This document shows, in pieces, positions 1 to 64,000 of a stretch of 64,000 bases of DNA. Position 1 is the stretch's first letter; every line of letters starts with the position of its first letter. Under the pieces are notes generated by a model. That model was given only the letters and a program-made list of their open reading frames with translations, was not told the origin of the DNA and did no database searches. This DNA is from Candidatus Palauibacter scopulicola. Its GTDB lineage: Bacteria; Gemmatimonadota; Gemmatimonadetes; Palauibacterales; Palauibacteraceae. The DNA lies in NCBI RefSeq assembly GCF_947581915.1, contig NZ_CANPWG010000060.1:62001-126000 (forward strand), in the 5' to 3' direction. The position numbers and the translations under genes were made by a program.

Positions 1-127
1 CCGTGAACTCGACGCCGTGCAGGGTGTCGACAACGGGAATCCGGGCGGTCTCGGGCGGGGGCGGGTACGCGTCGCACGCCGCCACGCAGACGGCGAGCGC
101 AGCCAGCCGAAGCGGCGGGAGAGCCAT
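1..127 (-). CDS. Prolyl oligopeptidase-like lipoprotein, N-terminal part only (runs off the window)
   Basis: The only visible part is the first 42 codons, read leftwards from ATG at 125-127. They encode a hydrophobic signal ending in a lipobox-like VAAC at residue 18, then YPPPPETARIPVVDTLHGVEF. The VVDTLHGVEF stretch matches the conserved opening of S9 prolyl oligopeptidases, where a similar run precedes the DPYRWLED segment. The protein would be an exported serine peptidase cutting after proline in short peptides. The catalytic triad lies outside the window, so activity cannot be judged. It is downstream of 147-1022 on the same strand with a 19-nt gap, so it probably shares that transcript. 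Confidence 0.6.
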   Translation of the reverse strand, partial: MALPPLRLAALAVCVAACDAYPPPPETARIPVVDTLHGVEFT

Positions 128-146
128 GGCGCCTCCTGTCAGGCGT

Positions 147-1022
147 TCAGGGCGTGACGGTCACCCGGACGTAGGCGTTGCTCCAGCAGCACTGGTCGCC
201 GCCGGCGCTGTCGTTCGCGTCCCAGTTGTCGGCGCGCGCGCGCAGGACGTACTCGCCGGGCTCGCTGAACGTCGCCGCGGTCGTCGTCTCGCCGGTGCCG
301 CCCTCGACCGTGATCTGCCACGGCTCGAACGCCACCGGCGCGGCGGGCCCCTGGTGCTTGAACCAGGTCACCTCCACATCGACGACCTGGTTCACGAGGT
401 CCTCGGGGTCCCGGATCGAGACCTCCTCGGTCCACAGCCGCAGCGTCAGGGGCTCCCCCACCCGGGCCGTACGCGGCTCGCCCCACACGCCCTGGACGTG
501 CTGGCCCGCCTCCCCCTCGGGGTCGAAGCGGACGAGGGGCGGTATCGACCCCATGGCCCGCGGCCCGTAGTCGAGTTGCAGCGCCGGGGCGAACACGCGG
601 GCCGGCACGGGATACGTCACGCCGTTCGACGTGATCGTCCACACGACGCGCTGCTCGCCGTCGCCGTACGACGCGGGCACGGTGACGGAGAACACGCCGC
701 GGTCCCGGCGCGGCCGCACGGGGAAGTGCGTGGGCTGCGCCCCGTCGAACTCGGCCGGCTCGATGAAGTTGTCCGGACCGTGCGGGATTTCGATGACTTC
801 CTGCGTGTTCAGGTTGAAGTAGCCGAACGAGAACGTGAAGGTACCGTCGTCGTTCCGATACCAGCCCTCGAAGAACGGGGCCACCGGCTCGCCCTTCGGC
901 GGGATGGGCGCGAGCGGCAGCCGCTGCACCTGCTGGGCGTGAACGGGCGCCGCCCCCCCGGCGAGGGCGACCGGCGCCACCTGGGCGGCGACCAGGGCGG
1001 CCGCGATCTGCAGGCTGCGCAT
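147..1022 (-). CDS. Exported protein of unknown function
   Basis: A 291-residue protein with a Sec signal (first ~30 residues, MRSLQIAAALVAAQ through an Ala-rich run to HAQ). The mature part looks beta-rich and aligns with no family I can name. A distinctive start is PFFEGWYRNDDGTFTFSFGYFN near residues 50-70, and the C-terminus resembles an Ig-like fold (GEYVLRARADNWD). It lies 8 nt downstream of the cytochrome c/copper monooxygenase-like gene in the same direction, and similar proteins often accompany such genes, so a shared secreted complex or pathway is plausible. The start ATG at 1020-1022 was chosen because it begins the signal peptide; a longer reading frame upstream overlaps the neighbour and has an implausible arginine-rich leader. 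Confidence 0.65.
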   Translation of the reverse strand: MRSLQIAAALVAAQVAPVALAGGAAPVHAQQVQRLPLAPIPPKGEPVAPFFEGWYRNDDGTFTFSFGYFNLNTQEVIEIPHGPDNFIEPAEFDGAQPTHFPVRPRRDRGVFSVTVPASYGDGEQRVVWTITSNGVTYPVPARVFAPALQLDYGPRAMGSIPPLVRFDPEGEAGQHVQGVWGEPRTARVGEPLTLRLWTEEVSIRDPEDLVNQVVDVEVTWFKHQGPAAPVAFEPWQITVEGGTGETTTAATFSEPGEYVLRARADNWDANDSAGGDQCCWSNAYVRVTVTP

Positions 1023-1030
1023 GCCTCGGC

Positions 1031-2422
1031 TCAGTTGTTGTCGTCGTTGCCGCTGTCGCCGGCGTCGTCGTCCGTCGCGAGTTTCTTCTCCCGCTCTTCG
1101 ACGAGCCGCTGGTAGCCTTCCTCCGTGAGGTGGGTCACGGCGAGCCACGCGTGCGACATCTCGTCCCCCGTGCGCGCGCCGCGCGCGTACCAGATCTCCG
1201 GATCGGGGGTCAGTTCGTTCTCTGCCGTGTTGTCGTACCAGCCGGTCATGACGAGCACCGTCCCGGGCGGGAGCAGCGGCGCCACGTCATCCTCGTAGAT
1301 GTAGCTGTGGTGCCAGCGCGCGTCGAAGTCCGTGACCATGCTGATGAGTTCGAGCCTGCCGTCGGGGTAGAGCGCCTGGATCGACATCGCGTGCAGGTGC
1401 ACATGCCCGTGGGGCTGGAAGCTGTCGAGCCTCACCGGGTGGTCCCAGCGGTAGAACCCCTGCGTCATCGCGGTCCCTCCGGGCGCCAGCGCGATGTCCC
1501 CCCGGAGAGGATAAAGGCGCAGATCCTGCTGGAACTCGGGCTCGTAGCCCTCCTCGTGGAACCAGATTCCCAGTTCGACCTGGTCGCCGGGCACGTCGTA
1601 TCCCATGGGATAGTAGTGGGCGTCCCACTCGATCATGTCGTTCGTCTTCAGGAGCCGGCCCGCGTCCGCGGGCACGATCTCCCCGACCTTGCCCATCGCG
1701 TACTCGGACAGGCTCTGGATGCGCTGGTACTCCCCTTCCTCGTTCAGCCTGAGGAGGCGCGGGATCGCGTGGTGCACCACCTGCCGCCCGGCGGGGAAGG
1801 AGGGACGCGTCTCGAACGCCATCACCCAACGGTCCTCGTCGAGTCCCGTCGGCACCTGCGGCCGCCACCAGGTGTCGCCGCCCTCGGCCGGGACGTCGAA
1901 CGGCTTCGACTTGATCACGTGATCGGGCGGGCCGAGGATGTCCTCGAGCTGCCACTTCTGCTCGTTCGGCCACTCGATCGGGGGCGGCATGTCGGCCGGA
2001 TCCCCTTCGGGCGCCCCGGCGTCGGCCCACGCGACGATCGTCCCGATGTCCTCCTCGCTCAGCCGCCAGTCATCCTTGATGTCCTGGATGCCGAGGCCGG
2101 TGTCGAGGTGGAACGGGGGCATGAGCCGCTTCGAGACCAGCTCCTTCATGCGCGAGGCCCAGCGGCGCGTGTCCCGGTAATCGAGGAGCGCCATCGGACC
2201 CACGGATCCCGGCCGGTGGCAGTTCTGGCAGTTCGCCTGAAGGATCGGGGCGACGTCCTTCGAGAACGTGACGTCGGTTTCGGAACCTCCGGCGCCGTTG
2301 GCGGCCGGCCCCTGCGCGGCGAGATCCCGGAAGGTGAGACTCAGGGCGAGGGGAACGATGAAGACGGCGAGGGCCGCTGCATGCGACCAGGCATGGCTCG
2401 AGTGACGATGCGATCCACGCAT
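1031..2422 (-). CDS. Cytochrome c domain protein with C-terminal copper monooxygenase (PHM)-like region
   Basis: A 463-residue exported protein. After a signal segment (residues ~13-36) comes one haem c site, CQNCH at 65-69, within the usual phrase DVAPILQANCQNCH. The second half resembles the C-terminal domain of copper type II ascorbate-dependent monooxygenases: paired histidines (VHHAIPR; HGHVHLHAM) and the GTVLVMTGWYDNTAEN block followed by a DPEIWYARGARTGDEM-like tail. By family, such proteins transfer electrons or hydroxylate substrates in the periplasm; the substrate is unknown. A strong GGAGGAGG ribosome site precedes the ATG at 2420-2422. It is divergent from the PQQ dehydrogenase-like gene, and its haem could accept electrons from that enzyme (inference). 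Confidence 0.8.
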   Translation of the reverse strand: MRGSHRHSSHAWSHAAALAVFIVPLALSLTFRDLAAQGPAANGAGGSETDVTFSKDVAPILQANCQNCHRPGSVGPMALLDYRDTRRWASRMKELVSKRLMPPFHLDTGLGIQDIKDDWRLSEEDIGTIVAWADAGAPEGDPADMPPPIEWPNEQKWQLEDILGPPDHVIKSKPFDVPAEGGDTWWRPQVPTGLDEDRWVMAFETRPSFPAGRQVVHHAIPRLLRLNEEGEYQRIQSLSEYAMGKVGEIVPADAGRLLKTNDMIEWDAHYYPMGYDVPGDQVELGIWFHEEGYEPEFQQDLRLYPLRGDIALAPGGTAMTQGFYRWDHPVRLDSFQPHGHVHLHAMSIQALYPDGRLELISMVTDFDARWHHSYIYEDDVAPLLPPGTVLVMTGWYDNTAENELTPDPEIWYARGARTGDEMSHAWLAVTHLTEEGYQRLVEEREKKLATDDDAGDSGNDDNN

Positions 2423-2620
2423 GAGGCATCCTCCTCCAGATGGAACGGCTCCGCCGCTGCTTCCGGCGACTCCTCTTTAACTACCTGATACAGTGCGAAG
2501 AAACGTCGCCCGCGTGCAAGGAGACGTTGCGCCCCGGGAAACGCCCGTCCACGATGGAGTGTTATCCTTGCCGGAGACCGGACGGCGAACTGCGGAAGAG
2601 AGAACAGCGAGAGCGGACGG
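2423..2620. promoter_or_regulatory. Divergent promoter region
   Basis: This 198-bp spacer separates the leftward cytochrome c gene from the rightward PQQ dehydrogenase-like gene and must carry both promoters. The left gene has a GGAGGAGG site at about 2430-2437. I see no convincing consensus -35/-10 pair or strong inverted repeat. Confidence 0.35.
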
Positions 2621-4687
2621 ATGATGACGAACCATCGGAGCTGGCGACCGAGCAGCGCCCTTCTTCTCCCCCTTCTCTTCGGAGCCATCCCGGGAGCCCC
2701 CGCCGCGGCGCAGGGCCCGGGCGTGGAGGGAGCCGCGTGGACCTACTACGGGGGCGACGCCTGGCACACCCGCTACACGCCGGCGACGCAGATCGACGCC
2801 TCCAACTTCGAGAGCCTCGAGGTCGCGTGGCGCTGGGACGCCTCGAGCTTCGGGCCGAGCACGGCGCGGGCCACCCCGTCCTACGTCGACGGAAAGCTGA
2901 TGACGGTCACGGGCGAGAACCGGCATGTCATCGCCCTCGACCCCTCCACGGGAAGACTCCTGTGGAGCTTCGCCGAGCCCATGACGTGGCGGCACGAGTA
3001 CTCGATGCGGAAGGCGTACGGCAAGGGCGTCGCCTACGCCGAGATCGATGGCCGCGGGGTCGTCTACATCATCAGTCCCGGGTTCTTCCTCTACGGGCTC
3101 GACGCCGAAACGGGTCGACCGCTCGAAAACTGGGGCGAGGCGGTGCCGCTGCCGGGATTCCCGTCCTCGGGGACGGTGGACCTGGTGGCGGACCTCATCG
3201 AGGGCTGGGGGCCGTGGGAGAGCCTGAACCAGGAGTACGACCCGGATCAGGGGATGCCTCTCGAGATCGGCTACATCACGGCGTCGTCCCCTCCCATCGT
3301 CGTGAACGATGTGGTCGTCGTCGGCAACTCGGCGGAGCAGGGCTACAACCAGACCCGGAAGGAGATGGTCCCGGGCGACATCCTGGCCTATGACGCGCGC
3401 ACCGGCGAGTTCAAGTGGAAGTTCCACATCATCCCGCGGCCGGGCGAGTTCGGGCACGAGACGTGGGAGAACGACGCCTGGCGGTGGACGGGTGACGTGT
3501 CCCCGTGGGCGCCGCTCTCGGCGGACCCCGAACTCGGACTCGTCTATCTCGTCACGAACGGCGCCACGATCGACTATTACGGCGGTTTCCACCCCGGCGA
3601 CAACCTCTTCGGCACGAGCATCGTCGCGCTCGACGTGGAGACGGGCGAGCGCCGCTGGCACTTCCAGTTCGTGCGACACGACATCTGGAACTACGACACG
3701 CCGACCGCGCCGCTCCTCATGGACGTCGTCGTGGACGGCCGGCCGATCAAGGGTGTCTTCCAGGCGACGAAGCAGTCGTGGCTGTACGCGCTCGACCGCG
3801 AGACGGGCGAGCCGATCTGGCCCATCGAGGACCGGCCGGTCCCGCAGTCGAAGGTGCCGGGCGAGAAGCTCGCGGAAACGCAGCCGCACCCGACGTGGCC
3901 CCTGCCCTACGACCTGCAGGGCCGCACGGAGCAGGACCTCATCGACTACACGCCCGAACTGCACGGGATGGCGCTCGAGTACGCGCGGGAGAACGACCTC
4001 TTCGTGCCACTCTTCAACCCGCCCACGCACGTCGGGAACCCCGATGGCGAGGGGGCGGCGCTCATCTGCCCCGGCGGTGGCGGGGGAGCGAACATCACCG
4101 GGCCGCCCGTCGCGGACCCGGTGAACGGGATCGTCTTCGTCACGTCGACCAGCGGGTGCTCGCCGGTCATGGTGGCGCCGGGGATCGAATCCGAACTCGA
4201 CGGGCCGGAACAGACCGGCGTCACCCACTCCGAATTCTCCCGCGCGATCGGCGTCGTGACGGAGAGCACGGCGGACCAGGCAACCATCGAGGGGCTGAGA
4301 ATCTGGAAGGGGCCGGTGGGGCGGATCACGGCGATCGACGTGAACACGGGCGAACACCTGTGGATGATCCCGCACGGCGACGCGCCCGAGCGGCAGCAGG
4401 CGGTGATCCGCGACCATCCGATGCTGCAGGGAGTGGACGTGAATCCGAACCAGGGGCGGCGCGGCCATTCCGCCATGGTTGCAACTCCAACGCTCCTTCT
4501 TGCGTCTGGACAGACGAGCGATGGGACGCCGCACCTGTTCGCAATCGACAAGCGGACCGGCGAGCGCGTGGGCCAGGTGGAGTTGCCCGGCAACACGCGC
4601 TACGGGATGTCGAGCTGGGTCCACGAGGGCAAGCAGTATGTGATCATTCAGTTGACCGACGGGCTTGCGGCGCTGGCCCTGCCCTGA
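2621..4687 (+). CDS. PQQ-dependent dehydrogenase-like eight-bladed beta-propeller protein
   Basis: A 688-residue exported quinoprotein-type protein. A Sec signal ends near AAAQ (residues 29-31). The rest is a series of WxG-type propeller blades, with family landmarks HDIWNYDTPTAP, CPGGGGGANITGPPVADP and the C-terminal YGMSSW. Members oxidise alcohols or sugars in the periplasm using PQQ; the substrate here is unknown. No CxxCH haem motif is present, so electrons must leave through a separate carrier, and the divergently transcribed cytochrome c protein is an obvious candidate. The gene starts with a double ATG; the first is used here because no clear ribosome site discriminates between them. 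Confidence 0.82.
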   Translation: MMTNHRSWRPSSALLLPLLFGAIPGAPAAAQGPGVEGAAWTYYGGDAWHTRYTPATQIDASNFESLEVAWRWDASSFGPSTARATPSYVDGKLMTVTGENRHVIALDPSTGRLLWSFAEPMTWRHEYSMRKAYGKGVAYAEIDGRGVVYIISPGFFLYGLDAETGRPLENWGEAVPLPGFPSSGTVDLVADLIEGWGPWESLNQEYDPDQGMPLEIGYITASSPPIVVNDVVVVGNSAEQGYNQTRKEMVPGDILAYDARTGEFKWKFHIIPRPGEFGHETWENDAWRWTGDVSPWAPLSADPELGLVYLVTNGATIDYYGGFHPGDNLFGTSIVALDVETGERRWHFQFVRHDIWNYDTPTAPLLMDVVVDGRPIKGVFQATKQSWLYALDRETGEPIWPIEDRPVPQSKVPGEKLAETQPHPTWPLPYDLQGRTEQDLIDYTPELHGMALEYARENDLFVPLFNPPTHVGNPDGEGAALICPGGGGGANITGPPVADPVNGIVFVTSTSGCSPVMVAPGIESELDGPEQTGVTHSEFSRAIGVVTESTADQATIEGLRIWKGPVGRITAIDVNTGEHLWMIPHGDAPERQQAVIRDHPMLQGVDVNPNQGRRGHSAMVATPTLLLASGQTSDGTPHLFAIDKRTGERVGQVELPGNTRYGMSSWVHEGKQYVIIQLTDGLAALALP

Positions 4688-4745
4688 CGGCCACGCGGGC
4701 CGGACGGGCCGAACCCTTCTCAAGAGCGCAAGGAAGAAACAAAAA

Positions 4746-5417
4746 ATGCTGCGTGAACATCTGAATTCCGGACGCGTAGGCGCCTTTGTCGCCGTCGCGT
4801 TGTCGATCGTGGTCGCGGGGGCCTGCATCGAGAGCGAGGACACGATGGACCCCGTGCCCGCGAACGAAGCACCGGTCGCGGTCGGCGTCGTGCCGCCGCT
4901 GGCCGTGGCGGCCGGCGACCATGTCATGGTGGACGTGTCGGGCTTCTTCCAGGATCCGGACGGCGACCCGCTGCTGTACGGCGCGGGCACATCGAACGCG
5001 CTCGTGGCCGGCGTCTCCGTCTCGGGCAGCACGATGACCGTGGTCGGGGTCGGCACCGGGCAGGCAGCCGGGTTGATCTTCGCTCGCGATCAGGCCGGCG
5101 GCGAAGCCGTGCAGAACTTCCTGATCACGGTGCCGAACCAGCCACCGGTCGCGGCCCAGGCGCTCCCGCCGCTGAGCCTGACCACGGGGCAGGTACACCA
5201 GATCGACCTGTCGCAGTACTTCAGCGATCCGGAGGGCGACGACCTGACGTTCAGCGTCACGACCGGGAACACGCTCGTCGCGGTGGGGGCGGTGTCGGGC
5301 AGCACCCTCACGGTGGTCGGCGTGACCGTGGGGAGCACGACGATCACCGTCACGGCGCGGGACGCGGACGGCGGCGAGGTCCAGCAGGAAACGCCGGTGG
5401 TGGTGCGGAGCCGCTAG
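4746..5417 (+). CDS. Lipoprotein with two Ig-like/cadherin-like repeats
   Basis: A 223-residue secreted protein. Its signal ends in the lipobox VVAGAC, so it is probably lipid-anchored. Two similar modules follow: NEAPVAVGVVPPLAVAAGDH with DPDGDPLLYGAGTSN, and NQPPVAAQALPPLSLTTGQ with DPEGDDLTFSVTTGN. Each ends with a TxTVVGVTxG strand pattern, as in bacterial putative-Ig/cadherin-like domains that bind calcium or carry adhesion functions. The start at 4746 is favoured by the AAGGAAG ribosome site just upstream and by where the signal begins. It lies 58 nt after the PQQ dehydrogenase-like gene and may be co-transcribed. No catalytic residues are evident. Confidence 0.7.
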   Translation: MLREHLNSGRVGAFVAVALSIVVAGACIESEDTMDPVPANEAPVAVGVVPPLAVAAGDHVMVDVSGFFQDPDGDPLLYGAGTSNALVAGVSVSGSTMTVVGVGTGQAAGLIFARDQAGGEAVQNFLITVPNQPPVAAQALPPLSLTTGQVHQIDLSQYFSDPEGDDLTFSVTTGNTLVAVGAVSGSTLTVVGVTVGSTTITVTARDADGGEVQQETPVVVRSR

Positions 5418-5425
5418 CATGCTAG
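5414..5425. repeat. Perfect 12-bp palindrome at a stop codon
   Basis: CTAGCATGCTAG is a perfect palindrome that includes the TAG stop of the Ig-like lipoprotein. It is too short and has no T tail, so it is not a classical terminator. Confidence 0.4.
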
Positions 5426-5542
5426 AGTCGGCGAGGGCGATGTGACCCGTCCGGGGATTGCTTCGTGTTAGGGGTGGCACACGGAAAACCCGGTGGGCGC
5501 GAGCGAATCGAAGTTCCGCTCAGGCGCCTTGAAGGAGGCAAC

Positions 5543-6289
5543 GTGAAGTACCGACTCAGACAGTCCTCGATGGCGGCCGTCCTCGCCGTCATCGGGGGAG
5601 CCTGGGCGGCCGAAGCGCTCGCGGCGCAGGACTTTCTCTTCGGGCGTCCTTCCGTCACGCTTGGCGCCCGAATCGGGTACGCGATACCCCGCGCCGACAG
5701 CGAGATCTTCGATCTCACGCGCAGGGAACTGACGGTCGAGAAGGAGGACTTCAACGCGGTGGCGCTCGCCGCCGACGTCGGCATCCGGCTCTCCGACCGC
5801 ATCGATCTCGCGCTGGGCATCGGGTTCGAGAACAGCGAAATCGACTCCGAGTCGCGCGAGTTCATCGGCTCGGACGACCTGCCGATCCTGCAGACGACGG
5901 ACTTTCGCCGCATCCCGTTCACGGTCGGCCTCAAGGCCTACCTCACGGAGCGGGGACGGCGGATCAGCGACCTCGCCTGGATTCCGGGCAAGTTCGCTCC
6001 CTTCGTCGGAGGTGGCGTCGGCTTCATGTGGTACGAATTCGAGCAGGAGGGCGAGTTCGTCGACTACGAAACGCTGGACATCTTCCACGACTACTTCTCG
6101 TCCAGAGACGGGTCCGCGCTCGCCTACGCGACGGCCGGATTCGACTACTCGCTCGGGCTGCGGTGGATTCTGACCGCCGAAGCACGTTATTCTTGGGCCA
6201 GCGCGGCTATGGGCGGACACTTCGTCGGGTTCGACAAGATCGACCTGAACGGGCTCCGCGCCGCGTTCGGCTTCTCGGTACGGCTGTAA
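5543..6289 (+). CDS. Outer-membrane beta-barrel protein
   Basis: A 248-residue protein with a Sec signal (residues 1-28, ending EALAAQ), followed by alternating amphipathic strands typical of an OmpA/OmpW-like small barrel: TLGARIGYAIP, IDLALGIGFENSEI, FAPFVGGGVGFMWYEF, and a C-terminal strand AAFGFSVRL ending in leucine. The function is unknown. The start is the GTG at 5543, because a near-perfect GAAGGAGG ribosome site sits 4-5 nt upstream and the signal begins there; an upstream TTG at 5465 would add 26 residues without a signal-like sequence. It is 19 nt before the next gene, so the two are probably co-transcribed. Confidence 0.68.
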   Translation: MKYRLRQSSMAAVLAVIGGAWAAEALAAQDFLFGRPSVTLGARIGYAIPRADSEIFDLTRRELTVEKEDFNAVALAADVGIRLSDRIDLALGIGFENSEIDSESREFIGSDDLPILQTTDFRRIPFTVGLKAYLTERGRRISDLAWIPGKFAPFVGGGVGFMWYEFEQEGEFVDYETLDIFHDYFSSRDGSALAYATAGFDYSLGLRWILTAEARYSWASAAMGGHFVGFDKIDLNGLRAAFGFSVRL

Positions 6290-6308
6290 AACCTCGAGGG
6301 TTGGTCAC

Positions 6309-7478
6309 ATGACGAAACAGCGAACTGCTGGAATCGGCTCCGCTCTCTTCGTGGCGGTCGGGATGATGCTCGCGGCCGGGCCGCTGGCGACCGCGGCGGC
6401 GCAGGAGATGGACGAACGCTGGCTCGCCTGGATGGGTTGCTGGCAGCCTGTTCGTACGTCCACGAGTGCGGACGCGCCCGAATCGCTGCTCTGCTTCCGG
6501 CCCGGCGCCGAAGAGGCCGGCGTCGAGATGATCGCGGTCGAAGACGGTGAGATCGCGAACCGGGAAACCCTGCGGGCGGATGGGCTGCCGCACGAGGCGA
6601 CCCTGGACGGGTGCACCGGATCGCGCCGCGCAGTCTTCGCCTCCCGCCCGGGCCGGGTGTTCATGGATGTGGACCAGGTCTGCGAGGGCGGCGTCGACCG
6701 ATCGTCGAGCGGGATGTTCGCGATGATCTCGTCCGAATCCTGGATCGACGCGCGGGTCGTCACCGTCGGCGACGAGAAACTGACGTGGGTGACGCGATAC
6801 CGACTGGCCACGCAGAGCCAGGCCGAGGAAGTCGGCCTGGGTGAGATCGCGGCCGACCGGAGCATGGCCGTGCGTTCGTTGCGGCTCGCGGCGTCGGGAA
6901 GGTATTCGGTCGACGACATCATCGAGGCGCAGGCTCATGTGGATCCCGAGGCGGTGGAGGCCTGGATCGTCGAACATGAGACGCCTCTCGCGGTCGACGC
7001 CGACCGGCTCGTCCAGCTCGCCGACGCCGGGGTGTCCGAAGGGGTCATCGACATGATGATCGCGCGGAGCTATCCGGAGCGCTTCGCGGTGTCCACGGGC
7101 GGGGACGGCGGCGCACAGCCCTGGCGCGGCGTGGGCGGTTACTACGATCCGTTCTACGGCGGCTGGGGTTACCCCTACTACGGCCGCTATGGCTACCGCT
7201 TCGGTTACGGCTACTCGCCCTTCGGCTGGGGCTATCCCTCCGGATACGGGTACGGCTACGGCTATGGGTACGGTCCGACGATCATCCGCACGGAGCCCGC
7301 AAACAGCGGCGGCCGGGTGATCAGCGGACGCGGCTACAGCAGCGGGACCTCCAGAGTCGGAACGCGGCCGACCGGGTCTTCGCGGGGGACGGCGTCGATC
7401 GGCACCTCGGGAGGCCGGTCGAGCGGGGGAAGCTCGACGGGACGGACCGCGCGGCGGCGCGGCGGCGGAAGTCTCTGA
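6309..7478 (+). CDS. Exported protein with a glycine/tyrosine-rich repeat region
   Basis: A 389-residue protein with a Sec signal (to TAAAQE, about residue 32). Residues ~35-260 form a compact region starting DERWLAWMGCWQP with several cysteines (GCW, LLCF, LDGCTG, DQVCEG). Residues ~275-330 are a low-complexity run of GY/YG units (for example GYGYGYGYGYGP), followed by a Ser/Thr/Gly tail ending RRRGGGSL. No catalytic family is recognised. The Gly/Tyr run suggests a surface or matrix-associated structural protein (inference). It is followed by a strong hairpin terminator at 7512-7546. Confidence 0.6.
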   Translation: MTKQRTAGIGSALFVAVGMMLAAGPLATAAAQEMDERWLAWMGCWQPVRTSTSADAPESLLCFRPGAEEAGVEMIAVEDGEIANRETLRADGLPHEATLDGCTGSRRAVFASRPGRVFMDVDQVCEGGVDRSSSGMFAMISSESWIDARVVTVGDEKLTWVTRYRLATQSQAEEVGLGEIAADRSMAVRSLRLAASGRYSVDDIIEAQAHVDPEAVEAWIVEHETPLAVDADRLVQLADAGVSEGVIDMMIARSYPERFAVSTGGDGGAQPWRGVGGYYDPFYGGWGYPYYGRYGYRFGYGYSPFGWGYPSGYGYGYGYGYGPTIIRTEPANSGGRVISGRGYSSGTSRVGTRPTGSSRGTASIGTSGGRSSGGSSTGRTARRRGGGSL

Positions 7479-7511
7479 GTCCCGATCTCCGACCCACAGC
7501 CCACAGCTCTT

Positions 7512-7546
7512 CGAAGGGGCCCGGTCTTCCGGGCCCTTTCGCGTTT
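7512..7546 (+). terminator. Intrinsic terminator
   Basis: A 13-bp stem (7512-7524 pairing with 7529-7541, one G-U pair) with a TCTT loop, built round GGGCCCGG/CCGGGCCC and followed by CGTTTT. It lies 33 nt after the Gly/Tyr-rich protein gene and closes that transcript. Confidence 0.8.
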
Positions 7547-7622
7547 TACGTCTCGCGCTCGAAGGTCCGGAACCGCAGATTGGCGATGCGGTCGATTCCG
7601 ATGCCGGCACCGAGGAGGAACG

Positions 7623-8711
7623 ATGAACGTGGACCGATCCGCCGCGCGCCCCTTCACCTACGTCGCGATCGGCGTCCTCGGACTCGCCGCTGCCGCCGCG
7701 GTCCTCATTCGGCCGGACGCGGCCCGCACGCAGACCACGGCCGGCGACTGGGAGCCCCCGCTCACGGCGCACGGCCATCCCGACCTGCAGGGTAACTGGA
7801 CCAACCAGACGCTGACCCCCTTCGAACGTCCGGAAGGCCAGGGGCCTGTGCTGAGCCCGGATGAAGTCGCCGCGGTAGAGGGCGGCCAGGCGCAGACCGT
7901 CGCCGAACGGACGGCGCCCGTGGACCCGGACCGGCCGCTGCCGCCGGGGGGAGAACACCGGGTCTGCATCGACGGGGCCACGACCTGCTACGACGAGTTC
8001 TACCGCGAGCCGGGCGAACGCGTGGCGGTCGTGAACGACGAGCCGCGGAGCTCCCTCGTCACCGACCCGCCGGACGGGCGGGTTCCGGATCTCACGCCGG
8101 AGGCGCGTCGGCGGCTCGAGGCGGCAGCAGAGTTCCGCGGTCGATTCGGCCAGTACGACCATCCCGAACTGCGGCCGCTCGCGGAACGGTGCATCGTGTC
8201 GTTCGGATCGAGCGCCGGACCGCCGATGCTCCCCAACTACTGGTACAACAACAGCTATACGATCGCGCAGAACGAGGACTTCATCGTGATCATGGCCGAG
8301 ATGGTGCATGACGCGCGAATCATCCCCATCCGCGACGCGCGGGAGCCGCTCGAAAGCCGGCCCGAACCGGACCACGTCACTCCGTGGTTCGGAAGTTCGG
8401 TCGGTTGGTGGGAGGACGGAACGCTTGTCGTCGAGACGACAAACCTGAACCCCGAGCACGCCTTCCGGGGGGTGCCGCCCTCGAACGACCGGAAGGTCGT
8501 CGAGCGCTTCACGCGCGTGGATGAGGAGACGATCCTCTACGAGTTCACGATCGACGACCCCGCGGTGTACACGAGCCCGTGGGGCGGACAGGTCCCCCTC
8601 AAGCGCTTCGATCATCTGCTGTACGAGTACGCGTGCCACGAGGGCAACTACGCGATGTTCAACGTGCTCAGCGGCGCGCGCTACCAGGAGCGGATGGGGG
8701 GGAATCCGTAG
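7623..8711 (+). CDS. Conserved exported protein of unknown function
   Basis: A 362-residue protein with an N-terminal hydrophobic segment (residues ~12-30). It then begins GHPDLQGNWTNQTLTPFERP, a signature seen in many copies in Gemmatimonadota and Acidobacteriota genomes. Other conserved stretches are FGSSAGPPMLPNYWYNN, IIPIRDAR, WFGSSVGWWEDGTLVVETTN and the C-terminal YEYACHEGNYAM. The family is uncharacterised; a secreted or membrane-anchored location is the only firm inference. A GAGGAGGAA ribosome site precedes the ATG at 7623. The next gene starts inside or immediately after its 3' end. Confidence 0.68.
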   Translation: MNVDRSAARPFTYVAIGVLGLAAAAAVLIRPDAARTQTTAGDWEPPLTAHGHPDLQGNWTNQTLTPFERPEGQGPVLSPDEVAAVEGGQAQTVAERTAPVDPDRPLPPGGEHRVCIDGATTCYDEFYREPGERVAVVNDEPRSSLVTDPPDGRVPDLTPEARRRLEAAAEFRGRFGQYDHPELRPLAERCIVSFGSSAGPPMLPNYWYNNSYTIAQNEDFIVIMAEMVHDARIIPIRDAREPLESRPEPDHVTPWFGSSVGWWEDGTLVVETTNLNPEHAFRGVPPSNDRKVVERFTRVDEETILYEFTIDDPAVYTSPWGGQVPLKRFDHLLYEYACHEGNYAMFNVLSGARYQERMGGNP

Positions 8712-9862
8712 CCCGCTCGCCGGTTCGCCTGTGTTCGCTGCTCGCCGCGCTGGCGGTCGCGGGCTGCGCCGCCGATCGTCCGCCGGAGAGCGCGGCCGAA
8801 GCCGAGCGCGCCCCGGCCGGGGTGCTCGGCCTGCGTCCGGGCCCTTCGCCGGATCGATCCTCGCCTGACTGGGAGCCGCCCGTGAAAGTCGTCGTCGCCG
8901 ATCTGTGGCCCGGCCGCACGGCCGAACTCGCTGAGGTCGCGCCGGGCGTGGACCTCGTCGTCGTCGGAGACGGGCAGGCCGCGGCGGCCGAAGCGCACGA
9001 CGCCGACGCGGTCCTCGGCGTGCTGAACGCGGACATCCTCGCTGCCGGCGACCGGCTCCGCTGGGTGCAGCTCGCCTCGGCGGGCGTCGAACGCTACCTC
9101 GCGCTCTCCGGGCTTTCCGAAGCCGAGGAACTCGTCATCACGAACGCCCAGCGGATCTTCGCCCCCGGCGGCGCGGAGCACGCGCTCGGCATGGCACTCG
9201 TGCTGGCGCGACGCTTCCACACAGCGCTCGACCTGCAGCGCGAGCGGCGCTGGGACATCCGGCCGCTGACCGGCCCCTCGCCCTACCGCGGAGAAGGGAG
9301 CGAACTGCTCGAACTCCGGGGCCGCACGATGCTCGTCATCGGCCTCGGCGGGATCGGCACGGAGACCGCGCGCATCGCGCACGGGATCGGCATGCGGGTC
9401 ATCGCCACGCGGAACAGCAGCCGCGAGGGGCCCGATTTCGTGGAGCGGGTCGGGCTGGCGTCAGAGCTGCTGGATCTGGTTCCCGAGGCGGACGTCATCG
9501 TGAACGCCCTGCCGCTCACGCCGGAAACGGACGGCCTCGTCGACGAGGCCTTCTTCGAGCTGACGCGGCCGACCGCGCTCTACATCACGCTCGGGCGCGG
9601 ACGCACGACGAATACGGCGGCGCTCGTCCACGCGCTGAGGGAGGGCCGGATCGCGGGCGCGGGGCTCGACGTGGTGGATCCCGAGCCGCTCCCGCGGGAC
9701 CATGTCCTCTGGTCGATGCCGAACGTGATCATCACGCCCCACCTCGGCGGCGACTCCGATGAACACATGGAGCGGATGTGGACCCTCTTCCGCGAGAACC
9801 TGCGCCGGTTCGCGGCCGGCGAGCAGCTCCTCTCCGTCGTCGACCGGGAGCGCGGCTACTAG
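8633..9862 (+). CDS. D-2-hydroxyacid dehydrogenase-like protein, probably lipid-anchored
   Basis: Residues from about 85 to the end match NAD-dependent D-isomer 2-hydroxyacid dehydrogenases. There is a Rossmann motif VIGLGGIG, a substrate-side segment VQLASAGVERYLAL, NALPLTPET, GRGRTTNTAALVHALREGRIAGAGLDVVDPEPLP and a catalytic-His region ITPHLGG. Normally the enzyme is cytosolic; here a lipobox (LLAALAVAGC) precedes the domain. The start is uncertain. The reading frame is open back into the previous gene; GTG 8633 would include the signal, and GTG 8882 would give a normal cytosolic 326-residue enzyme. An exported NAD enzyme would be odd, so the lipobox could be coincidental, although it looks convincing. 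Confidence 0.72.
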   Translation: MPRGQLRDVQRAQRRALPGADGGESVARSPVRLCSLLAALAVAGCAADRPPESAAEAERAPAGVLGLRPGPSPDRSSPDWEPPVKVVVADLWPGRTAELAEVAPGVDLVVVGDGQAAAAEAHDADAVLGVLNADILAAGDRLRWVQLASAGVERYLALSGLSEAEELVITNAQRIFAPGGAEHALGMALVLARRFHTALDLQRERRWDIRPLTGPSPYRGEGSELLELRGRTMLVIGLGGIGTETARIAHGIGMRVIATRNSSREGPDFVERVGLASELLDLVPEADVIVNALPLTPETDGLVDEAFFELTRPTALYITLGRGRTTNTAALVHALREGRIAGAGLDVVDPEPLPRDHVLWSMPNVIITPHLGGDSDEHMERMWTLFRENLRRFAAGEQLLSVVDRERGY

Positions 9863-9907
9863 CCGGCCGGTCTCCCGGAGCCTGATCTGGGTGCGGTTTC
9901 CGGCTAG
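9859..9907. terminator. Inverted repeat between convergent genes, possible bidirectional terminator
   Basis: CTAGCCGG at 9859-9866 and CCGGCTAG at 9900-9907 are exact inverted copies that include both TAG stop codons of the convergent genes. The loop is 33 nt and there is no T tail, so termination is only a guess. Confidence 0.3.
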
Positions 9908-10776
9908 CCGCCGCGGATCTGGAACGTGAGCGTGGCCCAGTTCGACTCGTAGTCGAGGTCGGGCTCCGACGGCGTCTCCACCATGTGGATCGTCCGGATG
10001 TACCATCTGCCCCCGCCGACGAGCGGGATCGTCGCGACGCCGTCCGCGTTCGTGCGAGCCTCGACCGCCTCATTGTGCGCACCGGTGTCGTCGTGGGAGT
10101 GGGGGTTGAACTCGTAGTTCGCGTAGAGGAGCGCGTTCTCGACCGGCTCGCCCGCGCGGAGGAAGCGCACCTGCAGGTCATCGCCGACGACGAGATCGTA
10201 CGGGTTCTGCAGCGGGATGATCTCCACCGGATAGCCGAGTTCCTCCGCCCATTCGCCGCTCCGGTCGTCGCCCACCTGGACGATCGCCTTAACGTGCTTG
10301 CTGTAGAGCTCGGCCGCGTCGTCGTTCGCCTTTCCGGCCGCTTCGCGCTCGGCGAGCTCGTCGACGAGGCCCTCGTGCACGAGGTACTCGTTGAACTCCG
10401 GCCCCGTAAGCGGGATCACGCGGGCCGCCGTCGACACACCGATCGTGTAGGTCCCGGCCGATCCCGTCTCGAAGGTCAGCAGCGCCGTGTCGACGCTGTC
10501 CGCGTGCCAGTGGAACATCGCCGTGTCGCGCCACGCCTCGGTCGGCGGGTGCACGACGCCATCCGGTCCCACGATGCTCACGTCGAGCATGCGGTCGCGC
10601 GTGATGTGGTTCTCGCTCTCGTCGAAGTCCCCGTTGAAGAGCGCAACGACGTTCGTCGAGTGCGGCTCCAGGAAGAAACTCTCGAGCTTCAGGAACATCG
10701 TGTGCGCCTGCGCGGTCGCGACGATGGCGACGGTGAGCGCGGCGGTCGTCAGCAGGACGCGGCGTCCGATCTTCAT
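9904..10776 (-). CDS. DUF4198 domain exported protein
   Basis: A 290-residue protein with a signal ending TAQAH. The mature N-terminus HTMFLKLESFFLEPHS is typical of DUF4198 (NikM-related) proteins, which start with a histidine immediately after signal cleavage and are associated with metal uptake or outer-membrane biogenesis. Later features are FNGDFDESENHITRD, DLVVGDDLQVRFLRAGEP and the His-rich loop FNPHSHDDTGAHNEA. Possible metal (Ni/Co/Cu) binding at the N-terminal and loop histidines is inferred from the family. The start at 10774-10776 follows a CCGGAGGATCC ribosome site. A longer frame upstream is rejected because it lacks a signal. Confidence 0.72.
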   Translation of the reverse strand: MKIGRRVLLTTAALTVAIVATAQAHTMFLKLESFFLEPHSTNVVALFNGDFDESENHITRDRMLDVSIVGPDGVVHPPTEAWRDTAMFHWHADSVDTALLTFETGSAGTYTIGVSTAARVIPLTGPEFNEYLVHEGLVDELAEREAAGKANDDAAELYSKHVKAIVQVGDDRSGEWAEELGYPVEIIPLQNPYDLVVGDDLQVRFLRAGEPVENALLYANYEFNPHSHDDTGAHNEAVEARTNADGVATIPLVGGGRWYIRTIHMVETPSEPDLDYESNWATLTFQIRGG

Positions 10777-10973
10777 CAGGGATCCTCCGGAGTTTCCAGC
10801 CTGTCGGGTTCGGTGGCACGTCGCGGGGAAACATGCGTGGGTCAAGGCGGGGTCGGCCAGAGTTGGCGAGGGGCCGGCGTTGTCACCATGGCGCGAAAGG
10901 CCGATCATGGGCTTCGTCGCCAGCAGGCGGCTTTTGAGCGACCGCCTCGACACACGGAACACAGGGAGTATCG

Positions 10974-11639
10974 ATGACGCTTCGCATCAACGACACGGCG
11001 CCGGACTTCACGGCGGATACGACGCAGGGCAGAATCCGCTTCCACGACTGGATCGGGGATGGGTGGGTCCTCCTCTTCTCCCATCCGAAGGACTTCACGC
11101 CCGTCTGCACGACGGAACTGGGGGCGGTGGCCTCCCTGCAGGACGCGTTCGCGGCGCGCAACTGCAAGATCATCGGGATCAGCGTCGACGGGGTGAGCGA
11201 CCACGAGGCCTGGTCGAAGGACATCGAGGCCTCGCAGGGGCACGCCGTCGGCTATCCGCTGATCGGCGACCCCAGGCTGGAGATCGTCAAGGCGTACGAC
11301 ATGCTGCCGGCCGACGCGGGGGACACGTCCGAGGGCCGCACGCCGATGGACAACGCCACGGCGCGCTCCGTGTTCGTCATCGGCCCGGACAAGAAGATCA
11401 AGGCCACCCTCACGTACCCGATGAGCACGGGCCGCAACTTCGCCGAGATCCTTCGGCTCCTGGATTCGTGCCAGCTCACGGCCGAGAAGCAACTCGCCAC
11501 ACCGGCCAACTGGGAGCAGGGCGACGACGTGATCATCGCGCCGGCGGTCACCGACGAGGAAGCGAAGAAGCGGTTCCCGGAGGGCTGGGAGCAGCCCCTT
11601 CCCTACATCCGGATCGTCCCGCAGCCGCAGGACGGCTAG
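10974..11639 (+). CDS. 1-Cys peroxiredoxin (Prx6 family)
   Basis: A 221-residue thiol peroxidase reducing hydrogen peroxide and organic hydroperoxides in the cytoplasm. The peroxidatic cysteine is C45 in SHPKDFTPVCTTELG, the Prx6 signature. The C-terminal domain NWEQGDDVIIAPAVTDEEA followed by FPEGWEQPLPYIRI is characteristic of the 1-Cys Prx6 subgroup and makes up its dimer interface. No signal peptide is present. A CAGGGAG ribosome site lies upstream of the ATG. The following amidohydrolase begins 3 nt after the stop, so the two are probably one transcript. A divergent DUF4198 gene lies upstream. Confidence 0.93.
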   Translation: MTLRINDTAPDFTADTTQGRIRFHDWIGDGWVLLFSHPKDFTPVCTTELGAVASLQDAFAARNCKIIGISVDGVSDHEAWSKDIEASQGHAVGYPLIGDPRLEIVKAYDMLPADAGDTSEGRTPMDNATARSVFVIGPDKKIKATLTYPMSTGRNFAEILRLLDSCQLTAEKQLATPANWEQGDDVIIAPAVTDEEAKKRFPEGWEQPLPYIRIVPQPQDG

Positions 11640-11642
11640 CCG

Positions 11643-13127
11643 TTGTCGCACGCGGTGAAAAAGGCCATTGCCCGCGCTGGCAGTGGATTTCTCCGCGGAT
11701 TTCTCCGCGCCGGCGGAGGACTCCTGCTCGCCGGCGTTCTCCTGTCCGCGTGTACGGCCGGTGCCGATGCGGGCGATACAGCCCCGGAGGGCGGCCGGAT
11801 CCTGATCGACGGCGGCACGGTCGTCGTCATGGACGAGGCGGGCGCCGTCCTCGAGGGAGGCGCGGTGCTCGTGGAGGGGGGCCGGATCTCCGCCGTCCTC
11901 GACGGTGAAGCTCCCCGCCCCGCCGGCGTGACGGTGCTCGACGCGACGGGGCACCTCGTGATCCCCGGCCTCGTGAACACCCACGGCCACGCCGCCATGT
12001 CGCTCCTGCGGGGACTCGCGGACGACATGCCGCTGATGACGTGGCTGAACGAGCACATCTTCCCCGCCGAGGCCGAACTGGTCGATCCCGACTTCGTCTA
12101 CTGGGGCACGCTGCTCTCGTCCATCGAGATGCTGAAGAGCGGGACGACGACGTTCGCGGACATGTACTACTTCCGCGATGACGCTGCGCGGGCGGTCATC
12201 GATGCCGGCATCCGCGCCGTCATGGGTCCGCACGTCATCGGCTTCCCCGCCCCCGACTTCGCCTCGCCGGCCGAGACGCTGGCCGACGCGGCGGGGTTCA
12301 TGGAGACGTATCGCGACCACCCCACGCTGGTTCCCGGAACGGCCGCCCACTCGCTGTACACGACTTCCCTCGACGACGTGCGTGCCGCCCTGCGGTTGGC
12401 CATCGAGCACGATGCCCCGTTTCAGATCCACACGGCCGAGGATGCGAGCGAGTTCGCGACCGCGACGGAACGGACCGGGATGGGCGTGGTGGAAGCGCTC
12501 GAGTCGATCGGCGCGCTCCGCCCGGGGACGGTGCTCGCCCACTCCATCTACCTCTCGGACGAGGACATCGAACGCATCGCGGCCGGGGGCGCCGGGATCT
12601 CGCACAACCCGCAGAGCAACCTCAAGCTGGGGATTCCGCGGGCGGCGCCGGTCGTGGAACTGCTCGCCGCGGGAATACCCGTCGGACTCGGCACCGATGG
12701 CCCGGCGAGCAACAACGACCTCGACCTGTTCGACGAGATGGACGCCGCCGCCAAGCTCCACAAGTTCACGAACGCCGACCCCACCGCGCTCCCGGCGGAG
12801 ACCGTCTTCCGCATGGCGACGATGGGGGGCGCCCGCGTACTGAACCTCCACGACCGCATCGGCTCGCTCGAGCCGGGAAAGCGGGCCGACATCGTGCTGC
12901 TCGACACCCGGCGCGCCGGGCTCACGCCCCTCTATAACGTCTATTCCCACCTCGTGTACGCGGCTCGAGGGGGCGATGTCTCCACGGTCCTCGTGAACGG
13001 CCGCGTGGTCGTCAGCGAGGGGCAGGTCCGGACGGTGGACGAAGCCGAGGTGATGGAGCGGGCGCGGGCCTTCGGGGCACGGGTCCGGGCAGTGATTGAA
13101 GGCTCGCCGCCCGAATCTCAACGCTAG
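11643..13127 (+). CDS. Amidohydrolase of the SAH/MTA-deaminase type, lipoprotein
   Basis: A 494-residue metal-dependent hydrolase similar to 5'-methylthioadenosine/S-adenosylhomocysteine deaminases and chlorohydrolases. Metal ligands are visible in NTHGHAAM (H114, H116), QIHTAED, LAHSIYL and GTDGPASNND. An N-terminal hydrophobic segment ends in LLSAC (C37), indicating a lipid-anchored exported form, unusual because SAH is cytosolic; the true substrate may be another deaminated or amidic compound. The start is TTG at 11643, the only start giving the signal. It follows the peroxiredoxin gene directly. A separate cytosolic SAH hydrolase is encoded at 43275-44753. Confidence 0.8.
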   Translation: MSHAVKKAIARAGSGFLRGFLRAGGGLLLAGVLLSACTAGADAGDTAPEGGRILIDGGTVVVMDEAGAVLEGGAVLVEGGRISAVLDGEAPRPAGVTVLDATGHLVIPGLVNTHGHAAMSLLRGLADDMPLMTWLNEHIFPAEAELVDPDFVYWGTLLSSIEMLKSGTTTFADMYYFRDDAARAVIDAGIRAVMGPHVIGFPAPDFASPAETLADAAGFMETYRDHPTLVPGTAAHSLYTTSLDDVRAALRLAIEHDAPFQIHTAEDASEFATATERTGMGVVEALESIGALRPGTVLAHSIYLSDEDIERIAAGGAGISHNPQSNLKLGIPRAAPVVELLAAGIPVGLGTDGPASNNDLDLFDEMDAAAKLHKFTNADPTALPAETVFRMATMGGARVLNLHDRIGSLEPGKRADIVLLDTRRAGLTPLYNVYSHLVYAARGGDVSTVLVNGRVVVSEGQVRTVDEAEVMERARAFGARVRAVIEGSPPESQR

Positions 13128-13158
13128 CACCGAATCGCAGGCTGGCACCGAATCGCGC
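13123..13158. repeat. 18-bp tandem duplication
   Basis: Two adjacent copies (13123-13140 and 13141-13158) share GCACCGAATCGC and differ at three positions. The first copy contains the amidohydrolase TAG stop. Confidence 0.6.
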
Positions 13159-13161
13159 AAA

Positions 13162-13187
13162 ACGATCATTTCTTGCGAAATGGTCGT
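13162..13187. promoter_or_regulatory. Inverted repeat, candidate operator upstream of the B12-type regulator
   Basis: ACGATCATTTC (13162-13172) and GAAATGGTCGT (13177-13187) form 11-bp arms with one G-T pair and a TTGC centre, in an AT-richer patch 64 bp before the regulator start. There is no T tail, so an operator is favoured over a terminator for the upstream amidohydrolase. Confidence 0.4.
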
Positions 13188-13250
13188 ATTTATGGGTAGT
13201 ATGACTTCACATTCGCGTTGTATCGTTTGTTTTCGACATGGAATGAACGG

Positions 13251-14168
13251 ATGTGGAGTCTTGCGGAGAACCCTGCCGTCGACTTGGGAACCGGCGATGT
13301 AGCCGAGCTTCTCGACATCCATCCGTCGACCGTCAAGCGATGGTTCGACAGCCCCCGCATGGCCGCGACCTCCGGAGGGCACCGCCGCATCCCTCTCGAC
13401 CTCGTGCTGGATGTGGCGCGCGCGCGGGACCGGAGGGTCTATCTCCACGGCTTCGGAAGCCATGCGACCCACGTCTGGCACGCAATGCAGGCACTCGAAC
13501 GCGGCGATCCGGCACCGGCCTGCGATGCGCTCGTGCACTGGCTGCGGATCCGGCAATCGCGTCTGATCGGGAGGTTCCTGTGGCATGTCGCGGCCCGCGG
13601 CGACGTCCCGGATCCGGGCGTCCTCGACGGCGTGTTCGGCGGCTTCATGAAGCGGGTGGGAGACGGCTGGGAGCGCGGAGAGCTTCGCATCGCGGACGAG
13701 CGGGCCGCGAGCCGCGAGGCGGGGGAGGCGATCGGGCGATTGCTCGCCGCGGCCGGCGGGGAGGCTGACGAGCCCGACCCTCAAAGACCGACCGCCGTCG
13801 TCGGGACGGTCGAGCCCGAGCAGCACATCCTGGGATCCCAACTCGTGCGGCTCCTGCTCCTGCACAGGGGCTGGAACGTCGAGCACCTCGGGACGGGGGT
13901 GCCGGCTCCCGAGATCGTGGCGACACAGCGAGCGCTGGGCGCGTCGCTGGTTTGCGTATCGTTCACACCTCCCGCGACGGCCGCCGACCTCCTCCGCTTC
14001 GTGGAGGCGGCGGGGAGACTCGCGGATCCGGCCCAGCCCTTCGCCCTCGTTCTCGGCGGCAACGCGGTACGCGGCATACAGGTGAGCGGTGGCGACGGAG
14101 CGTTCACGGACCTTGTCGCGCTCGACGGTCTCGCCGCGTTCCGGGACTGGCTGGACGACCGTGGCTGA
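13251..14168 (+). CDS. MerR-type HTH regulator with cobalamin-binding domain (CarH/LitR-like)
   Basis: A 305-residue one-component regulator. Residues ~11-60 are a MerR-type winged helix (GDVAELLDIHPSTVKRW, with TSGGHRRI at 40-47). Residues ~70-165 form the helical cap, and residues ~180-300 the B12-binding fold, with the lower-ligand motif E190-Q-H192-I-L-G195. In CarH-type photoreceptors adenosylcobalamin holds a DNA-bound tetramer in the dark and light releases it, switching on carotenoid genes. Its position directly before cruF, crtEB and crtI fits that role. The cap motif is W140 followed by nine residues, then E150-R151. The two cap histidines of canonical CarH appear replaced by E141 and R151. 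The start is uncertain; TTG 13218 would add 11 residues. Confidence 0.82.
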   Translation: MWSLAENPAVDLGTGDVAELLDIHPSTVKRWFDSPRMAATSGGHRRIPLDLVLDVARARDRRVYLHGFGSHATHVWHAMQALERGDPAPACDALVHWLRIRQSRLIGRFLWHVAARGDVPDPGVLDGVFGGFMKRVGDGWERGELRIADERAASREAGEAIGRLLAAAGGEADEPDPQRPTAVVGTVEPEQHILGSQLVRLLLLHRGWNVEHLGTGVPAPEIVATQRALGASLVCVSFTPPATAADLLRFVEAAGRLADPAQPFALVLGGNAVRGIQVSGGDGAFTDLVALDGLAAFRDWLDDRG

Positions 14169-14964
14169 TGCCGCCCGCCTCGCCGACCCGACGCACGTCG
14201 ACCGGCTGGGGCTCGCCGTCCTGGGACTCTTTTCGGCCGCCTCCGTCGCGGGCTTCGCGTCGTTCGGGCTGCACCCGCAGCTCCTGGCCCGCTTCCCTTC
14301 GTCCGCCGGATTCTATGCCCCCGCCTTTCTGATCTTTGCGCGCGGACACGTGATCATCGCGTTCCTGGTTCTGGCGTACTCGCTCACGGCGCGTGTCGGT
14401 GCGCGCTGGATTCCCGCGCTCCTCGTCGCGGGCGGCCTCTCGCTGGGGGCCGAACTGCTGGGCACGGCGACCGGCTTCCCGTTCGGCGGATACCGCTACA
14501 CCCCCATGCTCGGCTATCGCGTGGCAGGGCTCGTGCCGTTCCTGATCCCGTTCAGCTGGTTCATGATGGCCTTCCCCGCCTACGTCCTCGCGCGGCGCGC
14601 GTCCCGGGGGCGACTCGCGCGCTGGGCGGTCGGCGCGATCCTGCTCACGACCTGGGATCTGACGCTCGATCCCGCCATGAGTTCGCTCACGTCCTACTGG
14701 GTGTGGGAGTCCGCCGGACCCTACTACGGGATGCCGCTCGTGAACCTCGCGGGTTGGATGGTGACGAGCCTCTTCATCATGGCCGGGTTCGACGCGGTGC
14801 GGGCGGGCCCGGTGGCCGACCGGATCCCGGCGCGGCTCATGGCAACCTACTACGGGACGGTGCTGGCGCTCTCTGTGGCGATGACGCTCGCCGCGGGCTA
14901 CTGGTGGGCCGTCCTGGCGACGCTGGCCGTCCTCCTGGCCGTGTGGAAGGGAGCGCGGGCGTGA
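14161..14964 (+). CDS. cruF: Carotenoid 1',2'-hydratase of the CruF type, membrane protein
   Basis: A 267-residue integral membrane protein with about seven hydrophobic helices. The segment GAELLGTATGFPFGGYRYTPMLGYRVAGLVPFLIP (about residues 98-132) and the later TTWDLTLDPAMSS and WMVTSLF are typical of the DUF422/CruF family, which hydrates the psi end of gamma-carotene or lycopene-like carotenoids. The GTG at 14161 overlaps the regulator stop by 8 nt, and its own stop overlaps the next GTG, indicating translational coupling. The enzyme acts in the cytoplasmic membrane after desaturation. No lycopene cyclase or CruG-type glycosyltransferase is present in the window, so the final carotenoid is unknown. 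Confidence 0.82.
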   Translation: MADAARLADPTHVDRLGLAVLGLFSAASVAGFASFGLHPQLLARFPSSAGFYAPAFLIFARGHVIIAFLVLAYSLTARVGARWIPALLVAGGLSLGAELLGTATGFPFGGYRYTPMLGYRVAGLVPFLIPFSWFMMAFPAYVLARRASRGRLARWAVGAILLTTWDLTLDPAMSSLTSYWVWESAGPYYGMPLVNLAGWMVTSLFIMAGFDAVRAGPVADRIPARLMATYYGTVLALSVAMTLAAGYWWAVLATLAVLLAVWKGARA

Positions 14965-16907
14965 GCGGGCAGAGCGTGGCCCGGGCCCCCGGCGAACCAC
15001 TCGTCGCGGGTCTGGAGCGCGCGGCCGCGATCGCCGGCCGGCGCGGCGTCGAGGTGCCGCCCGTCCGCGGCAAGCTCCTGCGCCCGCACGCCGCGCTCGC
15101 GTTCGTTCCGGAGGTGCGGCGGGCGGATCTCGGCGACCGGTTCTGGCTGGGTTGTCTGGCGGTGCAGATGGCGCACGAGGCGTCGCTCCAGCACGACGAC
15201 GTGCTGGACGGGGGGACGGAGCGCCGGAACGCGGCCACGCTGTTCGCCCGGCTCGGGCAGGGGGCCGCCCTCCTCGCGGGGGACCTCTACCTCACGGGCG
15301 CCTACCGCGTCGCCCACATGGTGCGGTCGGAGCCATTCCTCGCGGAGTTCACGGACGCGGTCGAAGCGACGGTGCGCGGCGAGCGCATGCAGCGCGAACT
15401 ATCCGCCGCGGCGAACCCCGCCCCGCTGTACGGGGAGGTCGTGCGGGCGAAGAGCGGCGCTCTGTTCGGTGTCGCCGCGGCCCTGCCGGGCTGGATGGGC
15501 CGCGCCGGACGGCCCGATGGGACCCGGATCTCGCCCATCACGCTGCGCGAACTCGGGGTCCGGCTCGGCGCCTTCTACCAGGCCGTGGACGACCTGCTCG
15601 ACTACTGCCCCGATGCGGGCACCGGGAAGCCGAAGCTGCAGGACTTCGCCAACCGCACCTGGACCTCCGTGCTCGGCGATCGCGGATGGGACTGGTTCGA
15701 GCAGACGCCGGAATCCGCCGTCGTCGAGTTCTTCCGGACCGGCATGGCCCAACAGGCGGCCGCACGCGTCCGGCTGGAGGGCCTCGCGCTTGGCGCCGAT
15801 CTGCGCGCCGCGGGGGCGGACCCGTCCCTCGTCGACCTGGTCGTCTCGTGGAGCGACCGTTGCCGGCGGGCGGTCGCCCAGGGGCCCCGCGCGGGCTCCC
15901 GTCAGGTCATGGGTTCGCGGCCGTCACCGTCGTCCGCCACCACCGCCGCCCGGATCGCGGCCCGCGCCCTCGCCCTCGGGCCGCGCGCGAGCTGGGGTCG
16001 CTACTTCGCGCACCACAGCCGCAGCTTCTCGTTCGCCTCGCTCCTCTTTCCGCCGGAGGCGCGGAGGCTCGTGCGTGAGATCTACGCCTTCTGCCGGTTC
16101 ACCGACGACCTCGTGGATGAAGCGGCCCGGCCGAACGGCGCCCGTGTCACCGTGGCGAGGCTCCACCGGACGCTCGATGTGTGGGAGGAGATCTGCCGGG
16201 CGGCTCACGAAGGCGAACGAACCGACCTCCCACTCGCCGACGTCGTGATGGGCGAGATGGCGCGGCGGGGGATTCCGTTCGACCTCGCGGCGGAGTTGAT
16301 CGAAGGCGTGCGCATGGACGTGGAACCGCGCGCCTATCGATCGCTGGAGGAGTTGCGCGAGTACACGTATCGCGTCGCATCCGTCGTCGGCGCCTGGCTG
16401 ACGCGGGCCTTCGGGGTATCCGACCCCTGGGTCCTGGAGCGGGCACACGCCCTCGGCCACGCGATGCAGCTGACCAACATCATCCGCGACGTGGGCGAGG
16501 ATCTGGCGCTGGGCCGCGTGTACCTGCCCGCGGACCGCATGGCCCGCCACGGCGTCGCGCGGGCATCGCTCCTGCGCATGCGGGCCGGCGCCGAGATCCG
16601 GCCCGGCTACGTCGCGCTTCTCGAAGAGATGATGGCCCACGCCGACGCCGCCTACGAGGCGTCGTACGAGGGGATTCCGCACCTGCCGCCCTTCTTCCAG
16701 CGGCCCGTGACCGTCGCGGCCCAGGTCTACCGCGGGATCCACGACCGCGTGAGGGCGAACGGCTACGACAATTTCACCCTTCGAGCCCACACGTCCCTTC
16801 CGGACAAGGTCTCGCGGGCAAGGCAGGGCCTCGGGCGCCTCCAGACCCTCCCCCGCAGTCGCAGGGCCGGCCAGTTGCTCCCGACGGTCCACAAGGGAAG
16901 CGGCTGA
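14961..16907 (+). CDS. Bifunctional geranylgeranyl diphosphate synthase-phytoene synthase fusion
   Basis: One uninterrupted 648-residue frame holds two enzymes. Residues 1-~310 are an isoprenyl diphosphate synthase with first Asp-rich motif LQHDDVLD (D79, D80, D83) and second motif YQAVDDLLD (D210, D211, D214), then GKPKLQD. Residues ~340-648 are a squalene/phytoene synthase with DDLVDE at 382-387 and NIIRDVGED at 506-514. The product should therefore build GGPP and condense two of them to phytoene in one polypeptide. A linker at ~305-335 (Ala/Ser/Pro/Arg-rich) joins them. The GTG start overlaps the cruF stop by 4 nt. The two functions are usually encoded by separate crtE and crtB genes. No internal start with a convincing ribosome site was noticed at the junction, but this was not searched exhaustively. 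Confidence 0.88.
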   Translation: MSGQSVARAPGEPLVAGLERAAAIAGRRGVEVPPVRGKLLRPHAALAFVPEVRRADLGDRFWLGCLAVQMAHEASLQHDDVLDGGTERRNAATLFARLGQGAALLAGDLYLTGAYRVAHMVRSEPFLAEFTDAVEATVRGERMQRELSAAANPAPLYGEVVRAKSGALFGVAAALPGWMGRAGRPDGTRISPITLRELGVRLGAFYQAVDDLLDYCPDAGTGKPKLQDFANRTWTSVLGDRGWDWFEQTPESAVVEFFRTGMAQQAAARVRLEGLALGADLRAAGADPSLVDLVVSWSDRCRRAVAQGPRAGSRQVMGSRPSPSSATTAARIAARALALGPRASWGRYFAHHSRSFSFASLLFPPEARRLVREIYAFCRFTDDLVDEAARPNGARVTVARLHRTLDVWEEICRAAHEGERTDLPLADVVMGEMARRGIPFDLAAELIEGVRMDVEPRAYRSLEELREYTYRVASVVGAWLTRAFGVSDPWVLERAHALGHAMQLTNIIRDVGEDLALGRVYLPADRMARHGVARASLLRMRAGAEIRPGYVALLEEMMAHADAAYEASYEGIPHLPPFFQRPVTVAAQVYRGIHDRVRANGYDNFTLRAHTSLPDKVSRARQGLGRLQTLPRSRRAGQLLPTVHKGSG

Positions 16908-16920
16908 CGCGGACGGGGCC

Positions 16921-18429
16921 GTGAGCGGGAAAGCGGTGGTGATCGGGAGCGGTTTCGGCGGGCTGGCCGCGGCCATCCGTCTCCAGGCGGCCGGGGTTGC
17001 GACGACGCTCGTCGAGCAGCAACCGCAACTCGGCGGGCGCGCCGGACAGTTCCGCGATGCCGGCTACATCTTCGACACGGGCCCGTCCCTCATCACCGCG
17101 CCCAACCTCATCGACGATGTGTTCCGGGCGGCGGGCAAGCGGCTCTGGAACTACGTGTCGCTCGTGCCGCTCGACCCCTTCTACCGGGTCTGGTTCCACG
17201 ACGGAAGCCACCTCGACTACACCTCGGACCTCGAGCGGATGAAATCGGCGATGGCGGAGTTCGACCCGCGGGATGCGGAGCGTCTCGACGACTTTTTCGC
17301 CGCGCTCGCCCCCATCTACGACGCCGTCATCCGCGAGGGACTCGGGGCGCGACCGTTCGACACCCTCTCTTCGATGGCGGCCTTCGCACCCAGGGTCGTA
17401 CGCCTCCGTGCCTGGGAGCCCGTGGCACGCTTCGTCCGCCGCTACTTTCGCGACTGGCGACACCGGTTCCTGTACTCCTTCCACCCCCTCTTCCTCGGCG
17501 GCAGCCCGTTCCGCTCACCTTCGATCTACCTGATGATCCCCTATCTCGAGAAGGAGGGCGGGGTATGGTTCGCACGTGGCGGGATGTACAGCCTCGTGCA
17601 GGGGTTCGAGGCCCTCTTCCGCGACATCGGCGGGATCGTACGCACCGGGACGGCCGCGGTTCGCATCGAAGCGGAGGGGGGACGCACAACGGGAGTCCGG
17701 GTCGCCTGGGGCGATGATGATGAGAACCCCGCGGAAGCGCTCCTGCCCGCCGACATCGTGGTCAGCAACGCGGACATCGGCCATACCTACGGCGAACTCC
17801 TGGGTCACCTGCGGCGGCGACGCTGGACCGACCGCCGGCTCGCGCGAATGCACCAGTCGATGAGCTGTTTCCTCCTCTACCTGGGAGTCCGGCGCCAGTA
17901 CCCCGAGTTGTCGCATCACACGCTGATTCTGGGACCGCGCTATGAAGATCTCGTGCGCGACATCTTCGACCGAAAATCGCTGGCGGCCGACTTCAGCATG
18001 TACCTGCACGCCCCCACCCGCACGGACCCGTCGATGGCCCCTCCGGGGTGCGAGAGCCTCTACGTGCTGGTACCCGTGCCGAACGCCGCCTCGGGCATCG
18101 ACTGGGAGCGGGAGGCCGAACCCATGACCCGGAGGGTGATCGGGCGTCTCGAGACCTGGGGACTCGAGGGACTCGGGGATGCGATCGAAGTGAAGCATGT
18201 GTTCACCCCGGACAGGTTCCGCTCCGAGTACAACGCGACGCTCGGGAACGCGTTCGGCATCGAGCCGCGCCTCACGCAGACCGCCTGGTTCCGGCCCCAC
18301 AATCGAAGCGAGGAGTTGCGGGGGCTTTATCTTGTCGGTGCGGGCACGCATCCGGGGGCCGGAGTGCCGGGCGTGATCCTGTCGGCCGCCGCAACTTTCC
18401 ACTCGATCGCGGAGGACTTCGGCCTGTGA
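16921..18429 (+). CDS. crtI: Phytoene desaturase family FAD oxidoreductase
   Basis: A 502-residue CrtI-type enzyme. The FAD-binding motif is VIGSGFGGLAAAIRLQAAG at the N-terminus (residues ~7-25), followed by QLGGRAGQFRDAGYIFDTGPSLI; the C-terminal family signature is LVGAGTHPGAGVPGVILSA. It introduces double bonds into phytoene, giving neurosporene or lycopene, at the membrane surface. It lies 13 nt after the fused crtE-crtB gene and begins with GTG, as do the two preceding genes. It is the last gene of the carotenoid operon; the next gene is convergent, 6 nt away. The number of desaturation steps cannot be read from sequence. Confidence 0.9.
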   Translation: MSGKAVVIGSGFGGLAAAIRLQAAGVATTLVEQQPQLGGRAGQFRDAGYIFDTGPSLITAPNLIDDVFRAAGKRLWNYVSLVPLDPFYRVWFHDGSHLDYTSDLERMKSAMAEFDPRDAERLDDFFAALAPIYDAVIREGLGARPFDTLSSMAAFAPRVVRLRAWEPVARFVRRYFRDWRHRFLYSFHPLFLGGSPFRSPSIYLMIPYLEKEGGVWFARGGMYSLVQGFEALFRDIGGIVRTGTAAVRIEAEGGRTTGVRVAWGDDDENPAEALLPADIVVSNADIGHTYGELLGHLRRRRWTDRRLARMHQSMSCFLLYLGVRRQYPELSHHTLILGPRYEDLVRDIFDRKSLAADFSMYLHAPTRTDPSMAPPGCESLYVLVPVPNAASGIDWEREAEPMTRRVIGRLETWGLEGLGDAIEVKHVFTPDRFRSEYNATLGNAFGIEPRLTQTAWFRPHNRSEELRGLYLVGAGTHPGAGVPGVILSAAATFHSIAEDFGL

Positions 18430-18435
18430 GCGAGT

Positions 18436-19056
18436 CTACGCGACGCCCATGTGCCCCGGCGGGGGGGGCGGCTCCCAACCCGTCGCGGCGCGGCGCTCCT
18501 GCACGCAGCGCCTGAAGCGGAAGGCGTTCTCGGGCAGCGCGAAGTCCATGCCGTAGTGGTCGGGGCCCACGGCGTCGACCCGGGCCACGATCACGCCGAG
18601 GTCGTCCCGCTCCATCGCCTCGACGAACGCCTCTCCGAACGCCATCGGCGAATCGACGGACACCGCGTGCTCGATCCCCGCCCCGCGCGCGATCGCGGCG
18701 AGGTCCGTGACGCCCGAGGTGGTGTGCGACTCGAACCCTCCCGTCGAGAGGAGGCTCCCGTTGTCGAAGATGATGTGGAGGAAGTTCCGGGGCCGGTAGC
18801 GCGCGAGGGTGGTGAAGGTGCCGAGGTTCATCAGCGCCGATCCGTCCCCGTCCAGCACGATCACCTTCTCGTGCGGCAGATGGTTCGCGAGGCCGAGGCC
18901 GATCGACGAGGCGAGTCCCATCGCGTGCTGCAGGTAGAAGAAGTTCTCGCGGTGGCCGAGGTCGTACAGCTCCTGGGCGCAGGCCCCCATGATCGTGACG
19001 ACCAGCTTGTCCTCGATCTCCGGGTAGATCAGCTCCAGGCAGTCCGCCCGCTGCAT
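18436..19056 (-). CDS. TPP-dependent decarboxylase beta subunit (sulfopyruvate/phosphonopyruvate decarboxylase type)
   Basis: A 206-residue protein carrying the thiamine diphosphate-binding motif VIVLDGDGSALMNLGTF through HIIFDNGSL (GDG ... N). It corresponds to the C-terminal half of phosphonopyruvate decarboxylases and to ComE of sulfopyruvate decarboxylase. With the alpha subunit 37 nt upstream it should form a heteromer that decarboxylates a 3-sulfo- or 3-phosphono-pyruvate-like acid to the aldehyde. Which substrate is used cannot be decided from sequence; no pepM/phosphonate or sulfolactate genes are nearby. A GGAAGGAG ribosome site precedes the ATG. The gene is convergent with crtI. Confidence 0.8.
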   Translation of the reverse strand: MQRADCLELIYPEIEDKLVVTIMGACAQELYDLGHRENFFYLQHAMGLASSIGLGLANHLPHEKVIVLDGDGSALMNLGTFTTLARYRPRNFLHIIFDNGSLLSTGGFESHTTSGVTDLAAIARGAGIEHAVSVDSPMAFGEAFVEAMERDDLGVIVARVDAVGPDHYGMDFALPENAFRFRRCVQERRAATGWEPPPPPGHMGVA

Positions 19057-19093
19057 CAGCGCTCCTTCCCCCGGGTCGATCCGCCGTCCCGCA

Positions 19094-19603
19094 TCACACT
19101 TCCATCAGGTCGCGCGTCAGAAGCAGCGCGACCGGCGAGAGCGAACTCTGCGACAGCGTGTAGGCCTCGGCGATCTCCCTGGCGACGAGCGCCGGATCTC
19201 TCGCGTGGTGGTAGGGGATGTTGAGCGCCTGGAGCAACCCCTCCGTCACGATCCCGCCGCGAGTGTGCCACGGGTACGGCTCGCCCCAGTGCCCCCGGAC
19301 CGCGATGAGCATGCAGAGGGGTACGGAGTAGAGCTGGGCGAGGGAGATGATCCCGTTCATCGCCGCGAAGAAGCCGTGGTTCTGCATGAGCAGGATGTGC
19401 GGTTCGCCGGCGAAGTACGCCCCCGCCGCGATTCCGACCGCCTCCTCCTCCTTGGCGACCTGGATGAGATCGACCTCGGGATCGTCCTCGGCGCGCTGCA
19501 GGAGGAGACCGAGCCAGGTCTCCGGCAGGGCGGAGATGCTCCGGATGCCGGCGGCCTTGATCCCGTCGAAGACGGCCTTCGAGTTCTCGTAGGAGACGGT
19601 CAT
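19094..19603 (-). CDS. TPP-dependent decarboxylase alpha subunit (sulfopyruvate/phosphonopyruvate decarboxylase type)
   Basis: A 169-residue protein similar to ComD and to the N-terminal pyrimidine-binding half of phosphonopyruvate decarboxylase: a conserved glutamate in KEEEAVGIAAGAYFAGE, then LLMQNHGFFAAMNGI and HWGEPYPWHTRGG. It pairs with the beta subunit downstream; subunits split in this way are typical of sulfopyruvate decarboxylases. The start ATG at 19601-19603 begins the conserved MTVSYENSKAVFDGIK region; the frame upstream is open but not conserved-looking. It is divergent from the nitrile hydratase operon, with 169 bp between. Confidence 0.8.
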   Translation of the reverse strand: MTVSYENSKAVFDGIKAAGIRSISALPETWLGLLLQRAEDDPEVDLIQVAKEEEAVGIAAGAYFAGEPHILLMQNHGFFAAMNGIISLAQLYSVPLCMLIAVRGHWGEPYPWHTRGGIVTEGLLQALNIPYHHARDPALVAREIAEAYTLSQSSLSPVALLLTRDLMEV

Positions 19604-19772
19604 GCGCCGAAGGGTGCGGGCGGGAACCCGGATGGCGCAATCCCCGCCGTTCGAACAACGTTCAGACGTGGCTTTCGACCTGATTTCGGGCTTCTTTCCG
19701 CCGCTTCGCCGTGGCGAGGCCGTTGCGCGGTCCAGCAGCCCGTGAACACCATGAACGGAGCAAGGAGTGCGT
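19604..19772. promoter_or_regulatory. Divergent promoter region, decarboxylase/nitrile hydratase
   Basis: A 169-bp spacer carries the promoters of the leftward decarboxylase pair and the rightward nitrile hydratase operon. An AAGGAG ribosome site lies at 19762-19767. No clear -10/-35 pair or operator was recognised. Confidence 0.35.
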
Positions 19773-20573
19773 ATGGACGAATCGGAAGGGCGGCCGGTCG
19801 ACCGGCGCGGATTCATCAGGGACGCGGCCGTGGGAGCGGCCGCGTTCGCCACCCCGGGAAAGCTGATGGCTGAGCAGCCGGAGTCCCCCCACGCCCACGA
19901 GACCGGGCACGGACACGACCACGGGCACGACCACGGGCACGATCATGACCACCAGGACGTGCCGCCGGACATCGCCCTCCGGGTGCGGGCGCTGGAGTCC
20001 GTCCTCGTGGAGAAGGGGATGGTGGATTCGGCGGCGCTGGACGAGATCGTCGACACGTACGAGAACCGGATCGGCCCGCGGAACGGAGCCGAGGTGGTCG
20101 CGCGCGCGTGGGTCGATCCCGCGTACCGCGAGCGGCTCCTGGCGGATGGGACCGCGGCGATCGGCGAACTCGGCTATCTCGGCGGTCAGGGCGAGCACAT
20201 GAAGGTGGTGGCGAACACCCCGGAGGTGCACAACCTCGTCGTCTGCACGCTGTGCTCGTGCTACCCGTGGCCGACGCTGGGCCTGCCCCCCGTGTGGTAC
20301 AAGTCTGCCCCCTTCCGGGCGCGGGCGGTCATCGAGCCGCGCGCCGTGCTGAGCGAGTTCGGCCTCGACGTGCCCGAGGATGTCGAGGTCCGCGTCTGGG
20401 ACAGCACCGCGGAGATCCGCTATCTCGTGCTCCCGGAGCGGCCCGCCGGCACCGAGGACATGAGCGAAGAGGAACTGGCGGGGATCGTCAGCCGCGACTC
20501 GATGATCGGCGTGGCCCGGGTCGAGGCGCCGGCGGGAGGCCAGTCCGGAGACCCGGCGGGAGGCGACCGGTGA
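19773..20573 (+). CDS. nthA: Nitrile hydratase alpha subunit, cobalt type, with N-terminal twin-arginine-like extension
   Basis: A 266-residue alpha subunit. The metal site is C158-T-L-C161-S-C163; threonine at the second position marks the cobalt type. [19 protein letters not shown] (65-83) is the usual start of the fold and [20 protein letters not shown] follows the metal site. The enzyme hydrates nitriles to amides. Before the fold lies an unusual extension: [19 protein letters not shown] (residues 10-28), like a Tat signal, then a His/Gly/Asp-rich tract (40-60) that could bind cobalt. The start is the ATG at 19773, with AAGGAG 6 nt upstream. It is first of a three-gene operon and its stop overlaps the beta-subunit start. 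Usual alpha subunits are ~200 residues and cytosolic. Confidence 0.9.
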
Positions 20574-21226
20574 ACACGGTCCACGACATGGGCGGCATGG
20601 ACGGCTTCGGTCCGATCGAGCCCGAGGAGAACGAACCCGTCTTCCACCACCGCTGGGAAGGGCGCGTGTACGCGCTCACCAGGGCGGTCGGTCCGTGGGG
20701 CCGGGGGCGCGAATGGCCCTCCTTCCGCTACACGCTCGAGAGCATCCCCCCGGTCGAGTACCTCAGCATGTCCTACTACGAGCGCTGGTTCCGGATGATG
20801 ACGACCCGGCTGCTCGTGAGCGGTCTGATCTCCGAGACCGAGCTGGAGACGGGTTACCCGGATCCGGGGGCGCCGCGGCCGCAGCGGCTCCCGCCTTCGA
20901 ACACCGGGGCGCCGGGCGCCGGGCTCCTCGACATGGATGTACCCGCCCGCTTCGCGCCGAACGACCGGGTGCGCGCGCGCAACCTCCACCCGCGCGGCCA
21001 TACGCGGCAGCCGCGCTACGTCCGCGGGCGGCAGGGAACCGTGGTCGAGGACTACGGCGTCTACGCGCTGCAGGACACGGACGCGGACGGACGGCGTCCC
21101 CTGGACCGCCGCCCGCAACACGTCTACTCCGTGCGCTTCGAGGCGCGGGAACTGTGGGGCGAGCGGGCCGGCGCCGGCGACGCGATCTACGTCGACCTGT
21201 GGGAAGACTACCTGGAGCCGGCGTGA
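20570..21226 (+). CDS. nthB: Nitrile hydratase beta subunit
   Basis: A 218-residue beta subunit. The N-terminus [19 protein letters not shown] and the following [18 protein letters not shown] are highly characteristic. The C-terminal SH3-like domain includes [30 protein letters not shown] and [14 protein letters not shown]. It pairs with the alpha subunit to form the active site cavity. The start GTG overlaps the alpha TGA (GTGA), and its own TGA overlaps the accessory gene ATG (TGATG). The spacing suggests stoichiometric coupled translation. Confidence 0.93.
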
Positions 21227-21633
21227 TGACGAGCGCCGGGCGGGGCGGGGCCGGAGGGGGCGGGGCCGAACGCGTCGACGCCGAACGTCTCGCGGCGCTC
21301 CCTCCGCTGCCCGCGGACGAGGACGGCCCGGTGTTCGAGGCGCCGTGGCAGGCGCAGGCCTTCGCGCTCGCGGTGAAGCTCTCCGAGGAGGGTCACTTCA
21401 CCTGGAAGGAGTGGGCCGGGACGCTCGCCGACGAACTCGCCGAGGCGGAGGCCCGCGGCGAGCCGGACGACGGCTCCCGGTACTACCACCACTGGGTCGC
21501 CGCCCTCGAACGGCTCGTCGTCGACCGCCGGCTCAGCTCCGCCGCGGCCCTCGACGATCGCAAGGAGGCGTGGGCGGACGCCTACCGCCACACCCCCCAC
21601 GGCCAACCCGTCGAACTGCGCCGCACTCCCTAG
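21226..21633 (+). CDS. Nitrile hydratase accessory protein (activator, beta-N-terminal-like)
   Basis: A 135-residue protein with a GPVFEAPWQAQAFALAVKLSEEGHFTWKEWA segment and SRYYHHWVAALERLVVDR, the signature of nitrile hydratase accessory/activator proteins related to the beta subunit N-terminus and needed for cobalt insertion or subunit exchange. Position third in the operon, with TGATG overlap, supports this. The N-terminal ~18 residues are Gly/Ala-rich and not conserved-looking; a GTG at 21223 is an alternative start. Its 3' end overlaps that of the convergent CapA-like gene by 4 nt. Confidence 0.85.
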   Translation: MTSAGRGGAGGGGAERVDAERLAALPPLPADEDGPVFEAPWQAQAFALAVKLSEEGHFTWKEWAGTLADELAEAEARGEPDDGSRYYHHWVAALERLVVDRRLSSAAALDDRKEAWADAYRHTPHGQPVELRRTP

Positions 21634-23039
21634 CGCCGCCAGACGCCGACGCCGTTCTCATACGTGATTTCGGTGCCGTAGGGGCGTGACAGTTCGGCGA
21701 GGTGCTCGATGATCTGGCGGCCCAGTTCCTCGGGCGCGATCCGCGGCGTCCCCCGCCGTCCGCGCGGCGCCTTCCAGCTGAGTTCGATCGGGTGGAAGAT
21801 GATTTCGACCACCTCTTCTCCCTCGAAGGTCGCGACCGGAACGACGCTCTCGTACCACTCGGACCCGATGGGGAAGCCCGTCGTGGGGTTGCCGTCCTCG
21901 TCCACCTGGAAGCGCGTGTCGTAGATCTCCGACGCGAGCCGGTCGAGCGGGATCCCGTAGCGGTCGCGCTGATCGGAGGGCATGGGGTCGATCGTCTCGT
22001 TCTGGAAGATGAAGTTCGCCAGCGAGTAGAAGATCGGCCGGCCCCGGTAGATCTCCACGCCGCGGAGCTGGTGCGGCCCGTGGATGATGAACGTATCCGC
22101 CCCCTCGTCGATCGTCTGCCGCGCGAACTCCTCCATCCACGCCGGCGCCGTCACGAAGGCGTTGCCCGGCTCGTGCGAGTGGCTGTTCACGACGACGTAG
22201 TCGGCCTGGTCCGTGGCGTTCCGCACCTCGTGCAGGACGCGCTCGCGGTCCTCGTCGTTGAGCGACACGGTCGCGCGGTCCTCGTCGCCGGGGAACACGG
22301 TGGAACCGAATACGCGGACGGGCGCGTCCGGGTCGTCCGACACGTTCGCGCCCTGCCGGCGCGCCACATCCCGCAGCGCGGCCATCGTCTCCGGCGATCC
22401 CTCGTAGCGCGTGCTCAGCCGCAGCGGGTTCAGCCCCGGCCGCCCCTGCACGGTGGGCCCGGTCTTGCCGGCGCGCGACATCGGCGTGAAGGTCGACGCC
22501 ATCCCGATGAGCGCGATCCGGCCCTTCGGCGTCTCGAGATATCCGGGACGGCTGGCCCAGCCCAGGTTCTCGCCCGTTCCCGAGTGGATGAGGCCCCACT
22601 CGTCCATCAGCCGGTTCGTGAGGCGCATGCCCTCGACCCCGTAGTCCGTCGAGTGGTTGTTCGCCCGGTTGTAGAGGTTGAACCCCATGTCCACGAGATC
22701 CTTGAGCGTCTCGGGCGAACCCACCTCGTAGTTCCCGCCGTTCTCCGCCGCCGGCCAGCCCGTGAACTCCTGCAGCCGGAACACGGACTGCTCGAGGTTC
22801 AGAAAGGCGGCATCCGTCGCGCGGATGATGTTGGCGAGGTCGTGAAAACCCGGGTCGCCGGGGTGATCGAACGGCGCCGTGCGCCGGTTCATGATCACAT
22901 CCCCCACCGCGGACAGCGTCCAGCGCGTCTCGGAATCGATCGGCGAAAGGCTCTGCGCTCGGATTTTCGACCCGATGGCCGGGGCCAGGGCGGCAAGAGA
23001 TAGAACGAAGCAGAGAGCGAGAAGAGCGGGGCGGCGCAT
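21630..23039 (-). CDS. CapA family (poly-gamma-glutamate biosynthesis-like) exported protein
   Basis: A 469-residue protein with a Sec signal (residues 1-28). CapA metallophosphatase-like features: LSAVGDVIMNRRTAP, DAAFLNLEQSVF, GFNLYNRANNHSTDYG, RIALIGMAST, VVNSHSHEPGN, and the FIIHGPHQLRGVEIYRGRPIFYSLANFIF stretch. By family it has a calcineurin-like fold and is linked to poly-gamma-glutamate capsule assembly, but no capB/capC partners are present, so the actual role is open. A ribosome site AGGAGGACCC lies just upstream of the ATG. A long palindrome (23053-23212) begins 13 bp upstream of the start. Confidence 0.8.
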   Translation of the reverse strand: MRRPALLALCFVLSLAALAPAIGSKIRAQSLSPIDSETRWTLSAVGDVIMNRRTAPFDHPGDPGFHDLANIIRATDAAFLNLEQSVFRLQEFTGWPAAENGGNYEVGSPETLKDLVDMGFNLYNRANNHSTDYGVEGMRLTNRLMDEWGLIHSGTGENLGWASRPGYLETPKGRIALIGMASTFTPMSRAGKTGPTVQGRPGLNPLRLSTRYEGSPETMAALRDVARRQGANVSDDPDAPVRVFGSTVFPGDEDRATVSLNDEDRERVLHEVRNATDQADYVVVNSHSHEPGNAFVTAPAWMEEFARQTIDEGADTFIIHGPHQLRGVEIYRGRPIFYSLANFIFQNETIDPMPSDQRDRYGIPLDRLASEIYDTRFQVDEDGNPTTGFPIGSEWYESVVPVATFEGEEVVEIIFHPIELSWKAPRGRRGTPRIAPEELGRQIIEHLAELSRPYGTEITYENGVGVWRR

Positions 23040-23052
23040 AGGGTCCTCCTAG

Positions 23053-23212
23053 TGTGGTATCGCAGAAGCCCACGGCCATTCGAGCGCCGATGCATCCGCC
23101 CCTGCGGCGTTGCTCCTCCTCTCGCAATAGCTCTGCTATTCCTCGTCGGAGCGCCTTGCAGAGATCGGCGCCTCGGCGCTCTCGGTGGCTCGCGGACTTC
23201 TGCGACACCACA
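23053..23212. repeat. Long imperfect palindrome, family member 1
   Basis: A 160-bp element bounded by 16-bp inverted arms (23053-23068 and 23197-23212, 15 of 16 matching). Further complementary blocks continue inwards (for example GAGCGCCGA against TCGGCGCTC), giving a long hairpin. It shares internal words and architecture with 35571-35747. It lies between capA and hipB. It could be a non-autonomous mobile repeat or a structured transcript. Confidence 0.6.
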
Positions 23213-23364
23213 CCAATGACGTGCCGGGGCATCCATGCCTCTCACCAACGTACGGAAAGCACCGATACGCGCGCATGCGCCGGCGGCGCGCAGAATGCTG
23301 CGAACGGAACGGCCGTGCTGCGCGGGCACTGCGATGATGGATCGTTATTATGCGTCGTATACGG

Positions 23365-23407
23365 CGCGTTATATGTGTATTTGCTGTAAACACGCCATAT
23401 GTTGCGT
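23365..23407. promoter_or_regulatory. AT-rich imperfect palindrome, candidate hipBA operator/promoter
   Basis: A sharply AT-richer stretch upstream of hipB with imperfect dyad symmetry: CGCGTTATATGTGTATTTG opposite TAAACACGCCATATGTTGCG, sharing CGC, ATATG and GTGT/ACAC half-sites. HipB proteins autoregulate through such palindromes; the assignment is by position. Confidence 0.35.
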
Positions 23408-23510
23408 AATGGACGCAGACACGCTCCGTGCCTAGATTGGCTTCGTTTACGCGTCACCAAGACAGGGCGCGCTTGGCCATGGACCACGAATCGGACTGGA
23501 GCGCCGGCAC

Positions 23511-23837
23511 ATGGGAACCATCGTCGCCACGAGCCGCACACCGGATGTGATGCGGGAACTGGGCGCGCGGCTCAAGGCGTTGCGCCTCCGCCAGAACCTT
23601 CGCGTGAAGGATCTGGCCGCCCGTGCCGGAGTCGGAGCCCGAACGATCGACCGGGTGGAGGCCGGGCACAGCGTGGGCACGGAGACGCTGGTGCGGATCA
23701 TGCGCGGCCTGGGGCGGGTCCAGGCGTTCGAGGCCCTTATCCCGCCTCTGGAGCCATCCCCCTATGAGATCGAGCAACTGAAGGGCAAGGTGCGCCAGCG
23801 GGCGTCCGGACGACCGCCGCCGGAGCCGGCTTCGTGA
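23511..23837 (+). CDS. hipB: HipB-type antitoxin, XRE-family HTH
   Basis: A 108-residue protein with an XRE helix-turn-helix (LGARLKALRLRQNLRVKDLAARAGVGARTIDRVEAG, residues ~17-52). It binds its own promoter and neutralises the HipA kinase. The C-terminal half ends in a flexible Pro/Arg-rich tail (residues ~90-108). Its TGA overlaps the hipA GTG by 4 nt, the standard arrangement. An AT-rich dyad upstream is the likely operator. Confidence 0.85.
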   Translation: MGTIVATSRTPDVMRELGARLKALRLRQNLRVKDLAARAGVGARTIDRVEAGHSVGTETLVRIMRGLGRVQAFEALIPPLEPSPYEIEQLKGKVRQRASGRPPPEPAS

Positions 23838-25126
23838 ACGGATACACCACGGTCGGCGTGCAACTGTGGGGACGCGACGTCGGTCTCCTCCTCGAAACGG
23901 ACGACGGGCGGATCACGTTCGAGTACGACCGCGCGTTCCGGGATTCCGGACTCGAGATCTCGCCGATTCACCTGCCGCTTGATCGCTTGGGACCGGTCTC
24001 CTTCCCCGAACTCGCCGGCAGGCCCGCGTTCCTGGGACTCCCCGGAGTGTTCGCCGATGCGCTGCCGGACCGTTTCGGCAACGCCGTGATCCGACGCTAT
24101 TTCGAGGCGCGGGGGCGCCCGGAGGACGCATTGTCGCCGCTCCAGCGGCTGCTCTACGTGGGAGATCGCGCGATGGGCGCGCTGGAGTTTCAGCCTGCGC
24201 ACGACCCCGGCCCGGGCACCGAGGAGGCGTTGGAGGTGCAAGCGCTCGTCGACCAGGCGCGACGCGTGATCGAGGGGGATGTCTCGGTCGCGGTGCCGGA
24301 AATGATGCAGGTGGGAGGAAGCGCGGGCGGTGCCCGGCCCAAGGCGCTGATTCGCTGGGATCGCGAAACGGGCCGCGTGCGATCGGGCTTCGCGCATCCA
24401 GAAGCCGGCGAAGAACTGTGGCTCATCAAGTTCGACGGCGTGAGCCGGGACGCGTCGGGGCTGGGCATGCGCACCCACCGACACCCCGGTCCCTGGGGTC
24501 GCGTCGAATACGCCTATTCCCGCATGGCGCGAGACGCCGGGATCCGGATGGCGAAGACCCACCTGCTGCGCGACGGCGATCTGGCCCACTTCATGACGCG
24601 ACGCTTCGACCGCACCGATTTCGGACGACTCCACCTGCACAGCCTCGGTGGCTTGCAGCACATCGACTTCAACGACCAGTTCGTGTTCAGCTACGAAGGC
24701 TGGTTCGACACGATCCGTGCCTTGGATCTGGGGCAGCCATCGGTGAACGAGGCGTTCCGGCGCATGGTGTTCAACGTGGCGACGGTCAACTTCGACGACC
24801 ACGTCAAGAACTTCGGGTTTCTCATGGATCCGAGCGGCCGCTGGCGGCTCGCGCCCGCCTACGACCTGACGTACGCGGAGAACGACACGTGGACGCGGCA
24901 GCACCAGATGTCGGTCAACGGGCGCTTCCGCAGCATCACGCGGACGGACTTGCTCCGTGTGGGACGCACGTTCGACGTCCCGGCCGACGGAAGACGCATC
25001 ATCGAGCAGGTGATCGAGGCGCTGGACGGCTGGTCGGCCTACGCCGATGCGGCAGGCGTCCCGGAGGACATGGCAACCTTCCTGGACGACCGTTTCGAGC
25101 GAGAGATCGGAGTCAGCCGCTCATGA
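23834..25126 (+). CDS. hipA: HipA-type serine/threonine kinase toxin
   Basis: A 430-residue kinase of the HipA family. HipA phosphorylates glutamyl-tRNA synthetase or other translation factors to stop growth. Visible features: N-terminal subdomain LPDRFGNAVIRRYF (~75-90), P-loop-like GGSAGGARPKALI, WLIKFDG, the HFMTRRFDR segment, catalytic loop NFDDHVKNFGFL (Asp and Asn present) and the metal-binding LAPAYDLTY. All kinase landmarks are intact, so the toxin should be active. It starts with a GTG overlapping the hipB stop. Its 3' end overlaps the convergent PHP metallohydrolase gene by 6 nt. Confidence 0.88.
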   Translation: MNGYTTVGVQLWGRDVGLLLETDDGRITFEYDRAFRDSGLEISPIHLPLDRLGPVSFPELAGRPAFLGLPGVFADALPDRFGNAVIRRYFEARGRPEDALSPLQRLLYVGDRAMGALEFQPAHDPGPGTEEALEVQALVDQARRVIEGDVSVAVPEMMQVGGSAGGARPKALIRWDRETGRVRSGFAHPEAGEELWLIKFDGVSRDASGLGMRTHRHPGPWGRVEYAYSRMARDAGIRMAKTHLLRDGDLAHFMTRRFDRTDFGRLHLHSLGGLQHIDFNDQFVFSYEGWFDTIRALDLGQPSVNEAFRRMVFNVATVNFDDHVKNFGFLMDPSGRWRLAPAYDLTYAENDTWTRQHQMSVNGRFRSITRTDLLRVGRTFDVPADGRRIIEQVIEALDGWSAYADAAGVPEDMATFLDDRFEREIGVSRS

Positions 25127-27280
25127 CGAAGTAGCCGCCGCGGCGGCGCGGTCGAGGAGGGCCTGGTAGCGGGCTTCGGCCTCCTGTACGCGCGGTTCGA
25201 GGCGGAGGCGCTGCTGTTCCCATTCCTCTTCGAGGAGGCGGGTCGTCTCCCAGTACTCGAGATCGCCCGCGGGCCGGATGGGCTCGGTGAGCAGTTCCTG
25301 GAGCTTGGCCCGGTGGCGGGCGACGAGTTCGGGCACGGCCTCCAGCTTCCACCAGGGCTCGTCCTCCACGACGACGAACACCGGAGCGCTGTGCGCCACC
25401 GTCATGTCCCGTTCTCCGTCGCGGTCGCCGAAGGCGCGGACGGCGACCCACAGGCTCTCGTCGGCCTCGATCTGCGTGGCGAGCCGCAGCCGGTCGCCGT
25501 CCCCGAACGCCTGGGTCGCGGCGGCGACGACCTCTCCGTGGACGACGAGTTCCAGCCGGTTCAGGCGGTCGATGTCGGGGTTCAGCGACGCTTCCGCCAC
25601 GATCTCGAGGCTCTCCCCGCGCTCGACGCGAAGCTCGGAGCCCATCTCCCGCCCGTTCACGCGGAACTCGAGGAAGGGTCCGTTGCTCACGTAGGTGTGG
25701 CCCGAGCGGTAGGCGTTGTACCACTCGTTCGGGGCGAACGGCCCGTCCAGCTTCACGTACGTGCGCTCGACCCCGGGCAGCGTGGGCCCGAAGTACGGGT
25801 AGTCGGCGCCGGCGATGGGGCGGACGTTGAAGCCGAGGTTGAGGAAGCTGTACCAGATGTCGTCGTACAGGCGCCCGCCCTGCAGGACCTCGATGAAGTC
25901 GACGAGGTCGAACGGCATATCGAGCGCGAGCCCCCGCTCGCCGTTGAAGAGTTGGCCCATGTGCGCGTAGCCGGAGATCCCGCCCTGAGCGCGCGATTCC
26001 TCGAACACCCGGTGATAGAGGAAGTAGGACTCCGGATCCGGGCGGATGGGACGCTGCAGGTTGTGGTGGATCGTGTGCCCCCGCTGGACGGTGCGCGGGT
26101 CCTCCTGCCCGGACACGAGCGCGTGGCCCTCGCGCACGTACTGTCCCGCTTCCCCCCACGCCGGCTGCTTGAAGTGGGTGACGGCGATGTTCCCCATCTC
26201 GAGCAGGTTCGCGACGTGGATGTCCTCGGCCGCGATCTGGGCCCATACGGCGTCGTCCTCCGTATGCTCGCGCGCGATGTGGACGTGGGAATCGCCGGAG
26301 TACCAGCCCTCGGCGGGGAGGTTGGCGTAGCGCTCCAGGGAGACAGTGAGATCGGTCGTCTCATCGGCGCGCACCTCGACGGTCCGCTCGTAGCCTCGGT
26401 ATTCGGGGCCCCGCGTCGCGACGAGTTCGTAGCTCCCGACCGGGAGGCGGGCCTCGTACTCCCCATCGACGTAGAACGCCAGCCGGTGTTCGGAGGGCCA
26501 CCACGTGCGCGGGTTCACCCACAGGAGCCGGACCTCGTCGACGAAGCGGTGCACGAGGACGGAGCGCTCGGAGGGGAGCGGAGCGCGGCCGGTCTCGTCG
26601 TAGAGGCCGAACCGTGCTGGGACCGGACGCCCGCTCGCCGCATCCTCGACCGCCAGGCGCAGCGTGCCGTAGCCAGCCGGGACGGGCGTGGCGTGGCTGC
26701 GCACGACCTCGATGTCGCACAGGGCGATCCCCTCCGGGCCGCCGATGGCGAGGTCCGTGTCGCGGATGCCGTGCGCGGCGAAGCGGGCGCGCTCGAGCCT
26801 CACCCGGGCGGTGGCGAGCGCCGAGCCGGACGCGGGGCCGGACTCGGGCTCGACGGTCGCGGACTCGCCGATCCCGTCGCCGCCGTTGTCGTTGAACCCG
26901 ACGCTGAACGGCCCCGTGAATTCCGGCGCGTACGTGACCACGAGGTCGACGGGCTCATCGATGTCGAACGCGAACCCGTCGTCGATGTCGAGCGCGAAGA
27001 GGGGGCCGACGACGCACGTCAGGTCGCCGATGTCCCGCGTCTGGAACGGGTTGCCGCGGCCGTACATGCCGAGTTCCGAGCGGGCGACGCCGAGCGTGCG
27101 GGCGATGTTCTCGCGCGGCCACTCGAGTTCGACCACGAAGCGGGCATCGCTGCCGTGCGGCGGGGAAGGCGCGCCCTCCCCCGCCGGGCCCGCGGCTCCC
27201 GACACGAGGAGGCCGGCCCCGGCGAGCAGGTAGATCCGGCGGGCGCGAGTGGTGGCATGGATCTTCGCACTCCGGCTCAT
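25121..27280 (-). CDS. CehA/McbA-like exported metallohydrolase with PHP-type domain
   Basis: A 719-residue protein with an N-terminal signal-like segment (residues ~15-31). Residues ~200-320 look like carboxypeptidase-regulatory/beta-sandwich repeats (GTLRLAVEDAASGRPVPARFGLYD; GSYELVATRGPEYRGYERTV). The PHP-type metal site begins with GDSHVH (H332, H334) and continues with HIAREHTEDDAVWA, GISGYAHMG and AGADYPYFGP. Members such as CehA hydrolyse carbamate or phosphoester bonds; the substrate is unknown here. The C-terminus is a charged helix (EEEWEQQRLRLEPRVQEAEA). The ATG at 27280 shares one base with the upstream gene TGA, so translation is coupled. A much longer frame upstream is a shadow of that gene. 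Confidence 0.8.
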   Translation of the reverse strand: MSRSAKIHATTRARRIYLLAGAGLLVSGAAGPAGEGAPSPPHGSDARFVVELEWPRENIARTLGVARSELGMYGRGNPFQTRDIGDLTCVVGPLFALDIDDGFAFDIDEPVDLVVTYAPEFTGPFSVGFNDNGGDGIGESATVEPESGPASGSALATARVRLERARFAAHGIRDTDLAIGGPEGIALCDIEVVRSHATPVPAGYGTLRLAVEDAASGRPVPARFGLYDETGRAPLPSERSVLVHRFVDEVRLLWVNPRTWWPSEHRLAFYVDGEYEARLPVGSYELVATRGPEYRGYERTVEVRADETTDLTVSLERYANLPAEGWYSGDSHVHIAREHTEDDAVWAQIAAEDIHVANLLEMGNIAVTHFKQPAWGEAGQYVREGHALVSGQEDPRTVQRGHTIHHNLQRPIRPDPESYFLYHRVFEESRAQGGISGYAHMGQLFNGERGLALDMPFDLVDFIEVLQGGRLYDDIWYSFLNLGFNVRPIAGADYPYFGPTLPGVERTYVKLDGPFAPNEWYNAYRSGHTYVSNGPFLEFRVNGREMGSELRVERGESLEIVAEASLNPDIDRLNRLELVVHGEVVAAATQAFGDGDRLRLATQIEADESLWVAVRAFGDRDGERDMTVAHSAPVFVVVEDEPWWKLEAVPELVARHRAKLQELLTEPIRPAGDLEYWETTRLLEEEWEQQRLRLEPRVQEAEARYQALLDRAAAAATSS

Positions 27281-28962
27281 CACGGCATCGCTCCCGTTTC
27301 GCGGCGCAGGAGCCGACCGGGCTGCGCCGCCGTCAGCGCGCCGCCGTCGATCACCGGCACGCCGTTCACGAACACGTAGTCCATCCCCTCGGCATAGCGC
27401 ATCGCGTCGCCGAAACGGGCCATGTCCCGCACCTCCTCCGGATCGAAGATGACGAGGTCCGCCGCCATCCCCGGCGCGATCAGGCCCCGGTCCGCCAGCC
27501 CCAGCCGGCGGGCGGCGAGCGAGGTCATGCGGCGCACGGCGTCCTCCAGACTCAGGATCCCGTCCTCTCTCACGTACTTTGCGATCACGCGCGGGAAGGC
27601 CCCGAACGCCCGCGGATGAGAACTCGCCGTGGTCGCCGGATTCACCGGAGAGGCGTCGGTGTCGATCATCACGAACTCGGCCCGGAGCGCCTGCCACTTC
27701 TGCTCCTCGTTCATGCTTTCCGGGTTCACGCTCACGCCGCCGGCCTGCACGAGATCGAAGAACGCGTCCCAGGGATCGGTCCCGAGGAGGTCCGCCGCCT
27801 CGGCGACCGAGAGGTTGATCACCCGCTGGTCCACTTCGTCGGGAGCGGAGACGATGAGGACCTTGTCCCAGTCCATCCCCACGTGGCGGTACCAGTTCTC
27901 CCAGTCCGACGTCATCTCCACCTCGCGGCGGAGTTCGGCCCGCACCGCGGGGTCGGACAGGGTCTCCAGGAAGGGAGCCCTGCCGCCCGCGTAGTGCCGC
28001 GGGTGGAGGAAGGACCCGAGGCCGATCCCGTTCCGGATGTAGGGATAGATGTCCGCCGTTACGTCGATCCCGGCCACGCGCGCCGAGTCGATGAGGGCGA
28101 GGGCCTCGGCCATCAGCGGCCAGTTCTCCTGTCCCGCGGCCTTGAGGTGATAGATGTGGGCGGGGGTGCCGGCGCGGACGCCGATCTCGATCGCTTCGCG
28201 GATCGCCTCCAGCACCGAGTGCGATTCGTTCCGCATGTGCGTGAAGTAGGTCCCGCCGTACTCGCCCGCGACGCGCGTGAGTTCGACGAGTTCCTCCGTC
28301 GTCGCGTACACGGCGGGGGGATAGATGAGAGACGTGGAAGCCCCGACGGCGCCGTCCTCCATCGCCTGTCGCACGAGCGCCTTCATCTCCTCGAGTTGTT
28401 CGGGCGTCGGCTGCACGTCCTCCTCGCCCAGTACCACGCGCCGCACCTGGGTGAGTCCGACGTTGTGGACGACGTTGATCGGGATCCCGATGCGCTCGAC
28501 GTGCGCGAAGTACTCGGCGTACGTCCGCCAGCGCAGTTCCTCGCCGTTCACGATCAGGCCCCAGGGCTGCGTGGCATCGCTCTGGGGCGCGGCCGACCCG
28601 CCCTCGCCGGAGAGGTAGGTCGTGATCCCCTGCCGCAGCTTGCTCTCGGCACTGGGCGGATCCGTGATGAGGACGACGCTCGACTGACCCATCATGTCGA
28701 TGAAGCCAGGGCTGACCACGCGGTCCGCCGCGTCGATCGTGCGCGCCGCCGGGTGTCCCGCGAGGTTCCCGACCGCCACGATCCGGTCCCCGCGCAGGCC
28801 GACGTCGCCCCGCACCCAGGGGTTCCCCGCCCCGTCCACGATCCGCGCCCCCGTGAGGAGCACGTCGAACGGCCCGACGGACGTCGGTCCCTCGGCCACC
28901 CCGCACCCCGAGACGCCAACCCCCAGGAGACCCACGCACAATACACATGGCAGTAAACGCAT
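27280..28962 (-). CDS. N-acyl-D-amino-acid deacylase (D-aminoacylase) family lipoprotein
   Basis: A 560-residue amidohydrolase. The lipobox GVSGC follows a short signal. Family features include VSPGFIDMMGQS, GITTYLSGEGGSAAPQ, FTHMRNESHSVLEAIREAIEIG, YHLKAAG, TADIYPY and the C-terminal SSHPRAFGAFPRVI, where the HPRxxGxFPR phrase is diagnostic for D-aminoacylases. It would remove acyl groups from D-amino acids or related amides at the cell surface. In place of a typical Asp/His at the first metal site it has GFIDMMGQ, lacking the usual HxH, which is normal for this mononuclear subgroup. It is coupled (TGATG) to the downstream CehA-like gene. Confidence 0.85.
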   Translation of the reverse strand: MRLLPCVLCVGLLGVGVSGCGVAEGPTSVGPFDVLLTGARIVDGAGNPWVRGDVGLRGDRIVAVGNLAGHPAARTIDAADRVVSPGFIDMMGQSSVVLITDPPSAESKLRQGITTYLSGEGGSAAPQSDATQPWGLIVNGEELRWRTYAEYFAHVERIGIPINVVHNVGLTQVRRVVLGEEDVQPTPEQLEEMKALVRQAMEDGAVGASTSLIYPPAVYATTEELVELTRVAGEYGGTYFTHMRNESHSVLEAIREAIEIGVRAGTPAHIYHLKAAGQENWPLMAEALALIDSARVAGIDVTADIYPYIRNGIGLGSFLHPRHYAGGRAPFLETLSDPAVRAELRREVEMTSDWENWYRHVGMDWDKVLIVSAPDEVDQRVINLSVAEAADLLGTDPWDAFFDLVQAGGVSVNPESMNEEQKWQALRAEFVMIDTDASPVNPATTASSHPRAFGAFPRVIAKYVREDGILSLEDAVRRMTSLAARRLGLADRGLIAPGMAADLVIFDPEEVRDMARFGDAMRYAEGMDYVFVNGVPVIDGGALTAAQPGRLLRRETGAMP

Positions 28963-28982
28963 CGGCCTGCCGCCTCTCCTGC

Positions 28983-29126
28983 TCACCGCCGCCCCGCGTC
29001 GCGCAGGACCTTCCAACTCACGCCGTCCAGCCTGCTCTCCTTGCGGAGCGCGAGCAGCGCTTCGATCGCGCGTTCGATTTCCGCGTCGCGTCTCTTCTTC
29101 TCGGCAGCGTCGTGATCTTCCGTCAT
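28983..29126 (-). CDS. Small charged ORF, doubtful
   Basis: A 47-residue reading frame, MTEDHDAAEKKRRDAEIERA then a leucine-rich helix (IEALLALRKESRLDGVSWKVLRDAGRR). It would be one amphipathic helix plus a basic tail. It lies 20 nt upstream of the D-aminoacylase gene in the same direction. No family is recognised and the ribosome site is weak. It could be an upstream small protein or noise. Confidence 0.3.
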   Translation of the reverse strand: MTEDHDAAEKKRRDAEIERAIEALLALRKESRLDGVSWKVLRDAGRR

Positions 29127-29469
29127 CGAGCCGGTCCTTGAACAGGCAAGTTGGTGTACCATCAAGGATCGACCGGACCTCGTCCGGCGGCAACCGCATC
29201 TCCGGCCACCGCTTGGGGAAGCGAGGGCGGACGCGGCCCCGCTTCTGGGGCCGTTGAAGTCAGGTTGACGGCCGAGCGCAAGTTGTCGGAAGGTATCGGT
29301 GGGCGCGGCGCAGCGTGGCTCGTGAGCCGCGCCGTGGTCTTGCGCGAGCGCGGCTACCGTGACACAAATAGCATCTTATGGCACACAAGGTGATCTCTGA
29401 GACTCGCATGGCACACGAACCTTCTTGCGCGCCACAAGCGCAACGCTGTGGCGTGGATCCCGTCTAGTC
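29127..29469. promoter_or_regulatory. Intergenic region upstream of fic
   Basis: A 343-bp stretch without a supported gene. The last 100 bp become AT-richer and contain two TGGCACAC half-sites (around 29384 and 29410) and a GCGCCACAAGC, near fic. Related words recur just after fic (30640-30725). They may be operator sites or repeat remnants. Confidence 0.3.
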
Positions 29470-30585
29470 ATGCCTCCGATTCGATACGTGGAGGGGGCGT
29501 TTCCCCCTGACGACCGACTGGACTGGTCGAAGCTCATCCCGCTGATCGGGCCGGCCTCTTCTGCTCTGGCCCGTTACGATGAGTTACTCGCGACGATACC
29601 CGGCCCGGACATCCTGCTGACTCCGCTGACAACGCAGGAGGCGGTCCTCTCCTCGCGCATCGAAGGCACCCGCGCCACCATGGGCGAGGTGCTCGGATTC
29701 GTGGCCGGGGAACGAACGGCCTCCACCGAACGCCAAGATGACATTCAGGAAGTACTGAACTATCGCGCAGCGATGCGCGGAGCCATCGCGCTCCTTGAAG
29801 ACCTTCCGCTGTGCCAGCGCGTAATCCTGACGGCGCACCGCGTGCTGCTCGAGGGCGTTCGAGGCACGGGCAAGTCCGCTGGGGCGTATCGGCGGATTCC
29901 CAACTCGATCGGGCCGCCGGGATCGCCCCTCGAGGCTGCCACTTATGTGCCGATAGGCGCCGACAAGCTTCCCGCCGCCATGGACATGTGGGAGCGCTAC
30001 CTGCACGGCGAGACGTCCGACCGGCTTGTCCAGCTCGCCATACTGCATGCCGAGTTTGAGGCGATACATCCGTTCCTTGATGGAAACGGCCGGCTGGGCC
30101 GCATGCTCGTGCCCCTGTTCCTCTGGCAACACGGGCTGATCCGGGAACCCGTCTTCTACGTCAGTGCATATCTCGAGGAGAGGAGAGACAGGTACTACGA
30201 CGGCTTGCTCCGCGTTTCGCGCGACGATGACTGGACCGGCTGGTGCCAACTCTTTCTCGAGGCAGTGAGAATCCAGGCCGAAGACAACCGAACCAAGGCC
30301 AAGGCGATTCTGGCTCTCTACGAAGAGACCACGGGCTGGTTCACCTCCGTTACGCGTTCGCGGGGAGCGATCGACGCTCTCCGCTGGTTGTTCGAGAACC
30401 CCATCCTCTCCAGCTCCGCCTTCGCCCACGCCTCAGGGGTTCCCCGGCGAACAGCCCTGCGCTGGGTCGGAGCATTCGAGGACAGGGGCGTCCTCAGGGA
30501 GATCACCTCTGGCAGCGGCCGCCGAGCGCGCATACTGGTCTTTCCGAAGCTGCTGAACATCGCCGAGGGCCGAGAGGTATTCTGA
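29470..30585 (+). CDS. Fic family AMP-transferase-type protein
   Basis: A 371-residue protein with the complete Fic motif HPFLDGNGRLGR (H200 to R211), the catalytic signature for transferring AMP from ATP onto hydroxyl side chains. An N-terminal inhibitory helix SSRIEGT (S61-E65-G66) matches the (S/T)xxxE(G/N) motif of class II Fic proteins, so the enzyme is probably self-inhibited. A C-terminal winged-helix-like part (residues ~295-371) may bind DNA or a partner. Target unknown. The start ATG at 29470 is chosen by similarity to typical N-termini; an in-frame ATG at 29425 is possible. Its TGA overlaps a small downstream frame. Confidence 0.87.
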   Translation: MPPIRYVEGAFPPDDRLDWSKLIPLIGPASSALARYDELLATIPGPDILLTPLTTQEAVLSSRIEGTRATMGEVLGFVAGERTASTERQDDIQEVLNYRAAMRGAIALLEDLPLCQRVILTAHRVLLEGVRGTGKSAGAYRRIPNSIGPPGSPLEAATYVPIGADKLPAAMDMWERYLHGETSDRLVQLAILHAEFEAIHPFLDGNGRLGRMLVPLFLWQHGLIREPVFYVSAYLEERRDRYYDGLLRVSRDDDWTGWCQLFLEAVRIQAEDNRTKAKAILALYEETTGWFTSVTRSRGAIDALRWLFENPILSSSAFAHASGVPRRTALRWVGAFEDRGVLREITSGSGRRARILVFPKLLNIAEGREVF

Positions 30586-30800
30586 TGTCAGGTCGAATCG
30601 CCAACCGCACCGTTCCTGTTGTCCAGTTCCCGCCGTTTGCGTGCCACATCTACAGAGCTATGGCGCGCAAAACAGCAGACGTGCCACATATGGCACGCGA
30701 GACTCGTCGCATGCCACAAGTCGCGAGATGGGCCGAAGTCATTGCGACCTTCGAGGAGGGTCTCCGACTGTACCAGGCCCAGGCCGACGATGGTCGCTGA
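30585..30800 (+). CDS. Small ORF translationally coupled to fic, doubtful
   Basis: A 71-residue frame whose ATG overlaps the fic TGA (TGATG) and whose end overlaps the next gene by 11 nt. The sequence is basic with repeated MARK/MARE-like words (RAMARKTADV, HMARETRRMPQ), encoded by the TGGCAC-type repeats in this segment. No family is recognised. It may be a real coupled partner of fic or a by-product of repeats. Confidence 0.3.
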   Translation: MSGRIANRTVPVVQFPPFACHIYRAMARKTADVPHMARETRRMPQVARWAEVIATFEEGLRLYQAQADDGR

Positions 30801-31461
30801 GGGTCGCGGTCCGGATACCCCGGCGACCCCGGCGACCCCAGCGACCCCAGCGACCCCGGGACTCCGGGTACCCGGCAATTTCGTCAACCGTCAAGTGGCG
30901 TTGGACGCCCTGCCCGGCGCGGAGGCCGTGGATTGGATGCCGCTTCACCCGCGTTTCGCGAGGCGCCTCCAGGTCGGGGCGACCATCCGGGCCGTCGTCT
31001 ACGTCCTGGGGGCCGGAGGGTTCCAGATGGCGGTATCCCCTCGCAACCGGGCCGCCATCGCGGAGTCCGTGCCGTGGCTGCCGGCCCTCCTGTGGACGGC
31101 CCTGGGGGTCTTCTGCGTGTGCTCCATCGTATGGCCGCTCATCGCCGTCCCGCGTCGGGGGTACGTCGTCCGCGAGAAGGACCTCCTGTACAAGTCCGGC
31201 GTCCTGTGGCGCTCCGTGAAGGCGTTCCCCTTCAACCGCGTGCAGCACACCAAGCTCCACAGCACGCCGCTGGACCGCCGGTTCGGGCTGGCCAGCCTGT
31301 CGGTCTTTCCGGCGGGGGGCGGCCTCGGCAACCGCGTCCGCGGTTTGGGACGGGAGACCGCCGAGCGGCTGCGCGTCTACATCTCGGAACGAATAGAATC
31401 CGGGGCGCCCGCCGCGGATTCCGACGAACGCTTCGAAACCGCGGGGGACACCGGCCGGTGA
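30790..31461 (+). CDS. PH domain (bPH2, YdbS-like) membrane protein
   Basis: A 223-residue protein. After a Pro/Ala/Thr repeat tail (residues ~10-23, encoded by a 9-bp tandem repeat), there are two membrane helices at ~65-85 and ~95-120, then a bacterial PH (bPH2) domain: RRGYVVREKDLLYKSGVLWR, KAFPFNRVQHTKLHSTPLDRRFGLASLSVF. YdbS/YdbT pairs are uncharacterised inner-membrane proteins of this kind. Its TGA overlaps the following gene GTG, so the pair is coupled. The start ATG at 30790 is the first that does not overlap the previous frame deeply; the ribosome site is weak. Confidence 0.72.
   Translation: MVAEGRGPDTPATPATPATPATPGLRVPGNFVNRQVALDALPGAEAVDWMPLHPRFARRLQVGATIRAVVYVLGAGGFQMAVSPRNRAAIAESVPWLPALLWTALGVFCVCSIVWPLIAVPRRGYVVREKDLLYKSGVLWRSVKAFPFNRVQHTKLHSTPLDRRFGLASLSVFPAGGGLGNRVRGLGRETAERLRVYISERIESGAPAADSDERFETAGDTGR
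30817..30861 (+). repeat. 9-bp tandem repeat (five units)
   Basis: Five units of ACCCC(G/A)GCG encode alternating Ala-Thr-Pro near the start of the YdbS-like protein. Copy-number change in steps of 9 bp would keep the frame and only lengthen the tail. Confidence 0.75.
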
Positions 31462-33086
31462 ATCCGCCGAACCCCGGCGAATGGCAGCGCTCCTCCCCCT
31501 TCGCCCTTCTCTTCTTCGCCGGAAACGTCTTCAGGATCCTGGCGCGAGCGATGATGGGCGCCCTGATCCCGCTGATCGCGATCATACCCCTGGTGCGGGA
31601 CGATCCCGGCGCTCTCGGGATTCTGCTCCTCGTGCTCGGGGCGGTGCTCCTGCTGCCCTTCGTAGTGGGCGCGGTTCAGTGGGCGTGCTTCAGGTTCAGG
31701 ATCGCCGGCGACCGACTCCTCATCCGCAAAGGCGTGTTCAAGAAGACGGCGCTCGACCTCCCCTACGAGCGCGTGCAGGGCATCAACGTCAGGCGGTCCC
31801 CGGTCGACCGCCTGTTCGGGCTGGTGTCGGTCACCCTGGATACGTCGGGCTCGGTCCAGGCCGAGGGCAAACTGCCGTCGATCAGGACGGAGGTCGCCCA
31901 CCGGCTGCAGCGCAGCGTGACGGCGCTTCGACCCGTCCTCGAGGGCCCCGCCGCGGGCGAGGGGGACTCGGCGGCGGCGGCCGCGAGCGGGTCGGCCGCT
32001 CCGGCGGAAGCGCGGTCCGGCGTCAGACCGGGCCCCGTCCTTCTCCGGCTCGGCCCGGCCGACATGGTGCGCATCGGGCTCGCCAGCCGGAACTTCATCT
32101 TCGTGGCGGCGCTGGTCGGCGTGCTGACCGACCTGCTCCAGCCCGGCGATTCCCTCGATCCGATCCTGGAAGCGGTCGAGGCCGGCGTCGACACTGCCGC
32201 GAGCGCGTTCACCGGTCTCGGGGCGCTCGCCCAGGTGGGGCTCGCGGCCGCCGTGATCGCCTCCATCGCGGGCGTGGCGCTCCTGCTCACGGTGACGGCC
32301 GCGTTCCTGCGACACCACAACTTCACGCTCCGCCATGACGGCGGCAGGTTCCGTTCGCGCGCGGGCCTCCTCACGCAACGCGAGGTCGTGGTCGAGGCGC
32401 CGAAGATCCAGCAACTGACCGTGAGCCAGGGCCTCGTGCTGCGGTGGTTGCGGCGGTACCGGCTCTACGCCCTCCCCGCCGCGGCCGTCTCCCCGGAGGC
32501 GGGCCGGGTCTCCGCCGTCGACGTGCCGGACGTGCTCGAGGTGCCGCTCCTGGGCGACCGGCTCGCCGAGGAACTGCGGGCGCTGGTGTTCGCGCGGGAA
32601 GCGACGGCGGTTCCCGTTCTGCCCCGAAGCCGCGGTTTCGAGCGGGTGTCGCCCCACTACATTCGCGCCCTCACCCTGCGGTACGGCCTTGTCCTGGCCA
32701 CCGTCTTCGGAACCCTCCTGGTGCTGGCGTGGGCCGGAGTGTTCGGCCGCACGTCCACGATCCTCTTCTGGTGGGCCGCATCCATCCCGGCCGCGGCGCT
32801 CGCCGCCTGGCAGCACTGGCGCCGGCAGGGATACGCGTACGACCGCGACGGACTCGCGAGCCGCAGCGGATTCGTCGGAAGCGAGGTGAAGGCGTTCCCC
32901 CTGCGGAAAGTTCAGTCCGCGACCGTGAGACAGTCGCCGCTGCAGCGCCGGAAGGAGCTGGCCACGCTGAGGGTCCAACTGGCGTGCGGGAGGATCACCG
33001 TCCCGTACATCGACCGCCGCGTGGCGTGCGCACTGCGGGACTACATCCTCTACCGGGTGGAATCCTCACACCGACGCTGGCACTGA
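31458..33086 (+). CDS. PH domain (YdbT-like) membrane protein with three bPH2 modules
   Basis: A 542-residue inner-membrane protein. Three repeated bPH2 modules are visible by the phrases RIAGDRLLIRKGVFKKTALDL (~75-95), FTLRHDGGRFRSRAGLLTQRE (~290-310) and YAYDRDGLASRSGFVG (~455-470), each followed by xxQxxxVxxxPL/R. Pairs of hydrophobic segments precede each module (for example residues ~18-65, ~245-285, ~410-450). A Gly/Ala/Ser/Pro-rich linker sits near 160-185. It is coupled to the upstream YdbS-like gene. Function is unknown; such pairs are widespread and conserved in organisation. Confidence 0.78.
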   Translation: MNPPNPGEWQRSSPFALLFFAGNVFRILARAMMGALIPLIAIIPLVRDDPGALGILLLVLGAVLLLPFVVGAVQWACFRFRIAGDRLLIRKGVFKKTALDLPYERVQGINVRRSPVDRLFGLVSVTLDTSGSVQAEGKLPSIRTEVAHRLQRSVTALRPVLEGPAAGEGDSAAAAASGSAAPAEARSGVRPGPVLLRLGPADMVRIGLASRNFIFVAALVGVLTDLLQPGDSLDPILEAVEAGVDTAASAFTGLGALAQVGLAAAVIASIAGVALLLTVTAAFLRHHNFTLRHDGGRFRSRAGLLTQREVVVEAPKIQQLTVSQGLVLRWLRRYRLYALPAAAVSPEAGRVSAVDVPDVLEVPLLGDRLAEELRALVFAREATAVPVLPRSRGFERVSPHYIRALTLRYGLVLATVFGTLLVLAWAGVFGRTSTILFWWAASIPAAALAAWQHWRRQGYAYDRDGLASRSGFVGSEVKAFPLRKVQSATVRQSPLQRRKELATLRVQLACGRITVPYIDRRVACALRDYILYRVESSHRRWH

Positions 33087-33119
33087 CCCGGATCGGCGCC
33101 CGCCCCTTGGCGGTCCCGG

Positions 33120-33905
33120 CTACCGGCCCTTGAAGTTCGGCTCCCGTTTCTCCGTGAAGGCACGGGGCCCTTCCGCGTGGTCGTCGGAGACGAGCATGCG
33201 CTCGTAGGCGGGGAATCGGCCCTCGTGGACGGCCTCGAAGGCGTCGCGCATCGACCAACCCTCGATCCCGCGCACGATCTCCTTGATCGCCCGCATCGAG
33301 AGCGGGGCGTTCCGGGCCAGGCCCTCGGCCACTTCGCGAGCCTTGGGCAGCACCTGCTCCGAAGGGACGACCCAGTTCACGAGGCCCCACTCGTGCGCCT
33401 CCGCCGCCCCCATACGGCGACCCGTGAGCAGCATCTCCATCGCGACGTTCCGCGGCAGCCGCCTCGGAAGCCGCTGGACGCCGCCCGCGTCGGGCACGTT
33501 CCCCAGGCGGCCCTCGGGGAACCAGAACTCGGCGCCCTCGCTCGCGACGATGAGGTCGGCGGCGAGCATGATCTCGCACCCTCCCCCCACCGCCAGGCCG
33601 TTCACGGCGGCGATCACGGGCTTCGTCAGGTCCCACAGCTCCGTGATCCCACCGAAGCCGCCCGCGCCGTAGTCCATCCGCTCGTGCTCCCCTCCGGCCG
33701 CGGCCTTCAGGTCCCAGCCGGCCGAGAAGATGCGGTCGCCCGTCGAGGCGAGGATCGCCACGCGAAGGTCATCGTCGTCGCGAAAGTCGCAGAAGACCTC
33801 CCCCATGCGGATGCTCGTCGCCGCGTCGATCGCATTCGCCGGCGGCCGGTCCAGCGTGACCTCGAGCACGTGCCCGCAGCGTCGGGTTCTCACCGGATCG
33901 GACAT
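33120..33905 (-). CDS. Enoyl-CoA hydratase/isomerase family protein
   Basis: A 261-residue crotonase-fold enzyme. Visible are the oxyanion-hole region VILASTGDRIFSAGWDLKAAA-like segment, GLAVGGGCEIMLAADLIVASEGAEF, FPEGRLGNVPDAGGVQRLPRR, and LTGRRMGAAEAHEWGLVNWVV. It resembles carnitinyl/crotonobetainyl-CoA hydratases (CaiD-like) more than fatty-acid-degradation ones, but the substrate is inferred weakly. It is cytosolic, with no signal. It starts 2 nt after the endonuclease IV gene stop, on the same strand, in a three-gene cluster with an SDR. Confidence 0.82.
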   Translation of the reverse strand: MSDPVRTRRCGHVLEVTLDRPPANAIDAATSIRMGEVFCDFRDDDDLRVAILASTGDRIFSAGWDLKAAAGGEHERMDYGAGGFGGITELWDLTKPVIAAVNGLAVGGGCEIMLAADLIVASEGAEFWFPEGRLGNVPDAGGVQRLPRRLPRNVAMEMLLTGRRMGAAEAHEWGLVNWVVPSEQVLPKAREVAEGLARNAPLSMRAIKEIVRGIEGWSMRDAFEAVHEGRFPAYERMLVSDDHAEGPRAFTEKREPNFKGR

Positions 33906-33907
33906 GT

Positions 33908-34801
33908 TCAGCGACTCCTTTCGCGGTAGCCCCGCAGGCGGGCGAGGTTCCGGATGTCGGCGTCCGCGCCGTCCTCCCCCTTCGGGGTCTCCAGGATCTT
34001 GGGGACATGGCGCAGGCGGGCGTCCCGCATCAAGCGCCGGAACGGGCTCTCGCCGAGGCTGCCTCGTCCGATCTCCTCGTGGCGGTCCTTCCGCGAGTCG
34101 AAGGGGTGCTGCGAATCGTTCACGTGGATGAGACCCAGGCGTTCGAGTCCCAGCACGCTGTCGAACGCCTCCCAGACGCCATCGTAGTCGCCGACCAGGT
34201 CGTATCCGGCCGAGTAGGCGTGGCACGTGTCGAAACAGATGCCCACGCGTCCCCGCTCGGACTCCGGGATCCGGTCCAGGATGCTGCGGAGATTCTCGAA
34301 GCTCGCCCCGACGGTCGTCCCGGCGCCGGCCGTGAGTTCGAGGAGGACGCGGGTCGGGCCCTCCACGGCCTCCAGCGATTCGGTCACGCCCCGCGCATTG
34401 CGCGCGAGCCCCTCTTCGATGTCGCCGTCCGTCGCGTTCCCGGGATGGGTCACGAGGAAATCGAGGCCGAGACGCGCGCAGCGCCGGAGTTCGCTCTCGA
34501 AGCTGCGTTGCGACATCCGCCACAGCCGCCGGTCGGGGGACGAGAGGTTGATGAGATAGGAGTCGTGGGCCCCCGCGACCGCGATCCCGTGCTCGGCGCA
34601 CGCCGCCTTGAACGCCGCCGCCGTCTCGTCGTCGATTCGCGGCTCGGCCCACCGGTTGGGCTGCTTGGTGAAGAGCTGGAGGTTGGCCGCCCCGATCTCC
34701 GCCGCCCGCCGCGGCGCGGTCTGCACGCCGCCCGCCACCGAGACGTGGGCGCCGAGTTCGTCGCGGGCGCCTGCTCCCGGACTCTCCGGCGGCGCGCTCA
34801 C
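33908..34801 (-). CDS. nfo: Endonuclease IV (AP endonuclease, TIM-barrel)
   Basis: A 297-residue DNA-repair enzyme cutting at abasic sites. Zinc-site motifs of endonuclease IV are intact: GAHVSVAGG near the N-terminus, FLVTHPGNATDGD, LLELTAGAGTTVG, CFDTCHAYSAGYD, and the signature HVNDSQHPFDSRKDRHEEIG. The start GTG overlaps the SDR gene stop by 4 nt (GTGA). The first ~15 residues (Ala/Pro/Gly-rich) precede the fold. The neighbour genes are metabolic, so co-regulation with repair is not obvious. Confidence 0.93.
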   Translation of the reverse strand: MSAPPESPGAGARDELGAHVSVAGGVQTAPRRAAEIGAANLQLFTKQPNRWAEPRIDDETAAAFKAACAEHGIAVAGAHDSYLINLSSPDRRLWRMSQRSFESELRRCARLGLDFLVTHPGNATDGDIEEGLARNARGVTESLEAVEGPTRVLLELTAGAGTTVGASFENLRSILDRIPESERGRVGICFDTCHAYSAGYDLVGDYDGVWEAFDSVLGLERLGLIHVNDSQHPFDSRKDRHEEIGRGSLGESPFRRLMRDARLRHVPKILETPKGEDGADADIRNLARLRGYRERSR

Positions 34802-35517
34802 GCCTTCCGGGGTGGATGGGAGGGACGCAGTTCGACCCGGCTCACGTGGGCTTCCTTCGGATAGGAGAGCAGCTGCATGACCGCCGACGCGCAGTCGTCC
34901 ACGTGCAGGCGCCAGGTCCGCTCCGGCACCTGCTCCCGGCCGTTGAAGTACGTGTCCACGCTCCCGGGCATCACGATGCTGACCCGCACGTCGTCGTAGC
35001 GCACGTCGAGCAGCATCGCCTCGGTGAGTCCGAGCAGGCCGTACTTGCTCGCGTTGTACCCGGTGCCGCCGCGGAAGGGATGGCGGCTGGCGAGCGACGC
35101 GATGTTCACGATGAAGCCGTCGCCGCTCGCGCTCAGGTGGGGGAGCGCGGCCCGCGAACAGTAGAAGACGCCGCCCAGGTTCACGTCGATCTGGAGTTGC
35201 CACTCCTCGACGCTCATCTCCCGCAGCGGCTTGAAGATCCCGAGTCCCGCATTGTTCACGAGGATGTCGAGCCGGCCGAAGCGGGCCACGGTCTCCTCGA
35301 CCATGCGCTCGCAGGCGCCCGCATCCGCCACGTCGCACACGATGCCCAGCGCCCGGTCGCCGAGTTCGACCTCGGCCGCCCGCACCTCCGCCCCGGTCCT
35401 CGCGCAGACCGCCACGGAGGCCCCCGCCGCGAGCAGGTGCTCCGCGGTCGCGCGCCCGATCCCTTTGGTCCCGCCCGTCACGAGCGCGACTTTCCCCGTC
35501 AGGTTCGTCGTTCCCAT
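34798..35517 (-). CDS. SDR family oxidoreductase
   Basis: A 239-residue short-chain dehydrogenase. NAD(P) motif TGGTKGIG (residues ~13-20), NNAG at ~90 and the catalytic YNASK (Tyr and Lys) with the Ser in IASLASR. The substrate is unknown; 3-oxoacyl-ACP-reductase-like members share these features. The start ATG at 35515-35517 precedes the NLTGKVALVTGG beginning; a longer upstream frame runs into the palindromic element and is not supported. First gene of the SDR-nfo-enoyl-CoA hydratase run. Confidence 0.85.
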   Translation of the reverse strand: MGTTNLTGKVALVTGGTKGIGRATAEHLLAAGASVAVCARTGAEVRAAEVELGDRALGIVCDVADAGACERMVEETVARFGRLDILVNNAGLGIFKPLREMSVEEWQLQIDVNLGGVFYCSRAALPHLSASGDGFIVNIASLASRHPFRGGTGYNASKYGLLGLTEAMLLDVRYDDVRVSIVMPGSVDTYFNGREQVPERTWRLHVDDCASAVMQLLSYPKEAHVSRVELRPSHPPRKA

Positions 35518-35570
35518 TCCGCCCTTCTTGTTGCCCCTCTCACGTTCGATTCGAGACGCTCTCCGTGATC

Positions 35571-35747
35571 CTAGCAGGCCGTGGCAAAAGCCCCGCTGCG
35601 TTCGAGCGGCGCTGCATCTCGCCTGAATCGCTGCGCTCTGCGTCGCTCCTCGGTCACGTAGCGCTGCTATGCTCTCTCGTCGCTCCTTGTCAGGCGAGTG
35701 CTTCACCGCTCTCGGCGCTCACGCGGGGTTTTGCCACGGCCTGCTAG
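35571..35747. repeat. Long palindrome, family member 2
   Basis: A 177-bp element. Its 26-nt left arm (35571-35596) and 25-nt right arm (35723-35747) are inverted copies with a single indel, built round CTAGCAGGCCGTGGCAAAAG. Internal words resemble element 1: CGAGCG(C/G)CG followed by TGCATC, and the loop region CTCTGCTATTCCTCGTCG against CGCTGCTATGCTCTCTCGTCG. The right arm contains the TAG stop of the DUF5916 gene. Confidence 0.7.
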
Positions 35748-38461
35748 ATCGGGAGCCAGTAGGCGACCTTGAGCAGGAAGACGTGTTGCCCGCGGGAGCG
35801 CAGGCTGTCGACGAGGCGGCCGGGGTCCACGAGTTCGCCCGAAGTCCGCATGTCGGAGCGGTCCTGCTGCCACACGAGGAAGAGCGTGCTGCCCGGCTGC
35901 CACTCCCAGCGCAGGACGACGTTGCTCCGCAGAGAGAGGATGTTGAAATCCCCGTCGGGGAGCGTAAACGACCGGCCACCCTCGGTCACGTCCCAGGACC
36001 CATCCACCCGGCGGTCGATCCTCGACCCCATCTCGCCGTAGGGGAGCAGGTGCCGCTGGCCGGGTTCGAGGAGTTCGCCCAGCCCGTGGCGGCGTCCGCT
36101 CGCCGCGAACGGCTCGAAGTAGGCCTCGAGCGTGAGGTCCGGGCCGAAGGCGTAGGCGCCGCGGAGGCGGAGGGCGAGGGTGCTGCGGTCGATGGCGGAG
36201 AAGATGTAGCGCCGGTCGAACGTGGCCCGCCGCCCGCCGGACAGCGTCGTGAGGTACTGGCGCGATTCCGTTTCGCGCCGGTAGCTGGGTTGGACTTCGA
36301 GTTGGAGCGCGGACCCCGGGCGGAGCGTGAGCGCGCCGCCCACGTCGTACGCCCATCCGCCGATTTCGTCCCGCCCGTAGGACCCCCTGAGCCGGAAGCC
36401 GGTCCGGAAGGAGCGGTCGGTGGCGAGCGCGAGGCCGGCCTGCCAGCGGGCGAGCGTCTCCATGAGGGGGCCGCCGCGCGTGAGGTGGTCGCTGAGCGCG
36501 CGCGGGTGGTAGCCGCCCTCGAGCGTCGTGCGCAGGTAGTTGTGCCAGGTGGCGGTTGCCCGGGCCCCGAACGTCGTCTCGGTGCGCACGCCGTCGAAGT
36601 TCCACGAACTCGCCGAGGTGAGGCCGACCTGCCAGGCGCGGGCGAACGCGGTCGGGATCGTCTCGCGGATCGCGATGTCGGCTTCGGCCGTGAGGCGGTC
36701 CGCGTTGAACATCTGGCCCACATCGTTGATCTCGAAGCCCGGCGAGACGGCTTCGCCCTGCACGCGCCACAGCCAGCGCCGACCGCCCACCTTCTGCATC
36801 CCGAGGGCCGCGGTATACCCGGAGAGCGCGGAACGCGAAGGGTCCAGCCGCGCGGTCGCGCGGTCCGGACGCTGGAAGAAACGCGCGCTCGAGCGCTGCA
36901 CGCGCAGGATTGCATCGGGGTTCCCGCTGAGGTGCGAGAACCCCGCATGTCCCGTGAGTTCGTACTCGCCGCCGGCAAAGCGCAGGTTCCAGTCCGTGCC
37001 GCCGGCGTAGGCGCGCCACGGGAGGAGCGCGGCGAGTTCGGGACGGCCCTCGCGGCTGAGCGTGGTCCCCGTGAAGCCGAGGGTGGAACCCTCCTCCCCG
37101 AACTCCTGCTCCAGTCTCGCCACCGCGAAGGCGCTCAGCGGGGCGATCGGGACGGCGCTCTCGACCGTGTCCGTCGCGGCCGGGCGCTGCGTGAAGTGGA
37201 ACGCCCGGGCATCCTCGCGACCGGTGACGGCGAAGAGCGCGCCCACCGAGGTCCCGCCCGGGAGCCGGCCCGTGACCTTCCCCGCCCCGAGAATCGTGGT
37301 CTGATCGGGCGCGACGACGCTGTCGGCCTCCGCCCGGCCCGCGGGCGGGGCCCCGATGCGACGCGAGTAGAAGTAGCGCGGACCCAGCCCCTCCATGAGT
37401 TGGCGACCCTCCGTGAAGAAGGGGCGGCGCTCCTCGAAGACTTCCTCGAACGCGGTCAGGTTCACGACGGCGGGGTCCGCCTCGACCTGTCCGAAGTCCG
37501 GGTTGACGGTGGCGTCGAGCGTCAGGCTCGAACCGAGACCCACCTTGAAGTCCGCCCCCACGCGGGACTCGCTCCGCGTCACCACTCCCGCCATGGGACC
37601 GCCCGTGGGCGTGCGCAGATCGCCCGCCACGTAGGGGAGGAACTCAATCCCCCGGCTCCCCCGCACGCCCTCGAGTCCGGTCAGGTCGCCGAGGCGCGAG
37701 GCCCAGCCCGGCTCGCTCCGCACCACGAGTTCCCACAGCAGGTTCTCCTGCACGTCCGGCATGTAGCGGTTGATGTTCACGCCCCACGCCGATTCGTCGC
37801 CGTTGAAGCGCAGTTGCGAGAACGGCATGCGCATCTCGGCCGTCCAGCCGAGCGAGTCGCGCTGCACGCGCGCCGACCACACGGGATCCCACGTGTAGTC
37901 GCGGTTCGTCACGTTGTCCTCGGGGTGGTACCAGTCCGTGCGGCTGCCCGCCGCGTTCACCCCGAAGGAGACCGCCGTGCGCCGGTTCAGGTAGGGATCG
38001 AGCGAGACCAGCAGGCGCTCCGAACCGGTGTTCTGGTCGCGGCGCGTGCGGTAGGCCTGGATGCCGTCGGGGTCGTCCGTGTACATGCGACCGGCGATCC
38101 ACAGCGCGTCGTCGTCGAACGCGAACGCGACCTCGGTCCGCCGCGTAGCCGGCTCGCCCTCATCCGGCTCGCGCTGCCAGAACGTCGTCGCGAATTCCGC
38201 CCGCGCCCACACCGCGTCGTCCAGGCGGCCATCCAGTTGGAGCGTCCCATCGGTGTCGCGCGTGGCCCTGAGCTGCTGCCGGTCCTCCGGGCCCAGACCC
38301 TGCGCGCCGAGCGCCGGGGCCGCGGGGAGAGGGACCAGGATGACAACGGCGATGGCCAGCGAGACGCGGCGCGCGAAGCCGGGCTCCCGGATCGTGCGCG
38401 TGCGATTGCCGCGCGGACGGGCCCTGCGCGGGCAGGCCCTGCGCGAACCGTCAGCGCTCAA
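35744..38461 (-). CDS. DUF5916 domain protein with N-terminal CBM9-like module
   Basis: A 905-residue exported protein. A signal segment spans residues ~31-53 after a basic N-terminus. A family-9-like carbohydrate-binding module follows (GTLQLDGRLDDAVWARAEFA, DDDALWIAGRMYTDDPDG, WDPVWSARVQRDSLGWTAEMRMPFSQLRF). The DUF5916 region has PDFGQVEADPAVVNLTAFEEVFEERRPFFTEG and ends in a beta-barrel-like stretch with a C-terminal KVAYWLPI. Such proteins are common in Gemmatimonadota and Bacteroidota; an outer-membrane location is likely. The start is TTG at 38461, with AAGGA 8 nt upstream; it overlaps the upstream acetamidase gene by 11 nt. The stop lies inside palindrome element 2. Confidence 0.8.
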   Translation of the reverse strand: MSADGSRRACPRRARPRGNRTRTIREPGFARRVSLAIAVVILVPLPAAPALGAQGLGPEDRQQLRATRDTDGTLQLDGRLDDAVWARAEFATTFWQREPDEGEPATRRTEVAFAFDDDALWIAGRMYTDDPDGIQAYRTRRDQNTGSERLLVSLDPYLNRRTAVSFGVNAAGSRTDWYHPEDNVTNRDYTWDPVWSARVQRDSLGWTAEMRMPFSQLRFNGDESAWGVNINRYMPDVQENLLWELVVRSEPGWASRLGDLTGLEGVRGSRGIEFLPYVAGDLRTPTGGPMAGVVTRSESRVGADFKVGLGSSLTLDATVNPDFGQVEADPAVVNLTAFEEVFEERRPFFTEGRQLMEGLGPRYFYSRRIGAPPAGRAEADSVVAPDQTTILGAGKVTGRLPGGTSVGALFAVTGREDARAFHFTQRPAATDTVESAVPIAPLSAFAVARLEQEFGEEGSTLGFTGTTLSREGRPELAALLPWRAYAGGTDWNLRFAGGEYELTGHAGFSHLSGNPDAILRVQRSSARFFQRPDRATARLDPSRSALSGYTAALGMQKVGGRRWLWRVQGEAVSPGFEINDVGQMFNADRLTAEADIAIRETIPTAFARAWQVGLTSASSWNFDGVRTETTFGARATATWHNYLRTTLEGGYHPRALSDHLTRGGPLMETLARWQAGLALATDRSFRTGFRLRGSYGRDEIGGWAYDVGGALTLRPGSALQLEVQPSYRRETESRQYLTTLSGGRRATFDRRYIFSAIDRSTLALRLRGAYAFGPDLTLEAYFEPFAASGRRHGLGELLEPGQRHLLPYGEMGSRIDRRVDGSWDVTEGGRSFTLPDGDFNILSLRSNVVLRWEWQPGSTLFLVWQQDRSDMRTSGELVDPGRLVDSLRSRGQHVFLLKVAYWLPI

Positions 38462-39623
38462 GGAACACGTCCTTGGGGATGAAGCCCGTGACGACCTGGG
38501 TGAGATCGACGACCTCGCTCACCCGGAAATCGACGGCGATGCTGGCCAGGGAGAGGGCCCTGTCAGGCGTCAGTCCCTTCTCCTCCACGAGGAACTCCAC
38601 CACGAGCCGGGTCGCCTCGCGCGCGGCGCGGTCGAGGTCGAGATCGATGCCCATGATCAGGTAGTGCGTCGGGGTCTCGGCGCGCGGGGCGGGGATCGTC
38701 ACCCCCTTGTGCACGACGAACCGGAACACGCCGGTGAGCGACTGCTCGATCGCGGTGCCGCTCACTTCCCCGTCGCCCTGCGCGCCGTGCCCATCGCCCG
38801 CGTAGAAGAGCGCCCCCGAATGGAAGACGGGGAGGTACAGCGTCGTTCCGGCCGTGAGGTCCTTCACGTCGAGGTTGCCGCCGAAGGCGCCCGGCGGGCG
38901 CGACCCCTGGACGCCGGGCACCGTCACGCCCGGCTCACCCACGACCGGATCGGGAGCGACGGCCATGATCCCCATGAACGGCGCCAGCGGCACCTGGATG
39001 TCGGGCGAGAAGAAGGCGACTTCCCGCCCGTCCGCGTCACCCGTCCGAATCAGGTGCCGGCCGGCCGGGATGTCGAGCGGTTCGTCCCCCTCCCGCGCGC
39101 CGGGATAGCTCGGGGAGAAGACGCCGCCCCGGCCGCTCGTGGAGTTCACGCCCCACGGCACGCGCGTCTCGATGTCGAGGATCCGAACCTCGAGCATGTC
39201 GCCGGGCTCGGCCCCCTCGATGTGGATCGGGCCGGTGATGACGTGCCCGCTCCGCCCCTCGCGTGGACGGCCCTCGCGCGAGGCCCAGAAGTCGATGGCG
39301 TCGTCGAGGATCTCCTCCTGCGGCACCCCGAGTCCCGTCAGGAACTCCACCGGGTGCTCGTTCTGCGTGGCCCCCACATGGGTCAGCGTCTCGATCCGCA
39401 CCGTCTCCCCGGACGCGATCCGCAGCACCGGCTCCTTGTCGATCGGGAACCAGCCCCAGTTGAGGGCTTCGGGCCGGGAGGGCAGGAAGTGATCGGCCTC
39501 GATCTCCCCGGTGTCGGCGACACTCGCTTCGGCAACACTCGGGTCGTCGACAGCGGGCGGCGCGCACGCCAGCGTGATCGTGCATCCCAGTGCCACCAGA
39601 CCCGGCCTCATTTGACGCGACAT
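38451..39623 (-). CDS. Acetamidase/formamidase family lipoprotein
   Basis: A 390-residue amidase of the FmdA/AmdA family. Family features include LTHVGATQNEHPVEFLTGLGV, GHVITGPIHIEGAEPGDMLEVRILDIETR, FMGIMAVAPDP, GAFGGNLDVKDLTAGTTLYLPVFHSGALFYAGDGHGAQGDGEVSGTAIE. These enzymes hydrolyse formamide, acetamide or related amides. An N-terminal signal ending in LACAPP suggests a lipid anchor, so the enzyme would act outside the cytoplasm; typical family members are cytosolic. The start ATG at 39623 is chosen at the start of that signal. The gene is divergent from the NHL-repeat lipoprotein, with 100 bp between. Confidence 0.87.
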   Translation of the reverse strand: MSRQMRPGLVALGCTITLACAPPAVDDPSVAEASVADTGEIEADHFLPSRPEALNWGWFPIDKEPVLRIASGETVRIETLTHVGATQNEHPVEFLTGLGVPQEEILDDAIDFWASREGRPREGRSGHVITGPIHIEGAEPGDMLEVRILDIETRVPWGVNSTSGRGGVFSPSYPGAREGDEPLDIPAGRHLIRTGDADGREVAFFSPDIQVPLAPFMGIMAVAPDPVVGEPGVTVPGVQGSRPPGAFGGNLDVKDLTAGTTLYLPVFHSGALFYAGDGHGAQGDGEVSGTAIEQSLTGVFRFVVHKGVTIPAPRAETPTHYLIMGIDLDLDRAAREATRLVVEFLVEEKGLTPDRALSLASIAVDFRVSEVVDLTQVVTGFIPKDVFLER

Positions 39624-39723
39624 GGAAGGCTCTCCCACGCTGAGGTGAGCGTGTACAGTGGATCTTCCCGTTCCGGGAGGCAACGATCCCGGACCGAACC
39701 CGGACAGAACGCAGAGGGCGGCC

Positions 39724-40461
39724 ATGAAAGACGGCATCCGGCGCGTGATCTTCCTCCTCCCGATCCTCCTTTCGGCGTGCTCGAACCCGGGGGCGGGCGG
39801 CCCCGGGGATGGTGCTCCAGGGGAGGGTGGTGTGCCGACCTTCGCGGTGGACCCGGGCTGGCCGCGCGAGATGCCGAACCTCTGGATCATGGGCTCCATC
39901 ACGGGCGTGTTCGTCGACGCGCGCGATCACGTCTGGGTCACCCACATCCCGGAGTCGCTGACGCCGGAGGAGACGTCCGCCGTGCAGGATCCGCCGATCG
40001 GCGCCTGCTGCGTCCCGGCCCCGGTCGTGACCGAGTTCGACCCCGAGGGGAATCTCGTCCAGGGGTGGGGCGACCCGGCCACGCAGGACGTGTCGGAGTT
40101 CACGCGCTCCGGCGACCTCGTCATGACGATCGGTCGCTACGACGAGAACGCGGGCAGCGATGACCCGGAGCTTCTCGGCGGCCCCGCCGGCGTCTGGGTG
40201 GACCCCGAGGACAACGAAGTCTTCGTCGCCGATGGCTACCAGAACCGCCGCGTCGTGGTCTTCGACGGCGAGATCGGAGCTTACCTCCGCCACCGGGGCG
40301 CCTACGGCGAGCCGCCGGACGACGCCTACGAGTACGATTACGTGGGCTGGACGCCGGGCTCGGCACCGCCGCGCCAGTTCTCCACCGTCCACGACCTCAT
40401 CGGGTCGAACGACAGCCTCATCTACGTGGCCGACCGCCGCGGAAACCGGATCCAGGGTTGA
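39724..40461 (+). pseudogene. NHL-repeat beta-propeller lipoprotein, apparently truncated
   Basis: A 245-residue frame with signal and lipobox LLSAC, then propeller phrases ITGVFVDARDHVWVTHIP, VVTEFDPEGNLVQGWGDP, GPAGVWVDPEDNEVFVADGYQNRRVVVFD and SLIYVADRRGNRIQG, where it stops abruptly. In homologous NHL proteins the phrase VADRRGNRIQ is followed by further blades. The jump DVSEF to TRSGDLVMTIG also suggests that about one blade is missing internally. Both are inferred from family architecture. Stop TGA overlaps the next frame. It is possibly non-functional. Confidence 0.6.
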
Positions 40462-40862
40462 TACGGGACAAGATTGCGACACGCCGGTTCCGGAGGCTCA
40501 GGCACGACCATGTAAGCAGCGAACCCGGCGGGTGGTGGATTCACCGAGTGGCGCCGTTCCACGCCTCGGGAGAGCCGTTCGACCTCTTTCGTCGCCTCCA
40601 GGCAGTCGTCGCCGCCATGCCGCGTACTCACATCGTCACCGCGACGGACGATTACCTGCACGCGGTCTGCCGAACCCGGCTCGGGTTCCGCGATGATCTC
40701 GAGTTCCGATGGTGCCCGTCGGAGAACGTCGCCCATGTAGCGTCGGCGTCTCGCATCGGCCTCTTCGACTTCGGGGTAAACCGGCGGAGGGTAGAGCGGG
40801 TACGCAGGAGGCTTGAGGCGATCAGGTCAGGACAGGCTTCAGCCGCCGGCGATACCTCGTGA
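40458..40862 (+). pseudogene. DUF1499-like protein, probably N-terminally altered
   Basis: A 134-residue frame starting at a TTG that overlaps the previous stop. The C-terminal two thirds resemble DUF1499: RLQAVVAAMPRTHIVTATDD, YLHAVCRTRLGFRDDLEFRW, HVASASRIGLFDFGVNRRRVERVRRRL. The first ~35 residues lack the usual CPDSPNCVSS-type start; a related HDHVSSEPGG is visible but the preceding cysteines are gone. It looks like a fused scar between the truncated NHL gene and a DUF1499 gene (inference). Confidence 0.5.
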
Positions 40863-40866
40863 CCCA

Positions 40867-41310
40867 TCAGCCGCGGGGGCGATTCGCAGCTTCGTCCCCC
40901 GCGGGTAGTTCTTCACCCTGCGGGGTGGCGGAGGGCCGTCTTCGAGCAAGCCGGGGATCATGGCTTGTTGCGAGGTCGCCTTCGGCGTGCTCCTCGACCC
41001 GCGTGCCGCGGCCGAAGGCGAGCGACATGTGGACGTTCGTGTCCACGAACCCGGGCGTGACGAACTTCCCGCTCCCGTCGATGACCTCCGCGCCCGCGGG
41101 AACGGCAACGTCGGCGCTCGAACCGACGGCTGCGATGCCGTCCCCCTCGATGACGATCGTCCCGTCGACGATGGGGGCGCCCCCGTGTCCGTCCATGATC
41201 GTCGCCCCGACGATGGCGAGGGACCTGACAGATTCCTGCGCGGTGGCCGGACTCGGCCAAGACAGGAGGGAGAGAAAGGCGACCGTCGCTACAACCGATC
41301 GTGAGCCCAT
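40867..41310 (-). pseudogene. Amidohydrolase, N-terminal fragment
   Basis: A 147-residue frame. Signal peptide (residues 1-~24, ending ATAQ), then LAIVGATIMDGHGG, GTIVIEGDGIAAVGS, GKFVTPGFVDTNVHMSLAFG: the beginning of an exported amidohydrolase. It ends within 60 residues of the first metal motif in a charged, unrelated tail, whereas family members run ~400-450 residues. It is probably a 5' remnant. It lies 56 nt beyond the 3' end of tRNA-Pro on the same strand. Confidence 0.6.
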
Positions 41311-41365
41311 GGTCCCGACTCCGGAGAAAGACAACGACACCGAAGTGCTGCAGTTTTGAAGAAAA

Positions 41366-41439
41366 TCGGGGCGGCGAGATTTGAACTCGCGACCTCCTGA
41401 ACCCCATTCAGGCGCGCTACCGGGCTGCGCCACGCCCCG
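41366..41439 (-). tRNA. tRNA-Pro (GGG anticodon)
   Basis: A 74-nt cloverleaf on the minus strand. A 7-bp acceptor stem CGGGGCG/CGCCCCG, a D arm GCGCAGCCCGGTAGCGC, an anticodon stem CCTGA/TCAGG with loop ATGGGGT (anticodon GGG, G37), a T arm GCGAG-TTCAAAT-CTCGC, and discriminator A. The 3' CCA is not encoded. It decodes CCC. Confidence 0.93.
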
Positions 41440-41567
41440 AAGTGAACCGGAAGGTAGTCGATCCCGTGATTCGGTCAAGCGCTTTGACGCGCTCTTGATG
41501 GGCGTCCGCATCCTTTCTTTGCGCCTTCGATGCGTGTGGAATTAATATATACTCATAGGAGTAGGCT

Positions 41568-41996
41568 ATGCTTCACAGGAGTGTTGCCGTGGCAAGCTAC
41601 CGGTTGCAGGTGCTGATTCCGGGATCCCTTGAGAATCGCCTCCGGAAGGCGGCGAAGCGGGCGCAAACCTCGCGGGGTGCCTGGGTGCGCGGGGCGATAG
41701 AAGAGCGGCTCGAGCGCGAGTCGGGAGACTTGCCGCGCGACCCACTTGCAGCGATGCAGGAACTCAACGCCCCCACCGCAGACATCGACGTGATGATCGC
41801 CGAGATCGAAGCCGCCGATCGTGAAGGTCTTCGTGGACTCAAACATCCCGATGTACGTCGCGGGGGCAGATCACCCCCACCGGGCCCCCTCCATCCAGTT
41901 CCTGAAGAACGCGGAGGCCGATGGGCTCGAACTCTGCACGAGCACCGAGGTTCTGCAGGAGATTCTGTACCGCTTCTCCGGGATGGGCAGACGTGA
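41568..41996 (+). CDS. Ribbon-helix-helix-type antitoxin, reading through into the toxin gene
   Basis: A 142-residue frame whose first ~90 residues look like an RHH antitoxin (LQVLIPGSLENRLRKAAKRAQTSRGAWVRGAIEERLE), followed by the typical C-terminal linker DPLAAMQELNAPTADIDVMIAEIEAADRE. In this arrangement the antitoxin normally ends at the toxin start. Here the frame continues ~58 codons past the PIN gene GTG (41821), so the tail is likely a consequence of a small frameshift, since the TGA in GTGA lies in another frame. The ATG is preceded by ATAGGAGTAGG. Confidence 0.65.
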   Translation: MLHRSVAVASYRLQVLIPGSLENRLRKAAKRAQTSRGAWVRGAIEERLERESGDLPRDPLAAMQELNAPTADIDVMIAEIEAADREGLRGLKHPDVRRGGRSPPPGPLHPVPEERGGRWARTLHEHRGSAGDSVPLLRDGQT

Positions 41997-42231
41997 TGTG
42001 GGGGCCCGATTGTACGACCTGTTCGTCTCTCTCATGCCCGAGGTGTTCGATGTCACGCTGGCCGACACCGACCTGGCGAAGGTACTCCTTCTTGCCCACC
42101 AGGGGATATCGGCGCGGGACGCGGTACACGCGGGCGTCATGATCAATCGTGACGTCCAGGTCATGGCGACCTTCGACCGGGGCTTCGACGACCTCGACGG
42201 GATCACGCGGCTCGAGCCCGGCCGCTTCTGA
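41821..42231 (+). CDS. PIN domain ribonuclease toxin (VapC-like)
   Basis: A 136-residue PIN-domain toxin, a metal-dependent RNase. Conserved acidic residues: D6 (FVDSN), E43/E47 (STEVLQEIL), D100 (SARDAVHAG), and D119 with D123/D124 (ATFDRGFDDLDGI). It is expected to cleave tRNA or other RNA when the antitoxin is degraded. It starts with GTG within the 3' part of the antitoxin frame. The remaining intergenic stretch to the ArsR-type gene is short and AT-rich. Confidence 0.82.
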   Translation: MKVFVDSNIPMYVAGADHPHRAPSIQFLKNAEADGLELCTSTEVLQEILYRFSGMGRRDVGARLYDLFVSLMPEVFDVTLADTDLAKVLLLAHQGISARDAVHAGVMINRDVQVMATFDRGFDDLDGITRLEPGRF

Positions 42232-42286
42232 CAAGCCGCTCGATCGGACCGCAACGCGCAAGCCTCCGCTGGCGTCCGCACTATCA

Positions 42287-42312
42287 TATCCATATATTGG
42301 GATTTATGGATA
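42287..42312. promoter_or_regulatory. Inverted repeat overlapping the ArsR-methyltransferase start
   Basis: TATCCATA (42287-42294) and TATGGATA (42305-42312) are perfect 8-bp inverted arms separated by 10 bp. The right arm covers the ATG at 42306. ArsR-family regulators bind such dyads near their own start, so this is a plausible autoregulatory operator. Confidence 0.5.
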
Positions 42313-43271
42313 CGACAACCCTGCGAGCGCCCGCACCGACGCGGGATCTTCTCTCCCGTTTCGAATCGCTCGGGGACGAGAACCGGCTGCGGATTCTCAC
42401 CCTGCTGGACCGTAACGAGTTCACGGTGTCCGAACTCGTCTCCGTTCTGCAGCTGCCGCAGTCGACCGTTTCGCGCCACCTGAAGGTGCTCGCGGATGAC
42501 GGCTGGGTGCGCCGGCGGCAGGAGGGGAAGACCCGGTACTACCGGATGGAGGGCGACCTCGAGCCGGAAGCGGGGGAGCTGTGGCGGCTGGCAGAGGGGA
42601 GTCTCACCGGCGCCCGCTGGATCGCGGACGATGCGGAGCGGGCCGAGAGTGTCCTCGCTGAGCGCCGGGATCGGGCCGCGGCCTTCTTCTCGGAGTCTGC
42701 AGCGGGGTGGGACGCACTCCGCGATGAACTGTTCGGGCGCGACGCCCGCTTCGGCGCCCTGTTCGGCCTGCTCGATCCGGAGTGGGTCGTGGGAGACCTC
42801 GGCGCGGGCACCGGAACGCTCGCAAACATGGTCGCCCCCTTCGTGAAACGCGTCATCGCGGTCGACCGCTCGCCCGAAATGTTGGAGGCAGCAGCCGTGC
42901 GTCTCGGCGAGCGCGACAACGTCGAGGTCCGCCAGGGGGAGCTGGAGTCGCTCCCGGTCGACGACGGAGAACTCGACCTCGCCGTGCTGATGCTCGTCCT
43001 CCACTTCACGGTCGAACCCGGCCGGGTACTGGCGGAGGCGGCGCGGGCACTGGCCCCGAACGGGAGACTCCTCGTGCTCGACATGCGCGCGCACGAGAGA
43101 GAGGAGTATCGCGAGACGATGGGCCACCTGTGGCTCGGCTTCACGGAGGATCAGATGCGCGACTGGACGCGCTGCGCCGGTCTCGAAGGGTATCGCCACC
43201 TTCCGCTCGCCCCCGAACCCGAGGCGTCCGGACCGGCCCTCTTCGCCGCCACCGCCCGGAAAAGGAGATAG
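42306..43271 (+). CDS. ArsR-family HTH domain fused to SAM-dependent methyltransferase
   Basis: A 321-residue two-domain protein. Residues ~15-85 form an ArsR winged helix (SRFESLGDENRLRILTLLDR, LQLPQSTVSRHLKVLADDGWVRRRQEGKTRYYRM). From ~150 onwards is a class I methyltransferase with motif I VVGDLGAGTGTLANMVAPF, then IAVDRSPEMLEAAAVRL, and SLPVDDGELDLAVLMLVLHF. This architecture is often found next to methionine-cycle genes. It lies 3 nt before ahcY and is probably co-transcribed; the methyltransferase part may sense SAM or SAH. The ATG is preferred over TTG 42297 by position. Confidence 0.87.
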   Translation: MDTTTLRAPAPTRDLLSRFESLGDENRLRILTLLDRNEFTVSELVSVLQLPQSTVSRHLKVLADDGWVRRRQEGKTRYYRMEGDLEPEAGELWRLAEGSLTGARWIADDAERAESVLAERRDRAAAFFSESAAGWDALRDELFGRDARFGALFGLLDPEWVVGDLGAGTGTLANMVAPFVKRVIAVDRSPEMLEAAAVRLGERDNVEVRQGELESLPVDDGELDLAVLMLVLHFTVEPGRVLAEAARALAPNGRLLVLDMRAHEREEYRETMGHLWLGFTEDQMRDWTRCAGLEGYRHLPLAPEPEASGPALFAATARKRR

Positions 43272-43274
43272 ACG

Positions 43275-44753
<1,479 letters not shown>

Positions 44754-44794
44754 CCCGGACCACTACCGCTACCGGCAGAGAACGGAGACTGAGG

Positions 44795-45625
44795 ATGTTC
44801 CCAAGAGTGTCGACCACAGGCCTGCTCGGCTGCCTCGTGTTGGCGGCTCTCGTCGCCACGGGCGGCCTCGCCGGCCAGGCGGACGAGGGCAATGCGGGGA
44901 ATGGCGGAGCCTACCTCCGCCTGGCGTTTCCGCTCGGACTGCTGAGCGCGACCATGCAGAAGTCGGTCGACAACACGTCGCCCAACACGCTGGTGCCGGA
45001 ACCCAGGCGCGGGCAGATCTTCGAAGACGAGGCTTCCGGGGACGCGCTCTCCTACGGCATCGGTCTGGTCGCCGGGTACCGGCTGCCGTTCTCGAGCGGA
45101 GTCTACTTCGTCGATGCGGCCGTTGACGTGGCGACGCTCGGCGGCGGCGTGGAGGCGGAGTTCCCGGGCGTGGGGATTTCGCCGGAACGGAAACAACTCG
45201 GAGAGAGTTGGCCGGACCGATGGAACCTGGATCCGGAAACGGGCTACGGGGCGACGCTGAGGCTCGGTGGCAGTCCGGGCGGCCTGCAGTCGCGGGGCAT
45301 CAGCCTGCACCTCCTCGCCGGCGTCCGCTTTGCCGGCGCGCAGTTCACCAACCACGTCGACGGCTGTTTCACGACGGAACCCTGCGATCCCTCCCAGTTC
45401 GAGGCGGGCGAGGAAGTCCGCGACCTGGACTTCACGGGCTGGACGTCCGGCATCGGACTGGAAAAAACCTTGAGCCAGCGGGTCACCCTCCGGTTCGAAG
45501 CGAGCTATTCGATCTACGCCCGGGAAGAGTGGACCACGGAGTTCGAGGACGTCGCCGTCACCGTCCGTTCGAGCATGAAGGCCAGCGCAGCGGGCCTGGG
45601 CCTGGGCCTGATCCTGCGCCCCTAG
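44795..45625 (+). CDS. Exported outer-membrane beta-barrel-type protein
   Basis: A 276-residue protein with a Sec signal (residues 1-~28, ending GQA), then amphipathic strands: GAYLRLAFPLGLLSAT, SYGIGLVAGYRLPF, VYFVDAAVDVATL, GISLHLLAGVRFAGAQFT, VTLRFEASYSIYA, GLGLGLILRP. A loop contains paired cysteines (DGCFTTEPCDP). The final strand ends in Pro rather than Phe/Trp. No enzymatic motif is seen. It begins 41 nt after ahcY, across the 3'-end duplication. It is convergent with brnA, 2 nt away. Confidence 0.6.
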   Translation: MFPRVSTTGLLGCLVLAALVATGGLAGQADEGNAGNGGAYLRLAFPLGLLSATMQKSVDNTSPNTLVPEPRRGQIFEDEASGDALSYGIGLVAGYRLPFSSGVYFVDAAVDVATLGGGVEAEFPGVGISPERKQLGESWPDRWNLDPETGYGATLRLGGSPGGLQSRGISLHLLAGVRFAGAQFTNHVDGCFTTEPCDPSQFEAGEEVRDLDFTGWTSGIGLEKTLSQRVTLRFEASYSIYAREEWTTEFEDVAVTVRSSMKASAAGLGLGLILRP

Positions 45626-45627
45626 AG

Positions 45628-45903
45628 TTATCTCTCTTCGACCAGGCGGCCGGCCAGATACTTGTGGATCACGCTCGCCAGTAGCGTCTGGTACGGCATC
45701 CCCTCTTCGCGCGCCCGGGCGTGGGCGAGATTGAAGTCGCGTTCCGTAACCCGGAGGTTGACGCGACGGGTCTTCTTGAACGTGCTGCGAGCCGCTTGGC
45801 GCGCAATCGTCATTTCGCCCTCGACGCCGGTGACGGGACGCAACTCGCCCCGGTCGAACTTCTCGAGGATCTCCCGCTCTTCCCGGTTCAGTTGGTCGTT
45901 CAT
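45628..45903 (-). CDS. brnA: BrnA-type antitoxin
   Basis: A 91-residue protein of the BrnA/CopG-related antitoxin family. The segment RPVTGVEGEMTIARQAARSTFKKTRRVNLRVTERDFNLAHARAREEGMPYQTLLASVIHKYL is typical, with a ribbon-helix-helix C-terminal DNA-binding part. It neutralises the BrnT toxin and represses the operon. Its ATG overlaps the brnT TGA (ATGA). A near-copy of its last 49 nt recurs at 48812-48860. Confidence 0.88.
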   Translation of the reverse strand: MNDQLNREEREILEKFDRGELRPVTGVEGEMTIARQAARSTFKKTRRVNLRVTERDFNLAHARAREEGMPYQTLLASVIHKYLAGRLVEER

Positions 45904-46187
45904 GGCGATTGCCTCCTCCGGTAGTCCCGAGTCGCCTTCCGGCTGGGGATGATGGTCTTCAGGAATCGCGTGCCGTCCTCGGCGACTACGAACGGTACGA
46001 GGTAGAGGTACCGGTCGACGTCCACGACGTAGATCATCTGCCCCGGATATCTTTCCTGGTTCGGGTGCTTCAGCACGTCCACCAGACCTCCGCGCTCAAT
46101 CGCGGAAATCACGCGCTCGAACGAGACGCCCCGCCGTTCGGCGAGTTGCCGGTTCTTCTCCAGATTCCAGTCAAAGCTAGCGGACAT
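45900..46187 (-). CDS. brnT: BrnT-family ribonuclease toxin (DUF497)
   Basis: A 95-residue toxin with the BrnT fold: FDWNLEKNRQLAERRGVSFERVISAIERGG, then RYPGQMIYVVDVDRYLYLVPFVVAEDG, and FLKTIIPSRKATRDYRR. BrnT inhibits translation by RNA cleavage under stress. It precedes brnA, the usual order. The ATG at 46187 is used; TTG 46193 is 6 nt upstream. The spacer before it contains an odd palindrome CACACATTGTGTG. Confidence 0.88.
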   Translation of the reverse strand: MSASFDWNLEKNRQLAERRGVSFERVISAIERGGLVDVLKHPNQERYPGQMIYVVDVDRYLYLVPFVVAEDGTRFLKTIIPSRKATRDYRRRQSP

Positions 46188-46197
46188 ATCCAATCGT

Positions 46198-46210
46198 CAC
46201 ACATTGTGTG
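46198..46210. promoter_or_regulatory. Palindrome upstream of brnTA, candidate operator
   Basis: CACACATTGTGTG is a perfect odd-length palindrome 11 bp upstream of the brnT ATG, in an AT-richer patch. BrnA autoregulates its promoter, so this is a reasonable binding site. Confidence 0.45.
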
Positions 46211-46320
46211 CGTTTTGGCAACACATGTTTGCACCTCCGCGTGCAACCCTCGCCGGACGTTCCACTGTCACAGGCGCAGCATATGCCGTCGAGACGTCGC
46301 GATCGGGTATTGGAGGCTGG

Positions 46321-47049
46321 ATGGCCAAGGCCACAAGAGGGGAGGACTCCGTGGATACAAGTGTCGAACGGTTGACGCGTACGATGCGCTGGCTCCAGGT
46401 CTACGCCGCGTTGATGACCGTCGCGCTGGTCGCGTTCTTCGTCAGAAGCGGGGCGGCGACCGACGATGTGATCAGAGCTCAGGGGCTGATCATCGAGGAC
46501 ACTGACGGGCGGGAGAGAATCCTCATCGGCGCTCCGATCCCGGAGGCCGCCGACCGCGTGCGCACCGATGAAGCCCGGGTGCGGGAGATTTGGGGACCCC
46601 GATTCCCGGACGCCTACATGGACTTCTACCAGGACTACAACCACGAGACCACCGGCATGCTCATCCTCAGCGAGGATGGATTCGACCGCCTCGTCGTCGG
46701 GGATCCGGTGCCCGATCCCAACATCGGGCAGCGTAGCGCACCGGCTACCGGCATGGTGATCAACGACGTCGAAGGATTCGAGCGGACGGGGTATGGCCTG
46801 TCGCCTGTGGACGGGCGGTACAACGTCGGCTTGGGCCTCGACACGGATCGTATCGAAGAGGGTCTTGTCCTGATGCTGGAAGACGATGGCCTAAACGGCG
46901 TTCTGGTGGGCACCGGGCCGGACAGGATCTTTCTTGGCAGCGCGCCCGCGGGCCACGGGTGGACGGGCCTTGAAGAGGAATTTCAAGGACTGCTGGTCCA
47001 GCGAGACGGCGAGACCGTGCACACGTTGAATCTCGCGGCCGACAACTGA
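46321..47049 (+). CDS. Membrane-anchored protein of unknown function
   Basis: A 242-residue protein with one transmembrane segment (~residues 22-42, LQVYAALMTVALVAFFVRSG) and a cytoplasmic or periplasmic C-terminal domain with repeated beta phrases (GLIIEDTDGRERILIGAPI; GMLILSEDGFDRLVVGDPV; GMVINDVEGFERTGYGL; GLVLMLEDDGLNGVLVGTGPDRIFLG). The repeated (V/L)GxP strand pattern suggests a small propeller-like or barrel-like fold. No known family. An alternative GTG start at 46351 has a better ribosome site (AGGGGAGG) and would shorten it by 10 residues. It is divergent from brnT. Confidence 0.5.
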   Translation: MAKATRGEDSVDTSVERLTRTMRWLQVYAALMTVALVAFFVRSGAATDDVIRAQGLIIEDTDGRERILIGAPIPEAADRVRTDEARVREIWGPRFPDAYMDFYQDYNHETTGMLILSEDGFDRLVVGDPVPDPNIGQRSAPATGMVINDVEGFERTGYGLSPVDGRYNVGLGLDTDRIEEGLVLMLEDDGLNGVLVGTGPDRIFLGSAPAGHGWTGLEEEFQGLLVQRDGETVHTLNLAADN

Positions 47050-47169
47050 CACACAGAGGTAACCACTGGCCGGGCACCCCATGCTATGCCGAGACGTGTG
47101 GAGTAGCTGACGTGAAGGCGGGCGGCAAGGCGCGACGGTATCATCCAGTAGAGACCAGGCGGAGGATTC

Positions 47170-48393
47170 ATGCCGAGAACAACATCCGGAATAGAGACCA
47201 TCCTTGCCTTGCTGGTCTGTTTCATGATTCCGGGACCCGGAAGCGGTCAGCAGGTCATTGCACTCCCCTCCGAGGACATCTGGTTGGAGCCCGACTTCGA
47301 GGAGCTGTACCGCGTTGGCTCGTTCGATGGGCCGGAGTGGCAGCAATTCGGGATGATCGCAAGTGTGGCCTTCGACGCGGCGGGGACGCTTCACATCCTC
47401 GATGGGCAGGCGGCACGTGCGTTTGTCGTCAGTTTGGACGGTGAACTCGTTCGTGAGTACGGACGACCGGGGGAAGGACCTGGCGAATTCGAGGAAGCTG
47501 GCTGGATCGGCGTCGCGGAACGCGGGCAGGCAATCGTCTTCGATTTCCAGCGCAACGGCTTTCACATCTTCGATTCCAAGGGTGAGATCGAACGCCTGGT
47601 GCGGTTACCGGGAGACTACAGCTTCATGCCGGCGCAACTGGACGTCCATCCCGGCGGCGGAATCACGTTGGTTCCAAACGGCGCCGTGGGGGCGGTCTCG
47701 CTGGCGGCGGCATTGGCGGGGAACCATCCCGCGAACGCGAAAGCAACGCGGCCCGTCGTCCGCCTTGTCCTGGACGGCGATGTAGTGCGGACGGATACTC
47801 TCGCCCAAGCATGGATGCCGAGTCTGGAGCAACGGCGTTTCCGTATGCCAAGCGGATTGTATCGGGAAAGAAGACTGACCCCACCGTTACTTGTCGGAAC
47901 TCTTGCCGGGGGTGGCGTAGCGTTTTCGGACACATCCGCCTATCGGATCAGGATAACGGACCCCGAAGGGGCGATTGAACGCGTGCTCAGGCGCCAGTTC
48001 GCTCCGAAGCCGATGACGGATCGGATGCGGGAAGTCGCGAGGCAACACGACATCGAGGTCTTCGAACGGGAGCTTCCGACCCTGAGGAACGCCATCAACA
48101 TTTCGGATCGCTTTGTCGCCCGCATGCGCGCCAGGGAAGAGTCCTTCGAGTACTACCACGAGTTGTCGGTGATCCGAGACCTCCAGACGAGCCCGGAGGG
48201 AACGATCTGGATTCGGCGGAGCGGTGACGATCCGACTGCCGAAGGACCGATCGATGTCCTTACTCCCGACGGTCGTTATCTGGGCAGCTATCCAAGTGAC
48301 ACGCTCATGCCAGCCGCGTTCGGCCCCAACGGGCTGCTGGCATTCATCGAAACGGACGAGTTGGGGCTGCAAACCGTGGTGGTAGCGCGGTAG
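47170..48393 (+). CDS. Six-bladed beta-propeller exported protein
   Basis: A 407-residue protein with a signal (residues ~1-26) and propeller repeats: [45 protein letters not shown], with the family phrase GxxGEGPGEF, then [30 protein letters not shown] at the end. This family is common in Gemmatimonadota and of unknown function. A GGCGGAGGATTC ribosome site precedes the ATG. It is one of three related genes in the window (with 48906-49985 and 50882-52087). Confidence 0.7.
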
Positions 48394-48467
48394 GATCGGT
48401 AGGAGGCGGGGGGGGCTGATTCGCCCGTCAACTCATGTATGTAGTCCCCTAACCACTCATACCATGC

Positions 48468-48492
48468 CGGGTGCCGCCGATCAAAGCTTGGC
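48468..48492. repeat. 25-bp direct repeat flanking higA (copy A)
   Basis: ACCATGCCGGG(T/G)GCCG(C/T)CGATCAAA occurs here and at 48861-48885, with two mismatches. The pair brackets the orphan antitoxin and the brnA 3' fragment. Confidence 0.55.
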
Positions 48493-48512
48493 ACTGAAGG
48501 GGAGGACCGACC

Positions 48513-48800
48513 ATGGCCATGCATGACCCGCCGCATCCGGGCGGCATCGTGAGGCGTCAGTGCCTCGAACCGCTGGGTCTGACCGTGACGCGGGCGGCCG
48601 AGGGCCTGGGCGTCACCCGGCAGGCGCTCTCGGAGCTGTTGAACGGGCGCACAGGCGTGTCGGTCGAGATGGCGATCCGGCTGTCGAAGGCCTTCGGCTC
48701 GACGCCGGAAACCTGGCTGGGGATGCAGATGGCGTACGATCTCTGGCAGGCGCGCAGCCGCGCGGGCGAAATCAGGGTCGAACGCTTTGCGGCGGTATGA
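48513..48800 (+). CDS. higA: HigA-family antitoxin, orphan
   Basis: A 95-residue XRE-type antitoxin. Sequence HPGGIVRRQCLEPLGLTVTRAAEGLGVTRQALSELLNGRTGVSVEMAIRLSKAFGSTPETWLGMQMAYDLWQA is the HigA signature. HigA neutralises the HigB ribonuclease and autoregulates. The expected higB directly upstream is absent: 48394-48512 encodes no toxin-like sequence. GGGGAGGACC precedes the ATG. A brnA fragment follows at once. Confidence 0.85.
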   Translation: MAMHDPPHPGGIVRRQCLEPLGLTVTRAAEGLGVTRQALSELLNGRTGVSVEMAIRLSKAFGSTPETWLGMQMAYDLWQARSRAGEIRVERFAAV

Positions 48801-48811
48801 GGAGGGTCATC

Positions 48812-48860
48812 CTCTTCGACCAGGCGACCGGCCAGGTACTTGTGGATCACGCTCGCCAGT
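48812..48860 (-). pseudogene. Fragment of a brnA 3' end
   Basis: 49 nt match the 3' end of brnA (45634-45682) with two mismatches. On the minus strand it encodes the SVIHKYLAGRLVEE tail. No promoter or start belongs to it. It is a relic of recombination or of a lost brnA copy. Confidence 0.75.
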
Positions 48861-48885
48861 GACCATGCCGGGGGCCGTCGATCAA
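48861..48885. repeat. 25-bp direct repeat flanking higA (copy B)
   Basis: See copy A at 48468-48492. It is followed by a purine-rich AGGGGAGA that serves as a ribosome site for the next gene. Confidence 0.55.
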
Positions 48886-48905
48886 AATCTCGAGGGGAGA
48901 TCACG

Positions 48906-49985
48906 CTGCGACCATTCGCGGTTCTAGTCGTTCCGATCCTCGTTTCGGTTGCGTCGTGCGAGGAGCGACCGGCAGAGGTTCCCTCTCCACCCTTCGAGGA
49001 AGTCTTCGAGCTGGCGGAGGTCATCGTCCTGGGCGAGGGCCCGTCCGACTCCGTCGCCGAGGTGGGCGAGTTCTTCGAGCGACGTGACGGCGGTTTCATC
49101 ATCGCGGACCGGTTGCTCCCACGGGTGCGGACCTACCGCGAGGACGGATCCCTGGAAGCCGGGTTCGGACGCTTCGGCGACGGACCGTGGGAATTCCGCA
49201 CGATTCGGGGCGTAGCCGAAGTCGCGGATGGTCGAATCGCCGTGACGGGCGCGCAGAACGGGGCCGTGACCTATCTGGACCCGGACCTGACTCCTCACAG
49301 CATGCTGCTGATCGAAGACTTCACATCCAGCATGCTGCTGCCCTTCGGCCGCGACCTCGTGTTCACCGGCAGAGCGCGGGACGTGAATCTCGTGGCCGAA
49401 ATGGACGGCATCTTCCATCGGCTGGTCGACAGTGCGGTCACCTGGAGCCGCTGGAACACCCCCGCCGCAAGCAAGCCCTATTGGAACGCTCTGGGCGGGT
49501 TGCACGGCGCCGTGGGCGGCGATTCGGTGTACGTGATGGCGGGCCTCCTGTATCCCGCTACGATTCTGAGCGCCGCAGGCGATTCGGTGGGAAGCATCGG
49601 GACGCCGTCGCCGGATTTCCGCAGAGTGCCGGAACTCGAGCCGGGGGCTTTGGCGTTTGCCGGCGGAGCGGGCGCGGCGGCCCAGGCGGGCACGGGGCTG
49701 AAGACGTTGATCGAGAGCTTCGATCTCGTGACCGGCATGGACATCGTGGACGACTACCTGGTGTTCACGGTCGGTCGGCACGATCCCGCCAAGCCCTGGT
49801 TTCCGTTCAAACAGCTCGATGTGTTCGTGGAGGCCTACGATCGCCATACAGCGGAGAAACTCTTCGAGAACGTGCCGCTGCCGGAGGGTTCGAAGGTGCT
49901 GGGCGGGGGCAGGTATCTCTACGTGCTTGTGAATCCGGAGTTCCCTCCGTGGCGAATCGCCAGGTACAAGCTTCGAATCCCCTAA
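48906..49985 (+). CDS. Six-bladed beta-propeller lipoprotein, apparent CTG start
   Basis: A 359-residue protein. The first residues (RPFAVLVVPILVSVASC) form a short lipoprotein signal with a basic residue and lipobox VASC. Propeller-like phrases include GGFIIADRLLPRVRTYREDGSLEAGFGRFGDGPWEF and VADGRIAVTGAQNGAVTYLD. No ATG, GTG or TTG lies near: the CTG at 48906 is in frame and 5 nt after GAGGGGAGA. The only other upstream start (TTG 48840) sits inside the brnA fragment. The CTG start is therefore likely, or an ATG has mutated. Related to 47170-48393. Confidence 0.62.
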   Translation: MRPFAVLVVPILVSVASCEERPAEVPSPPFEEVFELAEVIVLGEGPSDSVAEVGEFFERRDGGFIIADRLLPRVRTYREDGSLEAGFGRFGDGPWEFRTIRGVAEVADGRIAVTGAQNGAVTYLDPDLTPHSMLLIEDFTSSMLLPFGRDLVFTGRARDVNLVAEMDGIFHRLVDSAVTWSRWNTPAASKPYWNALGGLHGAVGGDSVYVMAGLLYPATILSAAGDSVGSIGTPSPDFRRVPELEPGALAFAGGAGAAAQAGTGLKTLIESFDLVTGMDIVDDYLVFTVGRHDPAKPWFPFKQLDVFVEAYDRHTAEKLFENVPLPEGSKVLGGGRYLYVLVNPEFPPWRIARYKLRIP

Positions 49986-50002
49986 CGTCAAGGAGCAGCG
50001 CC

Positions 50003-50818
50003 TTGGGCAAGATCATCCTCGTCACGGGGGCTTCCTCCGGCATCGGCCGGGCGGCCGCGATCCTTCTCGCCCGTGAAGGCCACACCGTGTACGCCGGCGC
50101 GCGCCGGGCGGACCGAATGGAAGATCTGCCGGAACACGGCGTCACTCCCGTCGAGATGGACGTCACCAGGAGCGACGACAACGAGCGGGCCGTGAGCCGC
50201 GTCATCGCGGATCCGGGACGCATCGACGTCCTGGTCAACAACGCGGGCTTCGGGCTCTACGGCCCCGTCGAGGACGTTCCGCTCGACGACGCGCGCTACC
50301 AGTTCGAGGTGAACCTGTTCGGGCTCGCCGACCTCACCCGGCTCGTGCTGCCGCACATGAGAGCGCAGGGTTCGGGCCGAATCATCAACGTCTCGTCGAT
50401 GGGAGGAAGGATCTTCACCCCCCTCGGGGCCTGGTACCACGCCACCAAGCACGCCCTCGAGGGCTGGTCGGACTGCCTGCGCGTGGAGACCGCCCCCTTC
50501 AACATCCAGGTCGTCGTGATCCAGCCGGGCGCGATCAGGACCGAGTTCGGCGACGTGATGGGAACCCACATGAGGAAGTACTCCGGGGACACGGCGTACA
50601 AAACCCAGGTGGACTCGTTTCTGAAGCTGATGGACGGCCTCGACCCCGGCCGCGGCACCGCACCGGAAGTGCTCGCCAAGGTGTTCGTCAAGGCCGCGAC
50701 GGCCCGAAAGCCGCGCCGGCGCTACGCGAGCGGCTCTATGGCGCGCCCCTTCATGTTCCTCCGCAAGTGGTTCGGGGACGGAGTCTACGAATTCCTGCTG
50801 CGGCGCATGTTCCGCTGA
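50003..50818 (+). CDS. SDR family oxidoreductase
   Basis: A 271-residue short-chain dehydrogenase: ILVTGASSGIGRAAAILL, NNAGFGLYGP, catalytic Ser in NVSSMGG and YHATK (Tyr-Lys), typical of DUF-type/3-oxoacyl reductase-like members with a C-terminal ~40-residue hydrophobic tail (RPFMFLRKWFGDGVYEFLLRRMF). Substrate unknown. Start is TTG at 50003, preceded by AAGGAG at 7 nt; the conserved GKIILVTGASSG begins at once. It follows the propeller lipoprotein by 17 nt and is convergent with the next propeller gene. Confidence 0.85.
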   Translation: MGKIILVTGASSGIGRAAAILLAREGHTVYAGARRADRMEDLPEHGVTPVEMDVTRSDDNERAVSRVIADPGRIDVLVNNAGFGLYGPVEDVPLDDARYQFEVNLFGLADLTRLVLPHMRAQGSGRIINVSSMGGRIFTPLGAWYHATKHALEGWSDCLRVETAPFNIQVVVIQPGAIRTEFGDVMGTHMRKYSGDTAYKTQVDSFLKLMDGLDPGRGTAPEVLAKVFVKAATARKPRRRYASGSMARPFMFLRKWFGDGVYEFLLRRMFR

Positions 50819-50881
50819 CCGGCCGGCCTGAGCGGAGCGTCGGCAGAGGGCGCTGCCGAGGTAGCCGGAAGCGGAGAGCGA

Positions 50882-52087
50882 CTAGCGAGCAACCAGCTCG
50901 TACACCACGACGCTCTCCACATCCATCATGTCTCGCTGGATACCGAGCACGAGCCCGTGCGCCGCGTCCAGGATCCGAAGACCCGGCGGGGCCTCCACTG
51001 TACCCAGCCACTCTCCGTCGGCGGAAATGACCGTGTAGTGCGACGCGCCTTCGCGCGCAGCTCCCGGGCGCCAGGAAGGCAACCACACCCGTCCATTCGA
51101 ATCTCCGAAGGGACTGGCGAACAGCGGCATCGGCCCGCCGATTCTCGCGCGGTAGACGGCCATGTTCTCATCCGTCAGCCGGTCGATAGCGGCAGCCGCG
51201 GCGCCGGGATTGGCCATCCGGATGCCCGCGCGGAGTCCGGCCTCGACGCCTTCGAGCAACTCCTCGGTCAGAGGAGCCGCCTCGGCCTGCCAACGAACGA
51301 TCTGCGTGACGGTCCCGTCAGGACTGCGCCAGGTGATCTCCGGCCTGTCGGAACGCGTGTAGACGAAGTGACCGGCGGCGACCGCCACGCGGCCGAATGC
51401 ACCGATCGGGTCCCAGCGCAGCCCCGGCGGAGTTCGCGACGCGAAGTCGTAGGATGCCACCGTGTCGAGGGCGCCCGTGTCCATGTCCAACCGGGCCATG
51501 TGCCCCGGCAGCCACGGCTCTTCGAAACCGGACAGGAAGCTGCTCGTGGCCATCAGCAGCCGACCGGATGAGTCGATTCCACGGACACCGAGGCCGTGCG
51601 CGCTCCGGATATCCACCGTGCGCTCGACCGAGCCGTCGGCGAAGACGGTCACGCGGCCCAGGCTGCGGTCGGCGGCCAGAACCGTCTCCCGCCCCAGCGC
51701 GTACACGGCCCCGATGTAGCCGACTTCGCCCGGCCCCTGTCCCGGCCCGGCAAGCACCTCGTACGAGGCGCCATCGGGGCTCAACACGACCAGTTCCCGG
51801 TTGAAGACATCCGATATCGCGACGCGCCCGTCGGGGAGGATGGCGCCGGGATCGATCCCCTGGAAGGTGTAGTCACCCGGGTTGGCGCCGTGGCGGTAAC
51901 GTGGATGCGCGGGAAACCGGAACGCCGCGCTCACAACCGGGGTTCCCGCGTACTCGACGATCCGCACGCCCGCGCTGTCCTCTACTTGAACCGCGGCACC
52001 GGCCTGCGGGCGGGCATCGCGCTCACAAGCTGCGAGGCCCATGCCCAGCAAGGCGATGAGGAAAACTGCGGCATCCCGGTTCTTCAT
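50882..52087 (-). CDS. Six-bladed beta-propeller lipoprotein
   Basis: A 401-residue protein with lipobox LAAC (about residue 21), then IVEYAGTPVVSAAFRFPAHPRY, PDGRVAISDVFNRELVVLSPDG, GPGQGPGEVGYIGAVYALG (the GPGQGPGE family phrase), and other blades. The protein is similar in plan to the two neighbours at 47-50 kb. An unusual in-frame extension upstream is open but non-coding-looking. The ATG at 52085-52087 begins the signal. Function unknown; surface exposure likely. Confidence 0.7.
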   Translation of the reverse strand: MKNRDAAVFLIALLGMGLAACERDARPQAGAAVQVEDSAGVRIVEYAGTPVVSAAFRFPAHPRYRHGANPGDYTFQGIDPGAILPDGRVAISDVFNRELVVLSPDGASYEVLAGPGQGPGEVGYIGAVYALGRETVLAADRSLGRVTVFADGSVERTVDIRSAHGLGVRGIDSSGRLLMATSSFLSGFEEPWLPGHMARLDMDTGALDTVASYDFASRTPPGLRWDPIGAFGRVAVAAGHFVYTRSDRPEITWRSPDGTVTQIVRWQAEAAPLTEELLEGVEAGLRAGIRMANPGAAAAAIDRLTDENMAVYRARIGGPMPLFASPFGDSNGRVWLPSWRPGAAREGASHYTVISADGEWLGTVEAPPGLRILDAAHGLVLGIQRDMMDVESVVVYELVAR

Positions 52088-52181
52088 CACGCGAACCCGT
52101 TTCGGCCATAGCCAGTTCGGTCCGGGCGTCCTGCGCGTTCCAAGGCCCGCTCGAAGCCGACGAGACGACGGATCAGCGCGA

Positions 52182-52604
52182 TCAAGGAGGCGATTCCGTG
52201 GGGGTGACGGCGAAGACCTCGACCGGCACCGCGAGGTTCGGGACTCCGGCCAGCCGACGGTCCGTGGTGAGAAGGGGGGCTTCGAGAGTCTCGGCCAGTG
52301 TGACGTACGCGGCGTCGTACGCGGTGAGGTGGTGGCGGCGGGACCAGATCCTCGACAGGAGCGGCTCGTGGCCGTGCCGCCACACATCGAGATCGAGGAA
52401 GTTGCGATACGCCTCGCCGGCGCGGGTCGGGGAGACGGCCCCGGTGCTCTCGTAGCGGCGCAGAACATGCAGAACCTCGAGGTCCAGTAGTTCGGGGCCG
52501 TGCAGGGACGTCACGGGGTCCGATACCCTGTGCATGATGCGGGCGCCGCGCCGCGTGCCGAGCACCAGCTCGACGACGGCCGATGCATCCAGGACGACGA
52601 TCAC
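52182..52604 (-). CDS. PIN domain toxin (FitB/VapC-like)
   Basis: A 140-residue PIN ribonuclease. Acidic residues: D6 (VLDASAVVELV), E38 and E43 region (PELLDLEVLHVL), D95 (AYDAAYVTLAE), D114 (TTDRRL). It starts with a GTG 6 nt after the antitoxin stop. Together they form a FitAB/VapBC-type toxin-antitoxin pair in the usual antitoxin-first order. Confidence 0.87.
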   Translation of the reverse strand: MIVVLDASAVVELVLGTRRGARIMHRVSDPVTSLHGPELLDLEVLHVLRRYESTGAVSPTRAGEAYRNFLDLDVWRHGHEPLLSRIWSRRHHLTAYDAAYVTLAETLEAPLLTTDRRLAGVPNLAVPVEVFAVTPTESPP

Positions 52605-52610
52605 GCCGTT

Positions 52611-52841
52611 TCAGCGCCTCTCACGTGCCTCCCGCAGGATCTCGCTCGGGGGGGGATCGACGTCGATCGGCGGCAGCCGGGCGATGCGGGCGAACAGTTC
52701 TTCCCGGGTCGGCCTTTCCAGCGACTGGCGGATCCCGCGGAGGACATAGTCCGACATCGATGTCCCGGCGAGCGCCGCGCGGGACTTGAGCCGACGGTGC
52801 AGATCGTCCGGGATGTTTCGGATCTGAAGCATCTTTGGCAT
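52611..52841 (-). CDS. FitA-type ribbon-helix-helix antitoxin
   Basis: A 76-residue protein, MLQIRNIPDDLHRRLKSRAALAGTSMSDYVLRGIRQSLE, typical of FitA/VapB. The RHH part is N-terminal and the C-terminal DVDPPPSEILREARERR binds the toxin. The start ATG lies inside the left arm of a dyad (52839-52844). The opposite neighbour is the AF2212 antitoxin, so the two modules are divergent. Confidence 0.87.
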   Translation of the reverse strand: MPKMLQIRNIPDDLHRRLKSRAALAGTSMSDYVLRGIRQSLERPTREELFARIARLPPIDVDPPPSEILREARERR

Positions 52842-52872
52842 GTGATAAGCATGATTTCATGTTAGACACATG
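52839..52872. promoter_or_regulatory. Dyad between divergent toxin-antitoxin modules
   Basis: CATGTG (52839-52844) and CACATG (52867-52872) are outer arms of a 34-bp AT-rich dyad containing CATGATTTCATG. On the minus strand TTGACA overlaps its edge as a -35 candidate for the FitA-type gene. The dyad fits RHH autoregulation. Confidence 0.45.
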
Positions 52873-52931
52873 TCAAGCCCTTACGAAGGTCGGTGGCGGT
52901 GCTGCCCGTCGCCTGCTAGAGTCGAAGGACC

Positions 52932-53132
52932 ATGAGCACAAAGGCAGAATACCGGGATGGGGTCTTCGCGCCCCTGCAGGAGGTCAAGGAGCCCACGCCC
53001 GGCGAGGTCTACGAAGTCTTCTCCGAGGGCGAGCTGCAGCGGCTTGCGGCGGACGTTCCGTGGTTGAGGGTCTCGGAACGCAGCTTCGAGTTCTGGGAAA
53101 ACGAGGAGGATGACGTCTACGACAGCCTATAG
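52932..53132 (+). CDS. AF2212-like antitoxin (DUF104-type)
   Basis: A 66-residue protein, TKAEYRDGVFAPLQEVKEPTPGEVYEVFSEGEL, matching AF2212/DUF104 antitoxin-type small proteins, then an acidic C-terminus ENEEDDVYDSL. It precedes a PemK/MazF toxin and overlaps it by 23 nt. The acidic end would cover the toxin active site, as in MazE-like antitoxins (inference). Confidence 0.65.
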   Translation: MSTKAEYRDGVFAPLQEVKEPTPGEVYEVFSEGELQRLAADVPWLRVSERSFEFWENEEDDVYDSL

Positions 53133-53439
53133 GCAGGGCGACATTGTGCTCGTCTCCTTCCCCTTCACCGATCTCACTTCAACCAAGAGACGCCCCGCGC
53201 TGGTCCTTTCCCCGGATTCCTTCAATGCCGCCGGTGAGGATCTCGTGCTGGCGGCCGTCACCTCCCACATCACGGGCGACCCGAACGCGGTGCATCTCCG
53301 CCGCAGCGATTTCGCGGAAGGTGGGCTTCCCAAGGCATCGATGGTGAAGACGACGAAGCTGTTTACGATGAGACACCCGGGGAAAGCGATCGAACACGTC
53401 ACCGTCGTCGGCGATACGGCAGCGGGTATTCTGTGCTAG
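53110..53439 (+). CDS. PemK/MazF-family mRNA interferase toxin
   Basis: A 109-residue PemK/MazF toxin: RQGDIVLVSFPFTDLTSTKRRPALVLS near the N-terminus, then VTSHITGDPNAVHL and SMVKTTKLFTMRHPG, with the family R and T residues in place. It is a sequence-specific endoribonuclease. The ATG lies within the antitoxin 3' end, with GAGGAGG just before it. Its end overlaps the convergent PLP decarboxylase gene by 4 nt. Confidence 0.87.
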   Translation: MTSTTAYRQGDIVLVSFPFTDLTSTKRRPALVLSPDSFNAAGEDLVLAAVTSHITGDPNAVHLRRSDFAEGGLPKASMVKTTKLFTMRHPGKAIEHVTVVGDTAAGILC

Positions 53440-54902
53440 TCGAGATCAGTTCGGTGAGGTTCCGAAACGCTCAGGTCGGATTCGGCTTGTGTGCTCCAAA
53501 TCGACGGCGCCACCGCCTTGAGAGTGTGGACAAGCGCGTCGACATCGCGCTCGCTCGTTCGCCCGTTGGTTATGCAGGCTCGCAGCACTGTTCTGCCCTC
53601 GAAGACTGCGGTTGACACCCAGAACCGGCCGTCCCTGTGAACGGAATCGACGTAGCTCCGAACGGCTTCATGGCCCTCGGGCGGCACGAGACATGCGACC
53701 GCCATGGGAGAGTCATTCGCGAGCGACCAACCGTCGCGCTGCAATCGCCGTGCGAGTCTGTCCGCCAGTCGAATGGCGCGCTCGGTGTGGCCGGCGTATC
53801 CCCTCCAACCCGCTGCCGCGAGTGCAAGGAACAGCCGCAGGCCGACGAATCGGCGCGACCACTGGATCGAGTTGACGAAGAAGTCCTTGGCCGCGACGCT
53901 CCTGGGCATGTAGCTGGCGTCGACCCGGAAGGCCTGAGCGGCGACATCCGGTCTGGAGGTCAGGAACATGCCGGCTCCCATGGTCGTTGCAAACCACTTG
54001 TGGGCGTCGATCGTGATCGAGTCCGCCCGCTCGATGCCCTTGAGAGCACCGCCGGTATCGCTGGCAATCAGCGCACCACCCCATGCCGCGTCGACGTGGA
54101 ACCACATGCCGTGCTCCCTGGCCAGTTCGCCGCAGCGGGTGAGCGGATCGACCATGCCCGCGTTGGTGGTGCCCGCCGTCGCCGCGATCATGACAGGCAT
54201 GCGGCCGCTGGAGATGTCAGTTGCAATCGTTTCGGCCAAGGCATCCGGGTCCATGCGTCCCCGCCCGTCCGTCTGGATCAGCCGGACCGCGTTGCGCCCG
54301 ATGCCCCCGGCGTGAGCGATCTTCAGCCAAGCCAAATGGCTCTCCTCCGACACATAGACGTGGGGCGGACGGGCAAATGCACACACGCCGTCATCACCAT
54401 ACGCCGGACATGCAGCCTGAAGAGCGCAGAGCATTGCCGTGAGGTTCGCCTCCGATCCACCGCTAGTGAAGTGCCCGCCCGACCCATCCGGCATGCCGGC
54501 CCTGCGCGCCACTTCCCGGATCACGTGCAGCTCGATCTCCACCGCCGCCGGCGCATGCGAGTGCACGCAGACCTGGGGGTTGAACGCGGAGGCGATCCGG
54601 TCGGCGCACTCGGAAGCGAACGTCGGCGCAGGGTTGAACAGGCCAAGATAGCCCGGATGCGTCACCTGTACCGTGCCGGTCTCTAGCCCGTCGATCACCC
54701 ATTCCGTCAAGCCCGCCAGCTCTCTGGGCCGGTCGAATCTCATGTTTCGCAGCTCCCGCAGCCATTCGCCGGACGGACCCGCGGGTACTACGTCGCGCGA
54801 CGGCATGAGACGCCGCGACACCCCGAGGCGTTCAGTGAGCGCGTGGTCCGCCGCCGTCCGGGAATCATGGTCCGGAAACAGCGAATAGCGCGGCTCGGTC
54901 AT
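53436..54902 (-). CDS. Pyridoxal-dependent (aromatic/group II) amino-acid decarboxylase
   Basis: A 488-residue PLP enzyme of the group II decarboxylase family (aromatic-L-amino-acid, glutamate or 2,4-diaminobutyrate type). The PLP lysine is K302 in SITIDAHKWFATTMGAG; D271 in HVDAAWGG binds the pyridine nitrogen; H187/H189-type residues lie in YVSEESHLAWLK. Substrate cannot be decided. Its ATG overlaps the AraC-MGMT gene stop (ATGA), so both are translationally coupled. A longer frame upstream shadows that gene. Confidence 0.88.
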   Translation of the reverse strand: MTEPRYSLFPDHDSRTAADHALTERLGVSRRLMPSRDVVPAGPSGEWLRELRNMRFDRPRELAGLTEWVIDGLETGTVQVTHPGYLGLFNPAPTFASECADRIASAFNPQVCVHSHAPAAVEIELHVIREVARRAGMPDGSGGHFTSGGSEANLTAMLCALQAACPAYGDDGVCAFARPPHVYVSEESHLAWLKIAHAGGIGRNAVRLIQTDGRGRMDPDALAETIATDISSGRMPVMIAATAGTTNAGMVDPLTRCGELAREHGMWFHVDAAWGGALIASDTGGALKGIERADSITIDAHKWFATTMGAGMFLTSRPDVAAQAFRVDASYMPRSVAAKDFFVNSIQWSRRFVGLRLFLALAAAGWRGYAGHTERAIRLADRLARRLQRDGWSLANDSPMAVACLVPPEGHEAVRSYVDSVHRDGRFWVSTAVFEGRTVLRACITNGRTSERDVDALVHTLKAVAPSIWSTQAESDLSVSEPHRTDLD

Positions 54903-55756
54903 CGGACGGCTTGGCCGCTGGCGAACTGCCGACTCGCCTCCCACGCCAACATACAGCGTTTCCGCGTGGCACCTCCGGCGTAGTCGCCCGTGATCCCGCC
55001 CGCGCGGATCACACGATGGCACGGAATAAGGAAGGCGATCGGGTTGCTGCCAACCGCGCTCCCCGTCGCCCGAGCCGCCTTCGCGCTACAAACCTCTTCG
55101 GCCACACGACCGTAGGTGACGACCTTCCCGGGAGGCACGCGCAGCAGGGCGCGCCAGACGGCCAGTTGGAAGTTGGTCCCGCGCACATGGACGGTCAGCG
55201 GGGGACTCTCGGCTTCGAAGGGAGCCGAGAAGATGGACCGCGCCAGTGCTGTTGCCGTCAAATCGTCGCCCTCGAGCGACGCCCGCCCCCAGGCCCTGCG
55301 GAGAGCCTCCATCTCGGCGGAGACATCCCCGTCGGCCACAAACCCAACCCGGCAGACGCCGCGTTCCGTCCAAGCGACGAACACTGGCCCAAACGGTGAT
55401 TCCCCGGTGCCGAAGCGGATCGTCAGCCCCGCACCCCTGCTCCGATACTCGCCCGGCGTGACGGCCTCCACGGTTACGAAGTGATCGTGCAGCCTGCCCG
55501 GACCAGAGAGCCCGCTACTATGAGCCGTCGCGAGCACGGGCTCGGAGCTGTCGAGTAATTTCTTCGCGTGCTGAACGGTAAGGAATTCGAGAAAGCGCTT
55601 TGGCGTAACGCCGGCCCAGCGTGAGAACAGACGATGCAGATGGCTTTGGCTCAGACCGATATGCGCCGCCAATTCTGCGAGTTCCGGCTGGCGCTTGCGA
55701 TGCCTGGCCAGATAGCGAATGGCCGCCTCGATTCGGTCGTAGTCGGTCGTGTTCAT
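54899..55756 (-). CDS. AraC-type HTH domain fused to O6-alkylguanine-DNA methyltransferase (Ada-like)
   Basis: A 285-residue protein lacking the N-terminal Ada zinc/phosphotriester domain. Residues ~5-105 are an AraC-type HTH (IEAAIRYLARHRKRQPELAELAAHIGLSQSHLHRLFSRWAGVTPKRFLEF). Residues ~110-285 are an MGMT module with the suicide cysteine C246 in PCHRVI. Such proteins repair O6-alkylguanine and regulate expression. It is translationally coupled to the PLP decarboxylase, an odd pairing. The ATG is preceded by a normal ribosome site region. Confidence 0.9.
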   Translation of the reverse strand: MNTTDYDRIEAAIRYLARHRKRQPELAELAAHIGLSQSHLHRLFSRWAGVTPKRFLEFLTVQHAKKLLDSSEPVLATAHSSGLSGPGRLHDHFVTVEAVTPGEYRSRGAGLTIRFGTGESPFGPVFVAWTERGVCRVGFVADGDVSAEMEALRRAWGRASLEGDDLTATALARSIFSAPFEAESPPLTVHVRGTNFQLAVWRALLRVPPGKVVTYGRVAEEVCSAKAARATGSAVGSNPIAFLIPCHRVIRAGGITGDYAGGATRKRCMLAWEASRQFASGQAVR

Positions 55757-56047
55757 GCGGAACTCCGAGAATCATCGTGGATGGACTCCCGTAACGTGAA
55801 CACTCTTGATGCTGAAATCGACCCGATCCTTGCTATGCGGGGCTCGGCCGTCCCGACGACGCTCGCCCGGATAGCGACGGTGGCTGCTCCGCAGGCGATG
55901 ACGCGCCCTCGGCGCGGTAGCGCGTCAGGGCGCGCTGGCCCCATCCGTGCCCTCTCGCGAAGACGATGGGGACCCCTTGGGGGCGCTGGCCCCGCGTGGT
56001 GCCTCAAACGGCTACGCACAACCATTCCAAGCCGTCTGGACTCGCAG
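55757..56047. other. Intergenic, hairpin-rich
   Basis: A 291-bp stretch with no supported gene. It contains GACGCGC/GCGCGTC inverted arms (about 55900-55926) and a direct repeat of GCGCTGGCCCC (about 55932 and 55984). No transcription signal is clear. Confidence 0.3.
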
Positions 56048-56326
56048 GTGACCGACAGGATCGCCCTCGGGCTCCGGCTGGGTCTGGGCAGTGTGTTCAT
56101 CGCCGGTGGCTGGTGGAAGCTCTCGCGTGCCATCGACCCGCTTCGGTCCGAAGCGTTCGTCGACCGGTATCTGGCCAGCAACGGGTACATCAACTCGTTC
56201 TTCGACCAGTACCTCTTCGCCGGTCCCGGCGCCCTGCTCACTCCGCTGGCCTTCCTCGAGGGTTCGCGGCTGAAATCCCGAACAGCGGGAATCATTCGGC
56301 GGGAATCCGACCTTCTGAATCGCTAA
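56048..56326 (+). pseudogene. DoxX-like membrane protein, truncated
   Basis: A 92-residue frame with DRIALGLRLGLGSVFIAGGWWKL and SRAIDPLRSEAFVDRYLASNGYINSFFDQYLF, then GPGALLTPLAFLEG, resembling the first third of DoxX/SURF4-like proteins. Normal members run 140-180 residues with four helices; this one ends after two. It is probably a 5' fragment. Confidence 0.45.
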
Positions 56327-56364
56327 GTTAATCGGATTACACTAGTTACAAGTCCGATGCAACT

Positions 56365-56630
56365 TGCCGTGAGGACATTCCCGTCCCGGGCGCCGTGGCG
56401 GGTGGGCGGGAAATGGTCGCGGTTCCGCTGGTCGTGGGGCGAAGCTCGCTCTCTATACCGCCATGCGTGAGCAGGGGCTCACGAAGGTCGGTCTGGCCCG
56501 GCGCCTGGGCTTGAGCGAGGGTGCGGTTCGGAAGCTCCTGAACCCGAATCACCGCTCACACATCGGGCAGATCGAACGAGCGCTCGCGAAGGTGGGGCGG
56601 CGGCTCGTTGGGGAGGACGCGGCCGTCTAA
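56365..56630 (+). pseudogene. HicB-like antitoxin remnant (frameshifted copy)
   Basis: 266 nt nearly identical to 58245-58511 but with a one-base deletion near 56440 (GTCGTGGGGCG against GTCGTTGCGGCG), which breaks the frame. The sequence would encode the VAVPLVVAAKLALYTAMREQGL and HTH part. It has no start and ends in TAA. Confidence 0.8.
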
Positions 56631-56814
56631 CGGAGGCGACCGGGCGGGTGGCGGTGCTGCCGGTCAAATAGAGATTGGATGAGTCCAGCGATCAGGAAAC
56701 CCGTGGCTCGATCATCGAGCGGATCGGTAACACGGGTTGATCGGGCCGTGCCCGCCTTAGGAGTGGCGACGACCGGGACGAAGCCTTGGCAGAGCAGGCG
56801 CTCGTATGGCGCTG
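56631..56814 (+). other. Spacer with a second HicB-like relic
   Basis: A 184-bp stretch without a supported gene. GGCGACGACCGGGACGA (56765-56781) is identical to 58173-58189, the N-terminal GDDRDEALA region of the HicB-like gene, so a piece of the hicB 5' part lies here, downstream of the 3' relic. Confidence 0.5.
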
Positions 56815-58002
56815 TCACTCATCTGCCGGTTGCCAGTCGGGCATGGCCCGCAACATGTACTGATCAAACATCGGAACGGTGAATGCGGTTTCTCCGTGGG
56901 CAGGACTCCAGATCATCCCCTTGCGGATCAGCCCTGTGCGGATCGGCCCTGCCGAAGTAACGGCGACCCCCAACTCCTCCGCTACTTTCCCCGAGCGGTG
57001 TGGCCCCGGCCCGAGTTGCGCCATTGCTCTGAGGTACTCCTGCTCCCGGGGCGTGAGGCGATCAAAGCGGACACGGAAGAAGCTCGCATCCAGAGCGGCC
57101 ATCACCCTCTCCCTGGCCGACACTACATCGTCGAGGGTCACTGGTGATTCCGATGCGACGTTCCAGCAATGCGCTCCCCACTCCTGAAGGAAATACGGAT
57201 AGCCTTCTGTCTGTTCAGCGATCTCCGACAGCGCGTCGTCGTCCACCGCGGCCCTCGCCTCCTCGATTGGCCCTCGAATGGCCTCCGCTATGGCAGCCTC
57301 GTCGAGCGGACCAACGCCGGGGAAATCGAATAGACGTTCCGCGTAGCTCTTGGCCGCGCCAGACACCGCCGCAAGCTGCGGTAGGCCAGCGCCGAACATG
57401 ATCAGGGGCAACGCCTTCTGGCTGATCCGATGGAGTGCAACGATGAGCGCGCTCAAGTCCTCGTCTGACAAATACTGGACCTCATCCATCAGGAGAGCCG
57501 CCGGTTGGTCGGCAGCTCTCGCCGCCTCCCCGACCACAACCAGGAGATCCGTAAGGTCGGTCTCCAGATCGCCGGAAGCGGCCAGGCCCGGCTCTGGCGT
57601 CACACCTACCTCAAACTCTGCGTAGGAGACCTTGAAGGCGCTGGCGAAATTGCGGAGAGCGCCAAGGGCTCGGTTGCCAAGGATCCGGGCCTTCTCGCGA
57701 CTGCTAAGTCGAGAAAGGAGACGGCGGAGCCTGGGAACGAGAAGCACTGCCAGACGACGCTCCTCTGGAGCCTCGATGAGGGCGGTCACGTACCCCGCGG
57801 CTTCGGCAAGGTCTCCGATTCGGACGAGGAGAACGGTCTTGCCGACACCTCGGAGGCCGAGAAGCATCATGCTCTTGGCGTGTCGGCCAGCTTGAATTCG
57901 TCGCAGGGCGATATCCGCCGACGCAAGCAACTCGTCACGACCGGCCAAGGCTGGAGGCCGAGATCCCGCTCCGGGCGCGAATGGGTTAGCGATCGGATCC
58001 AT
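56815..58002 (-). CDS. AAA-type ATPase, P-loop NTPase
   Basis: A 395-residue ATPase. Walker A GLRGVGKT at 49-56 and Walker B LLMDEVQ at 170-176 (D173, E174) are intact; the region RDELLASADIALRRIQAGRHAKSMMLLGLRGVGKTVLLVRI is typical of the DUF-type archaeal/bacterial ATPase family with a C-terminal winged helix (residues ~330-395, REQEYLRAMAQLGPGPHRSGKVAEELG). Such ATPases act as standalone signalling or defence-type STAND proteins or DNA-transposition helpers; the role is not clear here. It is flanked by hicB-derived relics. The ATG at 58000-58002 is close to a dyad at 58018-58076. Confidence 0.75.
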   Translation of the reverse strand: MDPIANPFAPGAGSRPPALAGRDELLASADIALRRIQAGRHAKSMMLLGLRGVGKTVLLVRIGDLAEAAGYVTALIEAPEERRLAVLLVPRLRRLLSRLSSREKARILGNRALGALRNFASAFKVSYAEFEVGVTPEPGLAASGDLETDLTDLLVVVGEAARAADQPAALLMDEVQYLSDEDLSALIVALHRISQKALPLIMFGAGLPQLAAVSGAAKSYAERLFDFPGVGPLDEAAIAEAIRGPIEEARAAVDDDALSEIAEQTEGYPYFLQEWGAHCWNVASESPVTLDDVVSARERVMAALDASFFRVRFDRLTPREQEYLRAMAQLGPGPHRSGKVAEELGVAVTSAGPIRTGLIRKGMIWSPAHGETAFTVPMFDQYMLRAMPDWQPADE

Positions 58003-58017
58003 CGAATCCCTTTAGAA

Positions 58018-58076
58018 AGAGTTATGACGAGTTAGATGCATGTAAGGGAAAATGATGTCTAATCACGGATAACTCT
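58018..58076. promoter_or_regulatory. Dyad upstream of the AAA ATPase
   Basis: AGAGTTAT (58018-58025) and ATAACTCT (58069-58076) are perfect inverted arms 43 bp apart in an AT-rich segment between the ATPase and the HicB-like gene. A TTGACA on the minus strand (about 58077-58082) is a -35 candidate for the ATPase. Confidence 0.4.
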
Positions 58077-58082
58077 GTCAAG

Positions 58083-58511
58083 ATGCTGTGGTCGCCCCGC
58101 TTCGAGGTGCTCGATCAGCATCCACACCGGAACCCTCGTGCCGGCGAACACGTGCCGGAGGCGCTGACATGCGGCGACGACCGGGACGAGGCTCTGGCGA
58201 CGGCGGAGGACGCGCTGACCGTGGCGCTCGGTTCGTACATGCAGTGCCGCGAGGACATTCCGGTGCCGGACACCGTCGCGGGTGGGCGGGATATGGTCGC
58301 GGTTCCGCTGGTCGTTGCGGCGAAGCTCGCTCTCTACACGGCCATGCGGGAGCAGGGGCTTACGAAGGTCGGTCTGGCCCGGCGCCTGGGCTTGAGCGAG
58401 GGCGCGGTGCGGAAGCTCTTGAACCCGAATCACCGCTCGCACATCGGGCAGATCGAACGAGCGCTCGCGAAGGTGGGGCGGCGGCTCGTCGCGGAGGACG
58501 CGGCCGTCTAG
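58083..58511 (+). CDS. HicB-family antitoxin-like protein with altered N-terminus
   Basis: A 142-residue frame. Residues ~24-142 match HicB antitoxins: VPEALTCGDDRDEALATAEDALTVALGSYM, then VAVPLVVAAKLALYTAMREQGLTKVGLARRLGLSEGAVRKLLN (HTH) and IGQIERALAKVGRRL. The first ~23 residues (LWSPRFEVLDQHPHRNPRAGEHVP) replace the usual beta-strand of the HicB start; a one-base shift in this stretch would restore a better match (HPHTGTLV). A GTG at 58152 could start a shorter form. No hicA lies beside it, so it is an orphan. Confidence 0.6.
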   Translation: MLWSPRFEVLDQHPHRNPRAGEHVPEALTCGDDRDEALATAEDALTVALGSYMQCREDIPVPDTVAGGRDMVAVPLVVAAKLALYTAMREQGLTKVGLARRLGLSEGAVRKLLNPNHRSHIGQIERALAKVGRRLVAEDAAV

Positions 58512-58650
58512 CGCTGGCGGCCGGCGCGCGCATTGTAGCGGGAGTGCGCACCGCCGGGTGTTCTTCCCGCTGGCGATGGGGGAACAACTTGACCGGCCAG
58601 CCCGCCAGCCTGCATGATATTGTACGTCAACCCGCAACACGGATACCCGA

Positions 58651-58911
58651 ATGCCGAACCAACTCGTCCAAGCCCGCATTGACGCAGACGTGAAGGAGGA
58701 GGCGGCCACGGTGCTGGCGGCCATGGGCCTGACCGTCTCCGGCGCGTTGCGCCTGCTGCTGACGAAGGTCGCCCACGAGAAAGCGCTGCCGTTCGCGCCG
58801 CTGGTTCCTAACGCCGACACCATTGAAGCAATGAGGGAGGCCCGCCGGGGCAACCTCCCGCAGTTCTCGAGCGTAGAAGACCTCTTCGACGATCTGCGTG
58901 CGGACGATTGA
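58651..58911 (+). CDS. RelB/DinJ-family antitoxin
   Basis: An 86-residue protein: VQARIDADVKEEAATVLAAMGLTVSGALRLLLTKVAHEKALPF is the RelB/DinJ ribbon-helix-helix signature, followed by an acidic C-terminal toxin-binding end (SSVEDLFDDLRADD). It precedes the YafQ toxin and overlaps it by 14 nt. Autoregulation through the dyad is expected; no strong palindrome was seen upstream. Confidence 0.9.
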   Translation: MPNQLVQARIDADVKEEAATVLAAMGLTVSGALRLLLTKVAHEKALPFAPLVPNADTIEAMREARRGNLPQFSSVEDLFDDLRADD

Positions 58912-59179
58912 GCGGACCCGCCGGTTCAAGCGCGACTACAAGCGGGAGTCGCGGGGCCGGCACCGGAAATACCTCGACGCCATCCTGGCCGAAGTCGTGG
59001 ATTCCCTGGCCAACGACCGACCGCTGGAGCCCCGGCACCACGACCACGCGCTGAGCGGCGAGTGGCAAGATTTTCGCGACTGCCACCTGAAGCCGGATCT
59101 GTTGCTGATCTACCAGAAGTCCGGGGCCGATATCCTGCGCCTGGTGCGCCTGGGCTCCCATTCGGCGCTCGGTCTCTGA
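58898..59179 (+). CDS. YafQ-family mRNA interferase toxin
   Basis: A 93-residue RelE-superfamily toxin: RTRRFKRDYKRESRGRHRKYLDAIL, LEPRHHDHALSGEWQDFRDCHLKPDLLLIYQKSGADILRLVRLGSHSALG. Conserved His/Asp residues of YafQ are in place. It cleaves mRNA on the ribosome. It begins with GTG inside the antitoxin 3' end. Confidence 0.9.
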   Translation: MRTIERTRRFKRDYKRESRGRHRKYLDAILAEVVDSLANDRPLEPRHHDHALSGEWQDFRDCHLKPDLLLIYQKSGADILRLVRLGSHSALGL

Positions 59180-59291
59180 CGCTCACCCGAGTTCGCACCG
59201 AGTCGCCAGCCGCGAGGTTGATCGCCCGCGGGGGACACCCGAACATGAGGCTCGTCTCGATGTCGCTCTTTCCCATTGACCGGATTCTTCG

Positions 59292-62200
59292 ATGACCCAG
59301 CCGACCTCTTCGACCCGCTTCCCGTACCAGCTTCACAGCAGCTTCCTGGCCTGCATTCTCGCCGCCATCCTCACGACCGGTGTCACCCCCGCTCACGCCC
59401 AGGTGACCACCGGACAGCTGGACGCCCTGCGCCCCCGCAACATCGGCCCGGCCGTCATGAGTGGGCGGATCGTCGATCTGGCCGTGGCTGAGTCCGACCC
59501 CATCAAGTTCTACGTCGCCTCGGCGACCGGGGGCGTCTACAAGACCAGCGACAACGGCATCACCCTGGTGCCCGTCTTCGAGAACGAGGGCACCCACTCG
59601 GTGGGGGCGATCGCGCTCCACCAGCGGGACACCTCGATCGTCTGGGTCGGCACCGGCGAGCGGGCCAACCGGCAGAGCTCGTCGTGGGGCGACGGGGTGT
59701 ACAAGAGCACCGACGGCGGCGGGACGTGGACGAACATGGGGCTTCGCGACAGCAAGCACATCGGGCGCATCGCGCTTCACCCGGACGATGCGGACCTCGT
59801 CTACGTCGCGGCGATGGGACACTTGTGGGGCTCGAACGACGAGCGCGGCCTCTACCGCAGCGCAAACGGGGGCGCGACCTGGCAGCACATCCTCCACGTG
59901 GATGAAGACACGGGCGTGGTGGACGTGGCGCTCGACCCGGAGGACCCTGGCATCGTCTACGCCGCCACCTACCAGCGGCAGCGCCGCCCCTGGGGGTTCC
60001 ACGGCGGCGGCCCCGGGAGCGCGCTCTACCGCAGCAGCGACGGCGGCGACACCTGGGATCGGCTGTCGGGGCCGGGGATCGCGCGCGGGCTCCCGGATGG
60101 GATCCTGGGACGCATCGGCATCTCCATCTACCGCAGCGACCCGCGCATCGTCTACGTGAGCGTCGAGCAGGGCTACCGCTATAACGCTTCCACCGCCTAC
60201 ACGGAGCGGCGCGCCGGCATCTACCGGTCCGATGACCGCGGCGAGACCTGGGAGTTCATGAGCGACTGGAATCCCCGGCCCATGTACGCGAGCCAGATCC
60301 TGGTCGATCCGAGCGATGACCAGCGCATCTACATGATGAACAGCTATTCCTTTTCCGACGACGGGGGACGCACCTTCACCGTCCCGCCCCAGAGCCTGCA
60401 CGGCGACGACCGCCTGGTCTGGGTCAACCCCGACGACTCGCGCCACGTGATGAAGGCCGACGACGGCGGGCTCGGAATCTCCTGGGATCGTGGCCTGAGC
60501 TGGCTCTACATCTCCGACCTGCCGGTGAGCCAGTACTACCGGGTCCAGGTGGACATGGCGGAGCCCTATAACGTCTATGGAGGCCTTCAGGACAACGGCT
60601 CCTGGATGGGGCCCAGCGAGACGTACCGCATGGAGGGGATTGTCAACAGCGACTGGCGCCGGCTGGGGGGCGGTGACGGCTTCGTGAACATACCGGATAC
60701 AACAAACAACTATATCATATATACAGAGTCACAATATCTGGGCCTATCACGGCTGGATATTCGGAGCGGACAGCGCACCAGCATCCGGCCCGGCAATCCC
60801 GCGGGCAATATCGCGGGCCGGCGCAACTGGGAGACCTGGCGGGAGGTGGGCACCTTCGAGGAGCAGCGCCTGGGCAACGCCATGGAGCCCGCCAACTGGG
60901 ACGGTCCCTTCATCATCTCGCCTCACGACGGATCCACCCTGTACGCCGGTACCCGGACAATGTGGAAGACCACCGACCAGGGCGACTCGTGGCAGGCGCT
61001 CGGCGACCTCACCACCGGCGTGGATCGGCGCACCCTGCCGGTCATGGGGCAGATGCCGAACGACCTCACGCCGTCTCTGGACGACGGCGTCCCCTACTAC
61101 CCCACCATTTCGGCCGTCGCGGAAAGCCCGCTCCGGCAGGGCCTCATCTACGCCGGCACCGCGGATGGCCGCCTGCACGTCTCCCGCGACGGCGGCGAAC
61201 GCTGGACCGACGTGGCCGCCCGCGACGCGTCCGACTCGGACGAACCCTCCGCCCTCCCCGGCTTCCCCGGCCTTCCCCGCGGGGCGTGGGTGAACGGCAT
61301 CGAGCCCTCACGACACGAGGAGGGCCGCGTCTATGCGGTCTGGAACAACTACCGCAACGACGACTACGGCAACTACCTGTACCGCTCCGATGACTACGGG
61401 GAGACCTGGGTCTCGATCACCGGCGATCTGCCGGCCGAGCGCGTGCTGCGCACGGTGCGCGAGGATCCGCGCAACCCCTCGGTGCTCTTCCTGGGCGCCG
61501 AGATCGGGCTCTTCTACACGATGGACGGCGGCGCGCACTGGACCGAGGTGCGGGGCGGGATGCCGACGCTCCCGTTCAACGACCTCGTCATCCATCCGCG
61601 CGACAACGACCTCGTGCTCGGGACGCACGGGCGAGGCATCTGGATCCTCGATCAGATCAACGCACTCCAGGAACTGACGCCCGAAGTCATGGCCAGCCCG
61701 GCGCACCTGTTCACCATCGAGCCCGCCACGCAGATCAGGCGTGCAGGCGGAGCCGCCCACGCGGGCGACGTCCACTACCAGGGCGAGAATCCGCCCAACG
61801 GCGCCATCCTTGATTACTGGCTCGCCGAGGAAGCACCCGACGGGACAGTGAGCGTTGCCATCGAGGATGAAGCCGGCGCACGCGTTGCGATGCTGGACGG
61901 GACCACGGGGCAGGGGATGAACCGGGTGGTGTGGGACATGCGCCACGAGGTGGAGGCCGGGCGAGGCCCGCTGGTCGTCCCCGGCACCTACACCGCGCGC
62001 CTGCAGGCTGTCGGGGTGGAGTCCGCACGACGTCTTTCGGTGCGCGAGGATCCGCGAATCGATGCGCCTGTCGACGTAAGATCAGCCTGGACAACCACTT
62101 TGCTGGAGCTGGCCGAGGCGAGAGCCCGGGTCGCCTCCGAAGGGTCGCGTATCGAGGAGGCGCTCGAGGGCATCGCTGCGGAGGATGTCGGCCCCCGCGC

Positions 62201-62375
62201 CGCCAAGCTGCGCGACCTGCGCCGCGAATTCGGTGAGCTGGCCAGCCGCCTCGCCCGCCTCACGGGCGCCGTGGAGGGCGTGGTCGGCCCGCTGACGCAG
62301 GACCAGCAGTCGCAGCGGGAGTTCTACATGGAGATGCTGGAGACGCTGACGCGCGAGGCGCGGGAGGCAGGTTAG
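59292..62375 (+). CDS. VPS10/BNR repeat (sortilin-like) exported protein
   Basis: A 1027-residue protein with a Sec signal (residues 1-~36, ending PAHAQ). The mature part is a run of beta-propeller blades with BNR Asp-box phrases such as TSDNG, STDGGGTWTNMG, SANGGATWQHI, SSDGGDTWDRL, SDDRGETWEFM, SRDGGERWTD, SDDYGETWVSI. The C-terminal third has a helical region (residues ~900-1027) with AKLRDLRREFGELASRLARL. This family is very abundant in Gemmatimonadota; function is unknown. It is the largest gene in the window. An AT-rich patch (60695-60735) encodes DTTNNYIIYTESQYLG in an otherwise GC-rich gene. Confidence 0.83.
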   Translation: MTQPTSSTRFPYQLHSSFLACILAAILTTGVTPAHAQVTTGQLDALRPRNIGPAVMSGRIVDLAVAESDPIKFYVASATGGVYKTSDNGITLVPVFENEGTHSVGAIALHQRDTSIVWVGTGERANRQSSSWGDGVYKSTDGGGTWTNMGLRDSKHIGRIALHPDDADLVYVAAMGHLWGSNDERGLYRSANGGATWQHILHVDEDTGVVDVALDPEDPGIVYAATYQRQRRPWGFHGGGPGSALYRSSDGGDTWDRLSGPGIARGLPDGILGRIGISIYRSDPRIVYVSVEQGYRYNASTAYTERRAGIYRSDDRGETWEFMSDWNPRPMYASQILVDPSDDQRIYMMNSYSFSDDGGRTFTVPPQSLHGDDRLVWVNPDDSRHVMKADDGGLGISWDRGLSWLYISDLPVSQYYRVQVDMAEPYNVYGGLQDNGSWMGPSETYRMEGIVNSDWRRLGGGDGFVNIPDTTNNYIIYTESQYLGLSRLDIRSGQRTSIRPGNPAGNIAGRRNWETWREVGTFEEQRLGNAMEPANWDGPFIISPHDGSTLYAGTRTMWKTTDQGDSWQALGDLTTGVDRRTLPVMGQMPNDLTPSLDDGVPYYPTISAVAESPLRQGLIYAGTADGRLHVSRDGGERWTDVAARDASDSDEPSALPGFPGLPRGAWVNGIEPSRHEEGRVYAVWNNYRNDDYGNYLYRSDDYGETWVSITGDLPAERVLRTVREDPRNPSVLFLGAEIGLFYTMDGGAHWTEVRGGMPTLPFNDLVIHPRDNDLVLGTHGRGIWILDQINALQELTPEVMASPAHLFTIEPATQIRRAGGAAHAGDVHYQGENPPNGAILDYWLAEEAPDGTVSVAIEDEAGARVAMLDGTTGQGMNRVVWDMRHEVEAGRGPLVVPGTYTARLQAVGVESARRLSVREDPRIDAPVDVRSAWTTTLLELAEARARVASEGSRIEEALEGIAAEDVGPRAAKLRDLRREFGELASRLARLTGAVEGVVGPLTQDQQSQREFYMEMLETLTREAREAG

Positions 62376-62967
62376 GGCCGCACCAAGCCAGCTAGTGTGC
62401 GCCGGTCGACCCCGGACTCCGTCGCGTAGGCGGACGGCTAAAGGCCAGAATCAAGGCAGGAGATCACGTAAGTCTAACTGGGACTGCACGATCTGCCACT
62501 CCTGCCACTTGACTGGACCTTGCTGGATCGTGCGCCGAAAGCGGGAAAATCGGAGCCAATCGGCGGGACTCACAACCACGGTCGAACACCTTCGGGAGGA
62601 CCGTTTTGCGAGCCTGCGTAGGGAGAAGCGCTTTTGCGTGCAGGCTGACTCGCGGGACAGCACGCGCCACGCCTTCATTCTCACGATTTCCTCACACTCC
62701 GTTCTGGAAAGAGCATCCCATTCTGCCGCGCCTGCCACTCGTTCTGGTCCACGACCTCGAAGCGCATCACCTTGCTCCGCATGTCGGGCACGAACTCGGC
62801 CCAGTCGGTTTGCCGCGCGTGCCCGCCGCGGATGTCGAAGACGGCTTGATATTCGGAAACGGACAGGGCGACCTTAAGGGAACTGGGAACGGGGCGGTGA
62901 GCCCCCCGGTTACCCCTACCTACGCCCCGGAGGATGACGCCGCCCATAGCGGAAGGTGGGTCCACAA
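62376..62967. other. No supported gene (592 bp)
   Basis: No gene is supported here. Codon use is irregular. A weak minus-strand frame at 62681-62965 (94 residues, including DIRGGHARQTDWAEFVPDM) looks protein-like but has no start with a convincing ribosome site and no recognised relatives. CGGGGCGGTGAGCCCCCCGG near 62893 is a hairpin. Confidence 0.3.
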
Positions 62968-63249
62968 ATGGAGCAGAGCGTCCGGAATTCCTCCTCGCAG
63001 TCCACCAGGCAAATCGGCCCGAATGTCACCAAGGTGCTCATTGCGGGCATCTGGGCTGGCGCCGTCGTTGCGTCATCTGCCGTCGTAGCGTTCGCCCTTC
63101 AGCCGCAAGCCGTACCAACATTGATGACGGCGGTGACACCGGTAGTAGAGTGGGGGCGTGAGATGGCATCCAACGCCTTCTACATGGCTATTGGTGCTGG
63201 CGGTGGTGGGGTTGGCGGCGTGGCTTGGAAGTCCCGGAAACGGGCTTGA
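62968..63249 (+). CDS. Small membrane protein of unknown function
   Basis: A 93-residue protein with two hydrophobic segments (VLIAGIWAGAVVASSAVVAFAL, residues ~25-46; AFYMAIGAGGGGVGGVAW, ~68-85) and a basic C-terminus SRKRA. It resembles small phage-type or holin-like proteins in plan only, not in sequence. No family is recognised. A purine-rich GGAAGGTGGG lies 8-17 nt upstream of the ATG. Confidence 0.45.
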   Translation: MEQSVRNSSSQSTRQIGPNVTKVLIAGIWAGAVVASSAVVAFALQPQAVPTLMTAVTPVVEWGREMASNAFYMAIGAGGGGVGGVAWKSRKRA

Positions 63250-63393
63250 TCAGCTTCCGGGGCTGTAGCAGGGCTTTCGCAACCGCTTCCGGCATGGCGC
63301 CGTGAGGATTTCGGACCAGCATGGTTGTTCGCGCAGACGAGTTTCTTACGTCCCTGGGAAGTGGAGGTCGGGGGTGCCCCTTTCCGAAGCTCG

Positions 63394-64000
63394 TCAACTG
63401 CGGGAGGCGAGCACCCACTTGCTGCGGTCTGCCAGCTTGCTGGCAGTTACATAGAAGCCGATGTCCTGCAAGCTGCCAACCTTGAGCCTAATGGGATCAT
63501 CCCCGGACTTGTGGGTCTGGAAGGCGAGCCGGTATTCTCGCTGCTTCTCGTACCTGCGGTGCTTGAGGTAAGCGTGCCGCCATTGAACATCAGAACGGAG
63601 TGGGGGACCAACGAGTTGCACCACCGCATCCTCTGGGTAGGTATCGTAGTACGTCACTGCGGCATCCATTACAGCGTAGCCGCATCTGCGCGAAGCATCG
63701 TCGATTCGCTCACGAAACCGAGCGGGATCGACGATTACCACGGCGTGCTCTCCCATCTTCTGGCATTCCGGCAGAGAGTCGTCGACTTGGCTGAGTACTT
63801 CATCGAGATGGGCTCGTGTGGGGCCGCGGTAGAACGCTGAGGAAGTGAAGTGGGTCATGCAGAAGATGTTCAGGTCATCCAGAATCGGATAGGTTGACCG
63901 GAGCGGGGCAACAGCCTTGATGGGCAGCTTCCTTCCATCGTCCTGTAGTACGTACACCTGACTTGCGGCCTGTAAGACCGCGCCTTCGTCTCTGTCTCCT
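63394..64000 (-). CDS. Uncharacterised protein, 5' end beyond the window
   Basis: The frame is open from the right edge to 63394, so the start lies outside. Visible sequence includes VYVLQDDGRKLPIKAVAPLR, MTHFTSSAFYRGPTRAHLDEV, RFRERIDDASRRCGYAVMDAAVTYYD and a C-terminal EKQREYRLAFQTHKSGDDPIRLKVGSLQDIGFYV. The QREYRLAFQ...ILxVGxLxDI pattern occurs in some phage- or defence-associated hypothetical proteins, a weak hint only. Function is unknown. Confidence 0.55.
   Translation of the reverse strand, partial: GDRDEGAVLQAASQVYVLQDDGRKLPIKAVAPLRSTYPILDDLNIFCMTHFTSSAFYRGPTRAHLDEVLSQVDDSLPECQKMGEHAVVIVDPARFRERIDDASRRCGYAVMDAAVTYYDTYPEDAVVQLVGPPLRSDVQWRHAYLKHRRYEKQREYRLAFQTHKSGDDPIRLKVGSLQDIGFYVTASKLADRSKWVLASRS

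Follow-up and report, generated by a model that had tools for sequence, protein, structure and literature searches.

A palindromic element at the stop codon of a DUF5916 gene, likely an IS5-type MITE whose central hairpin probably serves as an island attachment site in the genus

Results

Insertion of a palindrome at the end of the DUF5916 gene

Taken together, our sequence comparisons make it likely that the 177-nt palindrome at positions 35571-35747 of the window (the whole 64,000-nt stretch of DNA that was analysed) is an IS5-type MITE situated at the stop codon of a DUF5916 gene, and that islands of the genus use this element's central hairpin as attB. The features discussed here are the following:

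23052..23213, no strand: element 1 of the sequence-only reading, a related palindrome with a similar core and other ends
34798..35517, minus strand: short-chain dehydrogenase gene, flanking the palindrome opposite the DUF5916 gene
35571..35596, plus strand: left arm, 26 nt, CTAGCAGGCCGTGGCAAAAGCCCCGC
35571..35574, no strand: CTAG, left copy of the putative 4-bp target duplication (a duplication demonstrated at another copy)
35575..35743, no strand: putative palindromic MITE proper, 169 nt, CAGGCCGTGG...CCACGGCCTG
35659..35667, plus strand: TAGCGCTGC, 9-bp core in the central hairpin, element positions 89-97, unoccupied here and the point of island integration in other copies
35723..35747, plus strand: right arm, 25 nt, GCGGGGTTTTGCCACGGCCTGCTAG
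35744..35747, no strand: CTAG, right copy of the putative target duplication; the CTA within it forms the DUF5916 stop codon (TAG on the minus strand)
35744..38461, minus strand: DUF5916 gene, stop codon supplied by the palindrome

Direct alignment of the arms bore out the strong symmetry described in the sequence-only reading, with 26 and 25 nt differing by one indel, a single extra G, while the repeat finder reported 23-nt arms at 96%. The predicted fold of the palindrome had an energy of -104.7 kcal/mol (z = -9.34), which was equalled by none of 200 shuffles. The end motif occurs twice in the window, both times at the arms of this palindrome, against 0.05 occurrences expected. On the side of the dehydrogenase, the reading frame remains open through the palindrome (34798-35706 of the window, minus strand), and gene callers may therefore add a false N-terminus to this protein.

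The palindrome was absent from the end of the DUF5916 gene in all eight same-genus orthologues (L080-L087; 94-96% protein identity), in agreement with the earlier suggestion of an insertion; the palindrome is no long-standing portion of this gene. The accompanying idea that the C-terminus of the protein had been altered did not hold: the protein ends in ...YWLPI with its stop at the same codon as in the relatives, where TGA in the eight orthologues is replaced by TAG in the window gene and the final residues are identical. It had also been proposed that the right arm provides both the last codons and the stop. This is correct for the stop (35744-35746, CTA on the plus and TAG on the minus strand) but not for sense codons, as the last of these, ATC, uses G35747 and the relatives have the same base there. 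Compared with these relatives, the window palindrome is a recent insertion, which we read as an ordinary young MITE that happens to end a gene.

Target duplication and IS5-type ends

Comparison of occupied and empty sites pointed to a 4-bp target duplication. At L356 (genome G011) we found GAG-TTAG-[CAGTCC...GGACTG]-TTAG-GGCGG against a lone TTAG at the empty site L357 (G006), which by this alignment is an exact 4-bp YTAR duplication and the cleanest case. At the L347/L348 site the right copy was exact and the left one carried one change (L348, G010); at L059, L067 and L070 the duplication was not clean. Relatives at the empty sites of L066 and L002 had a few extra bases between TG and TA (L299-L301, L307), which could be excision footprints.

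A Tc1/mariner-IS630-type MITE would duplicate TA only. At CTAG targets the two kinds of duplication are indistinguishable, and both L067 and the L131 site (CTAG on the left, CTAA on the right) fit TA without any mutation. Yet the repeated TTAG at L356 comprises four bases and not two, DDE_3 was detected in only three of the 16 element-bearing genomes (G003, G015, G035), and the IS630-type ISs with readable ends have different ends, TAGTGT. An IS630-type transposase was thus rejected as the mover on account of this narrow occurrence and the differing ends, and we consider an origin of this type quite unlikely.

Similarity to REP/BIME palindromes was also considered. REPs are intergenic imperfect palindromes that serve as targets for insertion sequences; attC sites of integrons are imperfect palindromes recombined by a tyrosine recombinase. 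The family described here resembles both in being composed of intergenic imperfect palindromes, REPs taking ISs and attC sites a tyrosine recombinase, and, as expected of REP/BIME sequences, it is dispersed and its folded interior is conserved. Mobilization by a Y1 transposase (RAYT, IS200/IS605-like), which works on hairpins of single-stranded DNA, would however leave no target duplication, in conflict with the exact TTAG duplication at L356. Moreover, PF01797 was not found in the own genome, and just two of the 16 element-bearing genomes (G003 and G034) had it; a RAYT/Y1 transposase was rejected as the mover since it is absent from the other 14. The family further differs from REP and attC sequences by its IS5-like duplication and by having no match in Rfam at the gathering score, as determined for the window region and six family-bearing loci. 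We regard the REP/BIME explanation as very unlikely.

The closest ends were those of IS5-type insertion sequences. ISs of Microvirga and of P. putida pW2 have closely similar ends of the form CTAG-CAGGCYGTTGAAA, with CTAG on both sides and a transposase gene inside, and the Microvirga transposase scored 281.5 bits against transpos_IS5_4 (NCBIfam; cut-off 140). The same kind of IS end was present in an S. fredii plasmid and in G003. The terminal repeats, CAGGCCGTGGCAAAA vs. CAGGCYGTTGAAAA of the IS5-type ISs, are similar and non-identical, and the ends of the P. putida pW2 element read CAGGCYGTTGAA. In contrast to these ISs, which are about 1.3-1.5 kb long and carry a transposase gene, the palindrome lacks such a gene and has an interior of its own. 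No IS5-type transposase was found in the own genome; the tested transposase had a match in one of 60 genomes (G003), which leaves 15 of 16 element-bearing genomes without a relative of it, in a search that could miss more distant IS5 transposases. As MITEs can outlive their partner transposase, the missing enzyme lowers, but does not exclude, membership among IS5-type MITEs.

From its ends and the 4-bp duplication we read the palindrome as a non-autonomous, non-coding IS5-type MITE. It would have inserted at a YTAR/CTAG target overlapping the DUF5916 stop codon and duplicated 4 bp, as the CTAG on both ends of the window copy suggests, the mover presumably being an IS5-like transposase supplied in trans.

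Central hairpin as the probable island attachment site

In searches for relatives of the element, many family matches stopped at element position 97 or started at position 89. In the loci fetched, the palindromes were split by inserts of 5.6-7.4 kb where one contig held both ends (L131, L132, L133). The left junction passes from TAGCNCTGC into AAGTCGG and the right one from GCAGAA into TAGCNCTGCTAT. In the first set of loci the junction was present in 11 of 12 left halves and in 10 of 11 right halves; in L150 (left) and L144 (right) it was not aligned by the method used. Across 60 genomes, the left junction pattern gave 13 matches in eight genomes and its reversed control none, whereas the right pattern, for which one mismatch was tolerated, gave 13 matches, 11 of them in the genus, and one control match. 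The two right matches from outside the genus (G035, G059) proved to be unsplit palindrome-like sequence. The palindrome half ended at position 97 in 13/13 left matches and started at position 89 in 11/11 same-genus right matches. attL and attR thus overlap by the 9-bp core, which is also present in the empty site.

The clearest pair of occupied and unoccupied sites was that of G002 and G010. The two G002 halves with 60-bp flanks were identical (156/156 and 157/157) to a single intact palindrome of G010, on which they overlap by exactly the 9-bp core. An intact palindrome occupies this site also in G008, and none was found there in six other genomes checked. The two junctions also occur in the own genome, one at a terminus of contig C21 and one at a terminus of C52, each with the core TAGCTCTGC, and the flanks of these contigs are adjacent in relatives; the genome thus appears to carry one unassembled island.

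An intact palindrome or a remnant of it was seen in a relative at three island sites: L136/L146, where G010 and G008 have it intact; L132, where the own genome retains a short remnant; and L140/L141, where G009 has a 48-nt match. At the remaining island sites with pairable flanks, the flanks of the relatives were contiguous and palindrome-free, which fits palindromes that are themselves polymorphic. The order in which palindrome and island arrived is thus directly visible at few sites. Palindrome pieces in G014 and G011 were tried as same-site copies of L138 and rejected, as they lie at different positions. Separately, several genomes have contigs that break off no more than about 300 bases into the left end of an island (L134, L137, L138, L140, L149), as if the left ends were multi-copy or variable in the population.

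An alternative is that the palindromes spread together with the islands, so that solo copies are excision scars, or that island and palindrome ends form one transposon. The relatives having neither island nor palindrome at several island sites are in line with it. On the other hand, G035 and the named genomes described below contain palindromes with such ends, while relatives of the integrase were found only in the genus and G058; solo palindromes possess their own target duplication; the two islands of G006 differ, with integrases that are 91% alike; and G010 has the G002 site in its exact, unsplit state. We find joint spread very unlikely.

In the favored reading, where the hairpin of a MITE acts as attB, the attP of the island (...GCAGAA-TAGCNCTGC-AAGTCGG...) would recombine with the centre of the hairpin (...TAGCNCTGC-TAT...). 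Recombination would split the palindrome into attL (positions 1-97) and attR (89-177), a splitting seen by sequence in other copies, with the neighboring integrase as the presumed catalyst. The window copy would then be an unoccupied putative site with an intact core that could receive an island.

Integrase and island cargo

The integrase beside the left half at L131 contains Arm-DNA-bind_3, Phage_int_M and Phage_integrase domains, as does that of L132; we take these three-domain tyrosine integrases of the islands to be P4-type. Of 60 genomes searched at E 1e-30, 14 had relatives of the L131 integrase, namely 13 from the genus and G058. Among 30 integrase loci fetched, the five whose integrase is 87% or more identical to that of L131 all adjoin a half palindrome, and no half palindrome was seen at the other 25. 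Specificity for the palindrome hence seems confined to one integrase subclade.

DUF5128 beta-propeller-like proteins recur as cargo: those of L131 and L132 pass the curated cut-off, and those of L141 and L143 fall narrowly short of it. The L133 island encodes a NikA/MobC-like mobilization protein; none was recognised among the tested proteins of L131, L132, L141 and L143. Judged by gene content, the inserts are apparently integrase islands, with a mobilization gene recognised in one only. No defence genes were identified among nine proteins tested, of which those from L135, L139 and L145 are host flank and not cargo. In viral contigs neither the integrase nor the DUF5916 protein had a relative and the core pattern had no match; a Pseudomonas-type palindrome half matched twice.

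Distribution of the palindrome family

The genome-wide search proposed in the sequence-only reading, which we ran with the whole 177 nt, identified a dispersed repeat with 24 matches in the own genome. These correspond to 21 places, as two matches pair the window palindrome with its own opposite strand and two others belong to one short element; three are full length. Many of the shorter copies resemble decayed pieces. Palindrome matches were present in 16 of 40 relatives examined: in 14/17 genomes of the genus (own genome included; G005, G012 and G013 had none), in 0/7 from other genera of the family, 0/8 from the order and 2/8 from the class. In G035, which belongs to another family, we observed head-to-tail arrays of up to about five palindromes with a period of about 171-174 bp (L111, L112, L114, L115, L117, L120), the inner junctions being shorter than the outer CTAG ends.

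Beyond these relatives, named genomes contributed at least 118 stretches with palindromes of about the same length and TAGCAG-C-GT-G--AA ends, among them Pseudomonas, Planctomycetota, Acidobacteriota, Deltaproteobacteria and others. Many of the cross-phylum palindromes (L151-L268) have an asymmetric inner motif, GCGTT in one arm and CCTTG in the other, which breaks their symmetry.

Element 1 had been assigned to the same family as the palindrome studied here. Its core, architecture and similar length agree with this assignment, but its ends (CTAG-TGTGGT) do not, and by these features it represents a sister subfamily and not a second copy. The palindrome L064 of G034 shares the core as well and likewise has CTAG-TGTGGT ends. 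IS630-type ISs of G003, G015 and G035 have similar ends, CTAGTGT. The two subfamilies may use the ends of two different IS families.

Folded interior and covariation

Ungapped mirror pairing of same-length relatives (38 of length 164 and 31 of length 146) gave little signal, which we attribute to stems offset by bulges. We then aligned 22 of the 31 Pseudomonas-type rows of length 146 and derived the consensus structure from the same alignment in which it was tested. Changes on both sides occurred in 16 of 47 consensus pairs, 79 cells showed compensatory change vs. 24 in shuffles, and 97.8% of cells were paired vs. 90.1% in shuffled and 37-52% in slid controls.

These compensatory changes, together with the fold z of -9.3, would be expected also of a host regulatory or terminator RNA located after genes, whose folded transcript is under selection; many palindrome copies do touch stop codons. 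However, Rfam gave zero matches, copies are polymorphic among sister species, and arm-to-arm conversion can likewise produce compensatory changes. CTAG, moreover, is scarce in the window (24 vs. 65 expected) and overlaps TAG stops, so target choice may bring copies to stop codons without selection. We therefore give a host RNA little credence.

The conserved folded interior exceeds the needs of a MITE, although arm-to-arm conversion could yield it without selection. In a broader proposal, the palindromes of about 146-177 nt with TAGCAG-C-GT-G ends would constitute one multi-phylum family of folded recombination substrates. Their co-varying inner stems and central hairpin would be kept because tyrosine recombinases recombine hairpin DNA, in an attC-like manner, and they would be self-spreading, general-purpose attachment sites used by islands in many phyla. 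We consider this unlikely.

Discussion

tRNA genes are the usual targets of tyrosine-integrase integrative elements, and the sites at which islands integrate are commonly regarded as fixed genes. The islands described here resemble integrative and mobilizable elements, with an integrase at one end, an att core at both and, in one case, a NikA/MobC-like gene. They differ from these in that their target is a dispersed mini-transposon, not a fixed gene.

The closest described counterpart of the transposon itself is MITEPsy1 of P. syringae, which is bordered by terminal inverted repeats, probably derives from IS5 and duplicates 4 nt (CTAG or YTAA); it is reported to transpose actively and to have similar sequences in other bacteria (PMC3189936). 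Both elements are small and non-coding, with terminal repeats and an IS5-type 4-nt duplication; MITEPsy1 differs in its length of 100 nt and its 18-nt repeats of other sequence, and no attachment-site role is described for it there (PMC3189936). Open-access PMC text yielded no description of a MITE as attB or integrase attachment site, nor of these ends. The unusual part is the putative use of the palindrome family as attB.

In this genus a mini-transposon appears to scatter docking sites and a family of integrases to use them. The number and position of such sites would then evolve by transposition, and the system would offer an attB/attP pair that is multi-copy in nature and whose 9-bp core is defined. 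The wider palindrome family is large, spans several phyla and is unmatched in Rfam, and it makes selection on the folded strand testable.
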